The position numbers and the translations under genes are program-made. A DNA stretch of 64,000 bases from Roseobacter sp. (GTDB taxonomy: Bacteria > Pseudomonadota > Alphaproteobacteria > Rhodobacterales > Rhodobacteraceae): assembly GCA_015665415.1 (NCBI GenBank), contig JADFAE010000004.1:1-64000 (forward strand). Direction: 5' to 3'. Below the pieces are notes generated by a model that saw nothing but the letters and a program-made list of their open reading frames with translations, ran no database searches and was not told where the DNA came from. Shown one piece after another: positions 1 through 64,000 of the stretch. Each line of letters begins with the position of its first letter. Position 1 is the first letter of the stretch.

Positions 1-1
1 C

Positions 2-739
2 ACCTATGTCGAAGGCGCAGAGCTGACCGAACGCGCCAGATCAATCAAATCCCCTGAAGAGGTGGAGATGATGCGTTGGACGATCCGGGTCTGCGAGGCG
101 GGCATGGCGCGGATCTATGAGCATTCGGTTGCCGGTACCACCGAACGCGAACTCTGGGCCCACCTCCATTTTGAAAATGCCCGCTCCGGCGGCGATTGGC
201 TGGAAACCAAGCTGCTGACCTGCGGGCCCAATACCAATCCCTGGTACAAAGAATGTTCGGACCGTCAGTGCCAGCGCGGAGAAATGATCGCCTTTGATAC
301 CGACATGATCGGCCCCTATGGCTATTGTGCCGATCTGTCACGCAGCTGGACCTGCGACTACACTCCGATGAATGACACCCAAAAACGGATCTACTCCACG
401 GCGCTTGAACAGATCGAACACAACCTCTCGATCCTGCGCCCGGGGATGAGTTTCGCCGAATACAATGACAACAGCTGGCGCATTCCGGCAAAACACTCCG
501 ATTACCGCTATTCGCTGGCGGTTCACGGGGTCGGAATGGCCGATGAATGGCCCGTCATTCCCCTGCATGTCGATTTTGATGACAGCGCCACATCCGGGCA
601 GATCGAACCCGGCATGGTCCTGTGTGTAGAAAGTCTGGTTGCGGAAAAAGGCACCGAAAGTGTCAAACTGGAAACCCAGGTGCTGATCACGGAAACCGGC
701 TATGAACGGCTGGATAGCTTTCCCTGGGAAAGCCCCTGA
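2..739 (+). CDS. DddP-like M24-family metalloenzyme (partial, 5' end outside window)
   Basis: The reading frame is open from the first bases, so the N-terminal part lies upstream. The visible 245 residues cover the pita-bread (creatinase/aminopeptidase P, M24) fold and closely resemble the C-terminal half of the DddP encoded at 16176-17519. Every residue that binds metal in DddP has a counterpart: the DTD pair (about 296-304), a later Asp in ADLSRSW, the His of VHGVG (about 525), the Glu of VLCVES and the Glu of KLETQV. The catalytic Asp of DddP is matched by the Asp in GMADEW. DddP cleaves DMSP to DMS and acrylate; this paralogue may do the same or act on a related substrate, which is inference. 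The next gene starts 46 bases downstream, so the two may be co-transcribed. Confidence 0.8.
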   Translation, partial: TYVEGAELTERARSIKSPEEVEMMRWTIRVCEAGMARIYEHSVAGTTERELWAHLHFENARSGGDWLETKLLTCGPNTNPWYKECSDRQCQRGEMIAFDTDMIGPYGYCADLSRSWTCDYTPMNDTQKRIYSTALEQIEHNLSILRPGMSFAEYNDNSWRIPAKHSDYRYSLAVHGVGMADEWPVIPLHVDFDDSATSGQIEPGMVLCVESLVAEKGTESVKLETQVLITETGYERLDSFPWESP

Positions 740-785
740 TCTGCCCCCTCCCTCAAAACCGAAATCCTTTGACCCAAGGCCTCCC

Positions 786-2255
786 ATGACAAGCACTCCC
801 TCGTCCCTGCCGTCCAGCACAATTGTGTTGGACGGCACCTCGCTGACCTGCGACCAACTGGTGCGTGCCGCAAACCGGCAGGCAAAAATTTCGATCCCCC
901 AAGAGGCAAAGGACCGGATCATCGAGGGTCGTGAGGTGGTGCAAAGCGTTGTGGCCAGTGGCGCCTCTGGTTATGGGATCAACACCGGGGTCGGCTCTCA
1001 GAAGGATTTTCAGGTCGCCGCCGATAGCATGGGCGATTACAACCGACGACTGGCCCGCGCCCATGCAACCCACGCCGGTGGGGCCATTTTGCCAAAAAGC
1101 CGGGTGCGAGCTGCGCTGGTCGTCCTGGCAAACGAATTCTCGCTAGGACTGTCCGGGGTTTCAGAGCCCCTCGTCCAGTTGATTACCGATCAGATCAACG
1201 ACGCAGAAATGCCCGAAGTCTCTTCCTATGGAACTGTTGGTGCCGCCGACTTGATTCCGATGTCCCAAATCGCCAACTGGCTACAAAGCAAGCCAGAAGC
1301 ATTGGAGCGAGGCATTCCCGGCCCCAAGGAAACGCTCTCTCTGATCAACACCAATGCGATCACGCTGGCGGCAGGTGCAGAGGCCTTGATGGAAGCCCGC
1401 GCCATTCTCGACCTGGCCAATCTCTCTGTGGCCTTTGCCCTCGAGGCATTTCGCGCCAATCTCAATTCGGTCTGCGAAAAGGTCAATATGGCCCATCGGC
1501 GCAGTGGTCAGGATCAGGTCAGCGCCGAGATCCGCCAGCATCTGCACGACAGTGCATTGTGGCAAGAGGGCGCTGCGCGGCGGATCCAGGACCCTCTCAG
1601 CTTTCGCTGTGCCTCCCAGATCCAAGGGGCGCTCAAGGAATTGCTGGATCGGGCGGTAGAGGTCTGGGATCAGGAACTAAATTCGGTCACCGACAATCCC
1701 ATTGTGGATACCCAAGACCAATGCGTGCGCTCCCACGGCAATATGGATTCAACTCGCATGACCTTGGCGATAGACGGGCTGCGGCAGGTCTTTGCCAAAA
1801 TGCTCGATATCTCTGGCGAGCGGCTGCACAAGCAGCAATGGACAGAGTTTTCCGGTCTGCCGACAGGCTTTGCCGATGCCAACAGCCCGCTGGGTGGCGT
1901 GCAGTTCCTGAACCTCGGACATCTGTCTGCCTCCCTGATCACCTCTGCCAAAATTTGGGCCGCGCCTTCCCTGCTGTTGTCGGTGGGCCAACTGGCGGAT
2001 GGGGTGGAAGATACCGCTAGCCATGCCTTGCATTCGGTGGCAGATTTTGAGCGCATCCTGGAAGCCGCCCGGCTGGTATTAACCATTGAAATTCTGGTTT
2101 CAATCTGGGCCATCAACAAGCGCGGATTGAGTGTCGACTCCTTGGGTGAAAACCTCAGGCCCTATGTCACAGACATCACCCCTTTGCTGCCAATCGGCAG
2201 GGAAGGCGCAGAGGTGTTCTCGATCGAAAGGATTGTGGAAGTCCTGCGCACATGA
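786..2255 (+). CDS. Aromatic amino acid ammonia-lyase (HAL/PAL) homologue lacking the MIO triad
   Basis: This 489-residue protein has the layout of the histidine/phenylalanine ammonia-lyase family: YGINTG at 63-68, a GTVGA loop at 149-153, QDPLSFRC at 268-275 and NSVTDNP at 299-305. True family members carry Ala-Ser-Gly in the GSVGASGDL loop, and these three residues cyclise to the electrophilic MIO cofactor. Here the loop reads GTVGAADL, one residue short and with no serine, so MIO cannot form. The catalytic Tyr of the QDxYS motif is Leu, and the usual GNFH stretch reads GNMDST. The protein is therefore unlikely to be an ordinary ammonia lyase; it may have another activity or a binding role. 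It lies 46 bases behind the DddP-like gene on the same strand. The ATG at 786 is preferred over an upstream in-frame start at 702 that overlaps the previous gene. Confidence 0.8.
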   Translation: MTSTPSSLPSSTIVLDGTSLTCDQLVRAANRQAKISIPQEAKDRIIEGREVVQSVVASGASGYGINTGVGSQKDFQVAADSMGDYNRRLARAHATHAGGAILPKSRVRAALVVLANEFSLGLSGVSEPLVQLITDQINDAEMPEVSSYGTVGAADLIPMSQIANWLQSKPEALERGIPGPKETLSLINTNAITLAAGAEALMEARAILDLANLSVAFALEAFRANLNSVCEKVNMAHRRSGQDQVSAEIRQHLHDSALWQEGAARRIQDPLSFRCASQIQGALKELLDRAVEVWDQELNSVTDNPIVDTQDQCVRSHGNMDSTRMTLAIDGLRQVFAKMLDISGERLHKQQWTEFSGLPTGFADANSPLGGVQFLNLGHLSASLITSAKIWAAPSLLLSVGQLADGVEDTASHALHSVADFERILEAARLVLTIEILVSIWAINKRGLSVDSLGENLRPYVTDITPLLPIGREGAEVFSIERIVEVLRT

Positions 2256-2310
2256 TGTCGAAACCAGAACATCGTCGCGGGATAATTCCTGTGTTTGGCG
2301 TAGATACAAA

Positions 2311-2341
2311 AACCCTGTGTCTGTCTTGCTGACACAGGGTT
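2311..2341 (+). terminator. Hairpin downstream of the ammonia-lyase homologue
   Basis: An 11-bp perfect stem (AACCCTGTGTC, 2311-2321, pairing with 2331-2341) encloses a 9-nt loop. It lies 55 bases after the stop codon. There is no long T-run after the stem, so it may slow or stabilise the transcript end instead of being a full intrinsic terminator. Confidence 0.5.
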
Positions 2342-2698
2342 GCATAGCGTTGTGGCTGAAGGCATATTCTCTCTCCAATACGTAGACTTCCGAGCCAATC
2401 TGACTTCTCTTGTCGCGATCTGCAATAATGGGATAGTATAGACGTTTGGGAGCAATTGCCTCGACCTTCTGTAGTGTCTGCTTTGGAGACGCTGCAATTC
2501 CGCAAACGCTTCAACTCCCTGCTCACCCATTTCTTATCAATCATCTGCCTCAACATTCCCCCGCTCCGGAAAAATCCCTCCCGTGCGGCAAAACTCTCTA
2601 CAAATTAACGATCACTTCACGCATTTCCATCATAGACTGATCAAGCTCAAGTTGTAAGACACTACTAAGCTCTCCTTCGTATTGCTAAGTTCTGAGAG

Positions 2699-2727
2699 CA
2701 GGCAGGTGTGATCGCCTGCCTGTTTTT
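2699..2727 (+). terminator. Intrinsic terminator with no obvious gene upstream
   Basis: The stem CAGGCAGG (2699-2706) pairs perfectly with CCTGCCTG (2715-2722) and is followed by five T residues on the plus strand. No open reading frame with recognisable content leads into it, so it may end a small RNA or be a leftover of prophage genes. Confidence 0.65.
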
Positions 2728-2757
2728 GTTGGCGCGAGGTACGGGCCCCTGCTTACT

Positions 2758-3316
2758 TCAATGTCCCAACCGGTGCCGCCAGTAGTCCGCGGCATCCAAC
2801 AGGCTCCTGACGGTTTTCAACTCGTCTCCTAGCTCTCTAGAAATCTCTGTATCGGAAGCTCCTAAATCGCTTAGACGCAGGAAGTAGTCCGCCGCAAACT
2901 GCTGCGAGCCCTGGGCTTTCGCTGCCCGGCCCGGCACCACATTGCGCAGGCCCGCGCGCACCTCGCCAAAGGCCTTAATCATGGCCCGTTCCAACTGCTC
3001 TACCGGCACGACCTCATCTTTTGGATTTTGCGAGATCCAACTCAGCTTGCTCGGTCTCGGCAGCCAGTTTGCGCAACAGCAATTCGTCTTTCGTCGCGTG
3101 TGTCGTGTGGCTGGACTCGGCCCGAATGTCGTCCTCGCGCCAGTTGCGCACCTCGGCAGTGTTGAATTGCCAGGCCCGCCCGCGCCCGCCACGCTGCACA
3201 ACAGGGCAACCACGCTTTACCCAGTCGTCAATGGTGGGCATGGAGACGCCGTTGATTTCGGCCAGCTCAGCGCGGTTTACTACTCGTCCGCGCGTTTTCT
3301 TATTATTTACAGCCAC
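2758..3316 (-). pseudogene. Phage terminase small subunit (Nu1-like DNA packaging protein), frameshifted
   Basis: Nu1-type proteins bind phage packaging sites through an N-terminal winged helix-turn-helix and hand DNA to the large terminase. Translation from the GTG at 3316 (preceded by AGGAG) gives that domain: AELAEINGVSMPTIDDWVKRG, then a WQF segment and an ELDLAKSK helix. The frame then reads a stop at 3014. Dropping one A from the AAAA run near 3020 lets the frame continue as DEVVPVEQLERAMIKAFGEVR down to 2758, the expected Nu1 C-terminal region. This is a one-base insertion, a programmed +1 shift or a sequencing error. No large terminase follows, so decay is the simplest reading. Confidence 0.7.
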
Positions 3317-3488
3317 TTGGCCTCCTGACGGAAAAAACCGGCTCTTACCCAAAAGAGGCCTTGTTTTTACATTCGAAATTCAGATCACCGTTTTGTTTCA
3401 GATGGTTGCGCGATCTATATAATAAGCAACCCCTCCTCCCAGCGGCACGCACACATAAATTTCTGCGTATCTGACTACCAACAGAGCG

Positions 3489-3872
3489 TTACCCCCCGGG
3501 AAGGACCCGCGAAAACAAACCGCATGCGCCAGACCAAGCGGACAAACAGATCTGGCGAGGCGTCGGCGCCAGCCACCCAACCAAGGCAAGCAGCAGCAAC
3601 CAGGCCGGTGGATCTTCCCGCACGATCAGCGTCTCAATGCTCTCGCTGCGAACACCGGTACGGCCAGCACTTTGCTCGATGGTTCGGGCTTGCGGACGCA
3701 CGATCCGCTGATCAGAGAACTCGGCATTGCCAAGGGTCTGGGCATTGGTGCGTCCGGCCTGCACATTGGCGGCGACATTGGTGCCCCCGCCCGCAAGGTC
3801 AGCTAGCTGCCCAACAGGGGTGCCGCATGAGACCAGCACCAACAGTCCCGGAAAACATGCGCGCAGGGCCAT
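3489..3872 (-). CDS. Putative phage unimolecular spanin (lipoprotein with C-terminal TM)
   Basis: The 127-residue product starts with a short signal ending in a lipobox (LVLVSC, Cys16). Near its C-terminus it has a hydrophobic segment (PPAWLLLLALVGWLA). A lipoprotein end in the outer membrane plus a TM end in the inner membrane is the layout of unimolecular spanins such as phage T1 gp11, which fuse the two membranes in the last step of lysis. The start ATG overlaps the stop of the holin candidate (TGATG), so the two are translationally coupled. Position next to the holin and endolysin genes supports the call; no sequence match to a named spanin could be made by eye. Confidence 0.5.
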   Translation of the reverse strand: MALRACFPGLLVLVSCGTPVGQLADLAGGGTNVAANVQAGRTNAQTLGNAEFSDQRIVRPQARTIEQSAGRTGVRSESIETLIVREDPPAWLLLLALVGWLAPTPRQICLSAWSGACGLFSRVLPGG

Positions 3873-4081
3873 CAGGTGCGGCCGCCTTTGGCCTTGACTA
3901 CCCGGGACACCGCAAATGTGCCGCCTGCCACCAGCAGACCGCCCAAGACCTCTGCCAGTGGCTCGATCTGCAGGGTGATTGTGCCCGCAGCCTGATCAAA
4001 AGAGGCATATCCTTGATTGGCCAACCACCCGCCCGCAAAATACAGGCCGATGCGCGCCAACAGTGCAATATTGCTATTCAT
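3872..4081 (-). CDS. Small two-TM membrane protein, holin candidate
   Basis: This 69-residue product has two hydrophobic segments (about residues 5-20 and 43-60) and a basic C-terminus (VVKAKGGRT), typical of small phage holins that open the inner membrane for the endolysin. The ATG at 4081 is chosen because GAGG lies at a good distance upstream; a second in-frame ATG at 4093 would also be possible. The start sits one base after the stop of the endolysin chimera, and the stop overlaps the start of the spanin candidate. No holin family motif is recognisable, so the call rests on size, topology and position. Confidence 0.5.
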   Translation of the reverse strand: MNSNIALLARIGLYFAGGWLANQGYASFDQAAGTITLQIEPLAEVLGGLLVAGGTFAVSRVVKAKGGRT

Positions 4082-4082
4082 T

Positions 4083-4934
4083 TCACGCCTCATTGTTTGA
4101 AATTGGGATTCCGTTTGATGCGACCAAGACCGGCTTGCAGGTCACCTGTTCGCCACGCGGCCAACGCGCGCTCAAAAGGCGGCTTTTGGCTATTCGGGTC
4201 ACGTTGACAGAATTGCTCTGATTGCCGCCCAGTACATGAAAGTGCGTTTTGTCTTCGGCGTGGTAAAAACCAACATGACCTTGCCAGGCCGCCTTTGAGC
4301 CACGCCAGAACACCAGCGTTGCGCCTAAGACTGGCTTCACTTCCTGCCCCCAACTCTGCCAGTTCCGCGCGCCCAAAGAGTTTTTTGGCAGCTCGATACC
4401 CGGCAAGGCTTTGCGGTGGCAGGTCGCCACAAAGGCACCGCACCAGGCCACTTCACGCGGGTCGATCCAGCTCACCGATTTGTCAAACCACTGCCGCAAG
4501 CGGGACGTGTCAACGGACACGATCTTGCGCAGGTGCGGCAGGTAGCGGGCGGCCTGGCGGGTGTGAACCCAATCAGCATCGAACAGCAGCCAGGTTGGCC
4601 GAATGGCTGAAAAGTGCAGGATCATCGGGTGAAGGATGAACCGCGACCAAGCCGGGTTAGTGATTATGTGGGTGGCGCCTGTAGCGTCCACATCGCTGCG
4701 GCAGGTGGCCAAAGCATCCAAGCGAAAAACCCGTTCGTCGCGTGGTTCGATATTACTGGGGACAACACATTCGAAGCCGTGGCGCTCAAGGTGGTTCACC
4801 AGATCCAACTGACCGGCGCAGGGCTCCCAGAAACGGCACCAGAGGGGCAGATGCCCCAAGAGCGGGGCAACGGCTGCCTCTGGTGTGTCGTAGGTATCCA
4901 GAGGCCTGCGTTTGAAGGCGCTGCGCTTACCCAT
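4083..4934 (-). CDS. Phage methyltransferase-endolysin chimera
   Basis: The 283-residue product joins two unrelated phage domains. Residues 1 to about 140 look like a phage SAM-dependent DNA methyltransferase, with the SAM-loop motif FWEPCAGQLDL (35-45) and a degenerate NPPY-type motif, NPAW (93-96). Residues from about 141 to 265 match the TIGR02594/CHAP-like endolysin family, with the likely catalytic Cys165 in AWCGAF, His220 in GHVGFY, and the HVLGGNQ and VTRIAKSRL segments. The endolysin lacks its usual first residues and the methyltransferase lacks its end, so an in-frame deletion probably fused two neighbouring genes. The cell-wall hydrolase residues remain, but function is uncertain. 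The holin candidate follows immediately. Confidence 0.6.
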   Translation of the reverse strand: MGKRSAFKRRPLDTYDTPEAAVAPLLGHLPLWCRFWEPCAGQLDLVNHLERHGFECVVPSNIEPRDERVFRLDALATCRSDVDATGATHIITNPAWSRFILHPMILHFSAIRPTWLLFDADWVHTRQAARYLPHLRKIVSVDTSRLRQWFDKSVSWIDPREVAWCGAFVATCHRKALPGIELPKNSLGARNWQSWGQEVKPVLGATLVFWRGSKAAWQGHVGFYHAEDKTHFHVLGGNQSNSVNVTRIAKSRLLSARWPRGEQVTCKPVLVASNGIPISNNEA

Positions 4935-5168
4935 GACGGTATTCCCGTTGAAGTGTTGGCAGTGACGGGAGAACCCGCCTCTGGTGCCTGCCTGCGCCCC
5001 GGTGATTGCACTTTCCGGCATCTCTGCCACCGCGCCGGGTCCGGATATCAGTGCAATCTTGTTGTTCCGCTGTCCCGTGATGTTCAGCGTGAAAGATTCC
5101 CGGCGCGTGTTCGGGAATGGAAAAAGAGCCAGAGGCGCGCGATTGAGAATCACGAAACCCTGCAATTC

Positions 5169-5429
5169 TTGAAAACCGAGGGATGCGCGACAGGTACTGA
5201 CCCGAACGGCCCTGACAATGAGCGCAAGAGAACCTGCTTCTGGCTGCGCAACTTGCCGCCTCTGGCAGCTACCGGCACGCTCGACGGCTCCACGTCACGC
5301 GACAGCGTACACAAGGCCAGCCCCGGCGCAGAGCGTTGGAAGTTGCGAAGCAAGTTCTTCCCCGGCATCGCTGCAGCAATGGCAGTCCAGTGGGGCAGGC
5401 ACGCCTCTCGAATGGAGCGGGCGGCATGA
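5169..5429 (+). CDS. Possible small prophage protein (uncertain)
   Basis: A plus-strand frame ending at 5429 shows strong G/C preference at third codon positions, more than the overlapping frame that starts with ATG at 5218. The best start is a TTG at 5169, giving about 86 residues with a segment GIAAAMAVQWGRHASRMERAA at the end. It would lie directly upstream of the AlpA-like gene. No family is recognised and the start is weak, so this may be non-coding leader sequence. Confidence 0.25.
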   Translation: MKTEGCATGTDPNGPDNERKRTCFWLRNLPPLAATGTLDGSTSRDSVHKASPGAERWKLRSKFFPGIAAAMAVQWGRHASRMERAA

Positions 5430-5468
5430 ACTTCCCCAAAACCGCTTCAAACCAACCCGGAGAGCCGC

Positions 5469-5675
5469 ATGGGACGCGTTGAACGAATAGCTGTCGCTGA
5501 AAAGACCGCTGCAAAGCTTATGGATATGGCGCCAATGGAATTTCGCCAGCTCGTAAAATCCGGCTCTCTGCCTTCGCCTGTAAAAATTACCGGTAACTTT
5601 GAACGCTGGCGGGTTTCCGACCTTGAGGCAGTGCTCAATGGTGACGCAATGAATGAAGATGATTTCTCATGGTAA
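5469..5675 (+). CDS. AlpA-like helix-turn-helix regulator/excisionase
   Basis: This 68-residue protein has the form of the AlpA/MerR-like excisionase group: MAPMEFRQLVKSGSLPSP (helix-turn-helix and turn) followed by FERWRVSDLEAVL, where the Arg-Trp and the last helix are typical. Such proteins act as recombination directionality factors or activators of integrase genes. A GGAGAG lies just before the ATG. The stop overlaps the integrase start by seven bases, so the two are coupled. Its own promoter is probably in the stretch before 5469. Confidence 0.7.
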   Translation: MGRVERIAVAEKTAAKLMDMAPMEFRQLVKSGSLPSPVKITGNFERWRVSDLEAVLNGDAMNEDDFSW

Positions 5676-6679
5676 AGAAAAACGCCAAGCCGTACCTCGC
5701 CTGCATTCGCCACGGCGGGAAAGACTACTGGTATTTTCGACGGGGAGACACCCGGATCAGGCTTCCTGACGACCCTGACAGCCCGGAATTTGATCGGGCC
5801 TATTGGAACATCCGATCGGGCAAGGCCAACAAAGAAATTGCTACGACATTCGAGGCGGTGATCGTCAGCTACTACCAAACCCCGCGCTTCATGCGCCTGA
5901 AGGCGGGCACAAAAGCAGAATACCGCCGCACACTTGAACTAATCCGCGAGAAAAACGGGTCCAAGGATTTCACTAAACTGCGGCGACGCGATGTGATCGC
6001 TGCCCGTGACCAGTATGCAGACCAATGGCGCAAAGCGAATGCAATGGTCGAACAGATTTCGATTCTGGCACGGCATGCAATTGATCTTGAGTGGATCACA
6101 GCAAACCCCGCCCAAGGCGTGGAAAAACTCAAAGGTGGCAGTTACGAAGCCTGGCCAGAGGTGAAGCTTGCGGCCTACGAGCGCCACTGCGAAGAACAAG
6201 GACTTTCGGTTGAAAGAACAATATTTGAACTCTGCATTGGAACCGGCCAGCGGATCGGCGACGTGGTTGCTATGGAGTGGGGCCAATTCCAGGGTGGCTA
6301 CATGGAAGTAGTGCAGGAAAAGACAGGCGTACGGCTATCCATCTTCTGCCCAGAGCGCCTGCAGTCATATCTTGCACGGTTGCCTAGAGCGGGTCGGCAC
6401 ATTCTTGCAAAGAACCTCACTCAACATTTGAGCAAGCGCCGGGCGCAGTTTCTTGTGTCAGGAGTGCGGGAGACAATTTCCGCCAAGGATTATGTGATTC
6501 ACGGTTGGCGCTACACAGCAGCCAAGGAATTAGCAGAGGCGGGCTGCTCGGACACAGAGATTCAATCTGTAACCGGGCACAAATCGCTCGAGATGGTCAA
6601 GAAATACCGGCAGCAGGCTCGACAGAAGCAACTTTCAAAGACTGCACAGCTGCGCCGGAACAGAACAAAAACAGAATAA
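5669..6679 (+). CDS. Phage tyrosine integrase
   Basis: The 336-residue protein belongs to the tyrosine recombinases. It has an N-terminal arm-binding and core-binding part, then the catalytic domain with the first Arg in GTGQRIGD, the HGWR box, a GHKS motif and the nucleophile Tyr in VKKYRQQ. It lies 96 bases from the 3' end of tRNA-Leu(UAG) and runs towards it, the classic arrangement for an integrase using a tRNA 3' end as attB. All catalytic residues are intact, so the element may still excise or be mobilised even though its structural genes are lost. Confidence 0.9.
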   Translation: MVKKNAKPYLACIRHGGKDYWYFRRGDTRIRLPDDPDSPEFDRAYWNIRSGKANKEIATTFEAVIVSYYQTPRFMRLKAGTKAEYRRTLELIREKNGSKDFTKLRRRDVIAARDQYADQWRKANAMVEQISILARHAIDLEWITANPAQGVEKLKGGSYEAWPEVKLAAYERHCEEQGLSVERTIFELCIGTGQRIGDVVAMEWGQFQGGYMEVVQEKTGVRLSIFCPERLQSYLARLPRAGRHILAKNLTQHLSKRRAQFLVSGVRETISAKDYVIHGWRYTAAKELAEAGCSDTEIQSVTGHKSLEMVKKYRQQARQKQLSKTAQLRRNRTKTE

Positions 6680-6691
6680 GAACAAATCTCA

Positions 6692-6714
6692 AAGTGTAAA
6701 ACGAAGTGTAAAAC
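6692..6714 (+). repeat. Two direct repeats AAGTGTAAAAC, possible integrase arm sites
   Basis: AAGTGTAAAAC occurs at 6692-6702 and again at 6704-6714, one base apart. The pair lies between the integrase stop and the tRNA 3' end, where arm-type binding sites of tyrosine integrases are normally found. The role is inferred from position only. Confidence 0.5.
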
Positions 6715-6775
6715 TTCAAAATCACACCTGAAAAATCAAAGAGACAAGTTGCCAATTTTTCGTTTAAAATCAATG

Positions 6776-6860
6776 TGGTGCGGGTGAAGGGACTCGAACC
6801 CCCACGCCTCGCGGCGCCAGAACCTAAATCTGGTGCGTCTACCAATTCCGCCACACCCGC
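6776..6860 (-). tRNA. tRNA-Leu (anticodon UAG)
   Basis: Read on the minus strand, the gene starts GCGGGTG and ends CACCCGC-A-CCA with an encoded CCA. The anticodon arm is CCAGA-TTTAGGT-TCTGG, giving anticodon TAG and reading CUA and related leucine codons. A class II variable arm (GCGCCGCGAGGCG) and the T arm GGGGGTTCGAGTCCC are present. The 3' end faces the prophage integrase, so it is the likely attachment site; the tRNA remains complete. Confidence 0.95.
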
Positions 6861-7087
6861 ACGTTCGCAAATCATCTGTTGCGTCGACCGGTGGATAGCA
6901 AAGCTTGAAACCGGATGCGAGCAGTTTTTTCGCCCGATCAGAAAGGAATGCTAACGCCCAGCCCCCAACCGGCAACCTCCCCTTGCTGTCGGGGGTAAAA
7001 CAGAATGGAGCCGGGAGAACCCAAGTTGCTTCCGCAGTCCTTTCAAACCCTAAATTGCCAAAATCCAGCGCTGCGCCCTGGACTGCG

Positions 7088-8779
7088 CTAACTTTTCAGC
7101 CTGCGAAAAACAGCGGGCAGCTGCTCCGGCAAATCCTCGGCAATCAGGCCTGGGCCAAACTCCAAAGCACATTCCACATGCAGCCAGGCACCGATTTCTG
7201 CAGCCTGCATGGGCATAACCCCCCGCGCCAAAAGCCCCGTGATATAGCCGGCCAGCACATCGCCGGATCCGGCGGTCGCCAGCCAGGGAGCAGACCGCTC
7301 ATAATGCGCCGAGTTCACCGTGCATCGCCCATCCGGCGCTGCAATCACCGTGTCAGCCCCTTTGAAGAGCACCACACAGCCTGCCCGCGCGGAGGCCTCT
7401 CGGGTGGCATCAACCTTGGAATAGGCCGGACCGACCTCAGCCGGGGCGTTCAGCTTGTCGGAAAGGTCGGGAAACAGTCGGGCAAATTCACCGCCATGGG
7501 GCGTAATCACGCAGCCCTCATGCAACAGATCAAACAGCACCTGCGGGTCGCGCTCAAACCGGGTCAGCGCGTCCGCATCCAGGACCGTCGCCCGCTGTTC
7601 CTTGAGCGCCGCCACCACAACCGCCTGGGTATCCATGCCCCGCCCCAGACCGGGTCCCAGACAGAGCGCGTTTATACGCTTGTCTTCCAGCAGTTCGCTT
7701 ACACCATGGGCGCCGTCGATCTGATGGAGCATGATCGCCGTCAGATGTGCCGCATTCTCCAACATGGCTGATCGCGGTGAACCCAGCGTCACCAGCCCGG
7801 CCCCAATGCGCAAAGCCCCCCGCGCCGCCAGCCGCGCCGCCCCGGTCTTGCCATGTCCGCCGGACAGAACCAGAGCATGACCATGGGAGTATTTGTGGCT
7901 GCCGACTTTGAGAGCGCGGCGGTCAAGCGCTTCGATCAAATTCACCGTGCTGTTCGGGCTGCCCTGATCGTTCAAGCCGATAGATTTCCGTTTGACTTTG
8001 CCGGAGCCAACTGCGCCGTTGCGAAGCCGGTGTCCCAATTTCTCACTATGAAAACTCACTGTCAGATTGGACATAACTGCATAATCGAATGGGTTGTCTT
8101 GATCACCACCAAGATATTGACCACTGTCCGAGCAAATTCCACTGGGAATATCGATGGAGACAACTTTTGGCGCGCCACTGCGCTTGGAAGCTGCCTGCCA
8201 ATAATTCAACTCCATTTGTACCTTTGCAAGATCCGTGAACGGCCGTGTTAATCCTGTTCCAAACATCGCATCAATTGCTATTTTGGTGTCAGGATGGTCC
8301 TCCCAGTAGCCTTCAATGCTTGCGTCGCTGAGCTCAGAAACACCTCCATGCTCCTGCCAGCGCTCATAGTTCCCCCTGGCATCCGGCGGTAGCTTTTCTG
8401 GATCCCCATACAAAAACACCTCCACCGCCCAACCGCGCTGGTGCAACAGCCGCGCCACCACAAAGCCATCGCCGCCATTGTTGCCTGGCCCACAGAGCAC
8501 CACGGCACGTCGCTTTGCAGCCCCCGCTTTCATTTGGCCGGAAATATCCCGTGGGGAAGCCGGAGGCTGGGGGGCAGCGCCCCCCTCATCGTTAAAACCT
8601 GGGGCAGCGCCCCTCTCCTCGGTTTCAAAGGGCTCCGCCAACTCCGGCCACTCCTCAAAGATGGCCTCCACAACCCCCTGCCCGGCGCGTTCCATTAGCT
8701 CCAGACCAGTCACCTCCCCCGACTCGATAGCGGCCTGCTCGATGGCGCGCATCTGGGCAGCGGTCAGCAATTCAGTCAT
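7088..8779 (-). CDS. nnr: Bifunctional NAD(P)HX epimerase/dehydratase
   Basis: The 563-residue protein joins NnrE and NnrD, which repair hydrated NADH and NADPH. The N-terminal epimerase part shows ELMERAG (28-33) and VVLCGPGNNGGDGFVVARLL (about 93-112). The C-terminal ADP/ATP-dependent dehydratase part, of the ribokinase-like superfamily, shows CLGPGLGRG, VITPHGGEFARLFPD and LATAGSGDVLAGYITGLLARG. Residues 50-88, between the first helix and the Rossmann core, are an unusual Gly/Ala/Pro-rich linker encoded by a GC-rich hairpin repeat kept in frame. The gene is convergent with tRNA-Leu's flank and divergent from glnB. Confidence 0.92.
   Translation of the reverse strand: MTELLTAAQMRAIEQAAIESGEVTGLELMERAGQGVVEAIFEEWPELAEPFETEERGAAPGFNDEGGAAPQPPASPRDISGQMKAGAAKRRAVVLCGPGNNGGDGFVVARLLHQRGWAVEVFLYGDPEKLPPDARGNYERWQEHGGVSELSDASIEGYWEDHPDTKIAIDAMFGTGLTRPFTDLAKVQMELNYWQAASKRSGAPKVVSIDIPSGICSDSGQYLGGDQDNPFDYAVMSNLTVSFHSEKLGHRLRNGAVGSGKVKRKSIGLNDQGSPNSTVNLIEALDRRALKVGSHKYSHGHALVLSGGHGKTGAARLAARGALRIGAGLVTLGSPRSAMLENAAHLTAIMLHQIDGAHGVSELLEDKRINALCLGPGLGRGMDTQAVVVAALKEQRATVLDADALTRFERDPQVLFDLLHEGCVITPHGGEFARLFPDLSDKLNAPAEVGPAYSKVDATREASARAGCVVLFKGADTVIAAPDGRCTVNSAHYERSAPWLATAGSGDVLAGYITGLLARGVMPMQAAEIGAWLHVECALEFGPGLIAEDLPEQLPAVFRRLKS
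8516..8632 (-). repeat. Hairpin repeat translated inside nnr
   Basis: Two small palindromes lie in tandem: a 7-bp stem with AGC loop at 8569-8585 and a 5-bp stem with AGC loop at 8601-8613. Both have the form G-run-C-AGC-G-C-run. On the minus strand they are followed by GGGATATTTCCGGCCAAATG. The block is open in the nnr frame and gives the linker at residues 50-88 (including RGAAPGFNDEGGAAPQPPAS). It looks like an intergenic-type repeat that landed in a gene without breaking it. Confidence 0.6.
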
Positions 8780-8868
8780 GGTGTTTCCTTTCGATCCGAG
8801 CCTTGCGATTCACTTCCGCACAAAATTTGAGCATATCGCCCATTTTTTAGACTCTCACCCTCAAATAG

Positions 8869-9300
<432 letters not shown>

Positions 9301-9339
9301 CCAATTTTACCTGACATCAAACTCAGAAGGACCAAGGGA

Positions 9340-10746
9340 ATGAGCACAGACGCAGTTCTCCAGATGATCAAAGACGAGGATGCGGCCTATGTCGACATCC
9401 GTTTCACCGATGTGCGCGGCAAGCTGCAACACGTGACCGTGGACGTGGATCTGGTTGATGAAGATTTCCTCGAAGAAGGCTTCATGTTTGACGGCTCTTC
9501 GATCGCCGGCTGGAAGTCGATCGAAAACTCCGACATGAAACTGATGGCAGACACCACCTCCGCCTATGTCGACCCCTTCTATGCGGAAAAAACCATCTGC
9601 ATCCATTGCTCCATCGTTGAGCCCGACACCGGCGAAGCCTATGAGCGCGACCCCCGCGGCACCGCCCAGAAAGCCGAAGCCTATCTGAAGGCCTCTGGCA
9701 TTGGGGATGTGGCCTACATGGGCCCCGAAGCCGAGTTCTTCCTGTTTGACGACGTGCGCTATTCCAACTCGATCAACAAGGTCTCCTATGAGGTCGACGC
9801 AACCGACGCCTCCTGGAACACCGACACCGAGTACGAGATGGGCAACATGGGTCACCGCCCTGGCCTCAAGGGCGGCTACTTCCCGGTGAACCCCACCGAC
9901 GAAGCTCAGGATCTGCGCTCCGAAATGCTCTCGACCATGAAGCGTCTGGGCATGAAAGTGGACAAGCACCACCACGAGGTTGCCTCCTGTCAGCACGAGC
10001 TGGGCCTGATCTTTGACAGCCTGACCAAACAGGCCGACGAGCTGCAGAAATACAAATATGTGATCCACAATGTGGCCCACGCCTATGGCAAATCCGCCAC
10101 CTTCATGCCCAAGCCGATCTACGGCGACAACGGCACCGGCATGCACGTGAACATGTCGATCTGGAAAGACGGAAAGCCGCTCTTTGCAGGCGACAAATAC
10201 GCCGACCTGTCGGATGAAGCGCTGTATTTCATCGGCGGCATTCTGAAGCACTCCAAAACCCTGAACGCCTTCACCAACCCGGCGACCAACAGCTACAAGC
10301 GTCTGATCCCTGGTTTCGAAGCCCCCGTTCTGCGTGCTTACTCTGCCCGTAACCGTTCCGGCTGCGTTCGCATTCCATGGACCGAAAGCCCCAAAGCCAA
10401 GCGCGTTGAGGCCCGTTTCCCCGATCCGGCCGCCAACCCCTACCTGTGCTTTGCGGCTCTCTTGATGGCTGGCCTTGACGGCATCAAGAACAAGATTGAT
10501 CCCGGCGAAGCCATGGACAAGAACCTCTATGACCTGCCCGCAGAAGAGCTGGCCGATATCCCAACCGTTGCAGGTAGCCTGCGCGAAGCGCTGGAAGCTC
10601 TGGAAGCCGATCACGACTTCCTGCTGCAGGGTGACGTCTTCACCAAAGACCAGATCGAAGGCTATATCGCTCTGAAAATGGAAGAAGTTCAAACCTACGA
10701 GCACACGCCACACCCCGTTGAATACGGCATGTACTACAGCTGCTGA
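9340..10746 (+). CDS. glnA: Type I glutamine synthetase
   Basis: The 468-residue enzyme makes glutamine from glutamate, ammonia and ATP. Family signatures are visible in order: [24 protein letters not shown], the [16 protein letters not shown] metal and substrate region, [32 protein letters not shown] and the RIPW/EARFPD stretch. Tyr in MDKNLYDLP is the expected adenylylation site, so activity is probably adjusted by GlnE under P-II control. It forms an operon with glnB and is closed by a strong terminator. Confidence 0.98.
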
Positions 10747-10787
10747 TCCGCACCACGCGTGCAAATACGTGGCCTAAGTAAATTTCA

Positions 10788-10815
10788 GGCGCCCCGCTGG
10801 GGCGCCTTTTCTTTC
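10788..10815 (+). terminator. Intrinsic terminator of glnBA
   Basis: GGCGCCCC (10788-10795) pairs with GGGGCGCC (10799-10806) around a GCT loop and is followed by a T-rich tract. It lies 41 bases after the glnA stop. Confidence 0.9.
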
Positions 10816-10906
10816 TCTGAATTGCGGATACGTGAACAAGATTCTCCTCACAGAGCCTCGTCGCTCACATCGCGGCACTGCCTGGCATGCAATATGAATG
10901 TCTGGA

Positions 10907-11479
10907 TCAGCGATCTAGGACACTCCGGTCAAAACCCTGTAATCGCCGTATTGTTTCAAGAACTTGGGCACGCTCAACAATACGGTGCTTTGCTTCCCTA
11001 TTTCGAGCTTCCTGCTTGCTTGAAATACCATAGTCAACAAATTGCTCATAAAGTCGCCCATGAAACACAGCATGCCCAAAATCACCTGTCTTTGGTTTAA
11101 AACTATCAATGGCCACCGCCCAATGCTGTTCTGAAGCATAGGAAAACGACAGGTGAACGACCCCATCTTTGTTGGGCCACCAGTTGCCCGGACGTGGATG
11201 CCAATCTCGGATCATACAGATAAGCCCGTTTTCAAGAGCTGTATCGACGAGCTCGACCACCTGTGACGTCAATTGCCAATTGCGAGCCAGGTAGGCCCTG
11301 GCACCTTGTCGAACGAGAATACCATCTTCTTGGTTTTCCAGTTCAATGCCATGCGAGAAAACTCCTTTCAACATTGCAGCTGATACCCTCTCTGCCCATT
11401 TACGACACCAGGCTAAAGCTAAGGCCAGATCCGCCCCAGTAAAATGGGCACAAAGTGAAGCAACAGAACCTGGGTTCAT
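10907..11479 (-). CDS. Hypothetical protein, 190 residues
   Basis: No family is recognised. The product is soluble-looking, has no signal peptide or membrane segment, and is rich in Trp and His in its middle (RDWHPRPGNWWPNKDGVVHL, then ASEQHWAVAID). The C-terminus is charged and helical (EARNREAKHRIVERAQVLE). The coding sequence is visibly AT-richer than glnA or the Hsp70 gene beside it and stands alone on the minus strand, which suggests later acquisition. An AGAGG precedes the ATG at 11479. The reading frame is long and intact, so it is probably a real gene. Confidence 0.6.
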   Translation of the reverse strand: MNPGSVASLCAHFTGADLALALAWCRKWAERVSAAMLKGVFSHGIELENQEDGILVRQGARAYLARNWQLTSQVVELVDTALENGLICMIRDWHPRPGNWWPNKDGVVHLSFSYASEQHWAVAIDSFKPKTGDFGHAVFHGRLYEQFVDYGISSKQEARNREAKHRIVERAQVLETIRRLQGFDRSVLDR

Positions 11480-11597
11480 TGCCTCTTGAACACTTGTTTC
11501 ACCAAGGAGGTATTCGGCAAAAATCGATTTAGTTATCTTGCCACTTGTACACCTGCCCTGTATCTCCGCGCCTTCCCGCTACAGACAGGAGCCACAG

Positions 11598-12848
11598 ATG
11601 AGCATCCCCAAAACCCTTGGCATCGATTTTGGCACCTCGAACTCCGCCGCGGGGCTCGCTATTGGAGATCGCCCCTGGCTGGTCGAAATGGAGCCCGGGG
11701 AGACCACCCTGCCCACGGCTGTCTTCTTTGAGGAACGTCCCAGCCGGATGCGCATTGGGCGCTCAGCGACGCGGGCATTGATCAATGGCGACGAGGGGCG
11801 GTTTATGCGCGCGCTCAAAAGCCTGCTGGGCACGCCCTTGCTGCGCGAAGAACGGCGCATTTACAGCGAGAAAACCGATTTCATCCAGATCATCGCCCGT
11901 TTCCTCTCTGAAGTGAAAACCCGTGCAGAGACCGCCAGCCATCAGACATTCACCCATGCCCTGTCCGGTCGTCCAGTGCATTTTCACAGCTCGGATCCCG
12001 ACCGCGATGCTCAGGCTGAAATCGATTTGCGGGATTGTTATCTGGCAGCCGGTTTTGAGGATGTCCAGTTCCTCTATGAACCGGAGGCCGCTGTGCGCTC
12101 TGCAGCCCCGGCACCCGGCATGGGATTGATTGTCGACATCGGCGGCGGCACCTCGGATTTCACCCTGTTCGAACAGGATCCCGCAGGCGCGACCCGCATT
12201 CTCGCCTCCCACGGTTTGCGTCTGGGCGGCACTGACTTTGACCGCCAGATCAGCATTGACCATGTGATGCCGCTGTTGGGTCGCGGCAGCCAGATCCGCA
12301 ATGCCTTTGGCAAAGACACCCTGCCCGCCCCCAACCGGCTGTTCAATGAGCTGGCCACCTGGCAGATGATCCCCTTCCTTTATGCCGCTGACAGTCGCCG
12401 TGCCGCGCGTGAACTGGCCAAATACGCGCAAGACCCCCAGCGTCTGGACCGCCTGGTATCAGTATTGGAAGACGAGTTGGGACATGATCTGGCCTTTGCC
12501 GTTGAACGCGGCAAGATCCGGGCCAACGAACCAGGCACTGACGTCTCTCGCATTGACCTGCGGATCCTGGAACGCGGGCTTGCCGCTCCGCTAACCACGG
12601 CGCAAATGCAGACCAGCCTGGCACGGATGGTGGCCGCCATTGCCCAAAGCGCCGCCGAGACCCTCAGCAAGGCAGAGGTTGCCCCGGCCCGCATCGACCG
12701 TCTGGTGATGGTTGGGGGGTCTTCCCTGCTCACCTCGATTGGCGAGGCCTTCCAGCATCTCTGTCCCAATGCGGAAATCGAGAGCCGTAATGCGATGACC
12801 GCCGTGGCTGATGGTCTGGCGCTTTCCGCCGCCGGCGCCTTTGCCTGA
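11598..12848 (+). CDS. Hsp70-family protein, YegD-like
   Basis: The 416-residue protein consists of an actin-like ATPase domain only. It shows the phosphate-1 motif LGIDFGTSNSAAG, the phosphate-2 motif LIVDIGGGTSDFTLF and the adenosine motif RLVMVGGSSLLTSIGEAF. There is no DnaK-type substrate-binding domain or lid, which matches the YegD group of short Hsp70 relatives whose clients are not known. The start ATG at 11598 has ACAGGAGC upstream; the longer open frame from 11538 has no such signal. The gene appears to be transcribed alone. Confidence 0.85.
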   Translation: MSIPKTLGIDFGTSNSAAGLAIGDRPWLVEMEPGETTLPTAVFFEERPSRMRIGRSATRALINGDEGRFMRALKSLLGTPLLREERRIYSEKTDFIQIIARFLSEVKTRAETASHQTFTHALSGRPVHFHSSDPDRDAQAEIDLRDCYLAAGFEDVQFLYEPEAAVRSAAPAPGMGLIVDIGGGTSDFTLFEQDPAGATRILASHGLRLGGTDFDRQISIDHVMPLLGRGSQIRNAFGKDTLPAPNRLFNELATWQMIPFLYAADSRRAARELAKYAQDPQRLDRLVSVLEDELGHDLAFAVERGKIRANEPGTDVSRIDLRILERGLAAPLTTAQMQTSLARMVAAIAQSAAETLSKAEVAPARIDRLVMVGGSSLLTSIGEAFQHLCPNAEIESRNAMTAVADGLALSAAGAFA

Positions 12849-12891
12849 AGACAGCCCAGGTTTTGCGGCCATGCCGCTGAAAGCAGTATAC

Positions 12892-12916
12892 CGGGAAAAG
12901 AGCGGCGCTTTTCCCG
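12892..12916 (+). terminator. Hairpin after the Hsp70-like gene
   Basis: CGGGAAAAG (12892-12900) pairs with CTTTTCCCG (12908-12916) around a 7-nt loop. It lies 43 bases after the stop; no T-run follows, so termination strength is unclear. Confidence 0.45.
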
Positions 12917-12987
12917 CTGGATTTCATACGCTTTGCAGCTAGGTTTTTGGCATTGCTGTTCCCTCCCTTATTTCTGGATGCGCCTTT

Positions 12988-13806
12988 ATGCCAATTCTTG
13001 CCCGCACTGCCCTTGCCACGAGTTTTGCCACCCTCCTGGCCCTGTCGAGCCTGGCGCTGCCCGCATTTGCAACCCCCTGCGGGAATACCGCGACAGGTTT
13101 CAACGCCTGGAAAGCGGATTTTGCCACCAAAGCCCGCCGGGCCGGGGTCAAATCTTCCGGTCTGCAGGCACTGGCACAGGCGCAATATGCCAGCCGCACC
13201 ATCGCAGCAGACCGCAATCAAAAAAGCTTTCGCTATTCGCTGGAAAAATTCATGCAGCTGCGAGGGGCCGCGACCATCGTGGCGCAGGGACGCAAACGCC
13301 TGGCGCGCGACCCCGACTTCTACGCCGCACTTGAGCGCAAATTCGGCGTCCCGGCAGGTGTCTTGATCGCCATTCATGGCATGGAAACCGCCTTTGGCAA
13401 TTTCATGGGCGACAGCAAGGTGGTCTCAGCCATTGTCACTCTGACCTATGATTGTCGCCGGTCTGATTTTTTTGAACCACACGCGATCGGGGCTCTGAAG
13501 CTGGTGGACCAAGGGGCCATCACCGGGGCCACGCTGGGGGCCAAACATGGTGAGTTGGGGCATACCCAGTTTCTGCCCGACAATGCGCTGAAATTTGGCG
13601 TCGACTGGGACCGGGATGGCCAGGTCGATTTCTACAACCAGGCCGATGCCCTCGCCTCAACAGCGCGGTATTTGCAAAAGCACGGCTGGAAACGCGGCAA
13701 AGGCTACCAGCAAGGTGACCCCAATTTCCGGGTCCTGAAGGAATGGAACGCGGCCACGGTCTATCAGCAATCCCTTGCCATCATGGGACGCCAGATCGAC
13801 GGCTGA
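12988..13806 (+). CDS. Secreted lytic murein transglycosylase, MltB type
   Basis: The 272-residue protein starts with a signal peptide (about residues 1-28, ending PAFA) and cuts glycan strands of peptidoglycan in the periplasm. The SLT-type domain shows FGVPAGVLIAIHGMETAFG with the catalytic Glu in HGMETAFG, then GELGHTQFLPDNALKFGVDWDRDGQVD and LASTARYLQKHGW, matching the MltB/SltB group. No peptidoglycan-binding domain follows. There is no lipobox, so it is probably soluble in the periplasm. Confidence 0.9.
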   Translation: MPILARTALATSFATLLALSSLALPAFATPCGNTATGFNAWKADFATKARRAGVKSSGLQALAQAQYASRTIAADRNQKSFRYSLEKFMQLRGAATIVAQGRKRLARDPDFYAALERKFGVPAGVLIAIHGMETAFGNFMGDSKVVSAIVTLTYDCRRSDFFEPHAIGALKLVDQGAITGATLGAKHGELGHTQFLPDNALKFGVDWDRDGQVDFYNQADALASTARYLQKHGWKRGKGYQQGDPNFRVLKEWNAATVYQQSLAIMGRQIDG

Positions 13807-14138
13807 CCCCAGGTGCCGCCAAGCGATGTGCCAAACCGCCTGAAGCCCCTGATTAAAGCATCGTGAAGTTGCAGGATCTACAATCAAGGATTTTGCCGCC
13901 AATTGTAGGAGATGCGGCATCAAAGTGGCCTCGCCCCGCCGCCTTCCTGCCTCATTTCCCTCTTTCAAACTGCCGACACACCACGTAAGATGTTGTTTAA
14001 ATGTGAAAATCCCTGAAATCAAAAGATCAAAACAAAATCTGAATCTTTCTTCATCTATTGTCTCTCTCCGCCTCACTTTTGCGCCCGATAGCGTCCTATT
14101 GTTTACCAAGGATGCAGACTGAACGGAGGACCCTGACG
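13807..14138. other. Intergenic region without recognised elements
   Basis: About 330 bases between the transglycosylase and the next gene hold no supported gene. The second half is AT-richer (around 13990-14060) and may contain the promoter of the downstream gene, but no clear -35/-10 pair can be named. Confidence 0.5.
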
Positions 14139-15206
14139 GTGGCACAGGTAGAGCAATACAAAGGCAAGCTGGGGTTTAAACACCGCAGCGAAGAAAAACT
14201 GGCGCTGGCTTTGACAGAGCTCGTGGATACGCTGGAAGATTTCGGCCATCCCGCCCTGCAAATTCATGCCCGAGAACCTCATCGCATAGGGCTCGACACC
14301 GATCAGTACAAGGTGACCCTGCGGCTGCGGCGCATTCCGCTGCGTCTTGGGGTTCGCACGCCAAAAGGGGTGCCGGTGCCTGCGGCCTATATCGAATTGG
14401 TGATGACTCCGGTCTTTCCTCAAAACTGTGATCAGGAAATCTCAGAGATCATGCTGGCGATGATCCTACGCCGCTTGACCGAAACCTTGGATCCGCTTGT
14501 CATTTTCTGGCAAGAGACGGCAAAAGCACTGGCAGCCAAAGAGTTTCTGGGTGCTTTTGAACAGGAAACACCGCTTGAGGTCGAACCGCTTGTTGCCTCG
14601 CCGGCAATGGTGATTGCCGACACCTCCTCCAGGGATCTCGCGGCAGATCAGACCGAGAGCGCTGCTGCTACGGCCCTGATGGAGGCAGCCCTTGAGACCG
14701 CGGCTCAACATTCTGGATCCGTCTCTCCCAGATCCGCAGAGGCTGACAGATCGCAACTGAACTTGGCACCATCAGCGCCCGCCAAGCCCGCTACAAAAAC
14801 CTCATCCGCTGAGGATCGCCTTCGGATGGCCGATCAGGCCCGCGCCGAAGCCGAAGCAGAGCGCACGCGCGGCCAGGAACGTTTTGGCGCCGTCGAGACC
14901 ACGAGTCCCCTGCTGGAACAGCAGTGCGACAAGATCGAACAAGGTCAATCCACGCAGCTCTCACGGTCAGGTCGCCGGATTACGGGGTCTCGGCGTCGGA
15001 CACACACCAGTTATCAGAGTGTCTTTGGAAAAAGCCGCCTGGATTGGTTGCTGGCTCCTCCGCGCGCCTTGGTTTCGGCCTCTGCCAATGCCCTGCGCAG
15101 CGTGGACCTTGTCCTGTCGCTCCGCGCCGTGATGACAGCCATGGTTGTGTTGTTTCTGCATGGCTCCGGCATGGTGCAGGCCGCCGCCCGCGTTCTATTG
15201 CCCTAA
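14139..15206 (+). CDS. Hypothetical protein with conserved-looking N-terminal domain and hydrophobic C-terminus
   Basis: No family is recognised. The N-terminal 150 residues form a compact mixed domain with many charged residues (LDTDQYKVTLRLRRIPLRLGVRTPKGVPVP). A long low-complexity Ala/Glu/Ser linker follows (about residues 155-280). The last 50 residues contain two hydrophobic stretches (SLRAVMTAMVVLFLHGSGMV and AAARVLLP), so the protein is probably membrane-anchored by its end. The GTG at 14139 is chosen because GGAGGA lies nine bases upstream; an in-frame ATG at 14112 is also possible. It is followed by a strong hairpin and is convergent with the DUF3445 gene. Confidence 0.6.
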   Translation: MAQVEQYKGKLGFKHRSEEKLALALTELVDTLEDFGHPALQIHAREPHRIGLDTDQYKVTLRLRRIPLRLGVRTPKGVPVPAAYIELVMTPVFPQNCDQEISEIMLAMILRRLTETLDPLVIFWQETAKALAAKEFLGAFEQETPLEVEPLVASPAMVIADTSSRDLAADQTESAAATALMEAALETAAQHSGSVSPRSAEADRSQLNLAPSAPAKPATKTSSAEDRLRMADQARAEAEAERTRGQERFGAVETTSPLLEQQCDKIEQGQSTQLSRSGRRITGSRRRTHTSYQSVFGKSRLDWLLAPPRALVSASANALRSVDLVLSLRAVMTAMVVLFLHGSGMVQAAARVLLP

Positions 15207-15221
15207 CCCGTTTTAGGGTTG

Positions 15222-15246
15222 GGCCGTGCCCTAGGATGGCACGGCC
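15222..15246. terminator. Hairpin between convergent genes
   Basis: GGCCGTGCC (15222-15230) pairs with GGCACGGCC (15238-15246) around a 7-nt loop. It lies between the hypothetical gene ending at 15206 and the DUF3445 gene ending at 15280, so it may serve both strands. A smaller AACCC/GGGTT hairpin precedes it. Confidence 0.6.
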
Positions 15247-15279
15247 TAGCCTGTGATTTGTCTCCGGCTGGGCAGGTCG

Positions 15280-16020
15280 CTACCTGCCCCACTGCCGCAT
15301 CACATCTTCCATATGCACCATGTAGGTGTGGATCGAGAACACCACCGCCCTGGTCTGTGGCAGGCGCAGGATCACCTGTTGCTCGCTGCGCATATAGGGC
15401 GCGTTCTGCCCGTGGCTATGGTCTCTTGGGTCATTGATGCTACGGGGGGCAAACAGCTCGGGCGATTGATACCACAACGCATTGAACCGCCACAAAGGCC
15501 GCCCCACCTGCACCCCGTCAAACAGACGCTGCACCCGGGCGGCAATGCCCTCATCGTAGCTGTCGATCCGATCGTGAATACCGATCAGAGGGCGCATGAA
15601 TTTCTCCGAAAGTGTCCAACTGGCTGGAAAACACAGAACCGCGCCGGTCAGCACGTGTTCTGGGCTTCCTTCAGGGCGTTGCAGAATACAGAAGTCCTCT
15701 TGGGCGATCAGACCAAGCGTTGCCAGCGGGTCCTGCCAATCAATCGAGATCACGACCCCATCAGGGCGCGTCACCTGCTCTTGCGCCGCCTCATAACGAT
15801 GTGCCAGCACCAGTTGCAACAATTCCTGTGCGGCCTCTTTGGCGCTCTGATCCATCATCAGAACTTGATCGCGCCTTTCGGACAACAGGGCGTCGCGCTG
15901 CGCCATCTGACCAGAAAAAGCATCATCCACAGGCAACCAATCCACCAAATCCAGAGGTTTAATGCCCGGCAGTTTCACGCTTTCCAGGGGATTGTGGGGA
16001 ATTGACTTTTGCAGAATCAT
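15280..16020 (-). CDS. DUF3445 family protein (heme-dependent oxidative N-demethylase-like)
   Basis: The 246-residue product fits the DUF3445 family, named after the alpha subunit of heme-dependent oxidative N-demethylase; relatives include a subunit of dimethylamine monooxygenase. Supporting segments are LASRTxxxx-like FPASWTLSEKFMRPLIGIHDRI, VGRPLWRFNALWYQSPEL and a C-terminal RSEQQVILRLPQTRAVVFSIHTYM. The ATG at 16020 is preferred because the longer frame starts in Arg/Cys-rich sequence without family character. It is divergent from dddP with 155 bases between the starts, so shared control is possible. The substrate is not known; methylated amines are a guess from the family. Confidence 0.8.
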   Translation of the reverse strand: MILQKSIPHNPLESVKLPGIKPLDLVDWLPVDDAFSGQMAQRDALLSERRDQVLMMDQSAKEAAQELLQLVLAHRYEAAQEQVTRPDGVVISIDWQDPLATLGLIAQEDFCILQRPEGSPEHVLTGAVLCFPASWTLSEKFMRPLIGIHDRIDSYDEGIAARVQRLFDGVQVGRPLWRFNALWYQSPELFAPRSINDPRDHSHGQNAPYMRSEQQVILRLPQTRAVVFSIHTYMVHMEDVMRQWGR

Positions 16021-16175
16021 CTGAGGCCTTTCGCACAGCTGTTTCGCATATGCATAACAACTGCGTGCCTGCGAAGCGCGCAAAAACGACGCCCTGAACG
16101 GTCGCATGCGGACCTGACACCTCCCCCGCGACTCGCCCACACTGGACAAGACTGTTCAGAAAGGGAGGCCAGGCC

Positions 16176-17519
16176 GTGACCGAGCATTACCGAGACACCC
16201 GCAAGATTGACCCCAACCGAGGCGCTCACCTTGGTGACGGGACAGCAAACGACAATGATCGCATCGAAATCGGACCAACCCAACTGGCCTTTCAGGAATG
16301 GCAGGCCGCCGGACTGGTGCTGCCCGATCTGACCCGCATGCGCGACTTTCGCTGGAAACGGCTGGTCAAGGCGATCAATGCCCGCGACTATGGCGGGGTA
16401 TTGCTGTTTGATCCTTTGAACATTCGCTATGCCACCGACAGCACCAACATGCAGCTGTGGAACACCCATAACCCGTTTCGCGCCCTGCTCATCTGCGCCG
16501 ATGGCTATATGGTGATCTGGGACTACAAGAACTCTCCTTTCCTTTCGACCTTTAACCCGCTGGTGCGCGAACAACGCTCTGGCGCTGATCTGTTCTACTT
16601 TGATCGCGGCGACAAGGTCGATGTGGCTGCCGATGCGCTCTCAAATGAGGTGCGCCAACTGATCGAGGAACACGGCGGCAACAACAAACGCCTGGGCGTC
16701 GACAAGATCATGCTGCACGGGCTGCGCGCGCTTGAGGCGCAGGGCTTTGAGATCATGGAAGGCGAAGAGCTCACCGAGAAGACCCGCGCCATCAAGGGTG
16801 AGGATGAGATCCGTGCCATGCGCTGTGCCCATCACGCCTGTGACACTGCCGTTCAGGCGATGGAGGATTTCGCCCGCGCCAATGTCGGCGACGGTAAAAC
16901 CTCCGAAGATGATATCTGGGCTGTCCTGCATGCCGAAAACATTCGCCGGGGTGGCGAATGGATCGAAACCCGTCTGCTGGCCTCTGGGCAGCGCACCAAC
17001 CCCTGGTTCCAGGAATGCGGCCCCCGCATCACCCAGCAAAACGAGATCATCTCCTTTGATACCGACCTGATCGGGTCTTTCGGCATCTGCATCGACATCT
17101 CCCGCAGCTGGTGGATTGGAGATGAGAAACCGCGTGAAGACATGATCTATGCAATGCGCCACGCCCATGAGCACATCATGCGGAACATGGAAATGTTGAA
17201 ACCCGGGGTGATGATCCCGGAACTCACGGCCAATGCCCATGTGCTGGACGACAAGTTTCAGGCGCAGAAATATGGCTGTCTGATGCATGGGGTGGGTCTG
17301 TGTGATGAATGGCCGCTGGTTGCCTACCCGGACAAGGCCGTCGAGGGTGCCTATGACTACCCGCTGGAGCCGGGCATGGTGCTTTGTGTTGAGGCCTGCG
17401 TCGGCGAGGTCGGTGGTGACTTCTCGATCAAGCTGGAGGATCAGGTACTGATCACCGAAGACGGCTATGAAAACCTGACTTCCTACCCCTTTGATTCAGC
17501 CTTGATGGGAGAGGCCTGA
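16176..17519 (+). CDS. dddP: DMSP lyase DddP
   Basis: DddP cleaves dimethylsulfoniopropionate to dimethyl sulfide and acrylate in the cytoplasm. The 447-residue product keeps, at the same numbers, all residues described for the Roseobacter-group enzyme: iron ligands Asp295, Asp297, Asp307, His371, Glu406 and Glu421, and the catalytic Asp377 in HGVGLCDEW. The N-terminal domain carries the family stretches TQLAFQEW and FDPLNIRYATDSTNMQLWN. The start is a GTG with GGGAGG upstream. It is the second DddP-type gene in the window, after the partial one at 2-739. Divergent DUF3445 on the left and a convergent transporter on the right mean it is likely a single-gene transcript. Confidence 0.97.
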   Translation: MTEHYRDTRKIDPNRGAHLGDGTANDNDRIEIGPTQLAFQEWQAAGLVLPDLTRMRDFRWKRLVKAINARDYGGVLLFDPLNIRYATDSTNMQLWNTHNPFRALLICADGYMVIWDYKNSPFLSTFNPLVREQRSGADLFYFDRGDKVDVAADALSNEVRQLIEEHGGNNKRLGVDKIMLHGLRALEAQGFEIMEGEELTEKTRAIKGEDEIRAMRCAHHACDTAVQAMEDFARANVGDGKTSEDDIWAVLHAENIRRGGEWIETRLLASGQRTNPWFQECGPRITQQNEIISFDTDLIGSFGICIDISRSWWIGDEKPREDMIYAMRHAHEHIMRNMEMLKPGVMIPELTANAHVLDDKFQAQKYGCLMHGVGLCDEWPLVAYPDKAVEGAYDYPLEPGMVLCVEACVGEVGGDFSIKLEDQVLITEDGYENLTSYPFDSALMGEA

Positions 17520-17552
17520 CGCATTAGCCACAGCATGTGGGGTACGCCCGCC

Positions 17553-18557
17553 TCAGAGGCTGCGCAGCAACAGACCCGTTGCAAACAGCGCCACCAGGAC
17601 GCCGGCGCAGATCTCCAGCATGGGCACCACCTGACGCGCCCGGTTGCTGCCCGCCAACAAGGACAGGGCAGATCCGCGCAGACCAATCGCCGCCAGCCCC
17701 ACCGTGATGGTGACAGAGGCGGTTCCCAGCGCCATGGCAAAGGCCCCGGCAATACCAGCCAGCGCAATGCCCATCTGCCAGGTTATGATCAGGACAAACA
17801 GTGCTCCGGTACAAGGTCTGATCGCTATACCTAAAATTAAAACAAAGGCTTCTCGCCAGTTACTAAGGGAAGAGACCTCCTCCAGGCTGGGGGCATGGCG
17901 ATGGCCACAATCGGCGCAAACCTCAGCAGTTGTGCTCTCATCCTTTCCGGGATGATCTTGGGGGTGGTGGTGGTGACTGTGGACGGCATGACTGTGGGAG
18001 GCATGACTGCGGGGTTCAGGATCACCGTCTGCTGCGCCCGCCTCCGCTGCGGCGGTTCGCAACAGTTTACGTGCGCCGCGGACCAGCAACCAGATCCCGA
18101 TCCCGGCAATGGCCGCATAGCTGATCGGCGCCATGGTCTTTTCGGCGATTCCAATCATGCTGTCGCGCCCCAGCTGCAGCAGGGAAATTGCACCATAGAC
18201 CAGCAAAACCGCCGTGACTGCCTGCCCCAGACTGGACAGCAGCGCCAAAAGGCTGAGACGTCTCCAGGGCACCGCCCGCCCAAGACCATAGCCGCCGATC
18301 AAAACCTTGCCATGCCCGGGTCCAATGGCATGGAAAAACCCGTAGGCAAAACAGACCGAGAGCAAAACCGCGAGCGCCCCCGGCTGCCCCGCGCGCAGGG
18401 CCCGCAAGGCCCCGGCCATGCTGTTCTGGAACTCCCGTTGCTCCTGCGCGGCCCAATCCCCGATGGGGGCCAACAGCCCTCCCGCCTGCGACCAGATCAG
18501 CAGGCAAAGCGCAACGCCCCCCAGGGCCAAAAACCAGAGACCTAGGCGTCGGGACAT
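17553..18557 (-). CDS. NicO/RcnA-type nickel/cobalt transporter
   Basis: The 334-residue inner-membrane protein has about seven hydrophobic segments and the NicO signature HAIGPGHGKVLIGGYGLG near residue 80. A large His-rich cytoplasmic loop (SHASHSHAVHSHHHH, then CADCGHRHAP) probably binds Ni, Co or Zn. A later segment, GIAIRPCTGALFVLIITW, is also typical of the family. It overlaps the DUF1007 gene by 16 bases, the usual partner of these transporters in proteobacteria. Whether it imports or exports metal cannot be told from the sequence. Confidence 0.88.
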   Translation of the reverse strand: MSRRLGLWFLALGGVALCLLIWSQAGGLLAPIGDWAAQEQREFQNSMAGALRALRAGQPGALAVLLSVCFAYGFFHAIGPGHGKVLIGGYGLGRAVPWRRLSLLALLSSLGQAVTAVLLVYGAISLLQLGRDSMIGIAEKTMAPISYAAIAGIGIWLLVRGARKLLRTAAAEAGAADGDPEPRSHASHSHAVHSHHHHPQDHPGKDESTTAEVCADCGHRHAPSLEEVSSLSNWREAFVLILGIAIRPCTGALFVLIITWQMGIALAGIAGAFAMALGTASVTITVGLAAIGLRGSALSLLAGSNRARQVVPMLEICAGVLVALFATGLLLRSL

Positions 18558-19213
18558 GAAATCAGGATCTCGGTTGCAAAGGCCCCTCCCATCAGCGGGA
18601 TGTCATTTTCCTCCAGATCGGCACCGGCATCGATCCGCAGCAATTGGGCCTGCATCTGCGCCAAACCGCCGACGATATCCGGCTCTATCCGCTCCAGCAT
18701 ACACTGCCCCTGCAGGCCCGGCGAGAGCGTCACCGGCAGTTTGATTTCATAGGCCGTGTAATAAGAGGGATCAAAGGCCTTGAGCGAGAACGGCCCGTCC
18801 TGCTTGGCGATCGGCTGCACCAATTGGCGCACATGGGTGCTGACGATACGTCCCTGGCGCAGCTCGGTTGTGGCCTGCTGTGGCCCGGACAGGGGCACCA
18901 GGTCACCATCCACCCGCAGCTCAAGATCGCCGTTGAACCCTTCGTCCCAATTGGTGTCAAACCCGGTCAGCAAAACACCTTCGGCCGGGGTCAGAACCCC
19001 ATCGCCATCGCGATCAAGTTGCAGATCTTCAGTGATCAAAAGCGAATAGAATTCATCATATTGCCAGGTGACTTTGATCTCGACCAATTGATCCGCAGCG
19101 TCAAATTTCAGGAAGAACCCGGCATCAACAAAAACATGCGGATGCGGCTGCACCACAGTCGGAAGCAGCGTGCCAGCCAGCCAGGCCATAGGGAAAAACA
19201 GCAAAGGTTTCAT
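18542..19213 (-). CDS. DUF1007 family periplasmic protein
   Basis: The 223-residue protein begins with a signal peptide followed by PHPHVFVDAGFFLKFD; the His pair just after the signal is typical of DUF1007 and may bind metal at the mature N-terminus. Other family segments are VTWQYDEFYSLL, an acidic DLQLDRDGDGVLTPAE that resembles a calcium-binding loop, and TAYEIKLPVTL. The start ATG at 19213 is chosen over an upstream one because it gives a clean signal peptide. It is the first gene of a two-gene operon with the NicO transporter and probably helps deliver metal to it. Confidence 0.85.
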   Translation of the reverse strand: MKPLLFFPMAWLAGTLLPTVVQPHPHVFVDAGFFLKFDAADQLVEIKVTWQYDEFYSLLITEDLQLDRDGDGVLTPAEGVLLTGFDTNWDEGFNGDLELRVDGDLVPLSGPQQATTELRQGRIVSTHVRQLVQPIAKQDGPFSLKAFDPSYYTAYEIKLPVTLSPGLQGQCMLERIEPDIVGGLAQMQAQLLRIDAGADLEENDIPLMGGAFATEILISCPDA

Positions 19214-19451
19214 AAGGCAGCAACCTAGAGCCTGGCACCTTCCTCTGCAATTGCCCAATCACTTCCAGGCCTGCGTTCTGGCAAGATTGCGCCAAAGGGG
19301 CCGTAAAGCACCAGCTTGTTTCACCGCTCTACAGTGCCGCCCTGCCATCCCACGCCCTGGTTCACCTTCGCGTGACGTTTCTTGCAGCTGCCTTGTCCTG
19401 CCCCTTGCCAATGCGCAATCTAAAGGCACCCCAACGAACGAGGCGCCACTG

Positions 19452-20681
19452 ATGCCCACCGAACGCATTTCCTTTCCCGGTCACTCCGGCGAGACCCTGG
19501 CCGCAAGGCTCGATCTGCCCACCGGGCCTGTGCTGGCAACGGCGCTTTTTGCCCATTGCTTTACCTGTTCAAAAGACATCCCCGCGGCCCGGCGTATTGC
19601 CGCCCGGCTGGCAGCCATGGGCATTGCAGTCCTGCGATTTGATTTCACTGGGTTGGGTCATTCCGAAGGTGAGTTTGCCAATACCACTTTCAGCTCGAAT
19701 GTCGCTGATCTGATTGCCGCCGCACACTATCTAGCGAGCCGCAACATGGCACCGTCGCTGCTGATCGGGCATTCATTGGGCGGCGCGGCGGTACTGCGTG
19801 CCCGTGCGGGTATCCCAACGGTCAAGGGTGTTGTCACCCTTGGGGCCCCCTTTGATCCCGGCCATGTCTCGCACCACTTTGATGCCGCCCTGCCTGAGAT
19901 CAAGGCCAAGGGCCGGGCCGAGGTCAGTCTTGGTGGGCGACCCTTTGTGATTGGTCGCGATTTTGTCGAAGATATTGCCGCAGAGGCCCTGGCCCCGGCC
20001 ATCAAGGACCTGCATGCCGCGCTCTTGGTGATGCATGCGCCCCGTGACGCCACCGTCAGCATCGACAATGCTGCCGAGATCTTCACCACCGCCAAACATC
20101 CCAAAAGCTTTGTTACGCTGGACGGGGCGGATCACTTGATCTCCAAGGCTCAAGACGCTGAATATGCAGCGGAAGTCATCTCCACCTGGGCCAGCCGATA
20201 TGTTGAAATGACGCCGCCGGCTCCGCCCCCCGGCGCGCCAGAAGGTGTGTTGCGTGTCACCGAGGCAGATGCAGGTGGTTTCCTGCAAGATATCCAGTCC
20301 GGCCCCCATCACCACGCCTATGCCGATGAGCCCCTGGCCTATGGCGGCACCAACAAGGGCATGTCGCCCTATGGTTTTGTCTCGGCGGGGCTTGGCGCTT
20401 GCACTTCGATGACGCTGCGCATGTATGCCCGGCGCAAGGGTTGGCCACTCGAGAGCATCAGTGTCGACATCTGCCACGACAAGGTTCACGCCCAGGATGC
20501 CCTGCCTTCGGGCCCGGCCAAGATAGATCAATTCACCCGTGTGATCCGAGTTTGCGGCGACCTGACCGCCGAGCAGCGCGCCAAACTGTTGGAGATCGCT
20601 GACAAATGCCCGGTGCATCGCACTCTGGAGCACAGCTCCAAGGTCACAACAAAGCTTGAAGAAGAAGTCTCACCAGCCTGA
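19452..20681 (+). CDS. Alpha/beta hydrolase-OsmC fusion protein
   Basis: The 409-residue product combines two domains. Residues 1 to about 255 are an alpha/beta hydrolase with FDFTGLGHSEG, the nucleophile elbow GHSLGG (Ser of LLIGHSLGGAAV), an acid in MHAPRDATV and His in GADHLIS. Residues from about 265 are OsmC/Ohr-like, with MSPYGFVSAGLGACTSMTLRMYA containing one redox Cys and KCPVHRTLEHS containing the second. OsmC-type proteins reduce organic peroxides; the substrate of the hydrolase part is unknown. The fusion is a known arrangement in proteobacteria and suggests one domain prepares or detoxifies a shared lipid-type substrate, which is inference. Confidence 0.9.
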   Translation: MPTERISFPGHSGETLAARLDLPTGPVLATALFAHCFTCSKDIPAARRIAARLAAMGIAVLRFDFTGLGHSEGEFANTTFSSNVADLIAAAHYLASRNMAPSLLIGHSLGGAAVLRARAGIPTVKGVVTLGAPFDPGHVSHHFDAALPEIKAKGRAEVSLGGRPFVIGRDFVEDIAAEALAPAIKDLHAALLVMHAPRDATVSIDNAAEIFTTAKHPKSFVTLDGADHLISKAQDAEYAAEVISTWASRYVEMTPPAPPPGAPEGVLRVTEADAGGFLQDIQSGPHHHAYADEPLAYGGTNKGMSPYGFVSAGLGACTSMTLRMYARRKGWPLESISVDICHDKVHAQDALPSGPAKIDQFTRVIRVCGDLTAEQRAKLLEIADKCPVHRTLEHSSKVTTKLEEEVSPA

Positions 20682-20834
20682 ATTAACTAAATTTTTACCA
20701 CCCTCGAACCATCTCGCACCAGCCAAATCAAGCGCAGTGCAAAACTGCGATTGATTCACATCAAAGCCGCAGGATGCATGCCCCCTCATGGTGACTGGAT
20801 CAAATTGACCCGGTCCAATCTGAGGAGGTACGGC

Positions 20835-21092
20835 ATGGGATTATTTTCAAAACTTGGACAAAGCACGGATCTGGTCGAAGGCATGGCCGATCGGCTGGGC
20901 ATTGACTATGGCGAGTTGATTGCCAAAGACCCCGAAGCGGAGGGGCGCAAATTCCGGCTAGCGGTGATGAATTGCAACCATTGCAGCAACCAAAGCGGTT
21001 GCGCCGAACTGCAGGCGGTGACCCAAAAATTGTCTGAAACACCAGGGTACTGTCGCAATAGCCATATGCTCAGCCACATGCGCAAAGGCTGA
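20835..21092 (+). CDS. DUF6455 family small cysteine-containing protein
   Basis: This 85-residue protein has a helical first half (LVEGMADRLGIDYGELI) and a Cys cluster MNCNHCSNQSGCAEL followed by GYCRN, typical of DUF6455 proteins of Rhodobacterales. The four cysteines could bind a metal or form disulfides; the role is unknown. GAGGAGG lies at a good distance before the ATG at 20835. It is followed by a small hairpin around 21098-21117. Confidence 0.8.
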   Translation: MGLFSKLGQSTDLVEGMADRLGIDYGELIAKDPEAEGRKFRLAVMNCNHCSNQSGCAELQAVTQKLSETPGYCRNSHMLSHMRKG

Positions 21093-21324
21093 AACTCTCT
21101 CGACCGTGCCCGGTCGATCGCATCCCGGCTCATGGCGCCGCCCGGGCCGAGATCGAGATGACCTGAGACCCGTCGCGCGGCGGTGGGGCGCGTACACAGC
21201 GTCCATTTGCTGCGACATTTTCCATGTTAGCCCTCTCATAGCCCTACCCAGCCTTGCCCATTCGCCCTCCCTCCCGTATGACGCGCCTTATCAACTGGAC
21301 AATCCCATAAAGGTGCTTTCGCCA

Positions 21325-22629
<1,305 letters not shown>

Positions 22630-22654
22630 TCCTGACGACATGTGAAATCGACTG

Positions 22655-22680
22655 AACGCCCCGCCCAGCTGCGGGGCGTT
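22655..22680 (+). terminator. Terminator hairpin of purB
   Basis: AACGCCCCGC (22655-22664) pairs with GCGGGGCGTT (22671-22680) around a 6-nt loop. The T tract is short. Confidence 0.7.
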
Positions 22681-22690
22681 TGCATTTCAT

Positions 22691-22754
22691 CTGCCCAGCC
22701 AGCCTCCACCTTCTTACCTGATTTGGAAATACGCGCCTGGGTTGGGCTGGGCAG
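22691..22754. repeat. 64-nt inverted repeat after purB
   Basis: CTGCCCAGCC (22691-22700) is perfectly complementary to GGCTGGGCAG (22745-22754), enclosing 44 bases. It lies between the purB terminator and the TPR gene and is not part of either. It may be a REP-type intergenic element; no second copy was found in the window. Confidence 0.5.
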
Positions 22755-22869
22755 AAAGCGGGCACTGATCAGCTGAATCCCTCCTATGTACGGCAATAAC
22801 CAAAAAGTGCACTGCTCCTGGTGATTTTCCCTGTATCCTGAGGGCGAAACGCCCTGCAGGAGACGCGAC

Positions 22870-23433
22870 ATGCGCAATTTCACCCTGACAGCCACCCTGT
22901 CGGCTACGCTTTTGGCCCTGCCATTGCTTGGCCTGCCCGGACCCGGATTTGCCGCCGGTGGCGATGATTGGAATCCTCCGAAACCAACGGATACAACCAA
23001 AACCTGCAGAGGTAAGCGGGTTTGGGACGCGGAAAAGGGGCGTTGTGTGCGCCCCAAACAGTCTTCTCTCAATCAGGATGAGCTGTTTGATGCCGCCCGC
23101 GAGCTGGCCTATGCCGGGCGCATCATAGATGCCCAGGCCGTGCTGGCTGCGATACCAGATCAGGCAGACGATCGGGTGCTCACCTATTGGGGCTTTACTC
23201 AACGTAAGCTGGGAAACCTTCCCCTGGCCAATGCCTTTTATGAGCAGGCAATTGCGCAGAACCCCGACAATCTGTTGGCACGCTCCTACATGGGTCAGGG
23301 CTTTGTAGAAGAAGGGCAATTTGGCCTTGCACTGGCACAATGGCAGCAAATTCGCGCCCGTGGTGGTGCAGGCACATGGCCGGAAACATCCCTGCGACGG
23401 GCCTTGGAAACCGGTGCAACTTCAAGCTATTGA
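22870..23433 (+). CDS. Secreted TPR-type protein
   Basis: The 187-residue product has a signal peptide ending near residue 29 (GFAAGG). A short stretch with two Cys (KTCRGKRVWDAEKGRCV) follows, and then at least two tetratricopeptide-like repeats (LTYWGFTQRKLGNLPLANAFYEQAIAQNPDN and the next helix pair). Such proteins are periplasmic scaffolds; the partner is unknown. AGGAGA precedes the ATG. It stands alone between purB and fliG. Confidence 0.8.
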   Translation: MRNFTLTATLSATLLALPLLGLPGPGFAAGGDDWNPPKPTDTTKTCRGKRVWDAEKGRCVRPKQSSLNQDELFDAARELAYAGRIIDAQAVLAAIPDQADDRVLTYWGFTQRKLGNLPLANAFYEQAIAQNPDNLLARSYMGQGFVEEGQFGLALAQWQQIRARGGAGTWPETSLRRALETGATSSY

Positions 23434-23509
23434 ACTTCAGCTTTTCTTTACCGCTTTGGCCTAATTCTGGACCTGACCGAAAAAGAATCTTTTTGGCTAG
23501 GGTGCTAGA

Positions 23510-24622
23510 ATGCTGCAAGATGACATGTTGGCGTTACCAATGACCACCGGTGGTGGCGGGATGGGGGATTTCTCTCCCCCGGCTCCTGCGGCTATGGGTG
23601 GATCTTCTGCGTCAACGACAAAGTTGAGCGGCAAGGCAAAAGCAGCAATCGTGGTGCGGCTCTTGCTGAATGAAGGTGCCGATATTCCAATCGAAGATCT
23701 GCCGGACGAGTTGCAGATGGAGCTGACCCAGCAGATGGGCAAGATGCGTCTGGTCGACCGTGACACGCTTTATGCGGTGGCCGCCGAATTTGCCGAAATG
23801 CTCGACAATGTCGGCCTGACTTTTCCCAATGGTCTGGCTGGCGCTCTCACCGCCATGGACGGCCGCATCAGCCGCCATACCGCCAGCCGTCTGCGCAAGG
23901 AGGCCGGCGTGCGTCAGTTCGGCGACCCATGGGAACGCCTGAAAGCCCTGCCACCAGAAGACCTCGCCTCGCTGGCCGAGGCCGAAAGCATCGAAGTTGC
24001 GGCCGTTCTTCTGTCCAAGCTCGACACAGCAAAAGCGGCTCAGATGCTGGTTCATCTGCCGGGGCCGGTGGCCCGCCAAATCACCTATGCGGTCAGCCAT
24101 ACTGGCAATGTCACCCCTGACACCGTTGATCGCATTGGGCTTTCTCTTGCCGCGCAGGTCGAGGCCCGCCCCGATCTCGCCTTTGAATCCTCGCCAGGAC
24201 AACGGGTTGGTGCCATCCTGACCGAAGCCGCAGCCGCCAAACGCGATGAGGTTCTTCTGGCGCTTGAAGAGGAAGATCAGGAATTTGCCACCGACGTGCG
24301 CAAGTCCATCTTTACCTATGGTCTCATTGCACAACGGATGCAGCCGCTGGATGTGCCCAAACTGATGCGGGTGTTGGCGCAACCGGATCTGGTCACCGCC
24401 ATCGCCTTTGCCACCGATGAGGACGACGTCGCCACCAACACCTTTTTGCTCGACAATATGTCCAGCCGCATGGCGACCAATATTCGCGAAGAGGTCAACG
24501 AGCGTGGCAAGGTCAAGCGCAGCGATGGTGAAACCGCATTTGGCCTGATTGTCTCGGCCATGCGCGATCTGATCAATGCCGGCGAGATCGAATTGAAGTC
24601 GGATGAGGACGAAGAAGAATAG
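23510..24622 (+). CDS. fliG: FliG-like flagellar motor switch protein
   Basis: FliG is the rotor protein that meets the stator and sets torque and switching. The 370-residue product matches the divergent FliG of Rhodobacterales: a Gly/Pro-rich N-terminal extension of about 35 residues, the N-terminal domain (KLSGKAKAAIVVRLLLNEG), the middle domain (LDTAKAAQMLVHLPGPVARQI) and a C-terminal torque domain with DVRKSIFTYGLIAQRM, FLLDNMSSRMATNIREEV and ending in an acidic tail. No other flagellar gene is in the window, so it lies apart from the main flagellar cluster here. Confidence 0.8.
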   Translation: MLQDDMLALPMTTGGGGMGDFSPPAPAAMGGSSASTTKLSGKAKAAIVVRLLLNEGADIPIEDLPDELQMELTQQMGKMRLVDRDTLYAVAAEFAEMLDNVGLTFPNGLAGALTAMDGRISRHTASRLRKEAGVRQFGDPWERLKALPPEDLASLAEAESIEVAAVLLSKLDTAKAAQMLVHLPGPVARQITYAVSHTGNVTPDTVDRIGLSLAAQVEARPDLAFESSPGQRVGAILTEAAAAKRDEVLLALEEEDQEFATDVRKSIFTYGLIAQRMQPLDVPKLMRVLAQPDLVTAIAFATDEDDVATNTFLLDNMSSRMATNIREEVNERGKVKRSDGETAFGLIVSAMRDLINAGEIELKSDEDEEE

Positions 24623-24828
24623 TGCCCCAGGGTAGTCTCGCGTTGGCCCTAATTTCTCTGTTTCCCTGCAATTCTTTGACTTGATTTACCTAACAACCGG
24701 TCCTGCGACCCTGAGCCCTAACCGAGATCAGGCAGATTCCCCCGCGCCCTTGGCTCCTTGGTTGTGCCTGCCATCACCGGAGGCTATGATCTCCTTCTGA
24801 TTTTCAGCCACTGCAGGCCGCGCCTTCC

Positions 24829-25782
24829 ATGCCCCTTGATCCCTCCCAGCTTTCGGCCAAACAACGCGTCTCCTATTTTGCCGGAAACATCGCCCTGCGG
24901 GGCATTCTGGGGCTGGCCGGGCTGGTGCCCTACCGCTGGCGCGTCCCGATGATGGGAAAACTCATCGGCTCTTTGGGATCGGTAATCGGGTTTGATCGGC
25001 GGGTCCGCGAAAACCTCGCCCTGACCTGCCCCGAACTGAAAGAGCCCGAAGTGGCCAAGCTTTGCCGCCAAGTTGGCGACAATGCAGGCCGCATGATCAC
25101 AGAGCTTTATGCAGGCGATCCCTTTCTTGAACGCGCCCAGGCCGCGCCGATCTCCGGGCCAGGGCTTCAGGCCCTTGAGGAAGCCCGCGCCGCCGGTCGC
25201 CCCGTCATTCTGGTCACCGCGCATTTTGGCAACTACGACGCGGCCCGTGCCGGGCTGATCTCGCGTGGCTTTGCCATGGGCGCACTGTATCGGCGCATGG
25301 CGAACCCCTATTTCAACCGCCACTACGTGCAGGCCATGGAGCGGGTTGGCACCCCGATGTTCGAACAGGGTAAGCGCGGCATGGTGGAGATGGTTCGGCA
25401 CCTGAAAAAGGGCGGTATTATTGCGATTGTCGCCGACCTTCATGTACACGGCGGAGAGCTGATCGACTTTTTTGGCAAACCCGCGGTGACCTCCACGGTG
25501 CCCGCTGAACTGGCGCGCAAATATGGAGCCGCGGTTATTCCTGTCTATGGCATCCGGCAGGAAAACGGTCTCGACTTTGAGGTGCTGTTGAATGCCGAGA
25601 TCCCGGCCTCAGACCCGGTGACCATGACCCGCGCAATCTGCGATGATCTGGAAAGCGTGGTGCGGCGTCACATGGGCCAGTGGTTCTGGATTCACCGGCG
25701 CTGGAAGCCCTTTGCCCCACCACCCGTTGAACCTGCGCCCCTTGAATCAAGGCCTGAGGCAACGGCCAAACGGGACAGCTAG
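24829..25782 (+). CDS. LpxL/HtrB-family lipid A acyltransferase-like protein
   Basis: The 317-residue product fits the lysophospholipid/lauroyl acyltransferase family that adds secondary acyl chains to lipid A at the inner membrane. The HxxxxD catalytic motif is seen as HFGNYD, followed by ALYRRMANPYFN and the late segments IIAIVADLHVHGGELIDFFG and FWIHRRWKPF. A hydrophobic segment lies near the N-terminus. It is transcribed alone. It could act on another lipid, such as an ornithine lipid. Confidence 0.88.
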   Translation: MPLDPSQLSAKQRVSYFAGNIALRGILGLAGLVPYRWRVPMMGKLIGSLGSVIGFDRRVRENLALTCPELKEPEVAKLCRQVGDNAGRMITELYAGDPFLERAQAAPISGPGLQALEEARAAGRPVILVTAHFGNYDAARAGLISRGFAMGALYRRMANPYFNRHYVQAMERVGTPMFEQGKRGMVEMVRHLKKGGIIAIVADLHVHGGELIDFFGKPAVTSTVPAELARKYGAAVIPVYGIRQENGLDFEVLLNAEIPASDPVTMTRAICDDLESVVRRHMGQWFWIHRRWKPFAPPPVEPAPLESRPEATAKRDS

Positions 25783-25875
25783 ACGATATTTGCAAGCTCT
25801 TTCAATCGGTGCGCGCCTGACCGTGCGTCTCTGGCCTGCGTCCCTGCCGAGGGGCCTATATGTTTTAAGAAAATT

Positions 25876-26595
25876 TCAATTCACATGAGCCGCAGCCAGG
25901 ACCGGTCCAAAGGGCCCCTGCTGCACCAGCACGGCAGCGGGTTGAGCGCCCTCAAAGGCCACGGTGATCTCTGTCGCATCCTGCCCGTCCCACAGCGCGA
26001 CCTGCTGCAGATCATTGACGATATTGGCATAGTCGATGCGGTGCCCGGCCAACTCTCCGCGCGTGATTTCAACAGATTGCAACGGGATGTAGCGCGCGAT
26101 CTGGATGGTTATGGGCCCGTCCGGTAGATCCACGCGCGGTGCCAAGGACAGGGTCAGCTCACGCCCCTCTCGCCGTACGTCCAGAGCCACCGGACGCGGT
26201 TCTCCCTGATACCCCGCGATGGTATCGGCGATCCCCATACCATCGACGCCCGAGATATCCTGACGCCCCATCACGATCATTTGCGGCGTATAGATCATCT
26301 TGCGCCCGCCCACCTGGGCATAGCCCTTTTGGCGGTTTGAATAGGCCGGGCTGGCAAAGATATCTTTCCAACCGATGTAATCCCAGTAATCCACATGCAA
26401 CGCCAGCGCCACAACATCACTGCGCTGCGCCAATTGCTTGAGCAATGCATCCGCTGGCGGACAGGAGGAGCAGCCCTGCGAGGTGAACAGCTCCACCACC
26501 ACAGGTTCGCGCACCGATTCACCAGTTTGCTGCGCAAACGCACCCCCTGAAATGGCCAATGAAAGGACGGCGGCCAAGGCAAGAATAGATTTCAT
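25876..26595 (-). CDS. DUF1223 thioredoxin-like secreted protein
   Basis: The 239-residue protein has a signal peptide (about 1-21, ending AFAQ) and a thioredoxin-like fold of DUF1223 with the redox motif ELFTSQGCSSCPPADALL. HVDYWDYIGWKDIFASP and YTPQMIVMGRQDISG are also typical. It is probably a periplasmic or exported oxidoreductase; the substrate is unknown. The ATG at 26595 is chosen because it begins directly at the signal peptide. It is divergent from acnA with 213 bases between the starts. Confidence 0.85.
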   Translation of the reverse strand: MKSILALAAVLSLAISGGAFAQQTGESVREPVVVELFTSQGCSSCPPADALLKQLAQRSDVVALALHVDYWDYIGWKDIFASPAYSNRQKGYAQVGGRKMIYTPQMIVMGRQDISGVDGMGIADTIAGYQGEPRPVALDVRREGRELTLSLAPRVDLPDGPITIQIARYIPLQSVEITRGELAGHRIDYANIVNDLQQVALWDGQDATEITVAFEGAQPAAVLVQQGPFGPVLAAAHVN

Positions 26596-26808
26596 GACGG
26601 GGTTTTCCTGTACCATAGTCTCCAGATTTAGAGCCCGCCGCCGGGGAAGGCCAATCAATCATTCTTGAACCCCCACGAGCGCGACCTGACAAACGCGCGA
26701 TCTGCTGCCATCCCCCCAGGGTGGCCTTTGATCTATTGAGCAAGCGCCTATGCTGATACACGTAATCCATAGCAATTTTCCTGAAGCATATCCCGGAGGG
26801 AGGCCAAA

Positions 26809-29511
<2,703 letters not shown>

Positions 29512-29537
29512 GACATAAGTCCTTTCTGACCTTGACG

Positions 29538-29556
29538 GGCGCCCCATTTGGGGCAC
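29538..29556 (+). terminator. Hairpin after acnA
   Basis: The stem GCCCC (29541-29545) with flanking G-C pairs closes on GGGGC (29550-29554) around ATTT and is followed by TTCTTCG. A position 27 bases after the acnA stop suits a terminator. Confidence 0.6.
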
Positions 29557-29587
29557 CTTCTTCGTTCAGCCACGAGGAGAGAGAAAG

Positions 29588-30286
29588 ATGGTCAAGACAA
29601 TTTTGATCACAGGCGGCGCTTACGGAATAGGAGGTGCCATTTCCACTGTTTTCCAGCAGGACAACAATGTCGCTCTGACATGGTGCCACCGCCAGCCCAA
29701 CACAACTCCGCAAGACAACCAATTGTTTCTGCAGGCAGACCTTACCCAAGAGGGCAGCGCTGAGCAGGTTATCGAAGCCACCATGGCACGCTTTGGCCGG
29801 ATTGATGTGATTGTAAACAACGCCGGATCGCTCAACGCCAGCCCGATAGGAGAATTCGACGCCGCCCAGCAACGGGCCATCCTCGATCTTAACCTGCTGG
29901 CACCACAGGCCCTGCTGAGCGCGGCTCTGCCGCATCTCTCAGAGGGAGCGGCCATTGTTAGCATCTCTTCGGTCAATGCCATATTGCCACCCAAAGGCCA
30001 CGCGACCTATGGTGCCAGCAAGGCCGCGTTGAATCTGTGGACACGCGCCATGGCCAAGGAACTGGGACCTAAGGGCATTCGTGTCAATGCCGTCGCCCCA
30101 GGCGCCGTCAATGTACCGGAATCCCCCCGTGAAGCAGAATTGACCAAGCTCTTTACCGATGAAACCGCTCTGGGACGATTGGCCAGCGCCCATGACATTG
30201 CACAGGCCGTGTCCTTTCTGGCCTCTGATGCAGCCTCTTCGATCACCGGGGAAGTACTCACGGTATCCGGAGGGTATCGGCTTTAG
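29588..30286 (+). CDS. Short-chain dehydrogenase/reductase
   Basis: The 232-residue protein is a classical SDR. It has the NAD(P) motif ITGGAYGIGGAI, NNAGS at about 78-82, catalytic Ser in VSISSVNA, YGASK with catalytic Tyr and Lys, and a C-terminal ITGEVLTVSGGYRL typical of FabG-like members. The substrate cannot be assigned. GAGGAGAGAG precedes the ATG. It may be cotranscribed with the two small genes behind it. Confidence 0.9.
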   Translation: MVKTILITGGAYGIGGAISTVFQQDNNVALTWCHRQPNTTPQDNQLFLQADLTQEGSAEQVIEATMARFGRIDVIVNNAGSLNASPIGEFDAAQQRAILDLNLLAPQALLSAALPHLSEGAAIVSISSVNAILPPKGHATYGASKAALNLWTRAMAKELGPKGIRVNAVAPGAVNVPESPREAELTKLFTDETALGRLASAHDIAQAVSFLASDAASSITGEVLTVSGGYRL

Positions 30287-30354
30287 CAGGCGTGCACAGG
30301 CACTGTGAGCGGATACCGAGTTGCATGCGCAACAGCTGTACGTAGGTTTTCAGC

Positions 30355-30693
30355 ATGAAACAAACTGCTACAATCCAGGGCTATCATGCCCATGTCTATT
30401 TCGATGCGGCCAGCATTGATCAGGCAAGAACACTCTGCGAGACGGCCGCCGCAACTTTTGACGTTCAAATGGGCCGTATCCATGAAAAAAACGTCGGGCC
30501 GCATCCAATGTGGTCCTGTCAGCTAGGGGCTACCCCCACGCAGTTTTCTGAGCTATTGCCCTGGTTGGCGCTGAACCGCGAGGGGCTCATTGTTTTTGCC
30601 CATCCCGACACCGGAAATCACCTGCAAGATCACCGCGATCACGCAATCTGGTTGGGCACGGGCCTCGAGTTGGACCTTTCAATCTTTCGTTAA
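30355..30693 (+). CDS. DOPA 4,5-dioxygenase family protein
   Basis: The 112-residue protein fits the DOPA 4,5-dioxygenase-like family: it begins with GYHAHVYFD, followed by the HPMWSCQ region and LIVFAHPDTGNHLQDHRDHAIWLG. The several His residues are the expected metal ligands. In bacteria the true substrate is not known; aromatic ring cleavage is family knowledge, not shown here. Confidence 0.8.
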   Translation: MKQTATIQGYHAHVYFDAASIDQARTLCETAAATFDVQMGRIHEKNVGPHPMWSCQLGATPTQFSELLPWLALNREGLIVFAHPDTGNHLQDHRDHAIWLGTGLELDLSIFR

Positions 30694-30759
30694 TCTACAA
30701 TAAACTTCTTCGGCTAATCCTTGTGGTTGAAAAAATCACGCTCAAAACACGGAAAGCCC

Positions 30760-31059
30760 ATGAAAGAAGGCGTTCTTATCCGCATATACCCCAAGGAGGG
30801 AGCCTTAGAAGAACTCGTACAGCTGGGTTTGGAGATGATTGCACAAGCGCGCAATTTCACGGGATGTCTTCAAGCTCATGCCTTGGAGGCACAGGAACAG
30901 CAGGAGCTGTCCATTTTTCAAATCTGGGAGGACAGCGAAGCGTTTAGCGACTATCTCATCTGGCGCTCGAAACAGGCAAACTATGAGCGGGCATATGATT
31001 TGTCGGAAAAAGAGCCCGATTTTCATTGCTATACGATCTTGGAGCCTCCCCGCTTCTAG
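30760..31059 (+). CDS. ABM-like (antibiotic biosynthesis monooxygenase fold) small protein
   Basis: The 99-residue protein has the ferredoxin-like alpha/beta layout of the ABM family: VLIRIYPKEGALEELVQLGLEM, then NFTGCLQAHALEAQEQQELSIFQIWEDSEAFSDYL. Related proteins oxidise quinols or act in stress response. The ATG at 30760 is preferred to the upstream frame start at 30721 because it begins the fold. It is convergent with ccmG with only two bases between the stops. Assignment to the family is by pattern, not a search. Confidence 0.6.
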   Translation: MKEGVLIRIYPKEGALEELVQLGLEMIAQARNFTGCLQAHALEAQEQQELSIFQIWEDSEAFSDYLIWRSKQANYERAYDLSEKEPDFHCYTILEPPRF

Positions 31060-31061
31060 CC

Positions 31062-31601
31062 CTATTGCTGCTTGGCCCTCTCCAGCGCCGGACGCAGGGT
31101 GCCCTCGATCACCCGCTGGGTCACCGGCCCGGCAAAGCGTAAGACAATCTTGCCCTCGCCATCGATCACATAGGTCTCGGGCACGCCATAAAGCCCCCAG
31201 TCGAGCGCCATACGGCCGTTCTCATCCCGGCCGATGCCGGTATAGGGATCGCCCAGCTCTTCGAGAAAGGCAGCGGCATTGGCCTGTTGATCCTTGTAGT
31301 TCACCCCGTAGATCTTGAGCCCCTCTTTGGACAAGGCTTCCAGACTGGGGTGTTCAACGCGGCAGGGCCCACACCAGCTGGCCCAATAGTTCACCAGTTT
31401 CACTTCGCCATCGCGCAGCGTCGCGTCATCAAACAGCGCCTTGCCGGGAAACTCTGTCAACACAACCGGGGGCGCTGGCTGGCCTTCGCGGGCTGACGGC
31501 AGCCCGTCCGGATCCTCGCGGTACATGCCAGTCACTGCCAGACCTACAAAGCTGGCAAAAACCAGAACGGGCAGCGCCATCAGCGGTGAAAACTTAGCCA
31601 T
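31062..31601 (-). CDS. ccmG: Thiol:disulfide interchange protein CcmG/DsbE
   Basis: CcmG keeps the haem-binding cysteines of apocytochrome c reduced. The 179-residue product has an N-terminal membrane anchor (LMALPVLVFASFVGLAV), then a thioredoxin domain with active site WASWCGPCRVEHP and the cis-Pro loop GVPETYVID typical of CcmG. It is the last gene of the ccmABCDG operon and overlaps ccmD by eight bases. Confidence 0.95.
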   Translation of the reverse strand: MAKFSPLMALPVLVFASFVGLAVTGMYREDPDGLPSAREGQPAPPVVLTEFPGKALFDDATLRDGEVKLVNYWASWCGPCRVEHPSLEALSKEGLKIYGVNYKDQQANAAAFLEELGDPYTGIGRDENGRMALDWGLYGVPETYVIDGEGKIVLRFAGPVTQRVIEGTLRPALERAKQQ

Positions 31602-31752
31602 CTTTGCGCATCCTTTGTTCCAGAGCGTCCATCTCGCGGCGCACCCGTGTCCCGCGCCACAGGGTCAGCACCACCAGCAGCCCCAACAGGGCAAGCGAGG
31701 CCCCATAGGCCGAGAGCACAGTGTCGCTGTATTTTCCAAGATCTGGCAGCAT
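31594..31752 (-). CDS. ccmD: Heme exporter protein CcmD
   Basis: This 52-residue gene is short and easily missed. It has a single TM segment (SAYGASLALLGLLVVLTLW) followed by a charged cytoplasmic tail (RGTRVRREMDALEQRMRKDG), the normal form of CcmD, which helps release holo-CcmE from CcmABC. It lies between ccmC (three-base gap) and ccmG (eight-base overlap). Confidence 0.9.
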   Translation of the reverse strand: MLPDLGKYSDTVLSAYGASLALLGLLVVLTLWRGTRVRREMDALEQRMRKDG

Positions 31753-31754
31753 GA

Positions 31755-32486
31755 TCAGGCCTCCTGCCGCTGGCGTGCCAACAACGCCTTGATGCGCCGG
31801 GCTCGAATTTCGGTTCCGGTGCGATAGAACACCATGGCCAGGAAAAACAGCCCAAAGCCAACCATGCAGACATATAGCGGATTGGAAAAGGCATCCGCCA
31901 CGTTCTCTTTTTCATCCAGCGACAAGGACGCCCCCTGGTGCAACCCCTGGTTCCAGAAGTTCACCGCATAGCGGCTGAGCACCGCAAAAACCGTGCCAAC
32001 CAGGCAGAGGATCGCGGTCAGATCGGCGGCAGTGTCAGGATTGTCGATCGCCTCCCACAGGGCGATATAGCCGAGGTAGAACAAAAACAGCACCAAGAAC
32101 GACGTCAGGCGCGGATCCCAGGCCCACCAGGTGCCCCACATCGGCTGCCCCCAGATCGCACCGGTTGCCAGGGCAATCAGCGTCATCACAATCCCTACGG
32201 GCGCAGCCGCTTTGGCCGCCAGGGCACTGACGTGATGGCGGCGGATCACCCAGATCAGCGAGGCCACCAACATCATGAACCAGGCATTGATCGCCATCAG
32301 CGCGGCGGGCACATGCAGAAAGATGATCTTGACCGTGGAGCCCTGCCGGTAATCATCCGGGGTAAAGAAAAATCCCCAGATCAGGCCCACCGCCATCAGC
32401 ACACCAGAACTGACCCAGAGATAGGGCATCACCCGTTCCGAGCTGTGCAGGAACTTTCGCGGATTGGCATATTCCCAGATCGACAT
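31755..32486 (-). CDS. ccmC: Heme exporter/transfer protein CcmC
   Basis: CcmC loads haem onto the chaperone CcmE in cytochrome c maturation. The 243-residue inner-membrane protein has about six TM segments and the tryptophan-rich WWD motif GQPMWGTWWAWDPRLTS, which holds haem. The ATG at 32486 (MSIWEYANP) is the normal family start; the longer open frame begins in cysteine-rich sequence and is unlikely. It is part of ccmABCDG. Confidence 0.95.
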   Translation of the reverse strand: MSIWEYANPRKFLHSSERVMPYLWVSSGVLMAVGLIWGFFFTPDDYRQGSTVKIIFLHVPAALMAINAWFMMLVASLIWVIRRHHVSALAAKAAAPVGIVMTLIALATGAIWGQPMWGTWWAWDPRLTSFLVLFLFYLGYIALWEAIDNPDTAADLTAILCLVGTVFAVLSRYAVNFWNQGLHQGASLSLDEKENVADAFSNPLYVCMVGFGLFFLAMVFYRTGTEIRARRIKALLARQRQEA

Positions 32487-32526
32487 ATTGGCTCTCTCGT
32501 TCCCGTCTCTTCGGTTTCTTAAATAG

Positions 32527-33183
32527 CTAACGCAGATTGATACGCAAGACGGCGGCGCTGGCAAAGGGCATCAGCGCGATGACAGCGGCAGAAATCCCCG
32601 CCAGCATCAACACAGGCGTCTCGACTCCCATGCCCATGGCGCCGCGCCGCGCCACTTCGGCGCCAAAGATCAGCGTTGGCACATAAAGCGGCATGACCAG
32701 CAGCGACAACAGCAGGCCACCGCGTTTCAGCCCCACCGTGAGGGCTGCGCCAAAGGTGCCTATAACGGAGAGCGCCGGTGTTCCCAGAAACAACGAGATC
32801 ACCACCCAGCGAAACCCCTCTAGCGGCAGGTTCAACAAGATCCCCAACACGGGCGCGGCCAGAACCAGCGGCAGACCGGTTGTGATCCAATGGGCCAGCG
32901 CCTTGATGCTGACCACCGCCTCCAGCGGCAGCGGCGCGGTTGCCAGCAGGTCCAGCGAGCCATCCTCCCAGTCCAGCGCCAACAGGCGATCCAGCGACAA
33001 CAGGCAGGACAACAGCGCCCCCAGCCACAGCACTCCAGGCGCGATCCGGGCCAGCAACTCGCTCTCTGGCCCTACCGAAAACGGCACCATCACCGTGACA
33101 ATCAGAAAGAACGCAAGCCCAAGGCCAAAGCCCCCGCCCGCCCGCACCGCCAGGCGCAGATCCCGCAACAACAGGGCAATCAC
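32527..33183 (-). CDS. ccmB: Heme exporter protein CcmB
   Basis: The 218-residue protein has six hydrophobic segments and the family pattern [23 protein letters not shown] near residue 70. It is the membrane partner of the CcmA ATPase. It starts four bases before the ccmA stop (ATGA-type overlap), so the two are coupled. Confidence 0.95.
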
Positions 33184-33794
33184 AGGAAGCCTCCGTCAAA
33201 ATCATCAAACGCCAGGGGGGCCGCTTTGTAGGGGCCGACATCCAGAATCTCAGCCTCAAGCCCCAGGTCGATATGGGTGGCAATGAGCGCCGATCCCCCT
33301 GCCCCCAGATGCGCGCGCACCGCCGCTGCAAACAGCGCCACCGAGGATTGATCCAGGCTGACCGTGGGCTCATCCATCACCCAGATTGCACGGCCCGTCA
33401 CCAACATGCGCGACAGCCCCAGCCGACGTTTTTGCCCCGCCGACAGCGCCCCCGCCGGGCGGTCCCGCAGGGTGGTCAGATCAAAGGCTTCCAAAGCATG
33501 TTTGATGGAACGCGTGCCAAAGACATCGGCCCAGAACCGCAGGTTTTCGGTGACAGTCAGGGCCGGTTTCAGCCCATCGGAATGGGCCGCATAGGCAATC
33601 TGCTCTTCCCCTCCGGTGATCTGCCCCGACAGCGCTGGCTGCAATCCGGCAATACAGCGCAACAGCGTGGTCTTGCCAATGCCATTGGGCCCGCGCAGGA
33701 TCAGCGCCGCGCCGGGTTTCAGCACAAAGCTGATCCCTTCGAGGACCGGCAGGCCACCCCGGGCGATGCGCAGATCTGATACATTCAATGTCAT
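33180..33794 (-). CDS. ccmA: Heme exporter ATP-binding protein CcmA
   Basis: The 204-residue ABC ATPase shows Walker [12 protein letters not shown], signature [15 protein letters not shown], Walker [14 protein letters not shown], and a late His in IATHIDLG. With CcmB it uses ATP to drive haem handover in c-type cytochrome maturation. It is the first gene of the ccm block. Confidence 0.95.
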
Positions 33795-33892
33795 GAATAC
33801 TGGCTTATCTCATTGTTCGCCTGCACAAAAGTCACAAAACCTGAGCGCAGGCCTTGCGACAGGTCAAGATCCTGTCATCTGAAGGCAGAAAA

Positions 33893-34246
33893 TCAGATCG
33901 CCAGCACCGCCAGCGCGATGCGACGCCCCTCAGAGAGCAACACATTGTAGGTGCGACACGCCGCTGGCGAATTCATCACCTCGACGCCAATTCCCGCATC
34001 CTCCAGGGCGCTGCGCAGATCTGATGGGATATGCGCAATCTCCGCACCAGTGCCGATAAACAGCACATCAATCTTGCCCGCCAGGGCCAAAAGCCTGTCG
34101 TGATCCTGGTATCCCATCCAGCCCACGGTTCCCCCGGCATGGGTCAGAACTGACCCCTGGTGCACCGCGCCTCCAATACGAAAGAATCCGGGCCCATAAC
34201 CATCTACCGGCTGGGCATCGCGATAGTTCACTTCGTTCAGGCGCAT
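33893..34246 (-). CDS. Mth938-like domain protein
   Basis: The 117-residue protein matches the Mth938/NDUFAF3-like family: GYGPGFFRIGG, LFIGTGAEIAHIPSDLRSAL, GIGVEVMNSPAACRTYNVLLSEGRRIALAVLAI. In mitochondria the relative helps assemble complex I; in bacteria it sits, as here, next to secDF. AGGAG lies eight bases before the ATG at 34246, which is preferred to the ATG at 34264. It follows secF and precedes ccmA on the same strand. Confidence 0.88.
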   Translation of the reverse strand: MRLNEVNYRDAQPVDGYGPGFFRIGGAVHQGSVLTHAGGTVGWMGYQDHDRLLALAGKIDVLFIGTGAEIAHIPSDLRSALEDAGIGVEVMNSPAACRTYNVLLSEGRRIALAVLAI

Positions 34247-34366
34247 CTGCGGGCTCCTTTTCATCTTGTCAAAGAGCCACTGGCTCTTTCATCGGCTTAC
34301 CAACTACCACGCTCTGCGCTTGATCGAAATAGCAGCTGTACGTCAAAGCAGACCAACCCCATGCGC

Positions 34367-34400
34367 AAAGAAAAAGCCGCGAGGGTTACCCGCGGCTTTT
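34367..34400 (-). terminator. Terminator of the secDF transcript
   Basis: AAAAGCCGCG (34372-34381) pairs with CGCGGCTTTT (34391-34400) around a 9-nt loop. On the minus strand the stem is followed by a T-rich run (34367-34375), which suits the end of yajC-secD-secF. Confidence 0.85.
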
Positions 34401-34424
34401 CAAGTGTTTGGTCATCTGGTGCCT

Positions 34425-35393
34425 TTAGGCGTCGATATTGGAGAACTGATTGCCCGTCGTCGTGACCTGCTTGCTCCAGTCCCGTTTCACGCCCAGGCGC
34501 AACAGGATGGTGGAGGCCACAAAGATCGAGGAATACGTCCCGACAATCACACCCCAGATCATTGCAAAGACAAAGCCACGGATCACGTCGCCGCCCAGCA
34601 CATAAAGCGAAATCAGCGCCAGCAAGGTGGTGACAGAGGTCATCACCGTCCGGCTCAGAGTTTCGTTGATCGACAGGTTCAGAACTTCGCCGAGATCCTT
34701 TTTCTTGTAGCGCCGCAGGTTTTCACGCACCCGGTCAAAGACCACCACGGTATCGTTCAGCGAATAGCCAACGATGGTCAGCAGCGCCGCGATGATCGCC
34801 AGATCAAACTTGATCTGCAGCACCGCAAAGATACCGATGGTCAGCACCACGTCATGCACCAGCGCGGCCACCGCGCCGAGGGCAAATTGCCACTCAAACC
34901 GCAGCCAGATGTAGACAAGCACCGCACTGATCGCCAGCACCACCGCCAGGATCGCGGTCTGCACCAGCTCACCGGAGACCTTGGGGCCAACCGATTCAAC
35001 CGAGACAAACTTGATCCCCGGTGCAACCCCGTCCAGCGTGGCCCGCAGGGTTTCGATCACTTCGCCAGAGATGGCTTCCCCATCGGCCTGCGCCTGGATA
35101 CGGATCATCGCCACGTGCTGGTCTTCGTCGAAATTGGGATCAAACACCTCGGTGATGGAGATATCGCCCAACTCCAGCGGCGCCATGGCATCGCGGTAGG
35201 CGCCTACATCAATGGCTGTGGTGCTTTCGGTCCGCACCGTGGTGCCGCCGCGAAAGTCGATGCCAAAGTTCAGCCCCTGCAGGCCAAAGACCGCCAGGCT
35301 CAGCACCATCAAAAGCGCTGAAAACCCAACCCAGAGCTTCCATTTGCTGAAGAAATCAAAGGCGGTTTCTGTTGGAACAAGTCTTAGCCGCAT
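34425..35393 (-). CDS. secF: Protein translocase subunit SecF
   Basis: SecF works with SecD and YajC to use the proton gradient for pulling exported proteins across the inner membrane. The 322-residue product has one TM near the N-terminus, the signature FGIDFRGGTTV, a periplasmic domain and five C-terminal TM segments including VGYSLNDTVVVFDRVREN. It starts two bases after secD ends. Confidence 0.97.
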   Translation of the reverse strand: MRLRLVPTETAFDFFSKWKLWVGFSALLMVLSLAVFGLQGLNFGIDFRGGTTVRTESTTAIDVGAYRDAMAPLELGDISITEVFDPNFDEDQHVAMIRIQAQADGEAISGEVIETLRATLDGVAPGIKFVSVESVGPKVSGELVQTAILAVVLAISAVLVYIWLRFEWQFALGAVAALVHDVVLTIGIFAVLQIKFDLAIIAALLTIVGYSLNDTVVVFDRVRENLRRYKKKDLGEVLNLSINETLSRTVMTSVTTLLALISLYVLGGDVIRGFVFAMIWGVIVGTYSSIFVASTILLRLGVKRDWSKQVTTTGNQFSNIDA

Positions 35394-35395
35394 GA

Positions 35396-37057
35396 TTACA
35401 CCTCAATCTCTTTGGGACGACGACGCTCAAACCACATCACGATGAACAACCGGGTGACAAAGATCGCGGTAAAAACCGAGGTCAGAATGCCCATGCCCAG
35501 CGTAATCGCAAAGCCACGCACCGGACCAGAGCCCATGGCGAACAGGATCACAGCGGTGATGAAGGTGGTGATATTGGCGTCGAGAATGGCGCTCAGCGCC
35601 TTGGAGTAGCCCTCGTCGATGGCCCGTGCAGGTCCACGACCGGATTTGATCTCTTCTCGGATGCGCTCAAAGATCAGCACATTGGCATCCACCGCCATAC
35701 CAACGGTCAGCACGATACCCGCGATACCCGGCAGGGTCAGGGTTGCCCCAATCAGGCTAAGGAAACCAAAGATCAGCGCCACGTTCAGGATCAGCGCCAC
35801 ATTGGCAAAGATGCCAAACAGACCATAGCTCAGCGCCATAAAGACCAGCACCGCGACAAAGGCGACGATGGTGGCAATCTTGCCCGCATCGATACTGTCC
35901 TGTCCCAGTTCTGGGCCAATGGTGCGCTCTTCCAGGAACTCCAGCCCGGCAGGCAGGGCCCCCGCACGCAGCAGAATTGCCAGATTGGTGCTTTCCTCGA
36001 TGGTGAAATTGCCGGTTATGATGCCGGATCCACCGGGGATATGCGACTGGATCACCGGGGCAGAGACCACTTCGTCATCCAGCACGATGGCAAAGGGAGA
36101 GCCGATATTTTCCGCCGTGTAGTCACCAAACTTGCGCGCACCAGAGGTGTTGAAGCGGAAGTTCACCGCCGGGCGGCCGTTCTGATCAAAGGCTGGCTGC
36201 GCATCGACCAGTTGCTCACCGGTGACGACCGGCGCTGCTTCGACGGTGTAATAGGCACCAGGCTCATCCAGCGAGGGGACCACCTTGTTGCCCACACCTG
36301 CAGGCGCGTCCGGGTCTGAGCCACGGCCGACAACCGGGTTAAAGGTCAGTTGCGCGGTGGTGCCGATGATCGCCTTCAGCTCAGACGCGGAGCCAATGCC
36401 CGGCACCTGGATCAGGATCCGATCCGACCCCTGGCGCTGGATGGTAGGTTCGCGCGTGCCCACTTCATCAATCCGGCGGCGAATGATTTCAAGCGACTGA
36501 CGCACGGTGCGATCATCAGAGGCAAGCTTTTCCGCTTCCGACAGTTCAACCGTGAGGATGTCGCCATCCCCAGAGACCTCAATATCGCTGGCCCCGGCCC
36601 CGGTCAGAGTTGTGATCGGATTGGCCAGCCCCCGCACAACTTCCAGCGCGCGAGCCATGCCTTCGGGTTTGGAGATCTTCAGGCGAATCTGCCCCTCAGC
36701 CGCCTGCTGGCGGCGAAAGCTGCCAACATTGGCGCGCTCAGGACGCAGCGCATCACGCACCTCAGGCCACAGCGCATCCATGCGGGCCGCGTAGACATCT
36801 TCGACCTTCACCTCGGCCAGCAGATGCGCGCCACCACGCAGATCAAGGCCAAGGTTGACCAGCGAGGATGGCAGATAAGAGGGCCATTGTTCGACCAGCA
36901 TCTGCCGTTCCGGCGTGTCGCCCTTGGCGATGATTTCCGCGGCGGCGTCATTGGACTGCTCGACGCGGGTGTAAAACCCATTTGGCAGGGCAAGCAAAAG
37001 GCCGGTCACACAGACCAGCCAAATGAGAACCCTCTTCCAGAGATCAATTTGCAGCAT
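35396..37057 (-). CDS. secD: Protein translocase subunit SecD
   Basis: The 553-residue product carries the SecD marks LGLDLRGGAHLLAEV, RRRIDEVGTREPTIQRQG and IQVPGI near the periplasmic domain, and the C-terminal RND-like TM block with VGMAVDANVLIFERIREEI. It acts as the large part of the SecDF export motor. It is between yajC and secF on the minus strand with very short spacing, so a single operon is likely. Confidence 0.97.
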   Translation of the reverse strand: MLQIDLWKRVLIWLVCVTGLLLALPNGFYTRVEQSNDAAAEIIAKGDTPERQMLVEQWPSYLPSSLVNLGLDLRGGAHLLAEVKVEDVYAARMDALWPEVRDALRPERANVGSFRRQQAAEGQIRLKISKPEGMARALEVVRGLANPITTLTGAGASDIEVSGDGDILTVELSEAEKLASDDRTVRQSLEIIRRRIDEVGTREPTIQRQGSDRILIQVPGIGSASELKAIIGTTAQLTFNPVVGRGSDPDAPAGVGNKVVPSLDEPGAYYTVEAAPVVTGEQLVDAQPAFDQNGRPAVNFRFNTSGARKFGDYTAENIGSPFAIVLDDEVVSAPVIQSHIPGGSGIITGNFTIEESTNLAILLRAGALPAGLEFLEERTIGPELGQDSIDAGKIATIVAFVAVLVFMALSYGLFGIFANVALILNVALIFGFLSLIGATLTLPGIAGIVLTVGMAVDANVLIFERIREEIKSGRGPARAIDEGYSKALSAILDANITTFITAVILFAMGSGPVRGFAITLGMGILTSVFTAIFVTRLFIVMWFERRRPKEIEV

Positions 37058-37090
37058 TGCCCTGCCTTTTCAGTTGGTTAAGGAAGGGTG

Positions 37091-37369
37091 TTAAGCTGCG
37101 GGCTCGGTCTTGCTGAGCACCTGAGCGATGGTGGATTTGACCACACGCACCTTGACGCCTTCGGCCAGTTCGACCTCGACTTCGTTCTCTTCTTTGACCT
37201 TGGAGATCTTGCCGATGAGACCGCCCTGGGTCACCACCTGATCGCCACGACGCACGTTTTCGACCATCTGCGTATGCTCTTTCATTTTTTTCTGCTGCGG
37301 ACGGATCAGCAGAAAATACATGATCGCAAAGATCAGGATGAGGGGGAGAAACTGGCCAATCTGGTTCAT
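37091..37369 (-). CDS. yajC: Preprotein translocase subunit YajC
   Basis: The 92-residue protein has one N-terminal TM segment and the family motif YFLLIRPQQKKMKEH, followed by GDQVVTQGGLIGKI. It associates with SecDF. The ATG at 37369 starts the normal MNQIGQ sequence. It is the first gene of the sec operon. Confidence 0.96.
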   Translation of the reverse strand: MNQIGQFLPLILIFAIMYFLLIRPQQKKMKEHTQMVENVRRGDQVVTQGGLIGKISKVKEENEVEVELAEGVKVRVVKSTIAQVLSKTEPAA

Positions 37370-38012
37370 ATCCAAGGGGGTCTTCCTTCTGTCTGTTCGG
37401 CGCTCTCTTGAGATGGCGCCGTGAATTTGCCGCGAACCTATGCGTTGCCCCCCCGCATTGCAAGGCAAGCACAGGGTTTGACCCGGAAAAGCTGGGGAAA
37501 AAGGAGAGCAAAAACCTGCAGGATCGGTCGCCATAGCCGAGATGATCAGCGCCCGACCTTTGAGTGCGTCCCAAGGATCCCTCTCATGGAACAGGACCGG
37601 CCACCTGCCACTCTGCGATTGTCCACTCTTGCGAGAAAACCAAAGCCTTCCGGATAACTGGAGCAAACACATTCTATTTCATGAAGGTGAGCAACGGTTC
37701 GAATGGCAGAAATGGATTCTAGATACCAACGTCCCTTTGGGAAAGGCCAGCGCCTGACCTTGGGGAGGGGCAACGCGCCTTCCTGGGGGGAAGGTCAGGC
37801 GCGGCCCGGCCTCACAGCCGGGCAAACCCGCAGCAGCTCTCAGTCGCCTCACCCAACAACCTGTCGCCTCACCCAATAATACGTGCAGGACCTACCAATC
37901 AGTGCCAAATTCCCGCACCCGGTCCGTGATGGCTTTGCCTCCCCTTCCCCTTTGCCCGGCACTGCGTCATATGATTGCGCAGTGATTCAAAAACCGTCGA
38001 GGAGCCGACACC
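37370..38012. other. Long divergent intergenic region (yajC/serS)
   Basis: About 640 bases separate yajC from serS. No supported gene was found. It must hold the promoters of both operons. It contains the 74-nt structured repeat at 37750-37823 with its GC-rich hairpins. A tandem CTCACCCAA/GTCGCCTCACCCAA repeat lies just behind it (about 37845-37877). Confidence 0.6.
37750..37823 (+). repeat. 74-nt structured repeat, copy A
   Basis: The outer stem is perfect: GCGCCTGACCTT (37750-37761) pairs with AAGGTCAGGCGC (37791-37802). A second hairpin, GCCCGGC (37804-37810) with GCCGGGC (37817-37823), follows. The element is the same length as copy B at 62978-63051, and the right halves are alike outside the small loop. 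Confidence 0.7.
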
Positions 38013-39305
38013 ATGCATGACATCCGTGCAATCCGCGAAAATCCCGCAGCTTTTGACGCCGCTTTGGCGCGGCGTGGGGATGCGGGCGTGTCCTCAGACA
38101 TTCTGGCGCTGGACGAGGCGCGCCGCGCCAAGATCCAACAGGCCGAGGCCGAGCAAGCCGCGCAGAACAAGGCCGCCAAGGCCATTGGTGCGGCCAAGGC
38201 CCAGGGCGACACTGAGACATTCGAGCGCCTGCGCGCCGAGGTGGCTGAGAAAAAGACGCAAGTGGCGGCCCTGCAGGCCGAGGCCAAAGAGCTGGACGCC
38301 AAGCAGACCGACATGCTGGCCCGCATCGCCAACCTGCCCGCCGATGACGTGCCGGAAGGCGCCGACGAAGACGACAACGTCGAGGTCAACCGCTGGGGCA
38401 CCCCCCGCGAGATCGAGTTTGAGGCCAAAGAGCACTTTGAGATCGCAGGTGTTGCCGCAAGCATGGATTTTGAGACCGCTGCCAAGACTTCTGGCGCGCG
38501 CTTTGTCTTTCTGAAAGGCGGTGTGGCCCGCATCCACCGCGCCCTGGCCCAGTTCATGGTCGACACCCATGTGGATGAAAACGGCCTCACCGAGGTGCAG
38601 ACCCCGGTTCTGGTCCGCGATGAGGCGATGTATGGCACTGACAAGCTGCCCAAATTTGGCGAGGACAGCTATCAGACCACCAATGGCTGGTGGCTGGTGC
38701 CCACCTCTGAGGTGACGCTGACCTATTCGGTGGCCGGTGATGTGCTGGACGCCAAGGATCTCCCGATCCGCATGACCGCCCATACCCAGTGTTTCCGCTC
38801 CGAAGCCGGCTCTGCGGGGCGAGACACCTCGGGCATGCTGCGTCAGCACCAGTTTGAAAAGGTGGAGATGGTCTCGATCACCCACCCGGACGAAAGCGAC
38901 AATGAGCAAAAGCGCATGCTGCGCTGCGCTGAAGGCCTGCTGGAAAAGCTGGGCGTGCCCTATCGTACCGTAGTGCTGTGCACCGGTGACATGGGCTTTG
39001 GGGCCCGTCGCACCTATGACATCGAGGCCTGGTTGCCCGGGCAGAACGCCTATCGCGAGATTTCCTCGGTCTCGACCACCGGAGCCTTTCAAGCCCGGCG
39101 CATGAATGCCCGCTTCCGCCGCGAAGAAGGGGCCAAGCCCGAGTTTGTTCACACGCTGAACGGCTCAGGCCTGGCGGTTGGGCGCTGCCTGATTTCGGTG
39201 CTGGAAAACGGCCAGCAGGCGGATGGTTCCGTGACCCTGCCCGAAGTTCTGGCCCCCTATCTGGGTGGCAAGCTGACCCTCACCGCCGAGGGCCAACTGG
39301 TCTGA
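38013..39305 (+). CDS. serS: Seryl-tRNA synthetase
   Basis: The 430-residue class II synthetase charges tRNA-Ser. It has an N-terminal helical arm (about residues 30-105, coiled coil) and the class II motifs: motif 2 as [27 protein letters not shown] and motif 3 as [17 protein letters not shown]. It begins [22 protein letters not shown], the normal family start. A strong terminator follows. Confidence 0.98.
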
Positions 39306-39338
39306 CGCCTCAGCTTCTGCTCAAATCCCGCAACAAAC

Positions 39339-39371
39339 AAAAGGCCGACGCGTTTCCTGCGTCGGCCTTTT
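39339..39371 (+). terminator. Terminator of serS
   Basis: A 13-bp perfect stem (39339-39351 with 39359-39371) with an A-run before and a T-run after encloses a 7-nt loop. It can act on both strands, but the downstream minus-strand gene ends at 39424, so it may serve both. Confidence 0.9.
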
Positions 39372-39423
39372 GTGTTTGAAATCCGATCGGAGCCAAAATG
39401 AGAGGCGCAAAAAGGCCGCCCTT

Positions 39424-40110
39424 CTATTTCTTGGCCTTCTTTTTGGCGTCAGCCTTTGGTTTCGGCAGAGACTCTGGCTGGGACTTTGGCTGTGATTTTC
39501 CCTGCGACTTGGACTTTGGTTGGGATTTGGCCTCTGCCCTATCCTTGGACTTGGATTTCCCCTTTACCTTGCGTTTGTTTTTTTTGCGCTCCTGCGGGGC
39601 TTTGGCCAACTCATCAAGAATTGCCTCGGCCTTGGCCTTTTCACGCTCGATGGCGCGACGCGCCTGGGCTTTGACCTTTCTGGCCTTGGCTTTGGCCTTA
39701 ACTTTGGCGGCGGCGAATTCCTCCGACAGCAACTCGGCCTTGCGGGCCGCCTTTTTTGCTTTGGCCTTGGCCTTGGCTGCCTTTTGTTCCGCAGCGGCAC
39801 GGGCGGCCTCTGCCGCAGCCAAGGCAACATTCAGCGCATCCTCTGTCCGCAAACGCGATGTGCTTTCTGTCACAACCGACTCCACCGGTTTGGCAGCAGG
39901 TTTGCCCCCCCCCTCGCGTTTTGTAGCGGCAGGCGGCAGGCCATCAACCGCTTGCTTGAGACGGGCTGCCCGGGCAGCGCCGATGCCTGGCACAGCGATC
40001 AATTCGCTCAGCGGGGCCGATGCCACCGACTCGGCTGTTGAAAAACCATGTGACTTCAGGAGCTTTGCCAGTGCCGGCCCTACGCCTGTCAATTTGGTGA
40101 TATCTGTCAT
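39424..40110 (-). CDS. Helix-hairpin-helix protein with a histone-H1-like basic tail
   Basis: The 228-residue product starts with a helix-hairpin-helix-type domain (LTGVGPALAKLLKSHGF and AVPGIGAARAARL, about residues 6-55), which binds DNA non-specifically. After a short linker the rest is Lys/Ala-rich: coiled-coil-like KAKAKAKKAARKAE stretches (about 100-165), then repeats of KSQPK type to the end. This tail resembles eukaryotic histone H1 and bacterial H1-like proteins, so a role in compacting or bridging DNA is likely, though not shown. The start MTDITKLTG at 40110 is preferred to an upstream ATG. The gene is convergent with serS. Confidence 0.75.
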   Translation of the reverse strand: MTDITKLTGVGPALAKLLKSHGFSTAESVASAPLSELIAVPGIGAARAARLKQAVDGLPPAATKREGGGKPAAKPVESVVTESTSRLRTEDALNVALAAAEAARAAAEQKAAKAKAKAKKAARKAELLSEEFAAAKVKAKAKARKVKAQARRAIEREKAKAEAILDELAKAPQERKKNKRKVKGKSKSKDRAEAKSQPKSKSQGKSQPKSQPESLPKPKADAKKKAKK

Positions 40111-40180
40111 CCCGGCCACTCTCCTCATGCAAACATCCTATGGCGGTCACTCAATGCGGCCGATCATTGCACAACCGATG

Positions 40181-41134
40181 TCAGGCGGGAAAGGCTACAA
40201 GCCTCTTTTTCTCTTCATCCCATAGCTTTAGCCGTAGTGCGCCTAGGGCTTCGCCAAATTTGATCCGCCTTAGGCCAAATTCCGGGGGCATATTGTAGTG
40301 ACATTGCCGCAGCCGATAGCTGGGAATGCGCGCGTTGAAGTGGTGGATGTCATGCAGCGTGATATTGGCCACGGCAAAATCAAAGAGCCAGCCAAAATCC
40401 AGACAGGACGAGCCCTGCAGCGCCGCCTCCGCCGGGTTCAGATCCGGGCGTCGGTCCCAATAGGTGTCCTCAAAATTATGCTGCAAATAAACCAGAAACA
40501 CGCCGATCATCCCACCCAAAAAGGAAAAGACCAGCCAGATCAACAAACCCTTTCCGCCCGCAAGCTGATAGAGCCCCCAGAGCAAGACCAGAATGAAAAA
40601 ATTATGCAAGACCACGCCCAGAGCGCCAAACCTGCTGCTGTTTTTGGGCCAGCGGTAGCGTATGAAATAGGTAAATGCCGCCCCCAGCGGCACCAGGATC
40701 AAAGGATTGCGATAAAGCCGATAGACCTGGCGCTGCCAAAAACCGGCCTGTCGCCACTCAGCCAGGGTCATGGTATGGATCTCACCGGTCTCGCGGTGTT
40801 CCAAGTTGCCGATATTGGCATGATGCAGGTTGTGGTTCTGCTTCATCACCTCAAAGGGCGCAAAGGTAAAAGGAGACAGCACATGGCCTGCCAGCTCGTT
40901 CTGACCCCGGGTTTCGAACAAAGAGTGATGGCCGGTATCATGTTGCAGCACGTAAAGTCGCACGGCAGCAAAGGCAAAAACCACTCCCGCTGGCATCACG
41001 ACATACCATCTATCTGCCTGGGCAATCGCCAGATAAAGTGCGGCGAAATATACCAAAAATGTGCCAAAATAACTGGCCGCAGCCAAACGGTTGTCTTGCT
41101 CTGTGTAATCTCTCGTGTAGCTTCGCAGGTCCAT
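40181..41134 (-). CDS. Membrane fatty acid desaturase
   Basis: The 317-residue membrane protein has the three His boxes of acyl-lipid desaturases: HDTGHH, HNLHH and HDIHHF, separated by hydrophobic segments. Such enzymes insert double bonds into membrane fatty acids using a di-iron centre. The ATG at 41134 (MDLRSYTRDYTE) is chosen; the longer frame lacks family character. Whether it makes a delta-9 or delta-12 bond cannot be told from the sequence. Confidence 0.88.
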   Translation of the reverse strand: MDLRSYTRDYTEQDNRLAAASYFGTFLVYFAALYLAIAQADRWYVVMPAGVVFAFAAVRLYVLQHDTGHHSLFETRGQNELAGHVLSPFTFAPFEVMKQNHNLHHANIGNLEHRETGEIHTMTLAEWRQAGFWQRQVYRLYRNPLILVPLGAAFTYFIRYRWPKNSSRFGALGVVLHNFFILVLLWGLYQLAGGKGLLIWLVFSFLGGMIGVFLVYLQHNFEDTYWDRRPDLNPAEAALQGSSCLDFGWLFDFAVANITLHDIHHFNARIPSYRLRQCHYNMPPEFGLRRIKFGEALGALRLKLWDEEKKRLVAFPA

Positions 41135-41355
41135 AAGGCCCCCCATAAATACACTGTGTAACGCCCGTTTGAAATTTTCCGAGCCGACATCAAAATCGCG
41201 CGCCGCCGTTGGGTCTACGACCCGAGGTGCCAAGGTTCCTTGGGCAATCCGGAGAAATTAGCGGCGAACACTGGGTAACCTAGCAAATTCATTGCAGATT
41301 TCAATCAACCCTGACGTGAACACCCTCTTTCAACAATATTTCGCTCACCCTCGAA

Positions 41356-41387
41356 ACAAAACACCCCGGACAACAGGGTCCGGGGTG
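41356..41387 (-). terminator. Terminator of der
   Basis: CACCCCGGAC (41362-41371) pairs with GTCCGGGGTG (41378-41387) around a 6-nt loop. On the minus strand it is followed by a T-rich tract and lies 36 bases after the der stop. Confidence 0.85.
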
Positions 41388-41422
41388 GCTTGAAATCAGC
41401 GCAGCTGTGGTGCCGCAGAGGT

Positions 41423-42892
41423 TTAGTCGCGGCGGCCAGAAATATGTTTACGCAATTTTGAAGGCGGTGCCTTCTTGCGTCCCTTGAATGGGTTCTTGTC
41501 GTTCTGTCCGCGCATGGTCAGTCGGATCGGTGAGCCGGGCATATCAAAATCCTGCCGCAGCCCATTGACCAGATAGCGGGTGTAGCTGGCCGGAATCTTG
41601 TCCGGATGTGAGCACATCACCACGAATCCCGGTGGCCGGGTCTTGGCCTGGGTCATGTAACGCAGCTTGATTCGCTTGCCCTGCGGTGCGGGCGGCGGGT
41701 GCTGCTCCAACATCCCCGTGAGCCAGCGGTTCAGCGCCGCCGTGGGAATGCGGCGATTCCAGACATCATAGGCCCGCATGATGGCGCCGTGCAGACGATC
41801 CAGCCCCTTGCCTGTCTTGGCAGAAACCGTGATCAGAGGCGCGCCGCGCAGCTGCGGCAGCAAGCGGCCAAAGCTTTCCTTCAGCTCACGCAGTTTCTCC
41901 TGTTTGTTGTCTTCAACGTCCCATTTGTTCACCGCAACAACCACGGCGCGGCCCTCGCGCTCTGCCAGATCGGCGATGCGCAGGTCCTGCTGTTCAAAGG
42001 GGATTTCCGCATCCAGAAGAATGACCACAACCTCGGCGAATTTGACCGCACGCAACCCGTCAGAGACCGAGAGTTTCTCGAGCTTTTCCTGCACCTTGGC
42101 CTTTTTGCGCATACCGGCTGTATCAAAGATCCGCATCGGCGTGCCTGACCAGTCGATCTGCAGCGAGATCGCATCGCGGGTGATTCCGGCTTCAGGCCCG
42201 GTCAGCAGGCGGTCTTCGCCCAGGATCTTGTTGATCAGGGTCGATTTGCCCGCGTTGGGTCGACCAACCACAGCAACTTGCAGGGGTTTTTCACGGGTTG
42301 GCACAGGCGCGGCCGGGATGCTCTCTTCGTCCCAGTCATCATCTTCGTCGAGATCCAGATCAACCACCGGAGAGTGATCCACCGCTTCGGCCTCAAACTT
42401 ATCCGCCAGAGGCAGCAAGACGGAGTAGAGATCCGGCATGCCCTCACCATGCTCACCCGACAGGCGCAGCGGCTCCCCCAGCCCCAGACCATAGGCCTCC
42501 AGCACGCCTGCTTCGGCGGCGTTTCCTTCGGCCTTATTGGCGGCCAGGATCACATGTGCGGATTTACGGCGCAGGATCTCAGCAAACAGCTCATCCACCG
42601 GGGTAACACCTGTCCGTGCATCGACCATGAACAGGCAGATATCCGCCATATCCACCGCCCGTTCGGTCAAACGGCGCATCCGGCCTTCCAGCGAATTATC
42701 GGTGGCATCTTCCAGGCCAGCGGTGTCGATCACCGTAAAGCGCAGATCACCCAGGCGCGCTTCGCCTTCGCGCAGGTCGCGTGTCACTCCGGGCTGGTCA
42801 TCGACCAGCGCCAGCTTTTTGCCCACAAGGCGATTGAATAGGGTGGATTTGCCCACATTTGGACGGCCCACAATAGCGAGGGTAAAAGACAT
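41423..42892 (-). CDS. der: Ribosome assembly GTPase Der (EngA)
   Basis: Der has two GTPase domains in tandem and helps mature the 50S subunit. The 489-residue product shows [14 protein letters not shown] with DTAGLED and AANKAEG in the first domain, and [14 protein letters not shown] with DTAGMRKK and VNKWDVE in the second, then the C-terminal KH-like domain and basic tail. It follows the BamB-like and YfgM-like genes, an order shared with yfgM-bamB-der of enterobacteria. Confidence 0.97.
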
Positions 42893-42965
42893 CGGACCCA
42901 ACTTTCAGCGTTTGAGACGCGCCCCATAGCGCATCTGGGCGCGCTCGACCAGAGCCGAATGCGCA

Positions 42966-44288
42966 TTAGCGGTAGGCGAGAAGGTTCCCCTTGCTCGAAA
43001 CCACATAAAGCGTCCGGCCTGCGACCACCGGTGCGGCGGTGGCACCACCTGGCACCTCAACGCTTTGCGCAAGGCTGCCATCGCGCGGATCAAAGAACCG
43101 CAGCACGCCGTCATTGGAGGCCACCAGCAGTTGCCCGCCGGCCAGAACCGGACCGTAGTGGGCCACTACAGCGGCGCGCTTACCGGGCCGGTCTTTCAGA
43201 TAACCGGGGAGATCAATCGCCCAGAGAATCTCGCCGCTGTCGGCCTTCAGGCGCAACAGTTGATTGCGGTCGCTGACCTGAAACAGGCTGTCCCCGGCAG
43301 GCCAGACCGGGCCAATGGCCCCTTCCTGCGCGGTCCAGAGCCGATCCCCACTGCTGGCATCCAGGGCTACGGTTCGACCAGAGTGGTTGCCGACATAGGC
43401 GTGTTTTCCAACCACAACAGGGGACCCGGTAACATCGCTGATCCGCGCCAGAGTTGAACCCGTGCGCTGGCCGGAAACAGACGCACTCCAGCGCCGCAGA
43501 CCACCGCGACGGAAAGTCGCCACCAAATCGCCGGATCCAAAGGCAAAGATCGCCAGATCATCGGTGATCACCGGAGCCGGGGCACCCAGGACATTCGAGG
43601 GGCTCGACGCACCTTCGATCTGCCAGGCGATCCGGCCATCCTTGGTATTCACGGCCCAGCCGGTGTCATCCCCTGCCACCAGATAGACCAGCCCGTCGCG
43701 CACCGTGGGCTCGCCTGAGCCGGTGGCGTCGAGTTCCTGCCGCCAGATCTGCTTGCCACTGGCCGCGTCCAGGGCGGTCAACACGCCAAAGCCCGAAGAA
43801 ATATAAAGAACGCCATCCGCAAAGGCCATACCGCCACCGGTTGCCTGGCCTTCATCGTCCCGTGCGGGCAAAAGATCGCTTTGCCACAATACCGCCCCCG
43901 CGGGCGAAACCGCCGAGACCCGTGCCGCGCTGTCCAGAGTATAGATGCGCCCATCTGCCACCAGAGGGCGTGCAGTGATGCGCTGGCGGCGACTGTCACC
44001 TGCCCCAATAGGGGTGGCCCAGGCCAATTGCGGCGCAGCGCTCAGCGCCGGGTGCGCCACCCGGTGACGTGGATCACCATGTCCCTGGGCCCAGCTGGCG
44101 TTTGCAACCTGCTGCGGCAGCGAAATCGCCAGGGACTGATTGACAACAGCGACCTCGGCATCCGGGCGGATGGCCTCGCGTTTTCCGGGCAGGATCACCT
44201 CGGGCTCGGTGCAGGCCGACACCGCCAGTGCCAGCGCGCTGCAGCTCAGCAGAATTCGAACCAAAGAAAAGGAGTTAGTTGCCGTCAT
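42966..44288 (-). CDS. BamB-like PQQ-repeat outer-membrane lipoprotein
   Basis: The 440-residue product has a lipoprotein signal (LALAVSAC, then CTEPEV), followed by a beta-propeller built of PQQ-type repeats, seen as SAARVSAVSPAGAVLW, GVLTALDAASGKQIWRQEL, AVNTKDGRIAWQIEG and LDASSGDRLWTAQEG. BamB is an accessory factor of the BAM complex that inserts outer-membrane beta-barrels. Position between der and the YfgM-like gene supports the call. Confidence 0.85.
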   Translation of the reverse strand: MTATNSFSLVRILLSCSALALAVSACTEPEVILPGKREAIRPDAEVAVVNQSLAISLPQQVANASWAQGHGDPRHRVAHPALSAAPQLAWATPIGAGDSRRQRITARPLVADGRIYTLDSAARVSAVSPAGAVLWQSDLLPARDDEGQATGGGMAFADGVLYISSGFGVLTALDAASGKQIWRQELDATGSGEPTVRDGLVYLVAGDDTGWAVNTKDGRIAWQIEGASSPSNVLGAPAPVITDDLAIFAFGSGDLVATFRRGGLRRWSASVSGQRTGSTLARISDVTGSPVVVGKHAYVGNHSGRTVALDASSGDRLWTAQEGAIGPVWPAGDSLFQVSDRNQLLRLKADSGEILWAIDLPGYLKDRPGKRAAVVAHYGPVLAGGQLLVASNDGVLRFFDPRDGSLAQSVEVPGGATAAPVVAGRTLYVVSSKGNLLAYR

Positions 44289-44340
44289 TACCCTGCCCCG
44301 TATTCATTCATTGTTGCCGCAAATATACATCGCGGTTTTC

Positions 44341-45012
44341 TTAACCTTCTGGCGTCGTCGCCAGGTCCGGCGTGCCACCCAAAGCCACAATCACTTGCGT
44401 GGCCCGTTCTTTCAAGTCCGCAGTCACTGCTGCGTCTTCGGCAATTTCCTTCAGGCGCGTGATCGCCGCGTCAGGGTTGCCGTCTTCGATGTCCAACAGT
44501 GCGAGTTGTTCAGAGGCCAGCAGCGCCAGCGGCATGCCTGGCTGCGCCAGGGCTTCGAACTGCAAACGGCGCTCGGCGATGCTCAGGCTGTCCTGCTGCA
44601 TCCCCAGGGCCTTGAAACTGGCGATATGGCGATAGATCAGCGGCAGGTCGGCATTGGTGGCTATGGCTTCCAGCCGGGTCACGGCCGCCGGGTTCTGCTC
44701 TGACTGAGACAGCGCTCCGGCCTGCAGCATCGCCAGAACAGCGGCCCCGCCTGGGGTTTCGGTGGAAATCCCGTCCAGCGCCTCGGCACGGGCGGCCTGA
44801 TCATCCAGCGCCAGCGCCGCAATCATCTCATCGCCAAGTGTCTGCGCCGCCGCTTCGGCCCGGGATTTATTGACCTCGCGTAGCGTCGCGCCGCCCACGA
44901 TCAGCACCACCGCCAGGCCGCCTATCCAGCCATAGCGCTTGAGCATCAGAAACAGGCGGTCGCGGCGTACCTCTTCTGTCACTTCCTCGATAAAGCTGTC
45001 GGTGTCGCTCAT
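44341..45012 (-). CDS. YfgM-like TPR membrane protein
   Basis: The 223-residue protein has one TM segment (about 29-45, WIGGLAVVLIVGG) after a short cytoplasmic N-terminus and a periplasmic helical domain with TPR-like repeats (AEALDGISTETPGGAAVLAMLQAGAL, LLASEQLALLDIEDGNPDAAITRLKEIA). E. coli YfgM lies next to bamB and der and assists chaperones at the Sec translocon; gene order here is the same. Confidence 0.85.
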   Translation of the reverse strand: MSDTDSFIEEVTEEVRRDRLFLMLKRYGWIGGLAVVLIVGGATLREVNKSRAEAAAQTLGDEMIAALALDDQAARAEALDGISTETPGGAAVLAMLQAGALSQSEQNPAAVTRLEAIATNADLPLIYRHIASFKALGMQQDSLSIAERRLQFEALAQPGMPLALLASEQLALLDIEDGNPDAAITRLKEIAEDAAVTADLKERATQVIVALGGTPDLATTPEG

Positions 45013-45292
45013 GGTATCCGCCCTTGACGTGCCATCTCGCCCCCTGACGGGGGCCTATGGGTTTTCCTCTTTTGCCCCTCATATCCTGCCTGTAGCAGCA
45101 AGCCAAGGGCCGCATTGCGGGGAGAATTACGGGAAAAGACAACATTTTCGCAAGAATTGTGTTCTGAACTGTTCCGTTTAGTATGGACAATGCCTAGATG
45201 GCCACTATCAATTCACAGCGGATCTGGCGGGATCTTTGGTGTGTTTGGTCACCGAATAATCACCAAACAAGATTGCATTTGAGAGGCCCAAA

Positions 45293-46546
45293 ATGAGATT
45301 GATCCCCGTAATCACCGCTATCGTCGTATCCCTCGGCCTGTATTTTCTGGTCATCGAGCGGGAGACATTGCTGGCCTTTGCCCGCGGGGAAGACCCAGAA
45401 ACAACGTCTGAAACCAGCGCTGCCGAAGCCGATGCAGCCGCGACCGCGGATGGGGCGGGCCTGGTGGCGGAAAATCGCGTCGGTGTTGTGGCGCTGCGCA
45501 GTCAGGCTCAGGTTTTTGACAGTGCGGTGATCCTGCGCGGCATGACCCAGGCCGTGCGCCAGGTGGATCTGCGGGCCGAGACCTCTTCTACCGTGATCTC
45601 TGCGCCGCTGCGCAAGGGCAAACAGGTCAAGGTCGGCGATATCTTGTGCCAGCTGGACCCCGGCACCCGCCCAGCGGCGTTGCTGGAAGCACAGGCGCGC
45701 CTGACAGAGGCAAGGGCCAATATTCCGGTCTCCCAGGCCCGACTAGAAGAGGCCGATGCCAAGCTGAGCGAAGCCAAGATCAATCTCATCGCGGCACAGA
45801 AACTCTCCGAAGGCGGCTATGCCTCTGAAACACGCCTTGCTGCTGCCAAAGCCACTGAACGCGCCGCCGTGGCCGGTGTCGCCAGCGCCAAAGGTGGACT
45901 GGAAACCGCCAAGGCCGGTATCGAGGCCGCGATTGCGGCCGTTGGCAGCGCCCAGACCGAAATCGAGCGCCTGACTATCGTCGCCCCGTTTGACGGGCTG
46001 TTGGAAAGCGACAGCGCCGAACTGGGCAGTCTGGTGTTGCCGGGCGATCTTTGTGCCACGGTGATCCAGCTCGACACCATCAAGGTCGTCGGCTTTGTGC
46101 CGGAAACCCAGGTCAACCGCGTGACATTGGGTGCAGCCGCTGGGGCGGAACTGGCCACCGGTGAGGTTGTCCGCGGCCAAGTCACCTTTGTCAGCCGCTC
46201 TGCGGACCAGACCACCCGGACCTTTGAAGTAGAGATCACCGTCGCCAACAAGGATCTGGCGATCCGCGATGGTCAGACCGCCGATATCGCCATTGCAGCC
46301 GCAGGCGCCAAGGCCCACAAGCTGCCGCAATCCGCCCTGACCCTCAACAAGGACGGACAATTGGGCGTGCGCATCGTGCGCGCGGATCAGACCGCCGGCT
46401 TTGTGGCCATCGATCTGTTGCGCGATGAGGCCGACGGCGTCTGGGTCGGCGGGCTGCCAGAGCAGGCAGACGTGATCATCCGGGGCCAGGACTTTGTCGT
46501 CTCTGGGGTTGCTCTGGCACCCACCTATCAGGAGGCCGCCCAATGA
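45293..46546 (+). CDS. RND efflux periplasmic adaptor subunit
   Basis: The 417-residue membrane fusion protein has one N-terminal TM segment, a biotinyl-lipoyl-like region (LRKGKQVKVGDILCQLDPG), a long coiled hairpin (LTEARANIPVSQARLEEADAKLSEAKINL) and a beta-barrel part with IVAPFDGLLESDSAELGSLVLPGD. It overlaps the start of the RND permease by four bases, so the two form one pump. An outer-membrane factor gene is not in the window. Confidence 0.92.
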   Translation: MRLIPVITAIVVSLGLYFLVIERETLLAFARGEDPETTSETSAAEADAAATADGAGLVAENRVGVVALRSQAQVFDSAVILRGMTQAVRQVDLRAETSSTVISAPLRKGKQVKVGDILCQLDPGTRPAALLEAQARLTEARANIPVSQARLEEADAKLSEAKINLIAAQKLSEGGYASETRLAAAKATERAAVAGVASAKGGLETAKAGIEAAIAAVGSAQTEIERLTIVAPFDGLLESDSAELGSLVLPGDLCATVIQLDTIKVVGFVPETQVNRVTLGAAAGAELATGEVVRGQVTFVSRSADQTTRTFEVEITVANKDLAIRDGQTADIAIAAAGAKAHKLPQSALTLNKDGQLGVRIVRADQTAGFVAIDLLRDEADGVWVGGLPEQADVIIRGQDFVVSGVALAPTYQEAAQ

Positions 46547-49500
46547 CCGGAGTTGTCGCCTGGGCTGCAGACCGTGCCCGCATGGTCATCGCCTTTATCC
46601 TGATTTCCATTCTGGTTGGGGGCTTTGCCTATTCCGTCCTGCCCAAAGAGGGTGAGCCGGACATCGATATTCCGATGCTGTTTGTGTCGGTCGAGTTTCC
46701 CGGCATTTCCGCCGAGGACAGCGAATCCCTGCTGATCAAGCCGATGGAAACCGAGATGGTGGATCTCGACGGGCTCGACAAGATGACCGCCACCGCCGCC
46801 GAGAACTATGCCGGTATCCTGCTGGAATTCGACTTTGGCTGGGACAAGAGCGCCACCATTGCCGACGTGCGCGATGCGATGAACACGGCACAGGCGGATT
46901 TTCCCGACGGGGCGGAGCAATATGACATCTCCGAGATCAACTTCTCTGAGTTTCCTATTGTCATCGTCAACCTGACCGGCGCGGTTCCGGAACGCACCAT
47001 GGCCCGCATTGCCAAGGAGCTGCAGGACGATATCGAGGCATTGGATGCGGTGCTCGAGGCTGGCATCGCCGGCAATCGCGACGAGATGGTCGAGGTGGTC
47101 ATCGATCCCCTGCGCCTGGAGAGCTATAACGTCACCGCCGTCGAACTGATCAATGTGGTGCAAAACAACAACCAGCTGATCGCCGCCGGCGAGATCGAAA
47201 CCGACCAGGGTACCTTTGCGGTCAAGATCCCTTCTTCCTTTGATGACGTACAGGACATCTATGCCCTGCCGATCAAGACCAATGGCGACCGGGTCGTCCG
47301 GCTTGGGGAGCTGGCCGAGATCAACTACACCTTTGAGGACCGTCGCGGCACCGCCCGTTTTGACGGGGAAGACACCGTTGCACTGCAGGTTGTCAAACGC
47401 AAAGGCTTCAACCTGATCGACACCGTTGATCTGGTCAAAGAGACCCTGGCAGAGGCTCAGGCCAAATGGCCGCCAGAGCTGCAGGCCGCAGTGACCCTTG
47501 GCACCTCCAACGATCAGAGCCGGGTTGTCGGCTCCATGGTGAGCCAGCTTGAGGGCTCCGTACTGACCGCCGTGGCCCTGGTGATGATCGTGGTACTGGC
47601 CTCGCTCGGCAGCCGCGCAGCACTGCTGGTGGGTTTTGCCATTCCGACCTCCTTCATGCTGTGCTTTGCCTTTCTTGCGGTCATGGGCATTTCGATCTCC
47701 AATATCGTGATGTTCGGGCTGATCCTGGCCGTGGGCATGTTGGTGGATGGTGCCATCGTGGTGGTGGAATACGCTGACAAGCGCATCAAAGAGGGCACCG
47801 GTCCGATGCATGCCTATGTCGAGGCGGCGCAGCGGATGTTCTGGCCCATCGTCTCCTCCACCGCGACCACGCTTTGCGCCTTTTTGCCGATGCTGTTCTG
47901 GCCCGGGGTGCCCGGTGAGTTCATGGGCATGCTGCCGGTGACTCTGATTTTTGTGCTGTCGGCCTCATTGGTTGTGGCACTGATCTACCTGCCGGTCATG
48001 GGCGGCATTTCCGGCCGCATGAGCCGGATGTTCGAGGGAGCTTCCAATTGGCTGCGCCGAGTATTCCCATGGTGGATTCGCGCGCTCATGGTGGCTCCGG
48101 CTCTGTGGGGCATGTTTGTCGGTGCCATGCAGATGCTCAACACCACCTATGTCATGCCAGAGGGCACTGCCCCGCTGGCCGGACTGGCCATGGGGGGCCT
48201 GATCTTTATCGCGGCGGCCTTTGCGGCGTCTATTTTCCTGGGCGCGGCCAAACTCATACGTAAAGAACGCAGAGTCGAGGCCGGCTATCATCACAGCCCA
48301 TTTGGCTATGTGATCAAGTTCATCGCCGGCAATCCCATCATGCCGGTGGTCACCATTGTCGCTGTCATCTTTGGCATATCGACCGTGTATTCCATGTTCA
48401 GCGAGAACAATTACGGCGTTGAGTTCTTTATTGAATCAGAGCCCGAACAGGCCACTGCCTATGTTCGGGCACGCGGCAATATCAGCCTGACAGAGAAAGA
48501 CCAGATGGTGATGCAGGCAGAGCAGGCAATCATGGCCCACCCCGCCGTGGTCAACGCCTTTTCCTTTGCCGGTGAAGGCGGATTGGACACCGGCGGCCCC
48601 GGTGGCGGTCAATCTCCTGCCGATACCGTCGGTCAGGTTCAGTTTGAGATCATCCCCTGGGAAGACCGCCCCACCCAGACAGAGACCTGGTTCTTTGGCC
48701 TGCTGACCCGCGAGGTCACCGCCACCCAGTTTGATGGCAATACCGTGATCGACGAGCTCAACGCCGAACTCGCCAAGATTCCGGGCTTCATTGTCGAGAT
48801 CAACGCGCTGGAACAGGGGCCCGGGTCGGGCAAACCGCTGCATCTGCGCATTCGCGGCGACAGCTGGGAGGCGCTGAATGCCTCTGCCTTGGTGGCCCGG
48901 GCGCAGTTTGACGCCACCCCCGGCCTGACCCTGGTCGAAGACAGCCTGCCCCTGCCCGGCATTGACTGGCAGATCGACGTCGATGTGGAAAAGGCGGGGC
49001 GCTACGGCGCTGACGTGGCCACTGTCGGCGCCATGGTCCAGCTGGTGACACGCGGTATTTTGCTCGACACCATGCGGGTCGACAGCTCTGACGAAGAGAT
49101 CGAGATCCGCGTTCGCCTGCCCAATCAGGACCGGGTCCTGGCAACCCTGGACACGCTCAAGGTACGCACTGCGGATGGCTTGGTTCCCCTGTCGAACTTC
49201 ATCACCCGCAAACCGGTGCCAAAGCTGGCGCAGATCAGTCGCGTCGATCAAGAACGCTACTACGATGTGAAGGCCGATGTCGAACCCGGGCTGAGCAGCG
49301 TTCAGGTTGATGACCCGGACGGTGATGGCCAGCTGACATTGGCGCTGATCAAAGCCGTTCCAGAGGGGCTCATGCCAACCCAGGAGGTCTTCACCACCAA
49401 TGGGAAGGATTACACCCTCTATCAATTGGTTGCAGCGGATACGGCTGACGCCCTGCGGCAGGCTCTGACCGGAGAGGTCAAGATTGCGCCGGTCAATGCC

Positions 49501-50349
49501 AATGAACGCATCGCCACCCTCACCACCTGGCTGGAGACAGAACCGCTGGACCGGGCGGTGAGCTGGGAGTGGACAGGCGATCAGGACGAGCAGGCCGAAT
49601 CTGGTGCTTTCCTGTCCAAGGCTTTTGCCGGGGCGCTGGCGCTGATGTTCGTGATCCTGCTGGCGCAGTTCAACTCCTTCTACAATGCGGTGCTGGTGCT
49701 GCTGGCGGTGGTGCTGTCGACCACCGGCGTGCTGATTGGCATGATGGTGATGCAGCAGCCCTTCTCGATCATCATGACCGGCACCGGCATCGTGGCTCTG
49801 GCGGGGATCGTGGTGAACAACAATATTGTTCTCATCGACACCTACCAGGAGTTTAGCCAGAACATGCCGCGGATCGAGGCCATCATCCGCACCGCTGAGG
49901 CCCGCATCCGCCCGGTGCTGCTGACAACCGTGACCACCATGGCCGGCCTGGCCCCGATGATGTTTGGCATCAGCCTGGATTTCATCGATGGTGGCTATTC
50001 GATCGACAGCCCCACGGCGCTGTGGTGGAAGCAATTGGCCACAGCCGTGGTCTTTGGCCTCGGCCTCGCGACAGTTCTGACCCTGGTGGTGACCCCCTCG
50101 CTGCTGGCGGTCCGGGTCTGGCTGGCGACCTACATGAGCTGGATGGGACAGCTTATGGCCCGCATCAGTGGCGGTCGCTACGGTCGGGTTGCGCTGGATA
50201 TGAAGCTGGAGAAAAAGGCCCGCAAACTGCCCACCAGCGAAATCCTCTGGGATGATCTGGATGCGCGGCCGACCACGGACCAGACCCCTGCCGATGAACC
50301 ACCGGCAGACAAAAACCCAGACAGCACTGCATTGCGCGCTGCAGAATAA
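46543..50349 (+). CDS. RND-family efflux permease
   Basis: The 1268-residue inner-membrane protein is larger than the usual 1030-1050 residues of HAE1-type pumps, because of an extended middle region near residues 480-640 (with extra TM segments and a loop) and an acidic C-terminal tail. Marks of the RND family are the N-terminal TM, the GXXXD-like region GLILAVGMLVDGAIVVVEYADK in TM4, and TM10-12 with GIVALAGIVVNNNIVLIDTYQEF. Substrates cannot be assigned. A strong terminator follows. Confidence 0.92.
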   Translation: MTGVVAWAADRARMVIAFILISILVGGFAYSVLPKEGEPDIDIPMLFVSVEFPGISAEDSESLLIKPMETEMVDLDGLDKMTATAAENYAGILLEFDFGWDKSATIADVRDAMNTAQADFPDGAEQYDISEINFSEFPIVIVNLTGAVPERTMARIAKELQDDIEALDAVLEAGIAGNRDEMVEVVIDPLRLESYNVTAVELINVVQNNNQLIAAGEIETDQGTFAVKIPSSFDDVQDIYALPIKTNGDRVVRLGELAEINYTFEDRRGTARFDGEDTVALQVVKRKGFNLIDTVDLVKETLAEAQAKWPPELQAAVTLGTSNDQSRVVGSMVSQLEGSVLTAVALVMIVVLASLGSRAALLVGFAIPTSFMLCFAFLAVMGISISNIVMFGLILAVGMLVDGAIVVVEYADKRIKEGTGPMHAYVEAAQRMFWPIVSSTATTLCAFLPMLFWPGVPGEFMGMLPVTLIFVLSASLVVALIYLPVMGGISGRMSRMFEGASNWLRRVFPWWIRALMVAPALWGMFVGAMQMLNTTYVMPEGTAPLAGLAMGGLIFIAAAFAASIFLGAAKLIRKERRVEAGYHHSPFGYVIKFIAGNPIMPVVTIVAVIFGISTVYSMFSENNYGVEFFIESEPEQATAYVRARGNISLTEKDQMVMQAEQAIMAHPAVVNAFSFAGEGGLDTGGPGGGQSPADTVGQVQFEIIPWEDRPTQTETWFFGLLTREVTATQFDGNTVIDELNAELAKIPGFIVEINALEQGPGSGKPLHLRIRGDSWEALNASALVARAQFDATPGLTLVEDSLPLPGIDWQIDVDVEKAGRYGADVATVGAMVQLVTRGILLDTMRVDSSDEEIEIRVRLPNQDRVLATLDTLKVRTADGLVPLSNFITRKPVPKLAQISRVDQERYYDVKADVEPGLSSVQVDDPDGDGQLTLALIKAVPEGLMPTQEVFTTNGKDYTLYQLVAADTADALRQALTGEVKIAPVNANERIATLTTWLETEPLDRAVSWEWTGDQDEQAESGAFLSKAFAGALALMFVILLAQFNSFYNAVLVLLAVVLSTTGVLIGMMVMQQPFSIIMTGTGIVALAGIVVNNNIVLIDTYQEFSQNMPRIEAIIRTAEARIRPVLLTTVTTMAGLAPMMFGISLDFIDGGYSIDSPTALWWKQLATAVVFGLGLATVLTLVVTPSLLAVRVWLATYMSWMGQLMARISGGRYGRVALDMKLEKKARKLPTSEILWDDLDARPTTDQTPADEPPADKNPDSTALRAAE

Positions 50350-50351
50350 GA

Positions 50352-50384
50352 AAACACCCCCGGAACCCCCGGGGGTGTTTTTCC
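50352..50384 (+). terminator. Terminator of the RND operon
   Basis: AAACACCCCC (50352-50361) pairs with GGGGGTGTTT (50371-50380) followed by a T-run. Confidence 0.85.
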
Positions 50385-50528
50385 TTTGAGGCGCAGATTT
50401 GAAGTTTAATCGTCCCAATTCCACTTATGGCCAGCCTCAGCCAAGCCGGTGACCCCAAACCTGAGACCTGAGCCAGGCCCCCTCAAACCCAGGCCATCTC
50501 CCTGGCTACCTCTCTGGGCTTTCATCTT

Positions 50529-50577
50529 CCCCCAATCCTTTGGGGGAATGCGCCCCTAGGCGCAGGGGGGCGGACCA
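50529..50577. repeat. GC-rich double hairpin
   Basis: CCCCC-AATCCTTT-GGGGG (50529-50546) is followed by TGCGCC-CCTA-GGCGCA (about 50549-50564), and then a G-run. The two small palindromes are adjacent, lie outside genes and may be an intergenic repeat or part of an RNA end structure. Confidence 0.5.
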
Positions 50578-50672
50578 TCCCTGCCCTCCCTGTCTTAAGA
50601 GACGCGCCCCCCCTCTCAGTCGCAGCGTCCTATTGGGCACATGGTCCTTCTTGCAGCCTGAACGGCGTTGGC

Positions 50673-52493
50673 CTAGGCCACCTCCTGGTCGCTCTGCTGG
50701 CGCTGCCACAGATGGGCATAACGCCCGTTGCGGCCCAGCAGTTCCTCATGGCTGCCCTGCTCCACCACTTCGCCCTGTTCCAACACCACGATGAGATCGG
50801 CCTCCGCCACGGTCGACAACCGATGGGCGATGGTCAGAACCGTGCGCCCCTGGCTGGCACGCTCCAGCGCATCCTTGATCTCCTGCTCCGTATCGGTGTC
50901 CAGCGCCGAAGTGGCCTCATCCAGCAACAGGATCGGCGGGTTCTTCAGCAGCGTGCGGGCAATCCCAACCCGCTGCTTTTCGCCGCCAGACAGTTTCAAC
51001 CCGCGCTCGCCCACCTGGGTCTCGTAGCCCTCTGGCAAGCCAATGATGAAGTCATGGATCTGCGCATCCCGCGCCGCCTGCTCTACCTCAGCCGGGCTAG
51101 CATCGGCTTTGCCATAAGCGATGTTATAGCGGATGGTGTCGTTGAACAGCACTGTGTCCTGCGGCACCACGCCAATGGCGCCATGCAGGCTGTCCTGAGT
51201 CACATCGCGGACATCCTGGCCATCAATGGTCAGGCTCCCCTGGATCACATCGTAGAAGCGGAACAACAACCGCCCGATGGTGGATTTTCCCGACCCGGTC
51301 GAACCTACAATTGCCACCGTTTGTCCGGCCCCGGCAGCGATAGACACCCCCTTGAGGATCTCGCGTTCACTGTCATAGCCAAAGCGCACATCCTGCAGGC
51401 GGATTTCGCCACCGGTGACTTTCAGCTCCTTGGCACCTTTGGCATCCGTCACATCTGCGGGTTGCTCCAGCAGATCGAACATCTCGCCCATATCGACCAG
51501 ACTTTGACGGATCTCACGATAAACCGTGCCGAGAAAGTTCAGCGGCACGGTAATCTGGATCATATAGGCGTTGACCATGACAAAATCACCCACGGTCAGC
51601 GCTCCATTCTGCACCCCGACAGCCGCCATCACCATCACCAGAACCAGACCTGCGGTGATAAAGACGCTTTGGCCAAAGTTCAGAAAGGCCAGTGAATAGG
51701 CGGTCTTGAGAGCGGCCTTGGCATAGGCGCGCATGGCCCCATCGTAGCGCGCAGCCTCGCGGGCCTCAGCGCCGAAATACTTCACCGTCTCAAAGTTGAG
51801 CAGACTGTCGATGGCCTTTTGATTGGCATCGGTGTCCTGCTTGTTCATCTCGCGGCGCAGCTTGACCCGCCATTCGGTGACAGCAAAGGTGAACCAGACA
51901 TAGAGCGCGATGGTCACCCCCACCACCAGCAGATACCAGGCATCAAACAACACTGTCAGGATCACCGCCACCAAGGTCAGCTCCAAGACCAATGGGCCGA
52001 TGGAAAACAGCATAAAGCGCAACAGGAATTCGACCCCTTTGACGCCACGCTCGATGATCCGCGACAACCCACCGGTCTTGCGGGTGATATGATAGCGCAT
52101 CGACAGCCGGTGAATATGGGTGAAGGTCTCCAGCGCCAGATGCCGCAGGGCGCGCTGGCCAACCGGTGCAAAGATCGCATCGCGCAGCTGCTGGAACCCG
52201 GAGGTGAGGATACGGGCCATACCATAGGCCACGGTCAAGCCAACTGCGCCCAGTGCCAGGGGCGGCACCCCTTCAGCGGCCAGTGAATCCACCGCGTTTT
52301 TATAGAGCATCGGCGTATAGACAGCGATCAGTTTGGCCAGCACCAGCACCGCAATGGCCAACACCACCCGGCGTTTGACCCACAGATGCTTGCTGGGCCA
52401 AAGATAGGGGCCCATTCGGCGCAGGGTGCGCAGACCTGAGCGACGCTCTTCGCGGGCAATCGCAGCGGCTGTTGGGATCTCGGCTTGGGACAT
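50673..52493 (-). CDS. Atm1/ABCB7-type ABC exporter (TMD-NBD fusion)
   Basis: The 606-residue half transporter has six TM segments and an ATPase domain with Walker A GSTGSGKST, signature LSGGEKQRVGIARTLL, and Walker B ILLLDEATSALD. The region FLLRFMLFSIGPLVLELTLV and its length match bacterial Atm1-type exporters, which export glutathione-linked metal or iron-sulfur precursors; the match is by overall pattern. It stands alone on the minus strand. Confidence 0.85.
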   Translation of the reverse strand: MSQAEIPTAAAIAREERRSGLRTLRRMGPYLWPSKHLWVKRRVVLAIAVLVLAKLIAVYTPMLYKNAVDSLAAEGVPPLALGAVGLTVAYGMARILTSGFQQLRDAIFAPVGQRALRHLALETFTHIHRLSMRYHITRKTGGLSRIIERGVKGVEFLLRFMLFSIGPLVLELTLVAVILTVLFDAWYLLVVGVTIALYVWFTFAVTEWRVKLRREMNKQDTDANQKAIDSLLNFETVKYFGAEAREAARYDGAMRAYAKAALKTAYSLAFLNFGQSVFITAGLVLVMVMAAVGVQNGALTVGDFVMVNAYMIQITVPLNFLGTVYREIRQSLVDMGEMFDLLEQPADVTDAKGAKELKVTGGEIRLQDVRFGYDSEREILKGVSIAAGAGQTVAIVGSTGSGKSTIGRLLFRFYDVIQGSLTIDGQDVRDVTQDSLHGAIGVVPQDTVLFNDTIRYNIAYGKADASPAEVEQAARDAQIHDFIIGLPEGYETQVGERGLKLSGGEKQRVGIARTLLKNPPILLLDEATSALDTDTEQEIKDALERASQGRTVLTIAHRLSTVAEADLIVVLEQGEVVEQGSHEELLGRNGRYAHLWQRQQSDQEVA

Positions 52494-52555
52494 GATGTGG
52501 ACTTTCCTGGCTCAGAGCTAGAGAGATAGGTCGCGGGAGGCCACAACACCAGAGA

Positions 52556-52588
52556 CAAAAGAAAAACGCGCCCTGACAGAGCGCGTTT
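52556..52588 (-). terminator. Terminator of the LysM gene
   Basis: AAACGCGC (52564-52571) pairs with GCGCGTTT (52581-52588) around a 9-nt loop. On the minus strand a T-rich run (TTTTTCTTTTG) follows, 18 bases after the stop at 52606. Confidence 0.85.
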
Positions 52589-52605
52589 CTTCTAGAGATT
52601 TGGGT

Positions 52606-54495
52606 CTATTCGGGGATGGTAAAGACCTGCCCCGGATAGATCAGATCGGGGTCGCGGATGGCCTTTTGGTTGGCCTCAAAAACACGCACGTACAAGAACC
52701 CACTGCCATAGCGCTGTTGTGAAATGGCCCAAAGCGTGTCGCCTTTCTGGACAGTCACGGCCCGCACCAAGGGTGCCGGGGCTGCTGGCGTGCCCTCTGC
52801 CCCCTGCGGTGGCAGCAAGACCTCGGGCGCTTCGCGTTTGAACGGGGTTTCAAGGCGGCTCAATACCTTGCCCGCTGCATCGACCTCATCCAGGCGCAGG
52901 GTGTAAACCCCGGGGTCCACCGCCGTCAGCCCGCCGCCCCAGCTGCCATTTTCGGCTGTGGCAAACTGCCCGCTGGGGGCATTGTCGAGATAGACCAGAA
53001 CCCGCATATTTCCGCCCGCGCGCCCTGCCAGTTGCACCACACCACTGTCAGAGTAGCTGATGGTGTCCAGCACCACCTTGCCCTGCGGCATCTGGGCGAC
53101 CGGCTGCACCAAGGTAACCCCTTCGGCATCGGCACGCAGCACCGCAACCTGGGTGGTTTCGGGCTGTGGGGCCGGATCCGCCGCAACCACGGCCTCTTGC
53201 TCTTGCGTCGCCGTCGAAGTGCCTTCTGGCAGGGTCGAAGCAGTCACCTCATCCACAGCGCTATTTGCCGTTGGGATAGCTACGGCGGTGACAGGAGCCG
53301 CCGCCTCTGGCGCCTCTTGCGAGACACCGGCAGGGCTATTGGCCAAAGCAACTGCTGCGGCGGTTTCTGTATCGGCCCCTTCGCCAGCGACCGCTGCCAC
53401 CGCGCTGGTCTGGCTTTGCTCTGCCGCTGGGGGCTGCGTTCCGCCTGCCGTCTGTTCGACAGCTGATCCAGATGTCGCCTCCTGCGTTGCAGCTGCGATC
53501 TCTTCAGTTGCTGCCTGTTCCGTTTCAGCCTGTTCCGTTTCAGCCTGTTCCGTTTCAGCCTGCTCTGTTTCGGCCAGCTCTGTTTCGACCGGTTCTGCAA
53601 CGGGCTGGGATGCCGGAACCGGGCTGGCCGGGGCCAGAATGAAGCTGGATTCAGACAGGGTCTGCTGACCACCGGCCTCAGCCCGCAACGAGATCACCCG
53701 CGCATATGTGCTTGGCGCAATGGAGGCAAAGGCGACAAACTCGCCGCCAGCCTGGACATCCACATGGTCCAGAACTTCGCCGTCCAGCAGGATCGCAATT
53801 TGAATGCCTTCGGCGGCACGTCCGGCAATGATGGTCTCGCCGGTGGGATCCACGCGGACCAGATCAAGCTTTGGCGCCGCAAGCAGAGTAGCCTCTGTCA
53901 GGGAGGGCTGGGTCTCGCTGTCCTGTGGCTCGCTGTTGGCGAGGGTCTCGCCCGCCACCTCAGATCCACCTTCCACACTGTCGCTGGCTTCAGATATGGA
54001 AGCCGCGGCGGTTTCAGTTTCGCTTTCGCCCGCCCCCTCGCCTTCCGCGACGGCGGTCTGCTCAACATCGGAGCCCGTTGCTGGAACAGCGGTTGGCTGC
54101 ACTGCCTGAACACCATCCGCCTGCACGCTTTCAACCTGAGAAGTTTCGGCCTGAGAGTCTTCAGCCTGTGCCGGTTCAGATGGATCTGTTTCGACCTCAA
54201 CAACCTCTGCCTGGGCATTTTCGCCCTGTTCCGCTGTGGCGACCTCGGCCTGTGGTTCCTCCGCAGATGGGTCCGGTTGCAGCGACACCCCCTCTACGAC
54301 GCTGGGGTCATTGCTTGAGGGGGAAATGGCAATCTCAGCCCCGGCTGGGTCCCTTGCCTTGGCGTTGCGATCCGTTTCGGTGTCACCAAAGACCCCCAGC
54401 CAGACCAGCGCAGCGCCGCCGATCACCACAACCGTTGCCCCGATACCCCCCAGTGCGAGCGTGCTTAGCCCGCTCGTTCCACCTGTCTCAGCCAT
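52606..54495 (-). CDS. LysM-domain protein with acidic repeat linker
   Basis: The 629-residue protein has one TM segment near the N-terminus (about 12-35), then a very long Glu/Ala/Gln-rich linker. Within it is an Ig-like segment (LDLVRVDPTGETIIAGRAAEGIQIAILLDGE), then a tandem ETEQA repeat region, a second Ig-like segment (GKVVLDTISYSDSGVVQLAGRAGGN), and a C-terminal LysM (VQKGDTLWAISQQRYGSG). LysM binds peptidoglycan, so the protein may bridge membrane and wall. The linker has few other clues. Confidence 0.85.
   Translation of the reverse strand: MAETGGTSGLSTLALGGIGATVVVIGGAALVWLGVFGDTETDRNAKARDPAGAEIAISPSSNDPSVVEGVSLQPDPSAEEPQAEVATAEQGENAQAEVVEVETDPSEPAQAEDSQAETSQVESVQADGVQAVQPTAVPATGSDVEQTAVAEGEGAGESETETAAASISEASDSVEGGSEVAGETLANSEPQDSETQPSLTEATLLAAPKLDLVRVDPTGETIIAGRAAEGIQIAILLDGEVLDHVDVQAGGEFVAFASIAPSTYARVISLRAEAGGQQTLSESSFILAPASPVPASQPVAEPVETELAETEQAETEQAETEQAETEQAATEEIAAATQEATSGSAVEQTAGGTQPPAAEQSQTSAVAAVAGEGADTETAAAVALANSPAGVSQEAPEAAAPVTAVAIPTANSAVDEVTASTLPEGTSTATQEQEAVVAADPAPQPETTQVAVLRADAEGVTLVQPVAQMPQGKVVLDTISYSDSGVVQLAGRAGGNMRVLVYLDNAPSGQFATAENGSWGGGLTAVDPGVYTLRLDEVDAAGKVLSRLETPFKREAPEVLLPPQGAEGTPAAPAPLVRAVTVQKGDTLWAISQQRYGSGFLYVRVFEANQKAIRDPDLIYPGQVFTIPE
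53516..53590 (-). repeat. 15-bp tandem repeat in the LysM gene
   Basis: Three perfect copies of the 15-bp unit TGTTCCGTTTCAGCC lie at 53516-53560, then two degenerate copies to 53590. Each encodes ETEQA on the minus strand. Its length may vary between strains. Confidence 0.85.
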
Positions 54496-54635
54496 CTTCT
54501 TCCTTCCCTTCAGCGCCGCATCAGCCCCCTTTTGAGAGCCCCCCTCGCGCCTGGTTGAGGCAGCCTATCAATCACGTTATCAAGGGTCAAAACACGAGTT
54601 GTGTTCCCCTTGAAATCAAAGTGAAAGGTTGCCCC

Positions 54636-55175
54636 ATGAGCATAAAATCCGTCTGTGTGTATTGCGGATCCCGTTTTGGAGCAATGCCTGCCTATGAATC
54701 CGCCGCCAAAAGCCTGGGCCAGTTGCTGGCTGAAAACGGCTTGCGACTGGTCTATGGCGCGGGCGATGTGGGGCTGATGGGGACCGTGGCACGCGCCGCG
54801 CAACAGGCAAGTGGCGAGACTTTTGGCGTCATCCCGGAACATCTGGTCAAACGCGAAATCGGCAAGAGCGACCTGACCTCCTATGTGGTCACCGAGACCA
54901 TGCACGAGCGCAAGAAAGTGATGCTCTACAACGCGGATGCGGTGGTTGTGCTGCCAGGCGGTGCAGGCTCATTGGATGAGCTGTTCGAGGCCCTCACCTG
55001 GCGTCAACTTGGACTGCATGACAAACCCATCGTGATCCTGAATGTGGACGGATATTGGGACAAGCTGCGCGATCTGGTGGATCACATGATCGACCAGGGA
55101 TTTGCCGATGCCTCCCTCGGCGTGCTGCTGACTTGGGTTGAAACGCCAGAGCAGGTTTTGGAGGCCTTGACCTAG
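54636..55175 (+). CDS. LOG-family (TIGR00730) protein
   Basis: The 179-residue protein has the Rossmann-like fold of the LOG family: VCVYCGSRFGAMPAYE, LVYGAGDVGLMGTVA and the signature VVVLPGGAGSLDELFEALTWRQLG with the conserved PGGxGTxxE-like motif. Relatives release cytokinin-type bases from nucleotides; the bacterial role may be nucleotide repair or salvage. The ATG at 54636 is taken; the long upstream frame is a shadow of the LysM gene. Confidence 0.9.
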   Translation: MSIKSVCVYCGSRFGAMPAYESAAKSLGQLLAENGLRLVYGAGDVGLMGTVARAAQQASGETFGVIPEHLVKREIGKSDLTSYVVTETMHERKKVMLYNADAVVVLPGGAGSLDELFEALTWRQLGLHDKPIVILNVDGYWDKLRDLVDHMIDQGFADASLGVLLTWVETPEQVLEALT

Positions 55176-55283
55176 CGGAGCAGCGGCAACAGGCAGATAG
55201 CACCAGGCGGTACCAACTGCGTTTGCGCCATTTGCCGCCTCATTCATCTGGCCAGAATTCTTCTGGCCTGACCGCAAAACCAG

Positions 55284-55310
55284 AAACGCCCGACCAAATG
55301 GCCGGGCGCT
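55284..55310 (-). terminator. Terminator of sodB
   Basis: CGCCCGACC (55287-55295) pairs with GGCCGGGCG (55300-55308) around AAAT, allowing one mismatch. It lies 31 bases after the sodB stop on the minus strand. Confidence 0.7.
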
Positions 55311-55338
55311 ACCGTTTGTCTCGTTTCGACGCGCGGGC

Positions 55339-55941
55339 TTAGCCCAGACGTGAAGCCACGTTTTCCCAATTCACCAGGTTGTCGAGGAAGTTCGACAGAT
55401 AGGCAGGGCGTTTGTTGCGGAAATCGATGTAGTAGGAGTGCTCCCAAACGTCGCAGCCCAGCAGGGCCGTCTGATCAAAGCACAAAGGGTTGACGCCGTT
55501 TTCGGTCTTGGTCACTGCCAAGGATCCGTCAGCGTTCTTGACCAACCAGGCCCAGCCAGAGCCAAACTGGCCTGCGCCCGCTGCGGAGAACTGCGATTTG
55601 AACTCGTCAACCGAACCAAAGCTTTCCACCAGCGCTTTTTCCAGATCACCCGGCATGGCAGAGCCGCCAGGGCCCATCATTTCCCAGAACTGGTTGTGGT
55701 TCCAAAGCTGGGAGATGTTGTTGAAAATGCCGTTCTGAGCCACGGAAGAGGCGTCATAGGTGCCCTTGATGATCTCTTCCAGCGACTTGCCGTCCCACTC
55801 GGTGCCAGCGATCAGCTTGTTGCCGTTGTCGACATAGGCTTTGTGATGCAGGTCGTGGTGGTATTCCAGAGTTTCTGCCGACATGCCCTTGGCGGCCAGC
55901 GCATCGTGTGCATAAGGAAGATCGGGAAGTTCAAAAGCCAT
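55339..55941 (-). CDS. sodB: Fe-type superoxide dismutase
   Basis: The 200-residue enzyme removes superoxide in the cytoplasm. It shows the metal-binding His of LEYHHDLHHKAYVDN, NHNQFWEMM, and the C-terminal signature DVWEHSYYIDFRNKRPAYL with Asp and His ligands. FGSGWAWLVKN is the usual SOD pattern. Fe versus Mn specificity is not certain from sequence, though the family of this group is Fe-type. Confidence 0.96.
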   Translation of the reverse strand: MAFELPDLPYAHDALAAKGMSAETLEYHHDLHHKAYVDNGNKLIAGTEWDGKSLEEIIKGTYDASSVAQNGIFNNISQLWNHNQFWEMMGPGGSAMPGDLEKALVESFGSVDEFKSQFSAAGAGQFGSGWAWLVKNADGSLAVTKTENGVNPLCFDQTALLGCDVWEHSYYIDFRNKRPAYLSNFLDNLVNWENVASRLG

Positions 55942-56065
55942 ATCGGACCCCTGTCAAAATAATGTTGCGTTCCTGTGCAGATACATGCGGCGCAGCGGTT
56001 GGCAGGTCAAGGGCCTAGACCATAAAACAGCGCATGTCAGATGTGCAAAATTGAGGGAAACAGGG

Positions 56066-56839
56066 ATGATCGCCAAGAGCTGGATCGCAGCGCGCAAGAT
56101 GTTCTACCGCGCACGGGGGCACTATTCTGGCTCTCTCAACGGCCTGCCTTTCCGACTTGACCCCTACCATTCCAAGTTCTGGCGCAAGGCCTCTGCCGGG
56201 AAATGGGAGCCGGAGACCTTTGCGGTTCTGGATGCGCATCTGGACGCCCAGCATGACTATCTGGACATCGGGGCCTGGATCGGCCCCACCGTGCTATATG
56301 GGGCAGCCCGGGCCCGCCGGGTCTATTGTTTTGAACCGGATCCGGTGGCCTTTCGCTATCTGGCCTGGAACCTGGAGCTGAATGCGGTGCAAAATGTCTC
56401 GGCCTTTTCCGCCGCCCTGAGCCAGGGTGTGGGCATTGCCCGGATGGCCTCTTTTGGCGGTGAGGCCGGCGACAGCATGAGCAGCCTTCTCCATGATGGC
56501 GCTCATGGCTCTGACGTAGTTACCTTGGGTTGGGAGGATTTTGCCGCGGCCGCAGACCTCAGCCGGGTGTCGCTGGTCAAGATGGATATCGAGGGCGCGG
56601 AATTCGACGTATTGCCCAGCCTGCTGCCCTGGCTGAAAGCGCAGCGACCGGCGCTGTACCTGTCGACCCACGCGCCTTTTCTGGATGCTGAAACCCGGCT
56701 GGAGCGGATGAAGACCTTGGCCGAGCAGTTGTCCTTTTATGGCAGTTGCAGCGAAGACAACGGCCGCGCCACCGGATTTGAAACCCTGACCCAGGAGCGC
56801 GCCCTGAGCCAGTTCCCGACATTTTTGTTCACGGACTAG
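56066..56839 (+). CDS. FkbM-family methyltransferase
   Basis: The 257-residue protein is an FkbM-type SAM methyltransferase with YLDIGAWIGPTVLYGAARARRVYCFEPDP (motif I and acidic residue), AFRYLAWNLELNAVQNVSAFSAAL and VSLVKMDIEGAEFDVL. Such enzymes often methylate sugars or polysaccharides. The ATG at 56066 has AGGG upstream; an upstream in-frame start at 55985 is less likely. It is not inside a clear glycan cluster here. Confidence 0.88.
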   Translation: MIAKSWIAARKMFYRARGHYSGSLNGLPFRLDPYHSKFWRKASAGKWEPETFAVLDAHLDAQHDYLDIGAWIGPTVLYGAARARRVYCFEPDPVAFRYLAWNLELNAVQNVSAFSAALSQGVGIARMASFGGEAGDSMSSLLHDGAHGSDVVTLGWEDFAAAADLSRVSLVKMDIEGAEFDVLPSLLPWLKAQRPALYLSTHAPFLDAETRLERMKTLAEQLSFYGSCSEDNGRATGFETLTQERALSQFPTFLFTD

Positions 56840-56885
56840 TCTGTTTACAAATTAGTGACAGGCCCGCAGACCGCGCGCATATCTC

Positions 56886-57299
56886 TCACTTGCATCTGAG
56901 CGTTCCCGGCCCGTCGCGAAGCCCACCAGAGGGAACAGCGACCCACATGCGGCCACTCTTGTCTTGTGGATCAAAATCGACTTTGTAGCCAATCGACATG
57001 ATATCCCATTCACTGGTGCGCAGTCCCAACCTCCACTTGAAGCGGATGACACCATCCTTTCGTGGCTTGGCCACCACCGTCAAAGGTCCCTTTGTTTCAT
57101 GGTTCCTAAAGCCGGGGTCAACCAGGACTTCCATGTTGTCTTTGTCGATTGAAAACTTGATCCGGTAGGGAGTCCAATTGCCAGTGCGCTTCGCCTCGAT
57201 ATCACAGGTATAGTCATAGCGAGGGGCTGCGTCTTTAGCAGCAAATGCGGTGGTGCCAGACAGGGCCACCAGTGCAATTGAAAATAGCTTAGTCTTCAT
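56886..57299 (-). CDS. Secreted paralogue 4 of four (unknown function)
   Basis: The 137-residue protein starts with a signal peptide (SIALVALSGTTAFAA). The mature part opens with YDYTC, has a RFKW motif in its middle, and ends with GPGTLRC, so two cysteines likely form one disulfide. The form is beta-rich with no TM segment. It is related in pattern to the three genes upstream (57400, 57864 and 58473), and all are on the minus strand. No known family is recognised. Confidence 0.7.
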   Translation of the reverse strand: MKTKLFSIALVALSGTTAFAAKDAAPRYDYTCDIEAKRTGNWTPYRIKFSIDKDNMEVLVDPGFRNHETKGPLTVVAKPRKDGVIRFKWRLGLRTSEWDIMSIGYKVDFDPQDKSGRMWVAVPSGGLRDGPGTLRCK

Positions 57300-57399
57300 T
57301 CTTTGTAGTTTCCCTTCTGAATTGAGTATGAGAAATCGGGTATCCAGACGTTGCCTTGGTTAGCGTGCGGACAATGCAACGACATCCCACTGTCAATTC

Positions 57400-57810
57400 T
57401 CAATCTTCTAACATCGAACAACTTCCCGACCCACGAATAGGTCTGTCGCCACCGTGAATAGTGACGGAAATCGTCGAGGTCATCTTGTTCGCATCCAACC
57501 TGCTGGAGAAAGACCCTCTTAAGGTGCTGTTAGAGCTGCGGACAGGAATGTCATTCAAGCTCCACTTCATCAGATAGCGACCAGGCTTCAACACTTTCAA
57601 ACTTGTCGCGATCGGCGATTTACTGGTGTTTCTGATATAGGGATCAAAGGCCATGGCAGTGCCGAGTGCCTCATCAATCACATAGACAGCCTTTTCATGC
57701 AGGCCAGTATTTCCGGTATTGTCCACATAGGTGCATAGATAGGCCTTTGGCGCGGCCGTTGCAGCTGCTGCAGAGAGTATGAGAAGGCCTGTGGCCAAAA
57801 GAGTTTTCAT
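57400..57810 (-). CDS. Secreted paralogue 3 of four (unknown function)
   Basis: The 136-residue product has a signal peptide (MKTLLATGLLILSAAAATAA), then KAYLC, a LMKW motif, and a C-terminal GSGSC followed by four residues. The ATG at 57810 is chosen because AGGA lies six bases upstream; an ATG at 57825 would add five residues. It shares the Y-x-C start, the Lys-Trp centre and the G-x-G-x-C end with its neighbours. Function unknown. Confidence 0.7.
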   Translation of the reverse strand: MKTLLATGLLILSAAAATAAPKAYLCTYVDNTGNTGLHEKAVYVIDEALGTAMAFDPYIRNTSKSPIATSLKVLKPGRYLMKWSLNDIPVRSSNSTLRGSFSSRLDANKMTSTISVTIHGGDRPIRGSGSCSMLED

Positions 57811-57863
57811 AATTTTCCTAAACATTCATGGAACAAGTCATCGACGGCTTTTCACCGCCAACT

Positions 57864-58358
57864 TTAGCTTTTGGGGTTTTGACGAATGTAAGATTCGATC
57901 CCCTTCCCCAAAGTCCGGCACTCCCCCTCTTCCGGGGACCACCAGTTTCCACCACCGTGCGTTCTTTGCCGATAGGAAAACTGCAAGGTGTTGGTATCGA
58001 ACTCGACCTTAAAAGACACCCGGACCTTGACTTCGGTTCGTGACACCGGATCTCCGTCACTGGTACGCGTAAGAGCCCCCGGCAGCCCCTTTACCGTCCA
58101 TCGCAGACCCAGCTTGCCATCGTTCAGGACCGTGAGTTTTGCGGCCATCGGCGCGGCACTGGCGTATCCGACTTCTCGATTGAAAACTCTGGCGGACTGC
58201 GATTTGGACGCAATCTCCAGCAGAAATTCATTGTTCTGGAGGTTCTTTCTGGCCGCAGGTCCAAATACACAATGATAGGTCTGACTTTCTGCTTTTACAA
58301 ATCCAGGCGACAACAGCACCACAGCGCCCAGAGACAGCGCACGAAAATTCAGTTTCAA
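57864..58358 (-). CDS. Secreted paralogue 2 of four (unknown function, TTG start)
   Basis: The 164-residue product is the longest of the four. It starts with TTG at 58358, with AGAGG seven bases upstream; no ATG or GTG precedes it in frame. The signal peptide (LSLGAVVLLSPGFVKAES) is followed by TYHC, LTVLNDGKLGLRW and a C-terminal SPEEGECRTLG with an extra 15-residue tail. Function unknown; likely periplasmic or secreted. Confidence 0.7.
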   Translation of the reverse strand: MKLNFRALSLGAVVLLSPGFVKAESQTYHCVFGPAARKNLQNNEFLLEIASKSQSARVFNREVGYASAAPMAAKLTVLNDGKLGLRWTVKGLPGALTRTSDGDPVSRTEVKVRVSFKVEFDTNTLQFSYRQRTHGGGNWWSPEEGECRTLGKGIESYIRQNPKS

Positions 58359-58472
58359 TCTTAAACCTCTAGTTCAAATAGAAAAACCCAAAACCAAAAC
58401 CAACAATCCTCTTGGTACGACACATCAACACTCTAAAAACAAAGCATGAATGCAGTTACAGCCAAGGTTGCA

Positions 58473-58892
58473 TCAATTCAGCACATTCTCAACCAAGACG
58501 CAAGTCCCGGCCCCACGGGAGGAATGCGGCACAGAGGCTATTTCCGAAAGGACCTGTAGCGACACCTTCATGTTCTCAACATTCAGGATCACCCGATAAC
58601 GGTCACCAATCAGGCCGGTGGCCTTTGCCGCGAAAGACCGGCTGGCGGTCCAATCCAAGAGGTAAGAGCTGTCGCTGCGTCTTTCCATATTTGCTGCAAC
58701 CGGCGTGCCTGCTTCCGAAGCCCAAACCTGTGCCGATTTTCGATTGTCGGAAAGTTGCATCGCGACCTGTGGCGGAATCCAGTCGGATTTGTTCAACGCC
58801 ACAAAGGAGCAAAAATAGGTCTCAGAGGATTCTGCCACGGTTGCGAAGAAAACGACCGAAGAAACGGCTAATTTGTGCAGAAATCCTGTCAT
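58473..58892 (-). CDS. Secreted paralogue 1 of four (unknown function)
   Basis: The 139-residue product has a signal peptide (LAVSSVVFFATVAES), then ETYFC, the centre YLLDW and a C-terminal GAGTCVLVENVLN. ATG at 58892 is preferred, with GAGGGTG upstream; the longer frame from 58976 lacks a signal peptide at its start. It is the first gene of the minus-strand array of four. No known family recognised. Confidence 0.7.
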   Translation of the reverse strand: MTGFLHKLAVSSVVFFATVAESSETYFCSFVALNKSDWIPPQVAMQLSDNRKSAQVWASEAGTPVAANMERRSDSSYLLDWTASRSFAAKATGLIGDRYRVILNVENMKVSLQVLSEIASVPHSSRGAGTCVLVENVLN

Positions 58893-59247
58893 ATCACCCT
58901 CAGGTAGGCCCATTGTGCCTAGGCCTGTTGCGTGGCTACCAGTGCTGTAATCAGCCAATCTCGAGATGAGCGGCATATCACATTGAGCTACTATAGGTTG
59001 AATAACATGACGCCACTTCGCGTCAAAGAAAAATCAGCAATATGATAAAAAGATTTATTTCCCTTAGGGCCATTCGCCCCAAACCTGTGTCAATCCAGCC
59101 TTCAAGCTCCGGGCCTAAAACCCTGTTTTCCCGGCGAAATATCAATAGAAATCAAATCACGCTGCCACGTCAAGATTTCGCAAATGTAAAAAACCCCAAT
59201 TACCCCTTCCTCTCCAAAAAAAAATGTCAAAAGTAACGGCAAAACAT
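58893..59247. other. AT-rich intergenic region upstream of the paralogue array
   Basis: About 350 bases upstream of the secreted-protein array and downstream of soxG hold no supported gene. The stretch is clearly AT-richer than the sox genes. It probably carries the promoter of the array; no exact motif can be named. Confidence 0.5.
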
Positions 59248-59283
59248 CAAAAAAGGGTGCCTCCAAAATAACTGGAGGCACCC
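59248..59283 (-). terminator. Terminator of the sox operon
   Basis: GGGTGCCTCCA (59255-59265) pairs with TGGAGGCACCC (59273-59283) around a 7-nt loop. On the minus strand the stem is followed by a T-run, 38 bases after the soxG stop. Confidence 0.9.
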
Positions 59284-59321
59284 TAGATTTTCAGGCGCAA
59301 CAAGACAACCTTGAATACATA

Positions 59322-59894
59322 TCAACCTTGATAGACACCCACTGCCGATTGCGGATGCGCGGCATTGGACAACAGGTTGAACATATAGGCCCCAACAGAG
59401 CGGAAGCAGACCAAGCGCAAGCTGCCATCAGCCTCGAGCCAGAAAGCGGCAGCCACCTGGGCGGTGCGGCTGCGGCGAAAGTCGCCGGGCGCAAAGGCCT
59501 CAGGGGACAGGTCCACCGGGCTGATCTTGGCCAGGGTCTCGCGCGCGCCCTCCCCAGAGATGGTGAAAAACGACCGCGCATCAGAGACATTGGCCGTCAG
59601 GGCATGTTCGCCTTTCAGCGCCTCGGCCAGCTCGGCTGTGGTGGCAACTGCGGCCTCGTAAGGCACCAGCAGCAGCAGCTCATCCGGGGACATCCAGGCG
59701 GCAGCTCCGCTCTCGGAGGTCTCGATCTTGCGCTGTGCGGGCACCTTGGCGCCGGTGGCAGCCTTGACCGCTGCCGCCAGAACCTTGGAGGAGAGATCGC
59801 CGCGCAGGGTGATCATCCCCTGCAACCCGGCATCTGCGACAGTCGCCATGCCCGCGAACTGGGCACCATTGGTTGCGGTGACAGGATTAGACAT
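59322..59894 (-). CDS. soxG: Sarcosine oxidase gamma subunit
   Basis: The 190-residue protein fits SoxG: an N-terminal MITLRGDLSSKVLAAAVKAATG, central AAWMSPDELLLLVPYE and a C-terminal HPQSAVGVYQG-like end. It is a helper subunit of the heterotetrameric enzyme that demethylates sarcosine to glycine. It starts eight bases before the soxA stop (overlap) and is the last gene of the operon. Confidence 0.93.
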   Translation of the reverse strand: MSNPVTATNGAQFAGMATVADAGLQGMITLRGDLSSKVLAAAVKAATGAKVPAQRKIETSESGAAAWMSPDELLLLVPYEAAVATTAELAEALKGEHALTANVSDARSFFTISGEGARETLAKISPVDLSPEAFAPGDFRRSRTAQVAAAFWLEADGSLRLVCFRSVGAYMFNLLSNAAHPQSAVGVYQG

Positions 59895-62800
59895 TCTGCT
59901 TCTCCCCTTCCTTGTCGTAAAAGACCGGGTCAACGATCTTGGCTTTGTAGATCTTGCCGTCGGTTCCGGGGAACTCGATCACCTCACCCATGCGCTTGGG
60001 TCCGTGCTTGACCAGACCCATGGCGATGCCGCGACCCAAGGTCGCCGAATGATAGGTCGAGGTCACCCGGCCAATCACATTCTGCTGGCCATTGGCATTG
60101 ACGCCTTCGCCCTTGGCATAGGCACCATCGGGCAGCACAGAGCCGTCGACGGTCTCCAGACCCACCAGTTTCCAGCGGTCCGGGTCGGCCATGTGAGAGC
60201 GCAGATGCGCGCGTTTGCCCAGATAGTCCTCTTTCTTTTTGGACAAGGCCCACTGCAGGTTGAGATCCTGCGGGATCACGGTGCCGTCTGTTTCATCACC
60301 AATCATGATAAAGCCTTTTTCGGCCCGCAGGATGTGCAGGGTTTCCGTGCCATAGGGCATGACATTGAATTCTTTGCCCGCCTCCATCAGCGCATCCCAG
60401 AAGGCCTGCCCCTCAGAGGCCGCAACCGCGATCTCGTAGGACAGCTCCCCGGAGAAGGAAATCCGGTAGGCGCGTGCGTTGAAGCCACCGATCTGGCCAT
60501 CCCGCCACTCCATGAAGGGCAGCGCCTCTTTGGACAGATCCATGCCGCCGCCAGCCTGGTTGTTGAGCTTTTCCAGCACCTTGCGGGCCTTGGGACCAAC
60601 AACAGCCACTTGCGCGTATTGCTCTGTCACATTGGCAACATAGACTTTCCAGTCCCACCATTCGGTCTGCAGCCATTCTTCCATGTGACCATGGATGCTT
60701 TCGGCCCCGCCTGTGGTGGTGTGACACAGCCAAGTGTCCTCGTCGATGCGGGCGACAACGCCATCATCAGACAGGAAACCATTTTCCGAACACATCAAAC
60801 CATAGCGGCATTTGCCGATCTTCAGCGTCGACATCATGTTGGTGTACATCATGTCGAGGAACTTGCCCGCGTCCGGCCCTTTGACGATCAGCTTGCCCAG
60901 GGTCGACGCATCAAGAAGCCCGAGGTTCTCGCGGGTGTTCTTGACCTCGCGGTTCACGGCGTCATGACGACTTTCACCGCTGCGGCAATAGGCAAACGGA
61001 CGACGCCACTGGCCAACCGGTTCCCAGTCCGCGCCATTGGCATCGTTCCAGTCATAGATCGGTGTCTTGCGCACAGGCTGGAAGATCTCGCCGCGCGCCT
61101 CGCCGCCAATCGCGCCCATCGAGATGGGGTGATAGGGCGGACGGAAGGTGGTGGTGCCAACCTGTGGAATTTCAGCACCCAGGCTGTCGGCCAGAATGGC
61201 CAAGCCGTTGATGTTGGACAGTTTACCCTGATCGGTGGCCATGCCCAACGTGGTATAGCGCTTGGTGTGTTCAACGCTTTCATAGCCTTCACGGGCTGCC
61301 AGCTGCACGTCAGAGACCTTGACGTCGTTCTGATAGTCGAGCCAGGTTTTCATCCGCAGCTTGATATCCGCCTTGGCGGGCATCAGCCAGACCGGCTGCA
61401 TCAGAGCCTCATCCTCGGCTACGCCTTTGGAGGCAGCCACGGATTTGGCCGGGAAACCCGCAGCCTCAGCCGCCTGCGAGCCTGCAGCGGCCGCATCTTC
61501 CAACACAGCGCCTAGGCCCAGATTGCCATTGGCGGAGCCCGCCGCGACCACAAAGCCTGCGCCGTTGTCGCCAAGTGGAGGACGATTGGGATCGGGGCGG
61601 AAAAAGGCCTGCTCCTTGTCCCAGGTCAGCTTGCCGCCGCAATGGGACCACAGGTGCACAACAGGTGACCAGCCGCCAGACATGGCAACCGCGTCAGCCT
61701 CGACTTCTTCCTGGGCACCGCCTTCGCCATTCTGCGCGCAGATGGCGACCTTGGTGACACGAGGGCCATCCTTGACGCGGGCAATGGCGCGGCCCAGCTC
61801 AACGCGGATACCTTTTTCGCGCACGGCCTCCATCAACTCGCCGCCGCCAGTGTCACGGGCATCCACCACGCGCACCACTTCGACGCCTGCCTCATGCAAG
61901 GTCAGCGCGGTGCGATAGGCATCGTCGTTATTGGTAGCAACCACGACCTTTTGACCCGGGTTCACGCCCCAGTTCACCACATAATCGCGCATCGAAGCCG
62001 CCAGCATCACGCCGGGCACATCGTTGCCAGCAAATGACAGCGGACGCTCAATAGCACCGGTGGCGGTGATGATCTGGCTTGCACGCACACGCCACAGCCG
62101 GTGGCGCGGGCCACCCTGTCCGGGCGCATGATCCGTCAGACGCTCGTAACCCAGCACATAGCCGTGATCATAAACACCAGAGCCCATGCAACGGTCGCGC
62201 AGGGTGACATTTGCCATGCCGCGCAGCTCTTGCAGGATCTTTTCAATCCAGGCATCCGGCGTGTCACCATCAATGGTGCCCCCATCTACAGGGGCACGAC
62301 CGCCCCAATGGCTGTTCTGCTCCATCACCAGCACCTTGGCACCGCTCGCCGCCGCCGCCTTGGCCGCCTGCAGACCGGCAACACCGCCGCCCACGACAAC
62401 CACATCGGCAAAGAAGTAGAAGTGCTCGTAGCTGTCGGCGTCTTTCAGTTCTTTGTCGGGCGCTTCGCCCAGACCGGCAGATTTGCGGATGATCGGCTCG
62501 TAGACATGTTTCCACAGCGGACGCGGGTGGATGAACATCTTGTAATAGAACCCAGCGGTCAAAAAGCGCGACAGCTTGTTGTTGATCGACAGGACGTCGA
62601 ATTCCAGGCTTGGCCAGTGGTTTTGCGAGGCCGCCGTCAGGCCCGAGAACAACTCGGTGGTGGTGGCGCGCTGGTTGGGCTCATAGCGGTCGCCTTTGCC
62701 CAGTTGCATCAGGGCATTGGGCTCTTCCGAGCCAGAGGCCACGACACCACGCGGGCGGTGGTATTTGAACGACCGGCCCATCATCATCTGGTCATTGGCC

Positions 62801-62919
62801 AGCAGCGCCGAGGCCAGGCTGTCGCCTGCATAGCCCTGCATCCGCTTGCCGTTGAAGGTAAAGTCGATCTGTTTGGACCGGTCAATCAGCCGGCCCTGTT
62901 TGGCGAGACGCGTGCTCAT
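59887..62919 (-). CDS. soxA: Sarcosine oxidase alpha subunit
   Basis: The 1010-residue subunit carries an N-terminal ferredoxin-like part (IDFTFNGKRMQGYAGDSLASALLAN), the NAD-binding VVVGGGVAGLQAAKAA, and a GcvT-like tetrahydrofolate-binding C-terminal half (about residue 600 on, with WEPVGQWRRPF and FSGELSYEIAVAA). With SoxB it oxidises sarcosine to glycine, passing the methyl group to tetrahydrofolate. Order soxB-D-A-G on the minus strand is standard. Confidence 0.97.
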   Translation of the reverse strand: MSTRLAKQGRLIDRSKQIDFTFNGKRMQGYAGDSLASALLANDQMMMGRSFKYHRPRGVVASGSEEPNALMQLGKGDRYEPNQRATTTELFSGLTAASQNHWPSLEFDVLSINNKLSRFLTAGFYYKMFIHPRPLWKHVYEPIIRKSAGLGEAPDKELKDADSYEHFYFFADVVVVGGGVAGLQAAKAAAASGAKVLVMEQNSHWGGRAPVDGGTIDGDTPDAWIEKILQELRGMANVTLRDRCMGSGVYDHGYVLGYERLTDHAPGQGGPRHRLWRVRASQIITATGAIERPLSFAGNDVPGVMLAASMRDYVVNWGVNPGQKVVVATNNDDAYRTALTLHEAGVEVVRVVDARDTGGGELMEAVREKGIRVELGRAIARVKDGPRVTKVAICAQNGEGGAQEEVEADAVAMSGGWSPVVHLWSHCGGKLTWDKEQAFFRPDPNRPPLGDNGAGFVVAAGSANGNLGLGAVLEDAAAAGSQAAEAAGFPAKSVAASKGVAEDEALMQPVWLMPAKADIKLRMKTWLDYQNDVKVSDVQLAAREGYESVEHTKRYTTLGMATDQGKLSNINGLAILADSLGAEIPQVGTTTFRPPYHPISMGAIGGEARGEIFQPVRKTPIYDWNDANGADWEPVGQWRRPFAYCRSGESRHDAVNREVKNTRENLGLLDASTLGKLIVKGPDAGKFLDMMYTNMMSTLKIGKCRYGLMCSENGFLSDDGVVARIDEDTWLCHTTTGGAESIHGHMEEWLQTEWWDWKVYVANVTEQYAQVAVVGPKARKVLEKLNNQAGGGMDLSKEALPFMEWRDGQIGGFNARAYRISFSGELSYEIAVAASEGQAFWDALMEAGKEFNVMPYGTETLHILRAEKGFIMIGDETDGTVIPQDLNLQWALSKKKEDYLGKRAHLRSHMADPDRWKLVGLETVDGSVLPDGAYAKGEGVNANGQQNVIGRVTSTYHSATLGRGIAMGLVKHGPKRMGEVIEFPGTDGKIYKAKIVDPVFYDKEGEKQNV

Positions 62920-62977
62920 AGTGCAGACCTTTCATGGATGGATTTGCAGATCACGCTGCAAAGTATTTCTGAGGGGA

Positions 62978-63051
62978 GCGCCGGACCCTGTATGGGGGCG
63001 AAGCGCCCTCCCGTGGGGAGGGTCGGGCGCTGCCCGGCAGTGCCGCCGGGC
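62978..63051 (+). repeat. 74-nt structured repeat, copy B
   Basis: GCGCCGGACCCT (62978-62989) pairs with AGGGTCGGGCGC (63019-63030) except at one position. GCCCGGC with GCCGGGC (63032-63051) forms the second hairpin. It lies between soxD and soxA, inside the operon. Copy A is at 37750-37823. Confidence 0.7.
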
Positions 63052-63076
63052 GCTGTCCTAAAGGAAATGCGACATG

Positions 63077-63418
63077 TCATTCGGAGGCATCCGAGAATTC
63101 ACGCCAGCTCCAGCCGGGACGTTTGGCGGTGATCTTGTCCTTGATCTCCTGCGGTGGCTCATAGGCCTGGGCCGCATAGGTGCCAAAGACCTCCATGGTC
63201 ATGGTGCAGCGCGCGGCATGAAACCACTTGCCGCAGCCATTGGCATGGCGCCAGCGCTCAAAATGCACGCCCTTGGGGTTTTCGCGCATAAACAGGTAAT
63301 CGTGGAACTGCTCATCATCCGAGCCGGGGCCAAAGCGTTTCAGATGCGCTTCGCCGCCAGAGGCCAGTTCGGTTTCTTCGGCTTTGACACCGCAATAGGG
63401 GCATTCAAGGATCAGCAT
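63077..63418 (-). CDS. soxD: Sarcosine oxidase delta subunit
   Basis: The 113-residue SoxD has its zinc-binding cysteines: CPYCG at the start and GCGKWFHAARC in the middle. The segment GPGSDDEQFHDYLFMRENPKGVHFERW is family-typical. It lies between soxB and soxA in the operon. Confidence 0.95.
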   Translation of the reverse strand: MLILECPYCGVKAEETELASGGEAHLKRFGPGSDDEQFHDYLFMRENPKGVHFERWRHANGCGKWFHAARCTMTMEVFGTYAAQAYEPPQEIKDKITAKRPGWSWREFSDASE

Positions 63419-63451
63419 GGTGCTTGCTCCGTTCTTTTGAATTTTGCGGCG

Positions 63452-64000
63452 TTAGTGCGCCACACCAGCGGCGACGCTCTCGTCGATGAACTTGCCTTCT
63501 TTGAAGCGGTTCATGGTGAACTCTTCGGTCAGCGGCGAATGGCCCGTGGCCATCAGTTCCGCCATCGCCCAGCCGGATCCGGGGATCGACTTGAAACCAC
63601 CGGTGCCCCAACCACAGTTGATAAAGCAATTGCCAACCGGCGTTTTCGAGATCAGCGGCGAGCGGTCACCGGTCACATCGACGATGCCGCCCCACTGGCG
63701 CAGCATCTTCAGACGGCTGACCATCGGGAAGGTCTCGACCAGAGCGCGCACGGTTTCCTCGATATGGTGGAAAGACCCACGCTGGGTGTAGTTGTTGGCC
63801 GCATCGGTGCCGCCACCAATCACCATCTCGCCCTTGTCGGACTGCGACATGTAGCCGTGCACGGTATTGGCCATCACAACCACATCCATGCAGGGTTTGA
63901 TCGGCTCGGAGACCAGCGCCTGCAGCGCCACGCTCTCCATCGGCAGACGAAAGCCCGCCATCTCGGAGAGATGCGAGGCATTGCCTGCAACGATCATACC
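63452..64000 (-). CDS. soxB: Sarcosine oxidase beta subunit (partial, N-terminal part outside window)
   Basis: The C-terminal 182 residues are visible: SDKGEMVIGGGTDAANNYTQRGS, RQWGGIVDVTGDRSPLI and FINCGWGTGGFKSIPGSGWAMAELMA, typical of the SoxB FAD/FMN domain. SoxB binds FAD and the covalent FMN and oxidises sarcosine. It is the first gene of the operon and runs off the right end of the window. Confidence 0.95.
   Translation of the reverse strand, partial: GMIVAGNASHLSEMAGFRLPMESVALQALVSEPIKPCMDVVVMANTVHGYMSQSDKGEMVIGGGTDAANNYTQRGSFHHIEETVRALVETFPMVSRLKMLRQWGGIVDVTGDRSPLISKTPVGNCFINCGWGTGGFKSIPGSGWAMAELMATGHSPLTEEFTMNRFKEGKFIDESVAAGVAH

What the first reader, a model, noticed from the sequence alone, without database searches (positions are those of the whole stretch)
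56886..58892. Four tandem secreted paralogues of an unnamed disulfide family
Four neighbouring minus-strand genes encode proteins of 136-164 residues, each with a signal peptide, Y-x-C (or near form) at the mature start, a Trp-centred motif (RFKW, LMKW, LRW, LLDW) in the middle and a Gly-rich Cys near the C-terminus. They have diverged strongly from each other, as in old duplications or fast change. One uses TTG as start. The region is AT-richer than its neighbours. No known domain is seen, so this may be a new secreted system.
Basis: partly seen in the sequence, partly recalled or inferred. Interest (0 to 1): 0.7.

Follow-up and report, generated by a model that had tools for sequence, protein, structure and literature searches.

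The report
Changeable array of exported barrel proteins
Some marine bacteria carry, between two ordinary metabolic genes, a tandem set of fast-changing exported proteins of a family that the libraries searched here do not name; they seem to share one small barrel shape, and their number and kind differ even between close relatives, which suggests that they bind something variable outside the cell.

Summary
Four minus-strand genes (56886-58892) encode exported, two-cysteine paralogues with no Pfam or NCBIfam match. Their family was found in 96 of 394 genomes of the window's own taxonomic family and 11 of 12 of its genus; class (337) and phylum (299) samples gave only same-family hits. The array has a fixed address: in 87 of 108 family loci every member lies between soxG and sodB. 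Models of two window proteins are confident eight-stranded barrels with the invariant cysteines in first and last strands. Fold matches (lipocalin, avidin, MoaF, fHbp) are weak, and profile comparison finds no homology to MliC or MoaF_like. Genes are under purifying selection (dN/dS 0.08-0.30), mostly faster than neighbours. Content turns over: two relatives with 95% and 92% identical flanks share no DNA match in the slot, and one gene looks like a crossover of two tandem copies. Best reading: exported binding proteins in a locus of changing content; target unknown. No positive selection was seen, so an arms race is unproven.

The parts
58473..58892 (-). Gene D, 139 aa exported two-Cys protein; first after soxG
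   Evidence: modelled as eight-stranded barrel, pLDDT 90.0; its clade has a row from each of the 11 carrying genomes of the genus
57864..58358 (-). Gene C, 164 aa, TTG start
   Evidence: orthologues in G249 and G250 at about 45%
57400..57810 (-). Gene B, 136 aa
   Evidence: modelled as eight-stranded barrel, pLDDT 94.9
56886..57299 (-). Gene A, 137 aa
   Evidence: family profile E 7e-25; orthologues in G251 and G255
59254..59284 (-). Terminator-like hairpin after soxG (13 pairs, then T run)
   Evidence: 6 terminator-like sites found in the stretch, 4.3 expected; this is the longest stem
59322..59888 (-). soxG, sarcosine oxidase gamma subunit; upstream border of the slot
   Evidence: Pfam PF04268; border in 87 of 108 loci
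55339..55941 (-). sodB, Fe/Mn superoxide dismutase; downstream border of the slot
   Evidence: Pfam PF02777 and PF00081; border in 87 of 108 loci
55985..56839 (+). FkbM-type methyltransferase, convergent, between array and sodB; present in a minority of slots
   Evidence: Pfam PF05050; a relative of over 50% identity in 20 of 87 loci

Best explanation
The four genes are one state of a tandem array of changing content that sits between soxG and sodB. Each gene makes a protein exported by a signal peptide (inferred from sequence), folded as a small eight-stranded up-and-down beta barrel (predicted) and closed by a disulfide between first and last strands (inferred from two invariant cysteines). 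Four longer loops at one end form a rim whose length differs between members; I infer that the proteins bind an extracytoplasmic target there, most likely a protein that attacks the envelope, in the manner of MliC or Neisseria ACP, which bind lysozyme. The repertoire changes by loss and frameshift of copies, by crossing over between tandem copies, and by exchange of slot content through recombination in the conserved flanks (or by differing losses from a larger old array). Shown here: family, slot, turnover, purifying selection. Predicted: fold. Inferred only: export, disulfide, binding, target.
For: Family and invariants: 192 of 192 and 183 of 183 Cys where a letter stands, 177 of 197 signal-like by a crude rule, 175 of 178 full members with exactly two Cys in the mature part. 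Slot: 87 of 108 loci, 24 of 25 named loci. Fold: pLDDT 94.9 and 90.0. Rim: loop-length s.d. 1.41-2.91 for the four loops of one end, 0.25-0.89 for the three of the other. Turnover. Precedent for the inhibitor mode: abstract of PMC5507604.
Against: No positive selection: dN/dS 0.08-0.30; substitutions do not single out the long-loop rim (0.20, against 0.19 for the other rim and 0.15 in strands). No profile homology to MliC, and no MliC chain among the 50 rows shown in either PDB fold search. Lineage E is not clearly faster than the neighbours. 9 of 108 loci have neither neighbour. No target was tested.
Confidence: 0.4

Rival explanations
1. Exported small-ligand carriers: each barrel holds a different small molecule in its cup, as lipocalins or avidins do, and the array widens the range of compounds bound.
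For: Foldseek rows are dominated by lipocalins, and rhizavidin gives TM 0.63/0.62 with D; conserved W17, D37, Y/F102, N104 lie at one rim in canonical members.
Against: No Foldseek match at E <= 0.001 in PDB, and lipocalin TM scores are mostly 0.3-0.4. No Pfam lipocalin match in 40 members at E <= 1. Whether the barrel has a cavity was not examined.
Confidence: 0.22
2. Near-neutral birth and death: a periplasmic protein of minor, general use under weak constraint, duplicated and lost in a tolerant interval, with no adaptive diversification.
For: dN/dS below 1 throughout; broken copies in L280 and L281; absent from 298 of 394 genomes of the family.
Against: Two Cys, Trp and Gly kept over very deep divergence; one fixed slot kept in 87 of 108 loci; dN/dS well below 1 shows that copies matter.
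Confidence: 0.2
3. Immunity proteins: each member protects against one periplasm-acting effector or bacteriocin of kin, and the array stores past immunities.
For: Small exported two-Cys proteins in tandem, strong divergence, content that differs between close relatives.
Against: No cognate toxin or secretion gene recognised at the slot (only soxA, soxG, fkbM and sodB were searched for by bait, the rest read by eye). One of 40 members matches a PADLOC profile, at E 0.075. No plasmid match for B or C and no viral-contig match for B. No positive selection.
Confidence: 0.1

Closest known systems
MliC/PliC lysozyme inhibitors (Pfam PF09864) and Neisseria adhesin complex protein ACP (PMC5507604, abstract read)
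   Same: Small exported protein, Y-x-C near the mature start and a Cys near the end; ACP is an eight-stranded barrel with a disulfide between first and last strands.
   Different: hhalign probability 0.8 to an alignment of MliC rows; no MliC match in 40 members by Pfam at E <= 1; mature part about 115 residues against a 67-position Pfam model; no MliC chain in the fold rows shown.
Lipocalins and avidins (rhizavidin 3ew2)
   Same: Up-and-down beta barrel of eight strands with longer loops at one end.
   Different: No Foldseek match at E <= 0.001; rhizavidin TM 0.63/0.62, lipocalins mostly 0.3-0.4; no Pfam match.
MoaF_like domain (PF22036) and MoaF (4q51); PDB 5hal
   Same: Barrel of similar size; 5hal is the best PDB row for B by TM (0.59/0.66), MoaF 4q51 has TM 0.51 with D.
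   Different: hhalign probability 2.2 to five MoaF_like rows. What family 5hal belongs to was not established (searches found no paper on it).
Neisseria fHbp and NHBA barrel domains
   Same: Exported barrels; among the best Foldseek rows (6cuj, 5o1r, 4ayn).
   Different: TM 0.42-0.58 normalised by the query; those are lipoproteins (recalled, no call), while none of 197 members here has a lipobox at the first Cys.

Membership tests
MliC/PliC (PF09864) | Sequence profile | tested here: not met
   No PF09864 row in hmmscan of 40 members at E <= 1; hhalign probability 0.8 (30 rows, one of them empty)
MliC/PliC (PF09864) | Barrel with first and last strands joined by a disulfide | tested here: inconclusive
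   Predicted layout and Cys places fit, but no MliC chain appears in the 50 Foldseek rows shown; bond not shown
MliC/PliC (PF09864) | Inhibits c-type lysozyme | not testable with these tools
   needs an assay
Lipocalin | Sequence profile | tested here: not met
   No lipocalin row in Pfam scans of the four proteins at E <= 10 or of 40 members at E <= 1
Lipocalin | Eight-stranded up-and-down barrel | tested here: inconclusive
   Eight strands predicted; Foldseek rows weak
MoaF_like (PF22036) | Sequence profile | tested here: not met
   No row in Pfam scan; hhalign probability 2.2 against five rows
Known anti-phage defence protein | PADLOC profile | tested here: not met
   One of 40 members at E 0.075, nothing better
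The soxG-sodB exported barrel family described here | Two Cys about 104 residues apart, mid Trp, export signal, profile match, soxG-sodB slot | tested here: met
   All four window genes

The most novel reading that the evidence does not exclude
The soxG-sodB interval of roseobacter-type bacteria is a natural, exchangeable repertoire of exported binding barrels: cassettes of one scaffold with different rims, swapped between relatives through the conserved flanks, that neutralise variable envelope attackers (lysozymes, rival effectors or phage proteins).
Probability: 0.2. Interest if true: 0.75.

Novelty: new variant of a known kind. Interest (0 to 1): 0.55.

Why it matters
A family without a name in Pfam or NCBIfam, found in 96 of 394 sampled genomes of its bacterial family, sits mostly at one address yet differs in content between close relatives. 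If the barrels are binders, the locus is a ready-made set of natural variants on one small scaffold, and the fixed slot makes it easy to survey in related genomes. It is also a test case for how a tandem array changes while its flanks stay the same.

Tried and rejected
Known-domain identity: Pfam, NCBIfam, PHROGs, PADLOC and PDB sequence searches gave only isolated weak rows, each Pfam and PHROGs family in one of 40 members. The lowest E values (Pfam Endotoxin_C 7e-4, PHROG 36637 1.2e-3) and the PDB profile rows (contactin, xylanase, E 0.12 and above) are taken as chance.

MliC and MoaF_like homology: not supported by hhalign. A first run is void, because several rows were read on the wrong strand. 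The positive controls (two halves of one alignment, 99.9 and 99.8) are easy ones and do not measure reach.

Lipoprotein: 0 of 197 with a lipobox at the first Cys. Plasmid or phage origin: no tblastn match of B and C in the plasmid collection, none of B in viral contigs (A and D not tried). Positive selection: not found. RNA element at 54500-60500: none at gathering score. A common neighbour for the nine loci outside the slot: none seen by eye.

Literature: seven searches seen as listings, one abstract read; none named this family. Only open-licence papers are held.

Full report
Observation. The four minus-strand genes exist as described, in the order soxG-D-C-B-A: D 58473-58892, C 57864-58358 (TTG start), B 57400-57810, A 56886-57299. 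Aligned, they share L5, Y30, C32, P72, W89, P131 and C136 (numbering of A). BLASTP E is 1e-8 for B/C, 3e-6 for C/D and 5e-4 for B/D; A alone is marginal (0.003-0.03). C lacks the Gly-rich end. The slot is the most A+T-rich stretch of its length in the window. A 13-pair terminator-like hairpin follows soxG, so the array is probably its own transcript; that is inference.

One family. Searching 248 genomes of the same taxonomic family with B alone found 23 with matches. A profile of 46 members that I chose from the 56 unique ones found the family in 96 of 394 genomes there, with 1-5 copies, and in 11 of 12 genomes of the genus, with 1-4 copies. Class and phylum samples (337 and 299 genomes, overlapping) gave 4 and 8 genomes with matches, all of the same family. 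In some searches at most 10-13 first-look candidates per genome were scored, so these counts are lower bounds. An iterated profile converged on 207 ORFs in the loci held, 197 of them unique; reversed ORFs gave nothing below E 0.3. Among the unique members the first Cys column is Cys in all 192 with a letter there and the last in all 183; Trp stands in 183 of 194 and Gly before the last Cys in 176 of 184; 177 of 197 pass a crude signal-peptide rule and none has a lipobox. No library names it. That the family is Rhodobacteraceae (Roseobacteraceae or Paracoccaceae in NCBI's lineage) rests on the named records nearest to the window's sodB and soxA, not on a label of the genome.

One slot. I took 107 stretches around family matches (98 for the places, 9 for the other carrying genus members) and added the window. 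Of these 108 loci, 87 have soxG and sodB in reach with every member between them, 7 have sodB only, 5 soxG only and 9 neither; at least four one-flank cases (L209, L215, L233, L250) are cut by contig ends. All 145 members in loci with soxG are on its strand. In 80 named loci fetched with SodB as bait (the best 80 of 595, so they cannot show copies elsewhere), 25 hold members: 24 between soxG and sodB, one (L142) beside sodB with no soxG found; 5 of the 41 members are inverted. In the 39 named loci with soxG within 6 kb and no member, soxG and sodB lie under 150 bp apart in 18, and other genes fill some of the longer gaps. The nine loci with neither neighbour show no common theme by eye. Presence is clustered on a soxA tree of 61 rows (60 of 80 named loci plus the window; 20 left out for lack of a long soxA, soxG or sodB): 11 changes against about 19 when shuffled, 0 of 500 as low. 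This fits long residence with repeated loss or gain.

Evolution. In the genus six lineages can be told apart (my letters F-E-D-C-B-A, in array order); the window holds D, C, B and A. The D clade has a row from each of the 11 carrying genomes; the others are patchy; two rows of G252 fall in none, and long branches make deeper joins unsure. One copy in L280 is broken by a frameshift and one in L281 lacks its C-terminal Cys. Over 12 genome pairs dN/dS of family genes is 0.08-0.30 where dS is defined, against 0.01-0.05 for sodB, 0.04-0.07 soxA, 0.08-0.22 soxG and 0.06-0.17 fkbM, so the ranges overlap. Family dN exceeds that of soxG, soxA and sodB in most comparisons, but lineage E does not in G253/G249 (0.073 against 0.075 for soxG and 0.108 for fkbM), and C in G249/G250 is below fkbM. 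D proteins of the window and five congeners are 40-55% identical where SodB is 97-99%. This is purifying selection on a mostly fast protein, not positive selection. Pooled by structure, dN/dS is 0.15 in strands, 0.20 in the long-loop rim and 0.19 in the other rim (dS near saturation), so substitutions do not single out one rim.

Turnover. L097 and L100 (both recorded as Ruegeria arenilitoris) are 95.1% identical over 3461 bp on the soxA-soxG side and 91.7% over 1647 bp on the fkbM-sodB side, with no DNA match between at E 1e-5; one of the two L097 proteins still has a 46% identical counterpart in L100, the other none. Exchange of slot content, or differing losses from a larger shared array, would explain this; slow divergence would not. 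In L102 the first array gene matches one L106 copy at 93-97% in its first part and 43-70% after, and the next L106 copy at 39-67% first and 90-100% later, the pattern of an unequal crossover. A caution: all three L102 members lack the last Cys, so that array is degraded or poorly assembled. Among 104 distinct loci, where soxG proteins are at least 90% identical 34% of 44 member comparisons have no counterpart of 40% identity over 70 residues; at 80-90% it is 63% of 303, at 70-80% 91% of 217, at 60-70% 95% of 1030. Divergence and gene replacement both feed these figures, and pairs are not independent.

Structure. With the four window proteins and 36 (B) or 33 (D) proteins of the named loci as alignment, out of 41, B is modelled at pLDDT 94.9 and D at 90.0: eight strands in each, the first Cys in strand 1 and the last in strand 8. 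The two alignments overlap, so agreement is partly built in. Foldseek found no PDB match at E <= 0.001; the rows include lipocalins, Neisseria fHbp and NHBA barrels, MoaF, rhizavidin (TM 0.63/0.62) and 5hal (TM 0.59/0.66). Among viral models one match reaches E 3.6e-4 (a Serratia phage PS2 protein of no known function, TM 0.55). The four loops of one rim vary more in length (s.d. 1.41-2.91) than the three of the other (0.25-0.89). Canonical members share W17, I18, P19, D37, P47, G101, Y/F102 and N104; nine of the 28 pairs of these features are associated at p < 0.01, with relatedness not controlled. Single-copy loci score 5.9 of 8 on average (72 members), multi-copy 5.3 (70), the best of each array 6.4 and the worst 4.4 (best-of-several is biased upward). 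The window's four score 3-4 and it lacks the canonical E lineage.

Function. Neisseria ACP, an eight-stranded barrel with a disulfide between first and last strands that inhibits lysozyme without MliC motifs (PMC5507604, abstract), shows that such a barrel can be an inhibitor. This family has no profile homology to MliC or MoaF_like, so it is not filed there. The window's genome has no MliC match at E <= 0.001, which neither helps nor harms. I commit to exported binding proteins, most likely inhibitors of something that attacks the envelope, at 0.4 for the full statement; small-ligand carriers, near-neutral birth and death, and immunity proteins are the rivals. Sarcosine oxidase and superoxide dismutase may be no more than a safe address.

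Noticed in passing
L108 (JAHVJD010000002.1): Record titled Nocardioides marinus, but its sodB and soxA are 92% and 90% identical to the window's and its soxA groups with Leisingera: a mislabelled or contaminated genome.
   Followed up: partly
window 52606-54495 (-): 629-aa protein with a C-terminal LysM domain and a run of ETEQA repeats in the middle.
   Followed up: no
L280:5120-5577: A family copy split into two frames: a decaying member of lineage F.
   Followed up: partly
L281:3097-3567: C-lineage copy whose end differs from its G249 orthologue and lacks the last Cys.
   Followed up: no
L118:7943 and L143:6709 onward (+): The soxG-sodB gap holds an agmatinase-like gene (recognised by eye, no search) and no family member: the slot takes other genes too.
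   Followed up: no
G078: loci L184, L215, L250: One genome with members on three contigs, one beside sodB, one beside soxG and one (L184) near neither.
   Followed up: no
L097:7241-7636, L106:6231-6626, L106:6724-7119: A sub-family with a longer mature part and an FEC...NRPTP motif in Ruegeria loci.
   Followed up: partly
L102:6678-8041: All three family members lack the last Cys: degraded array or assembly errors.
   Followed up: no
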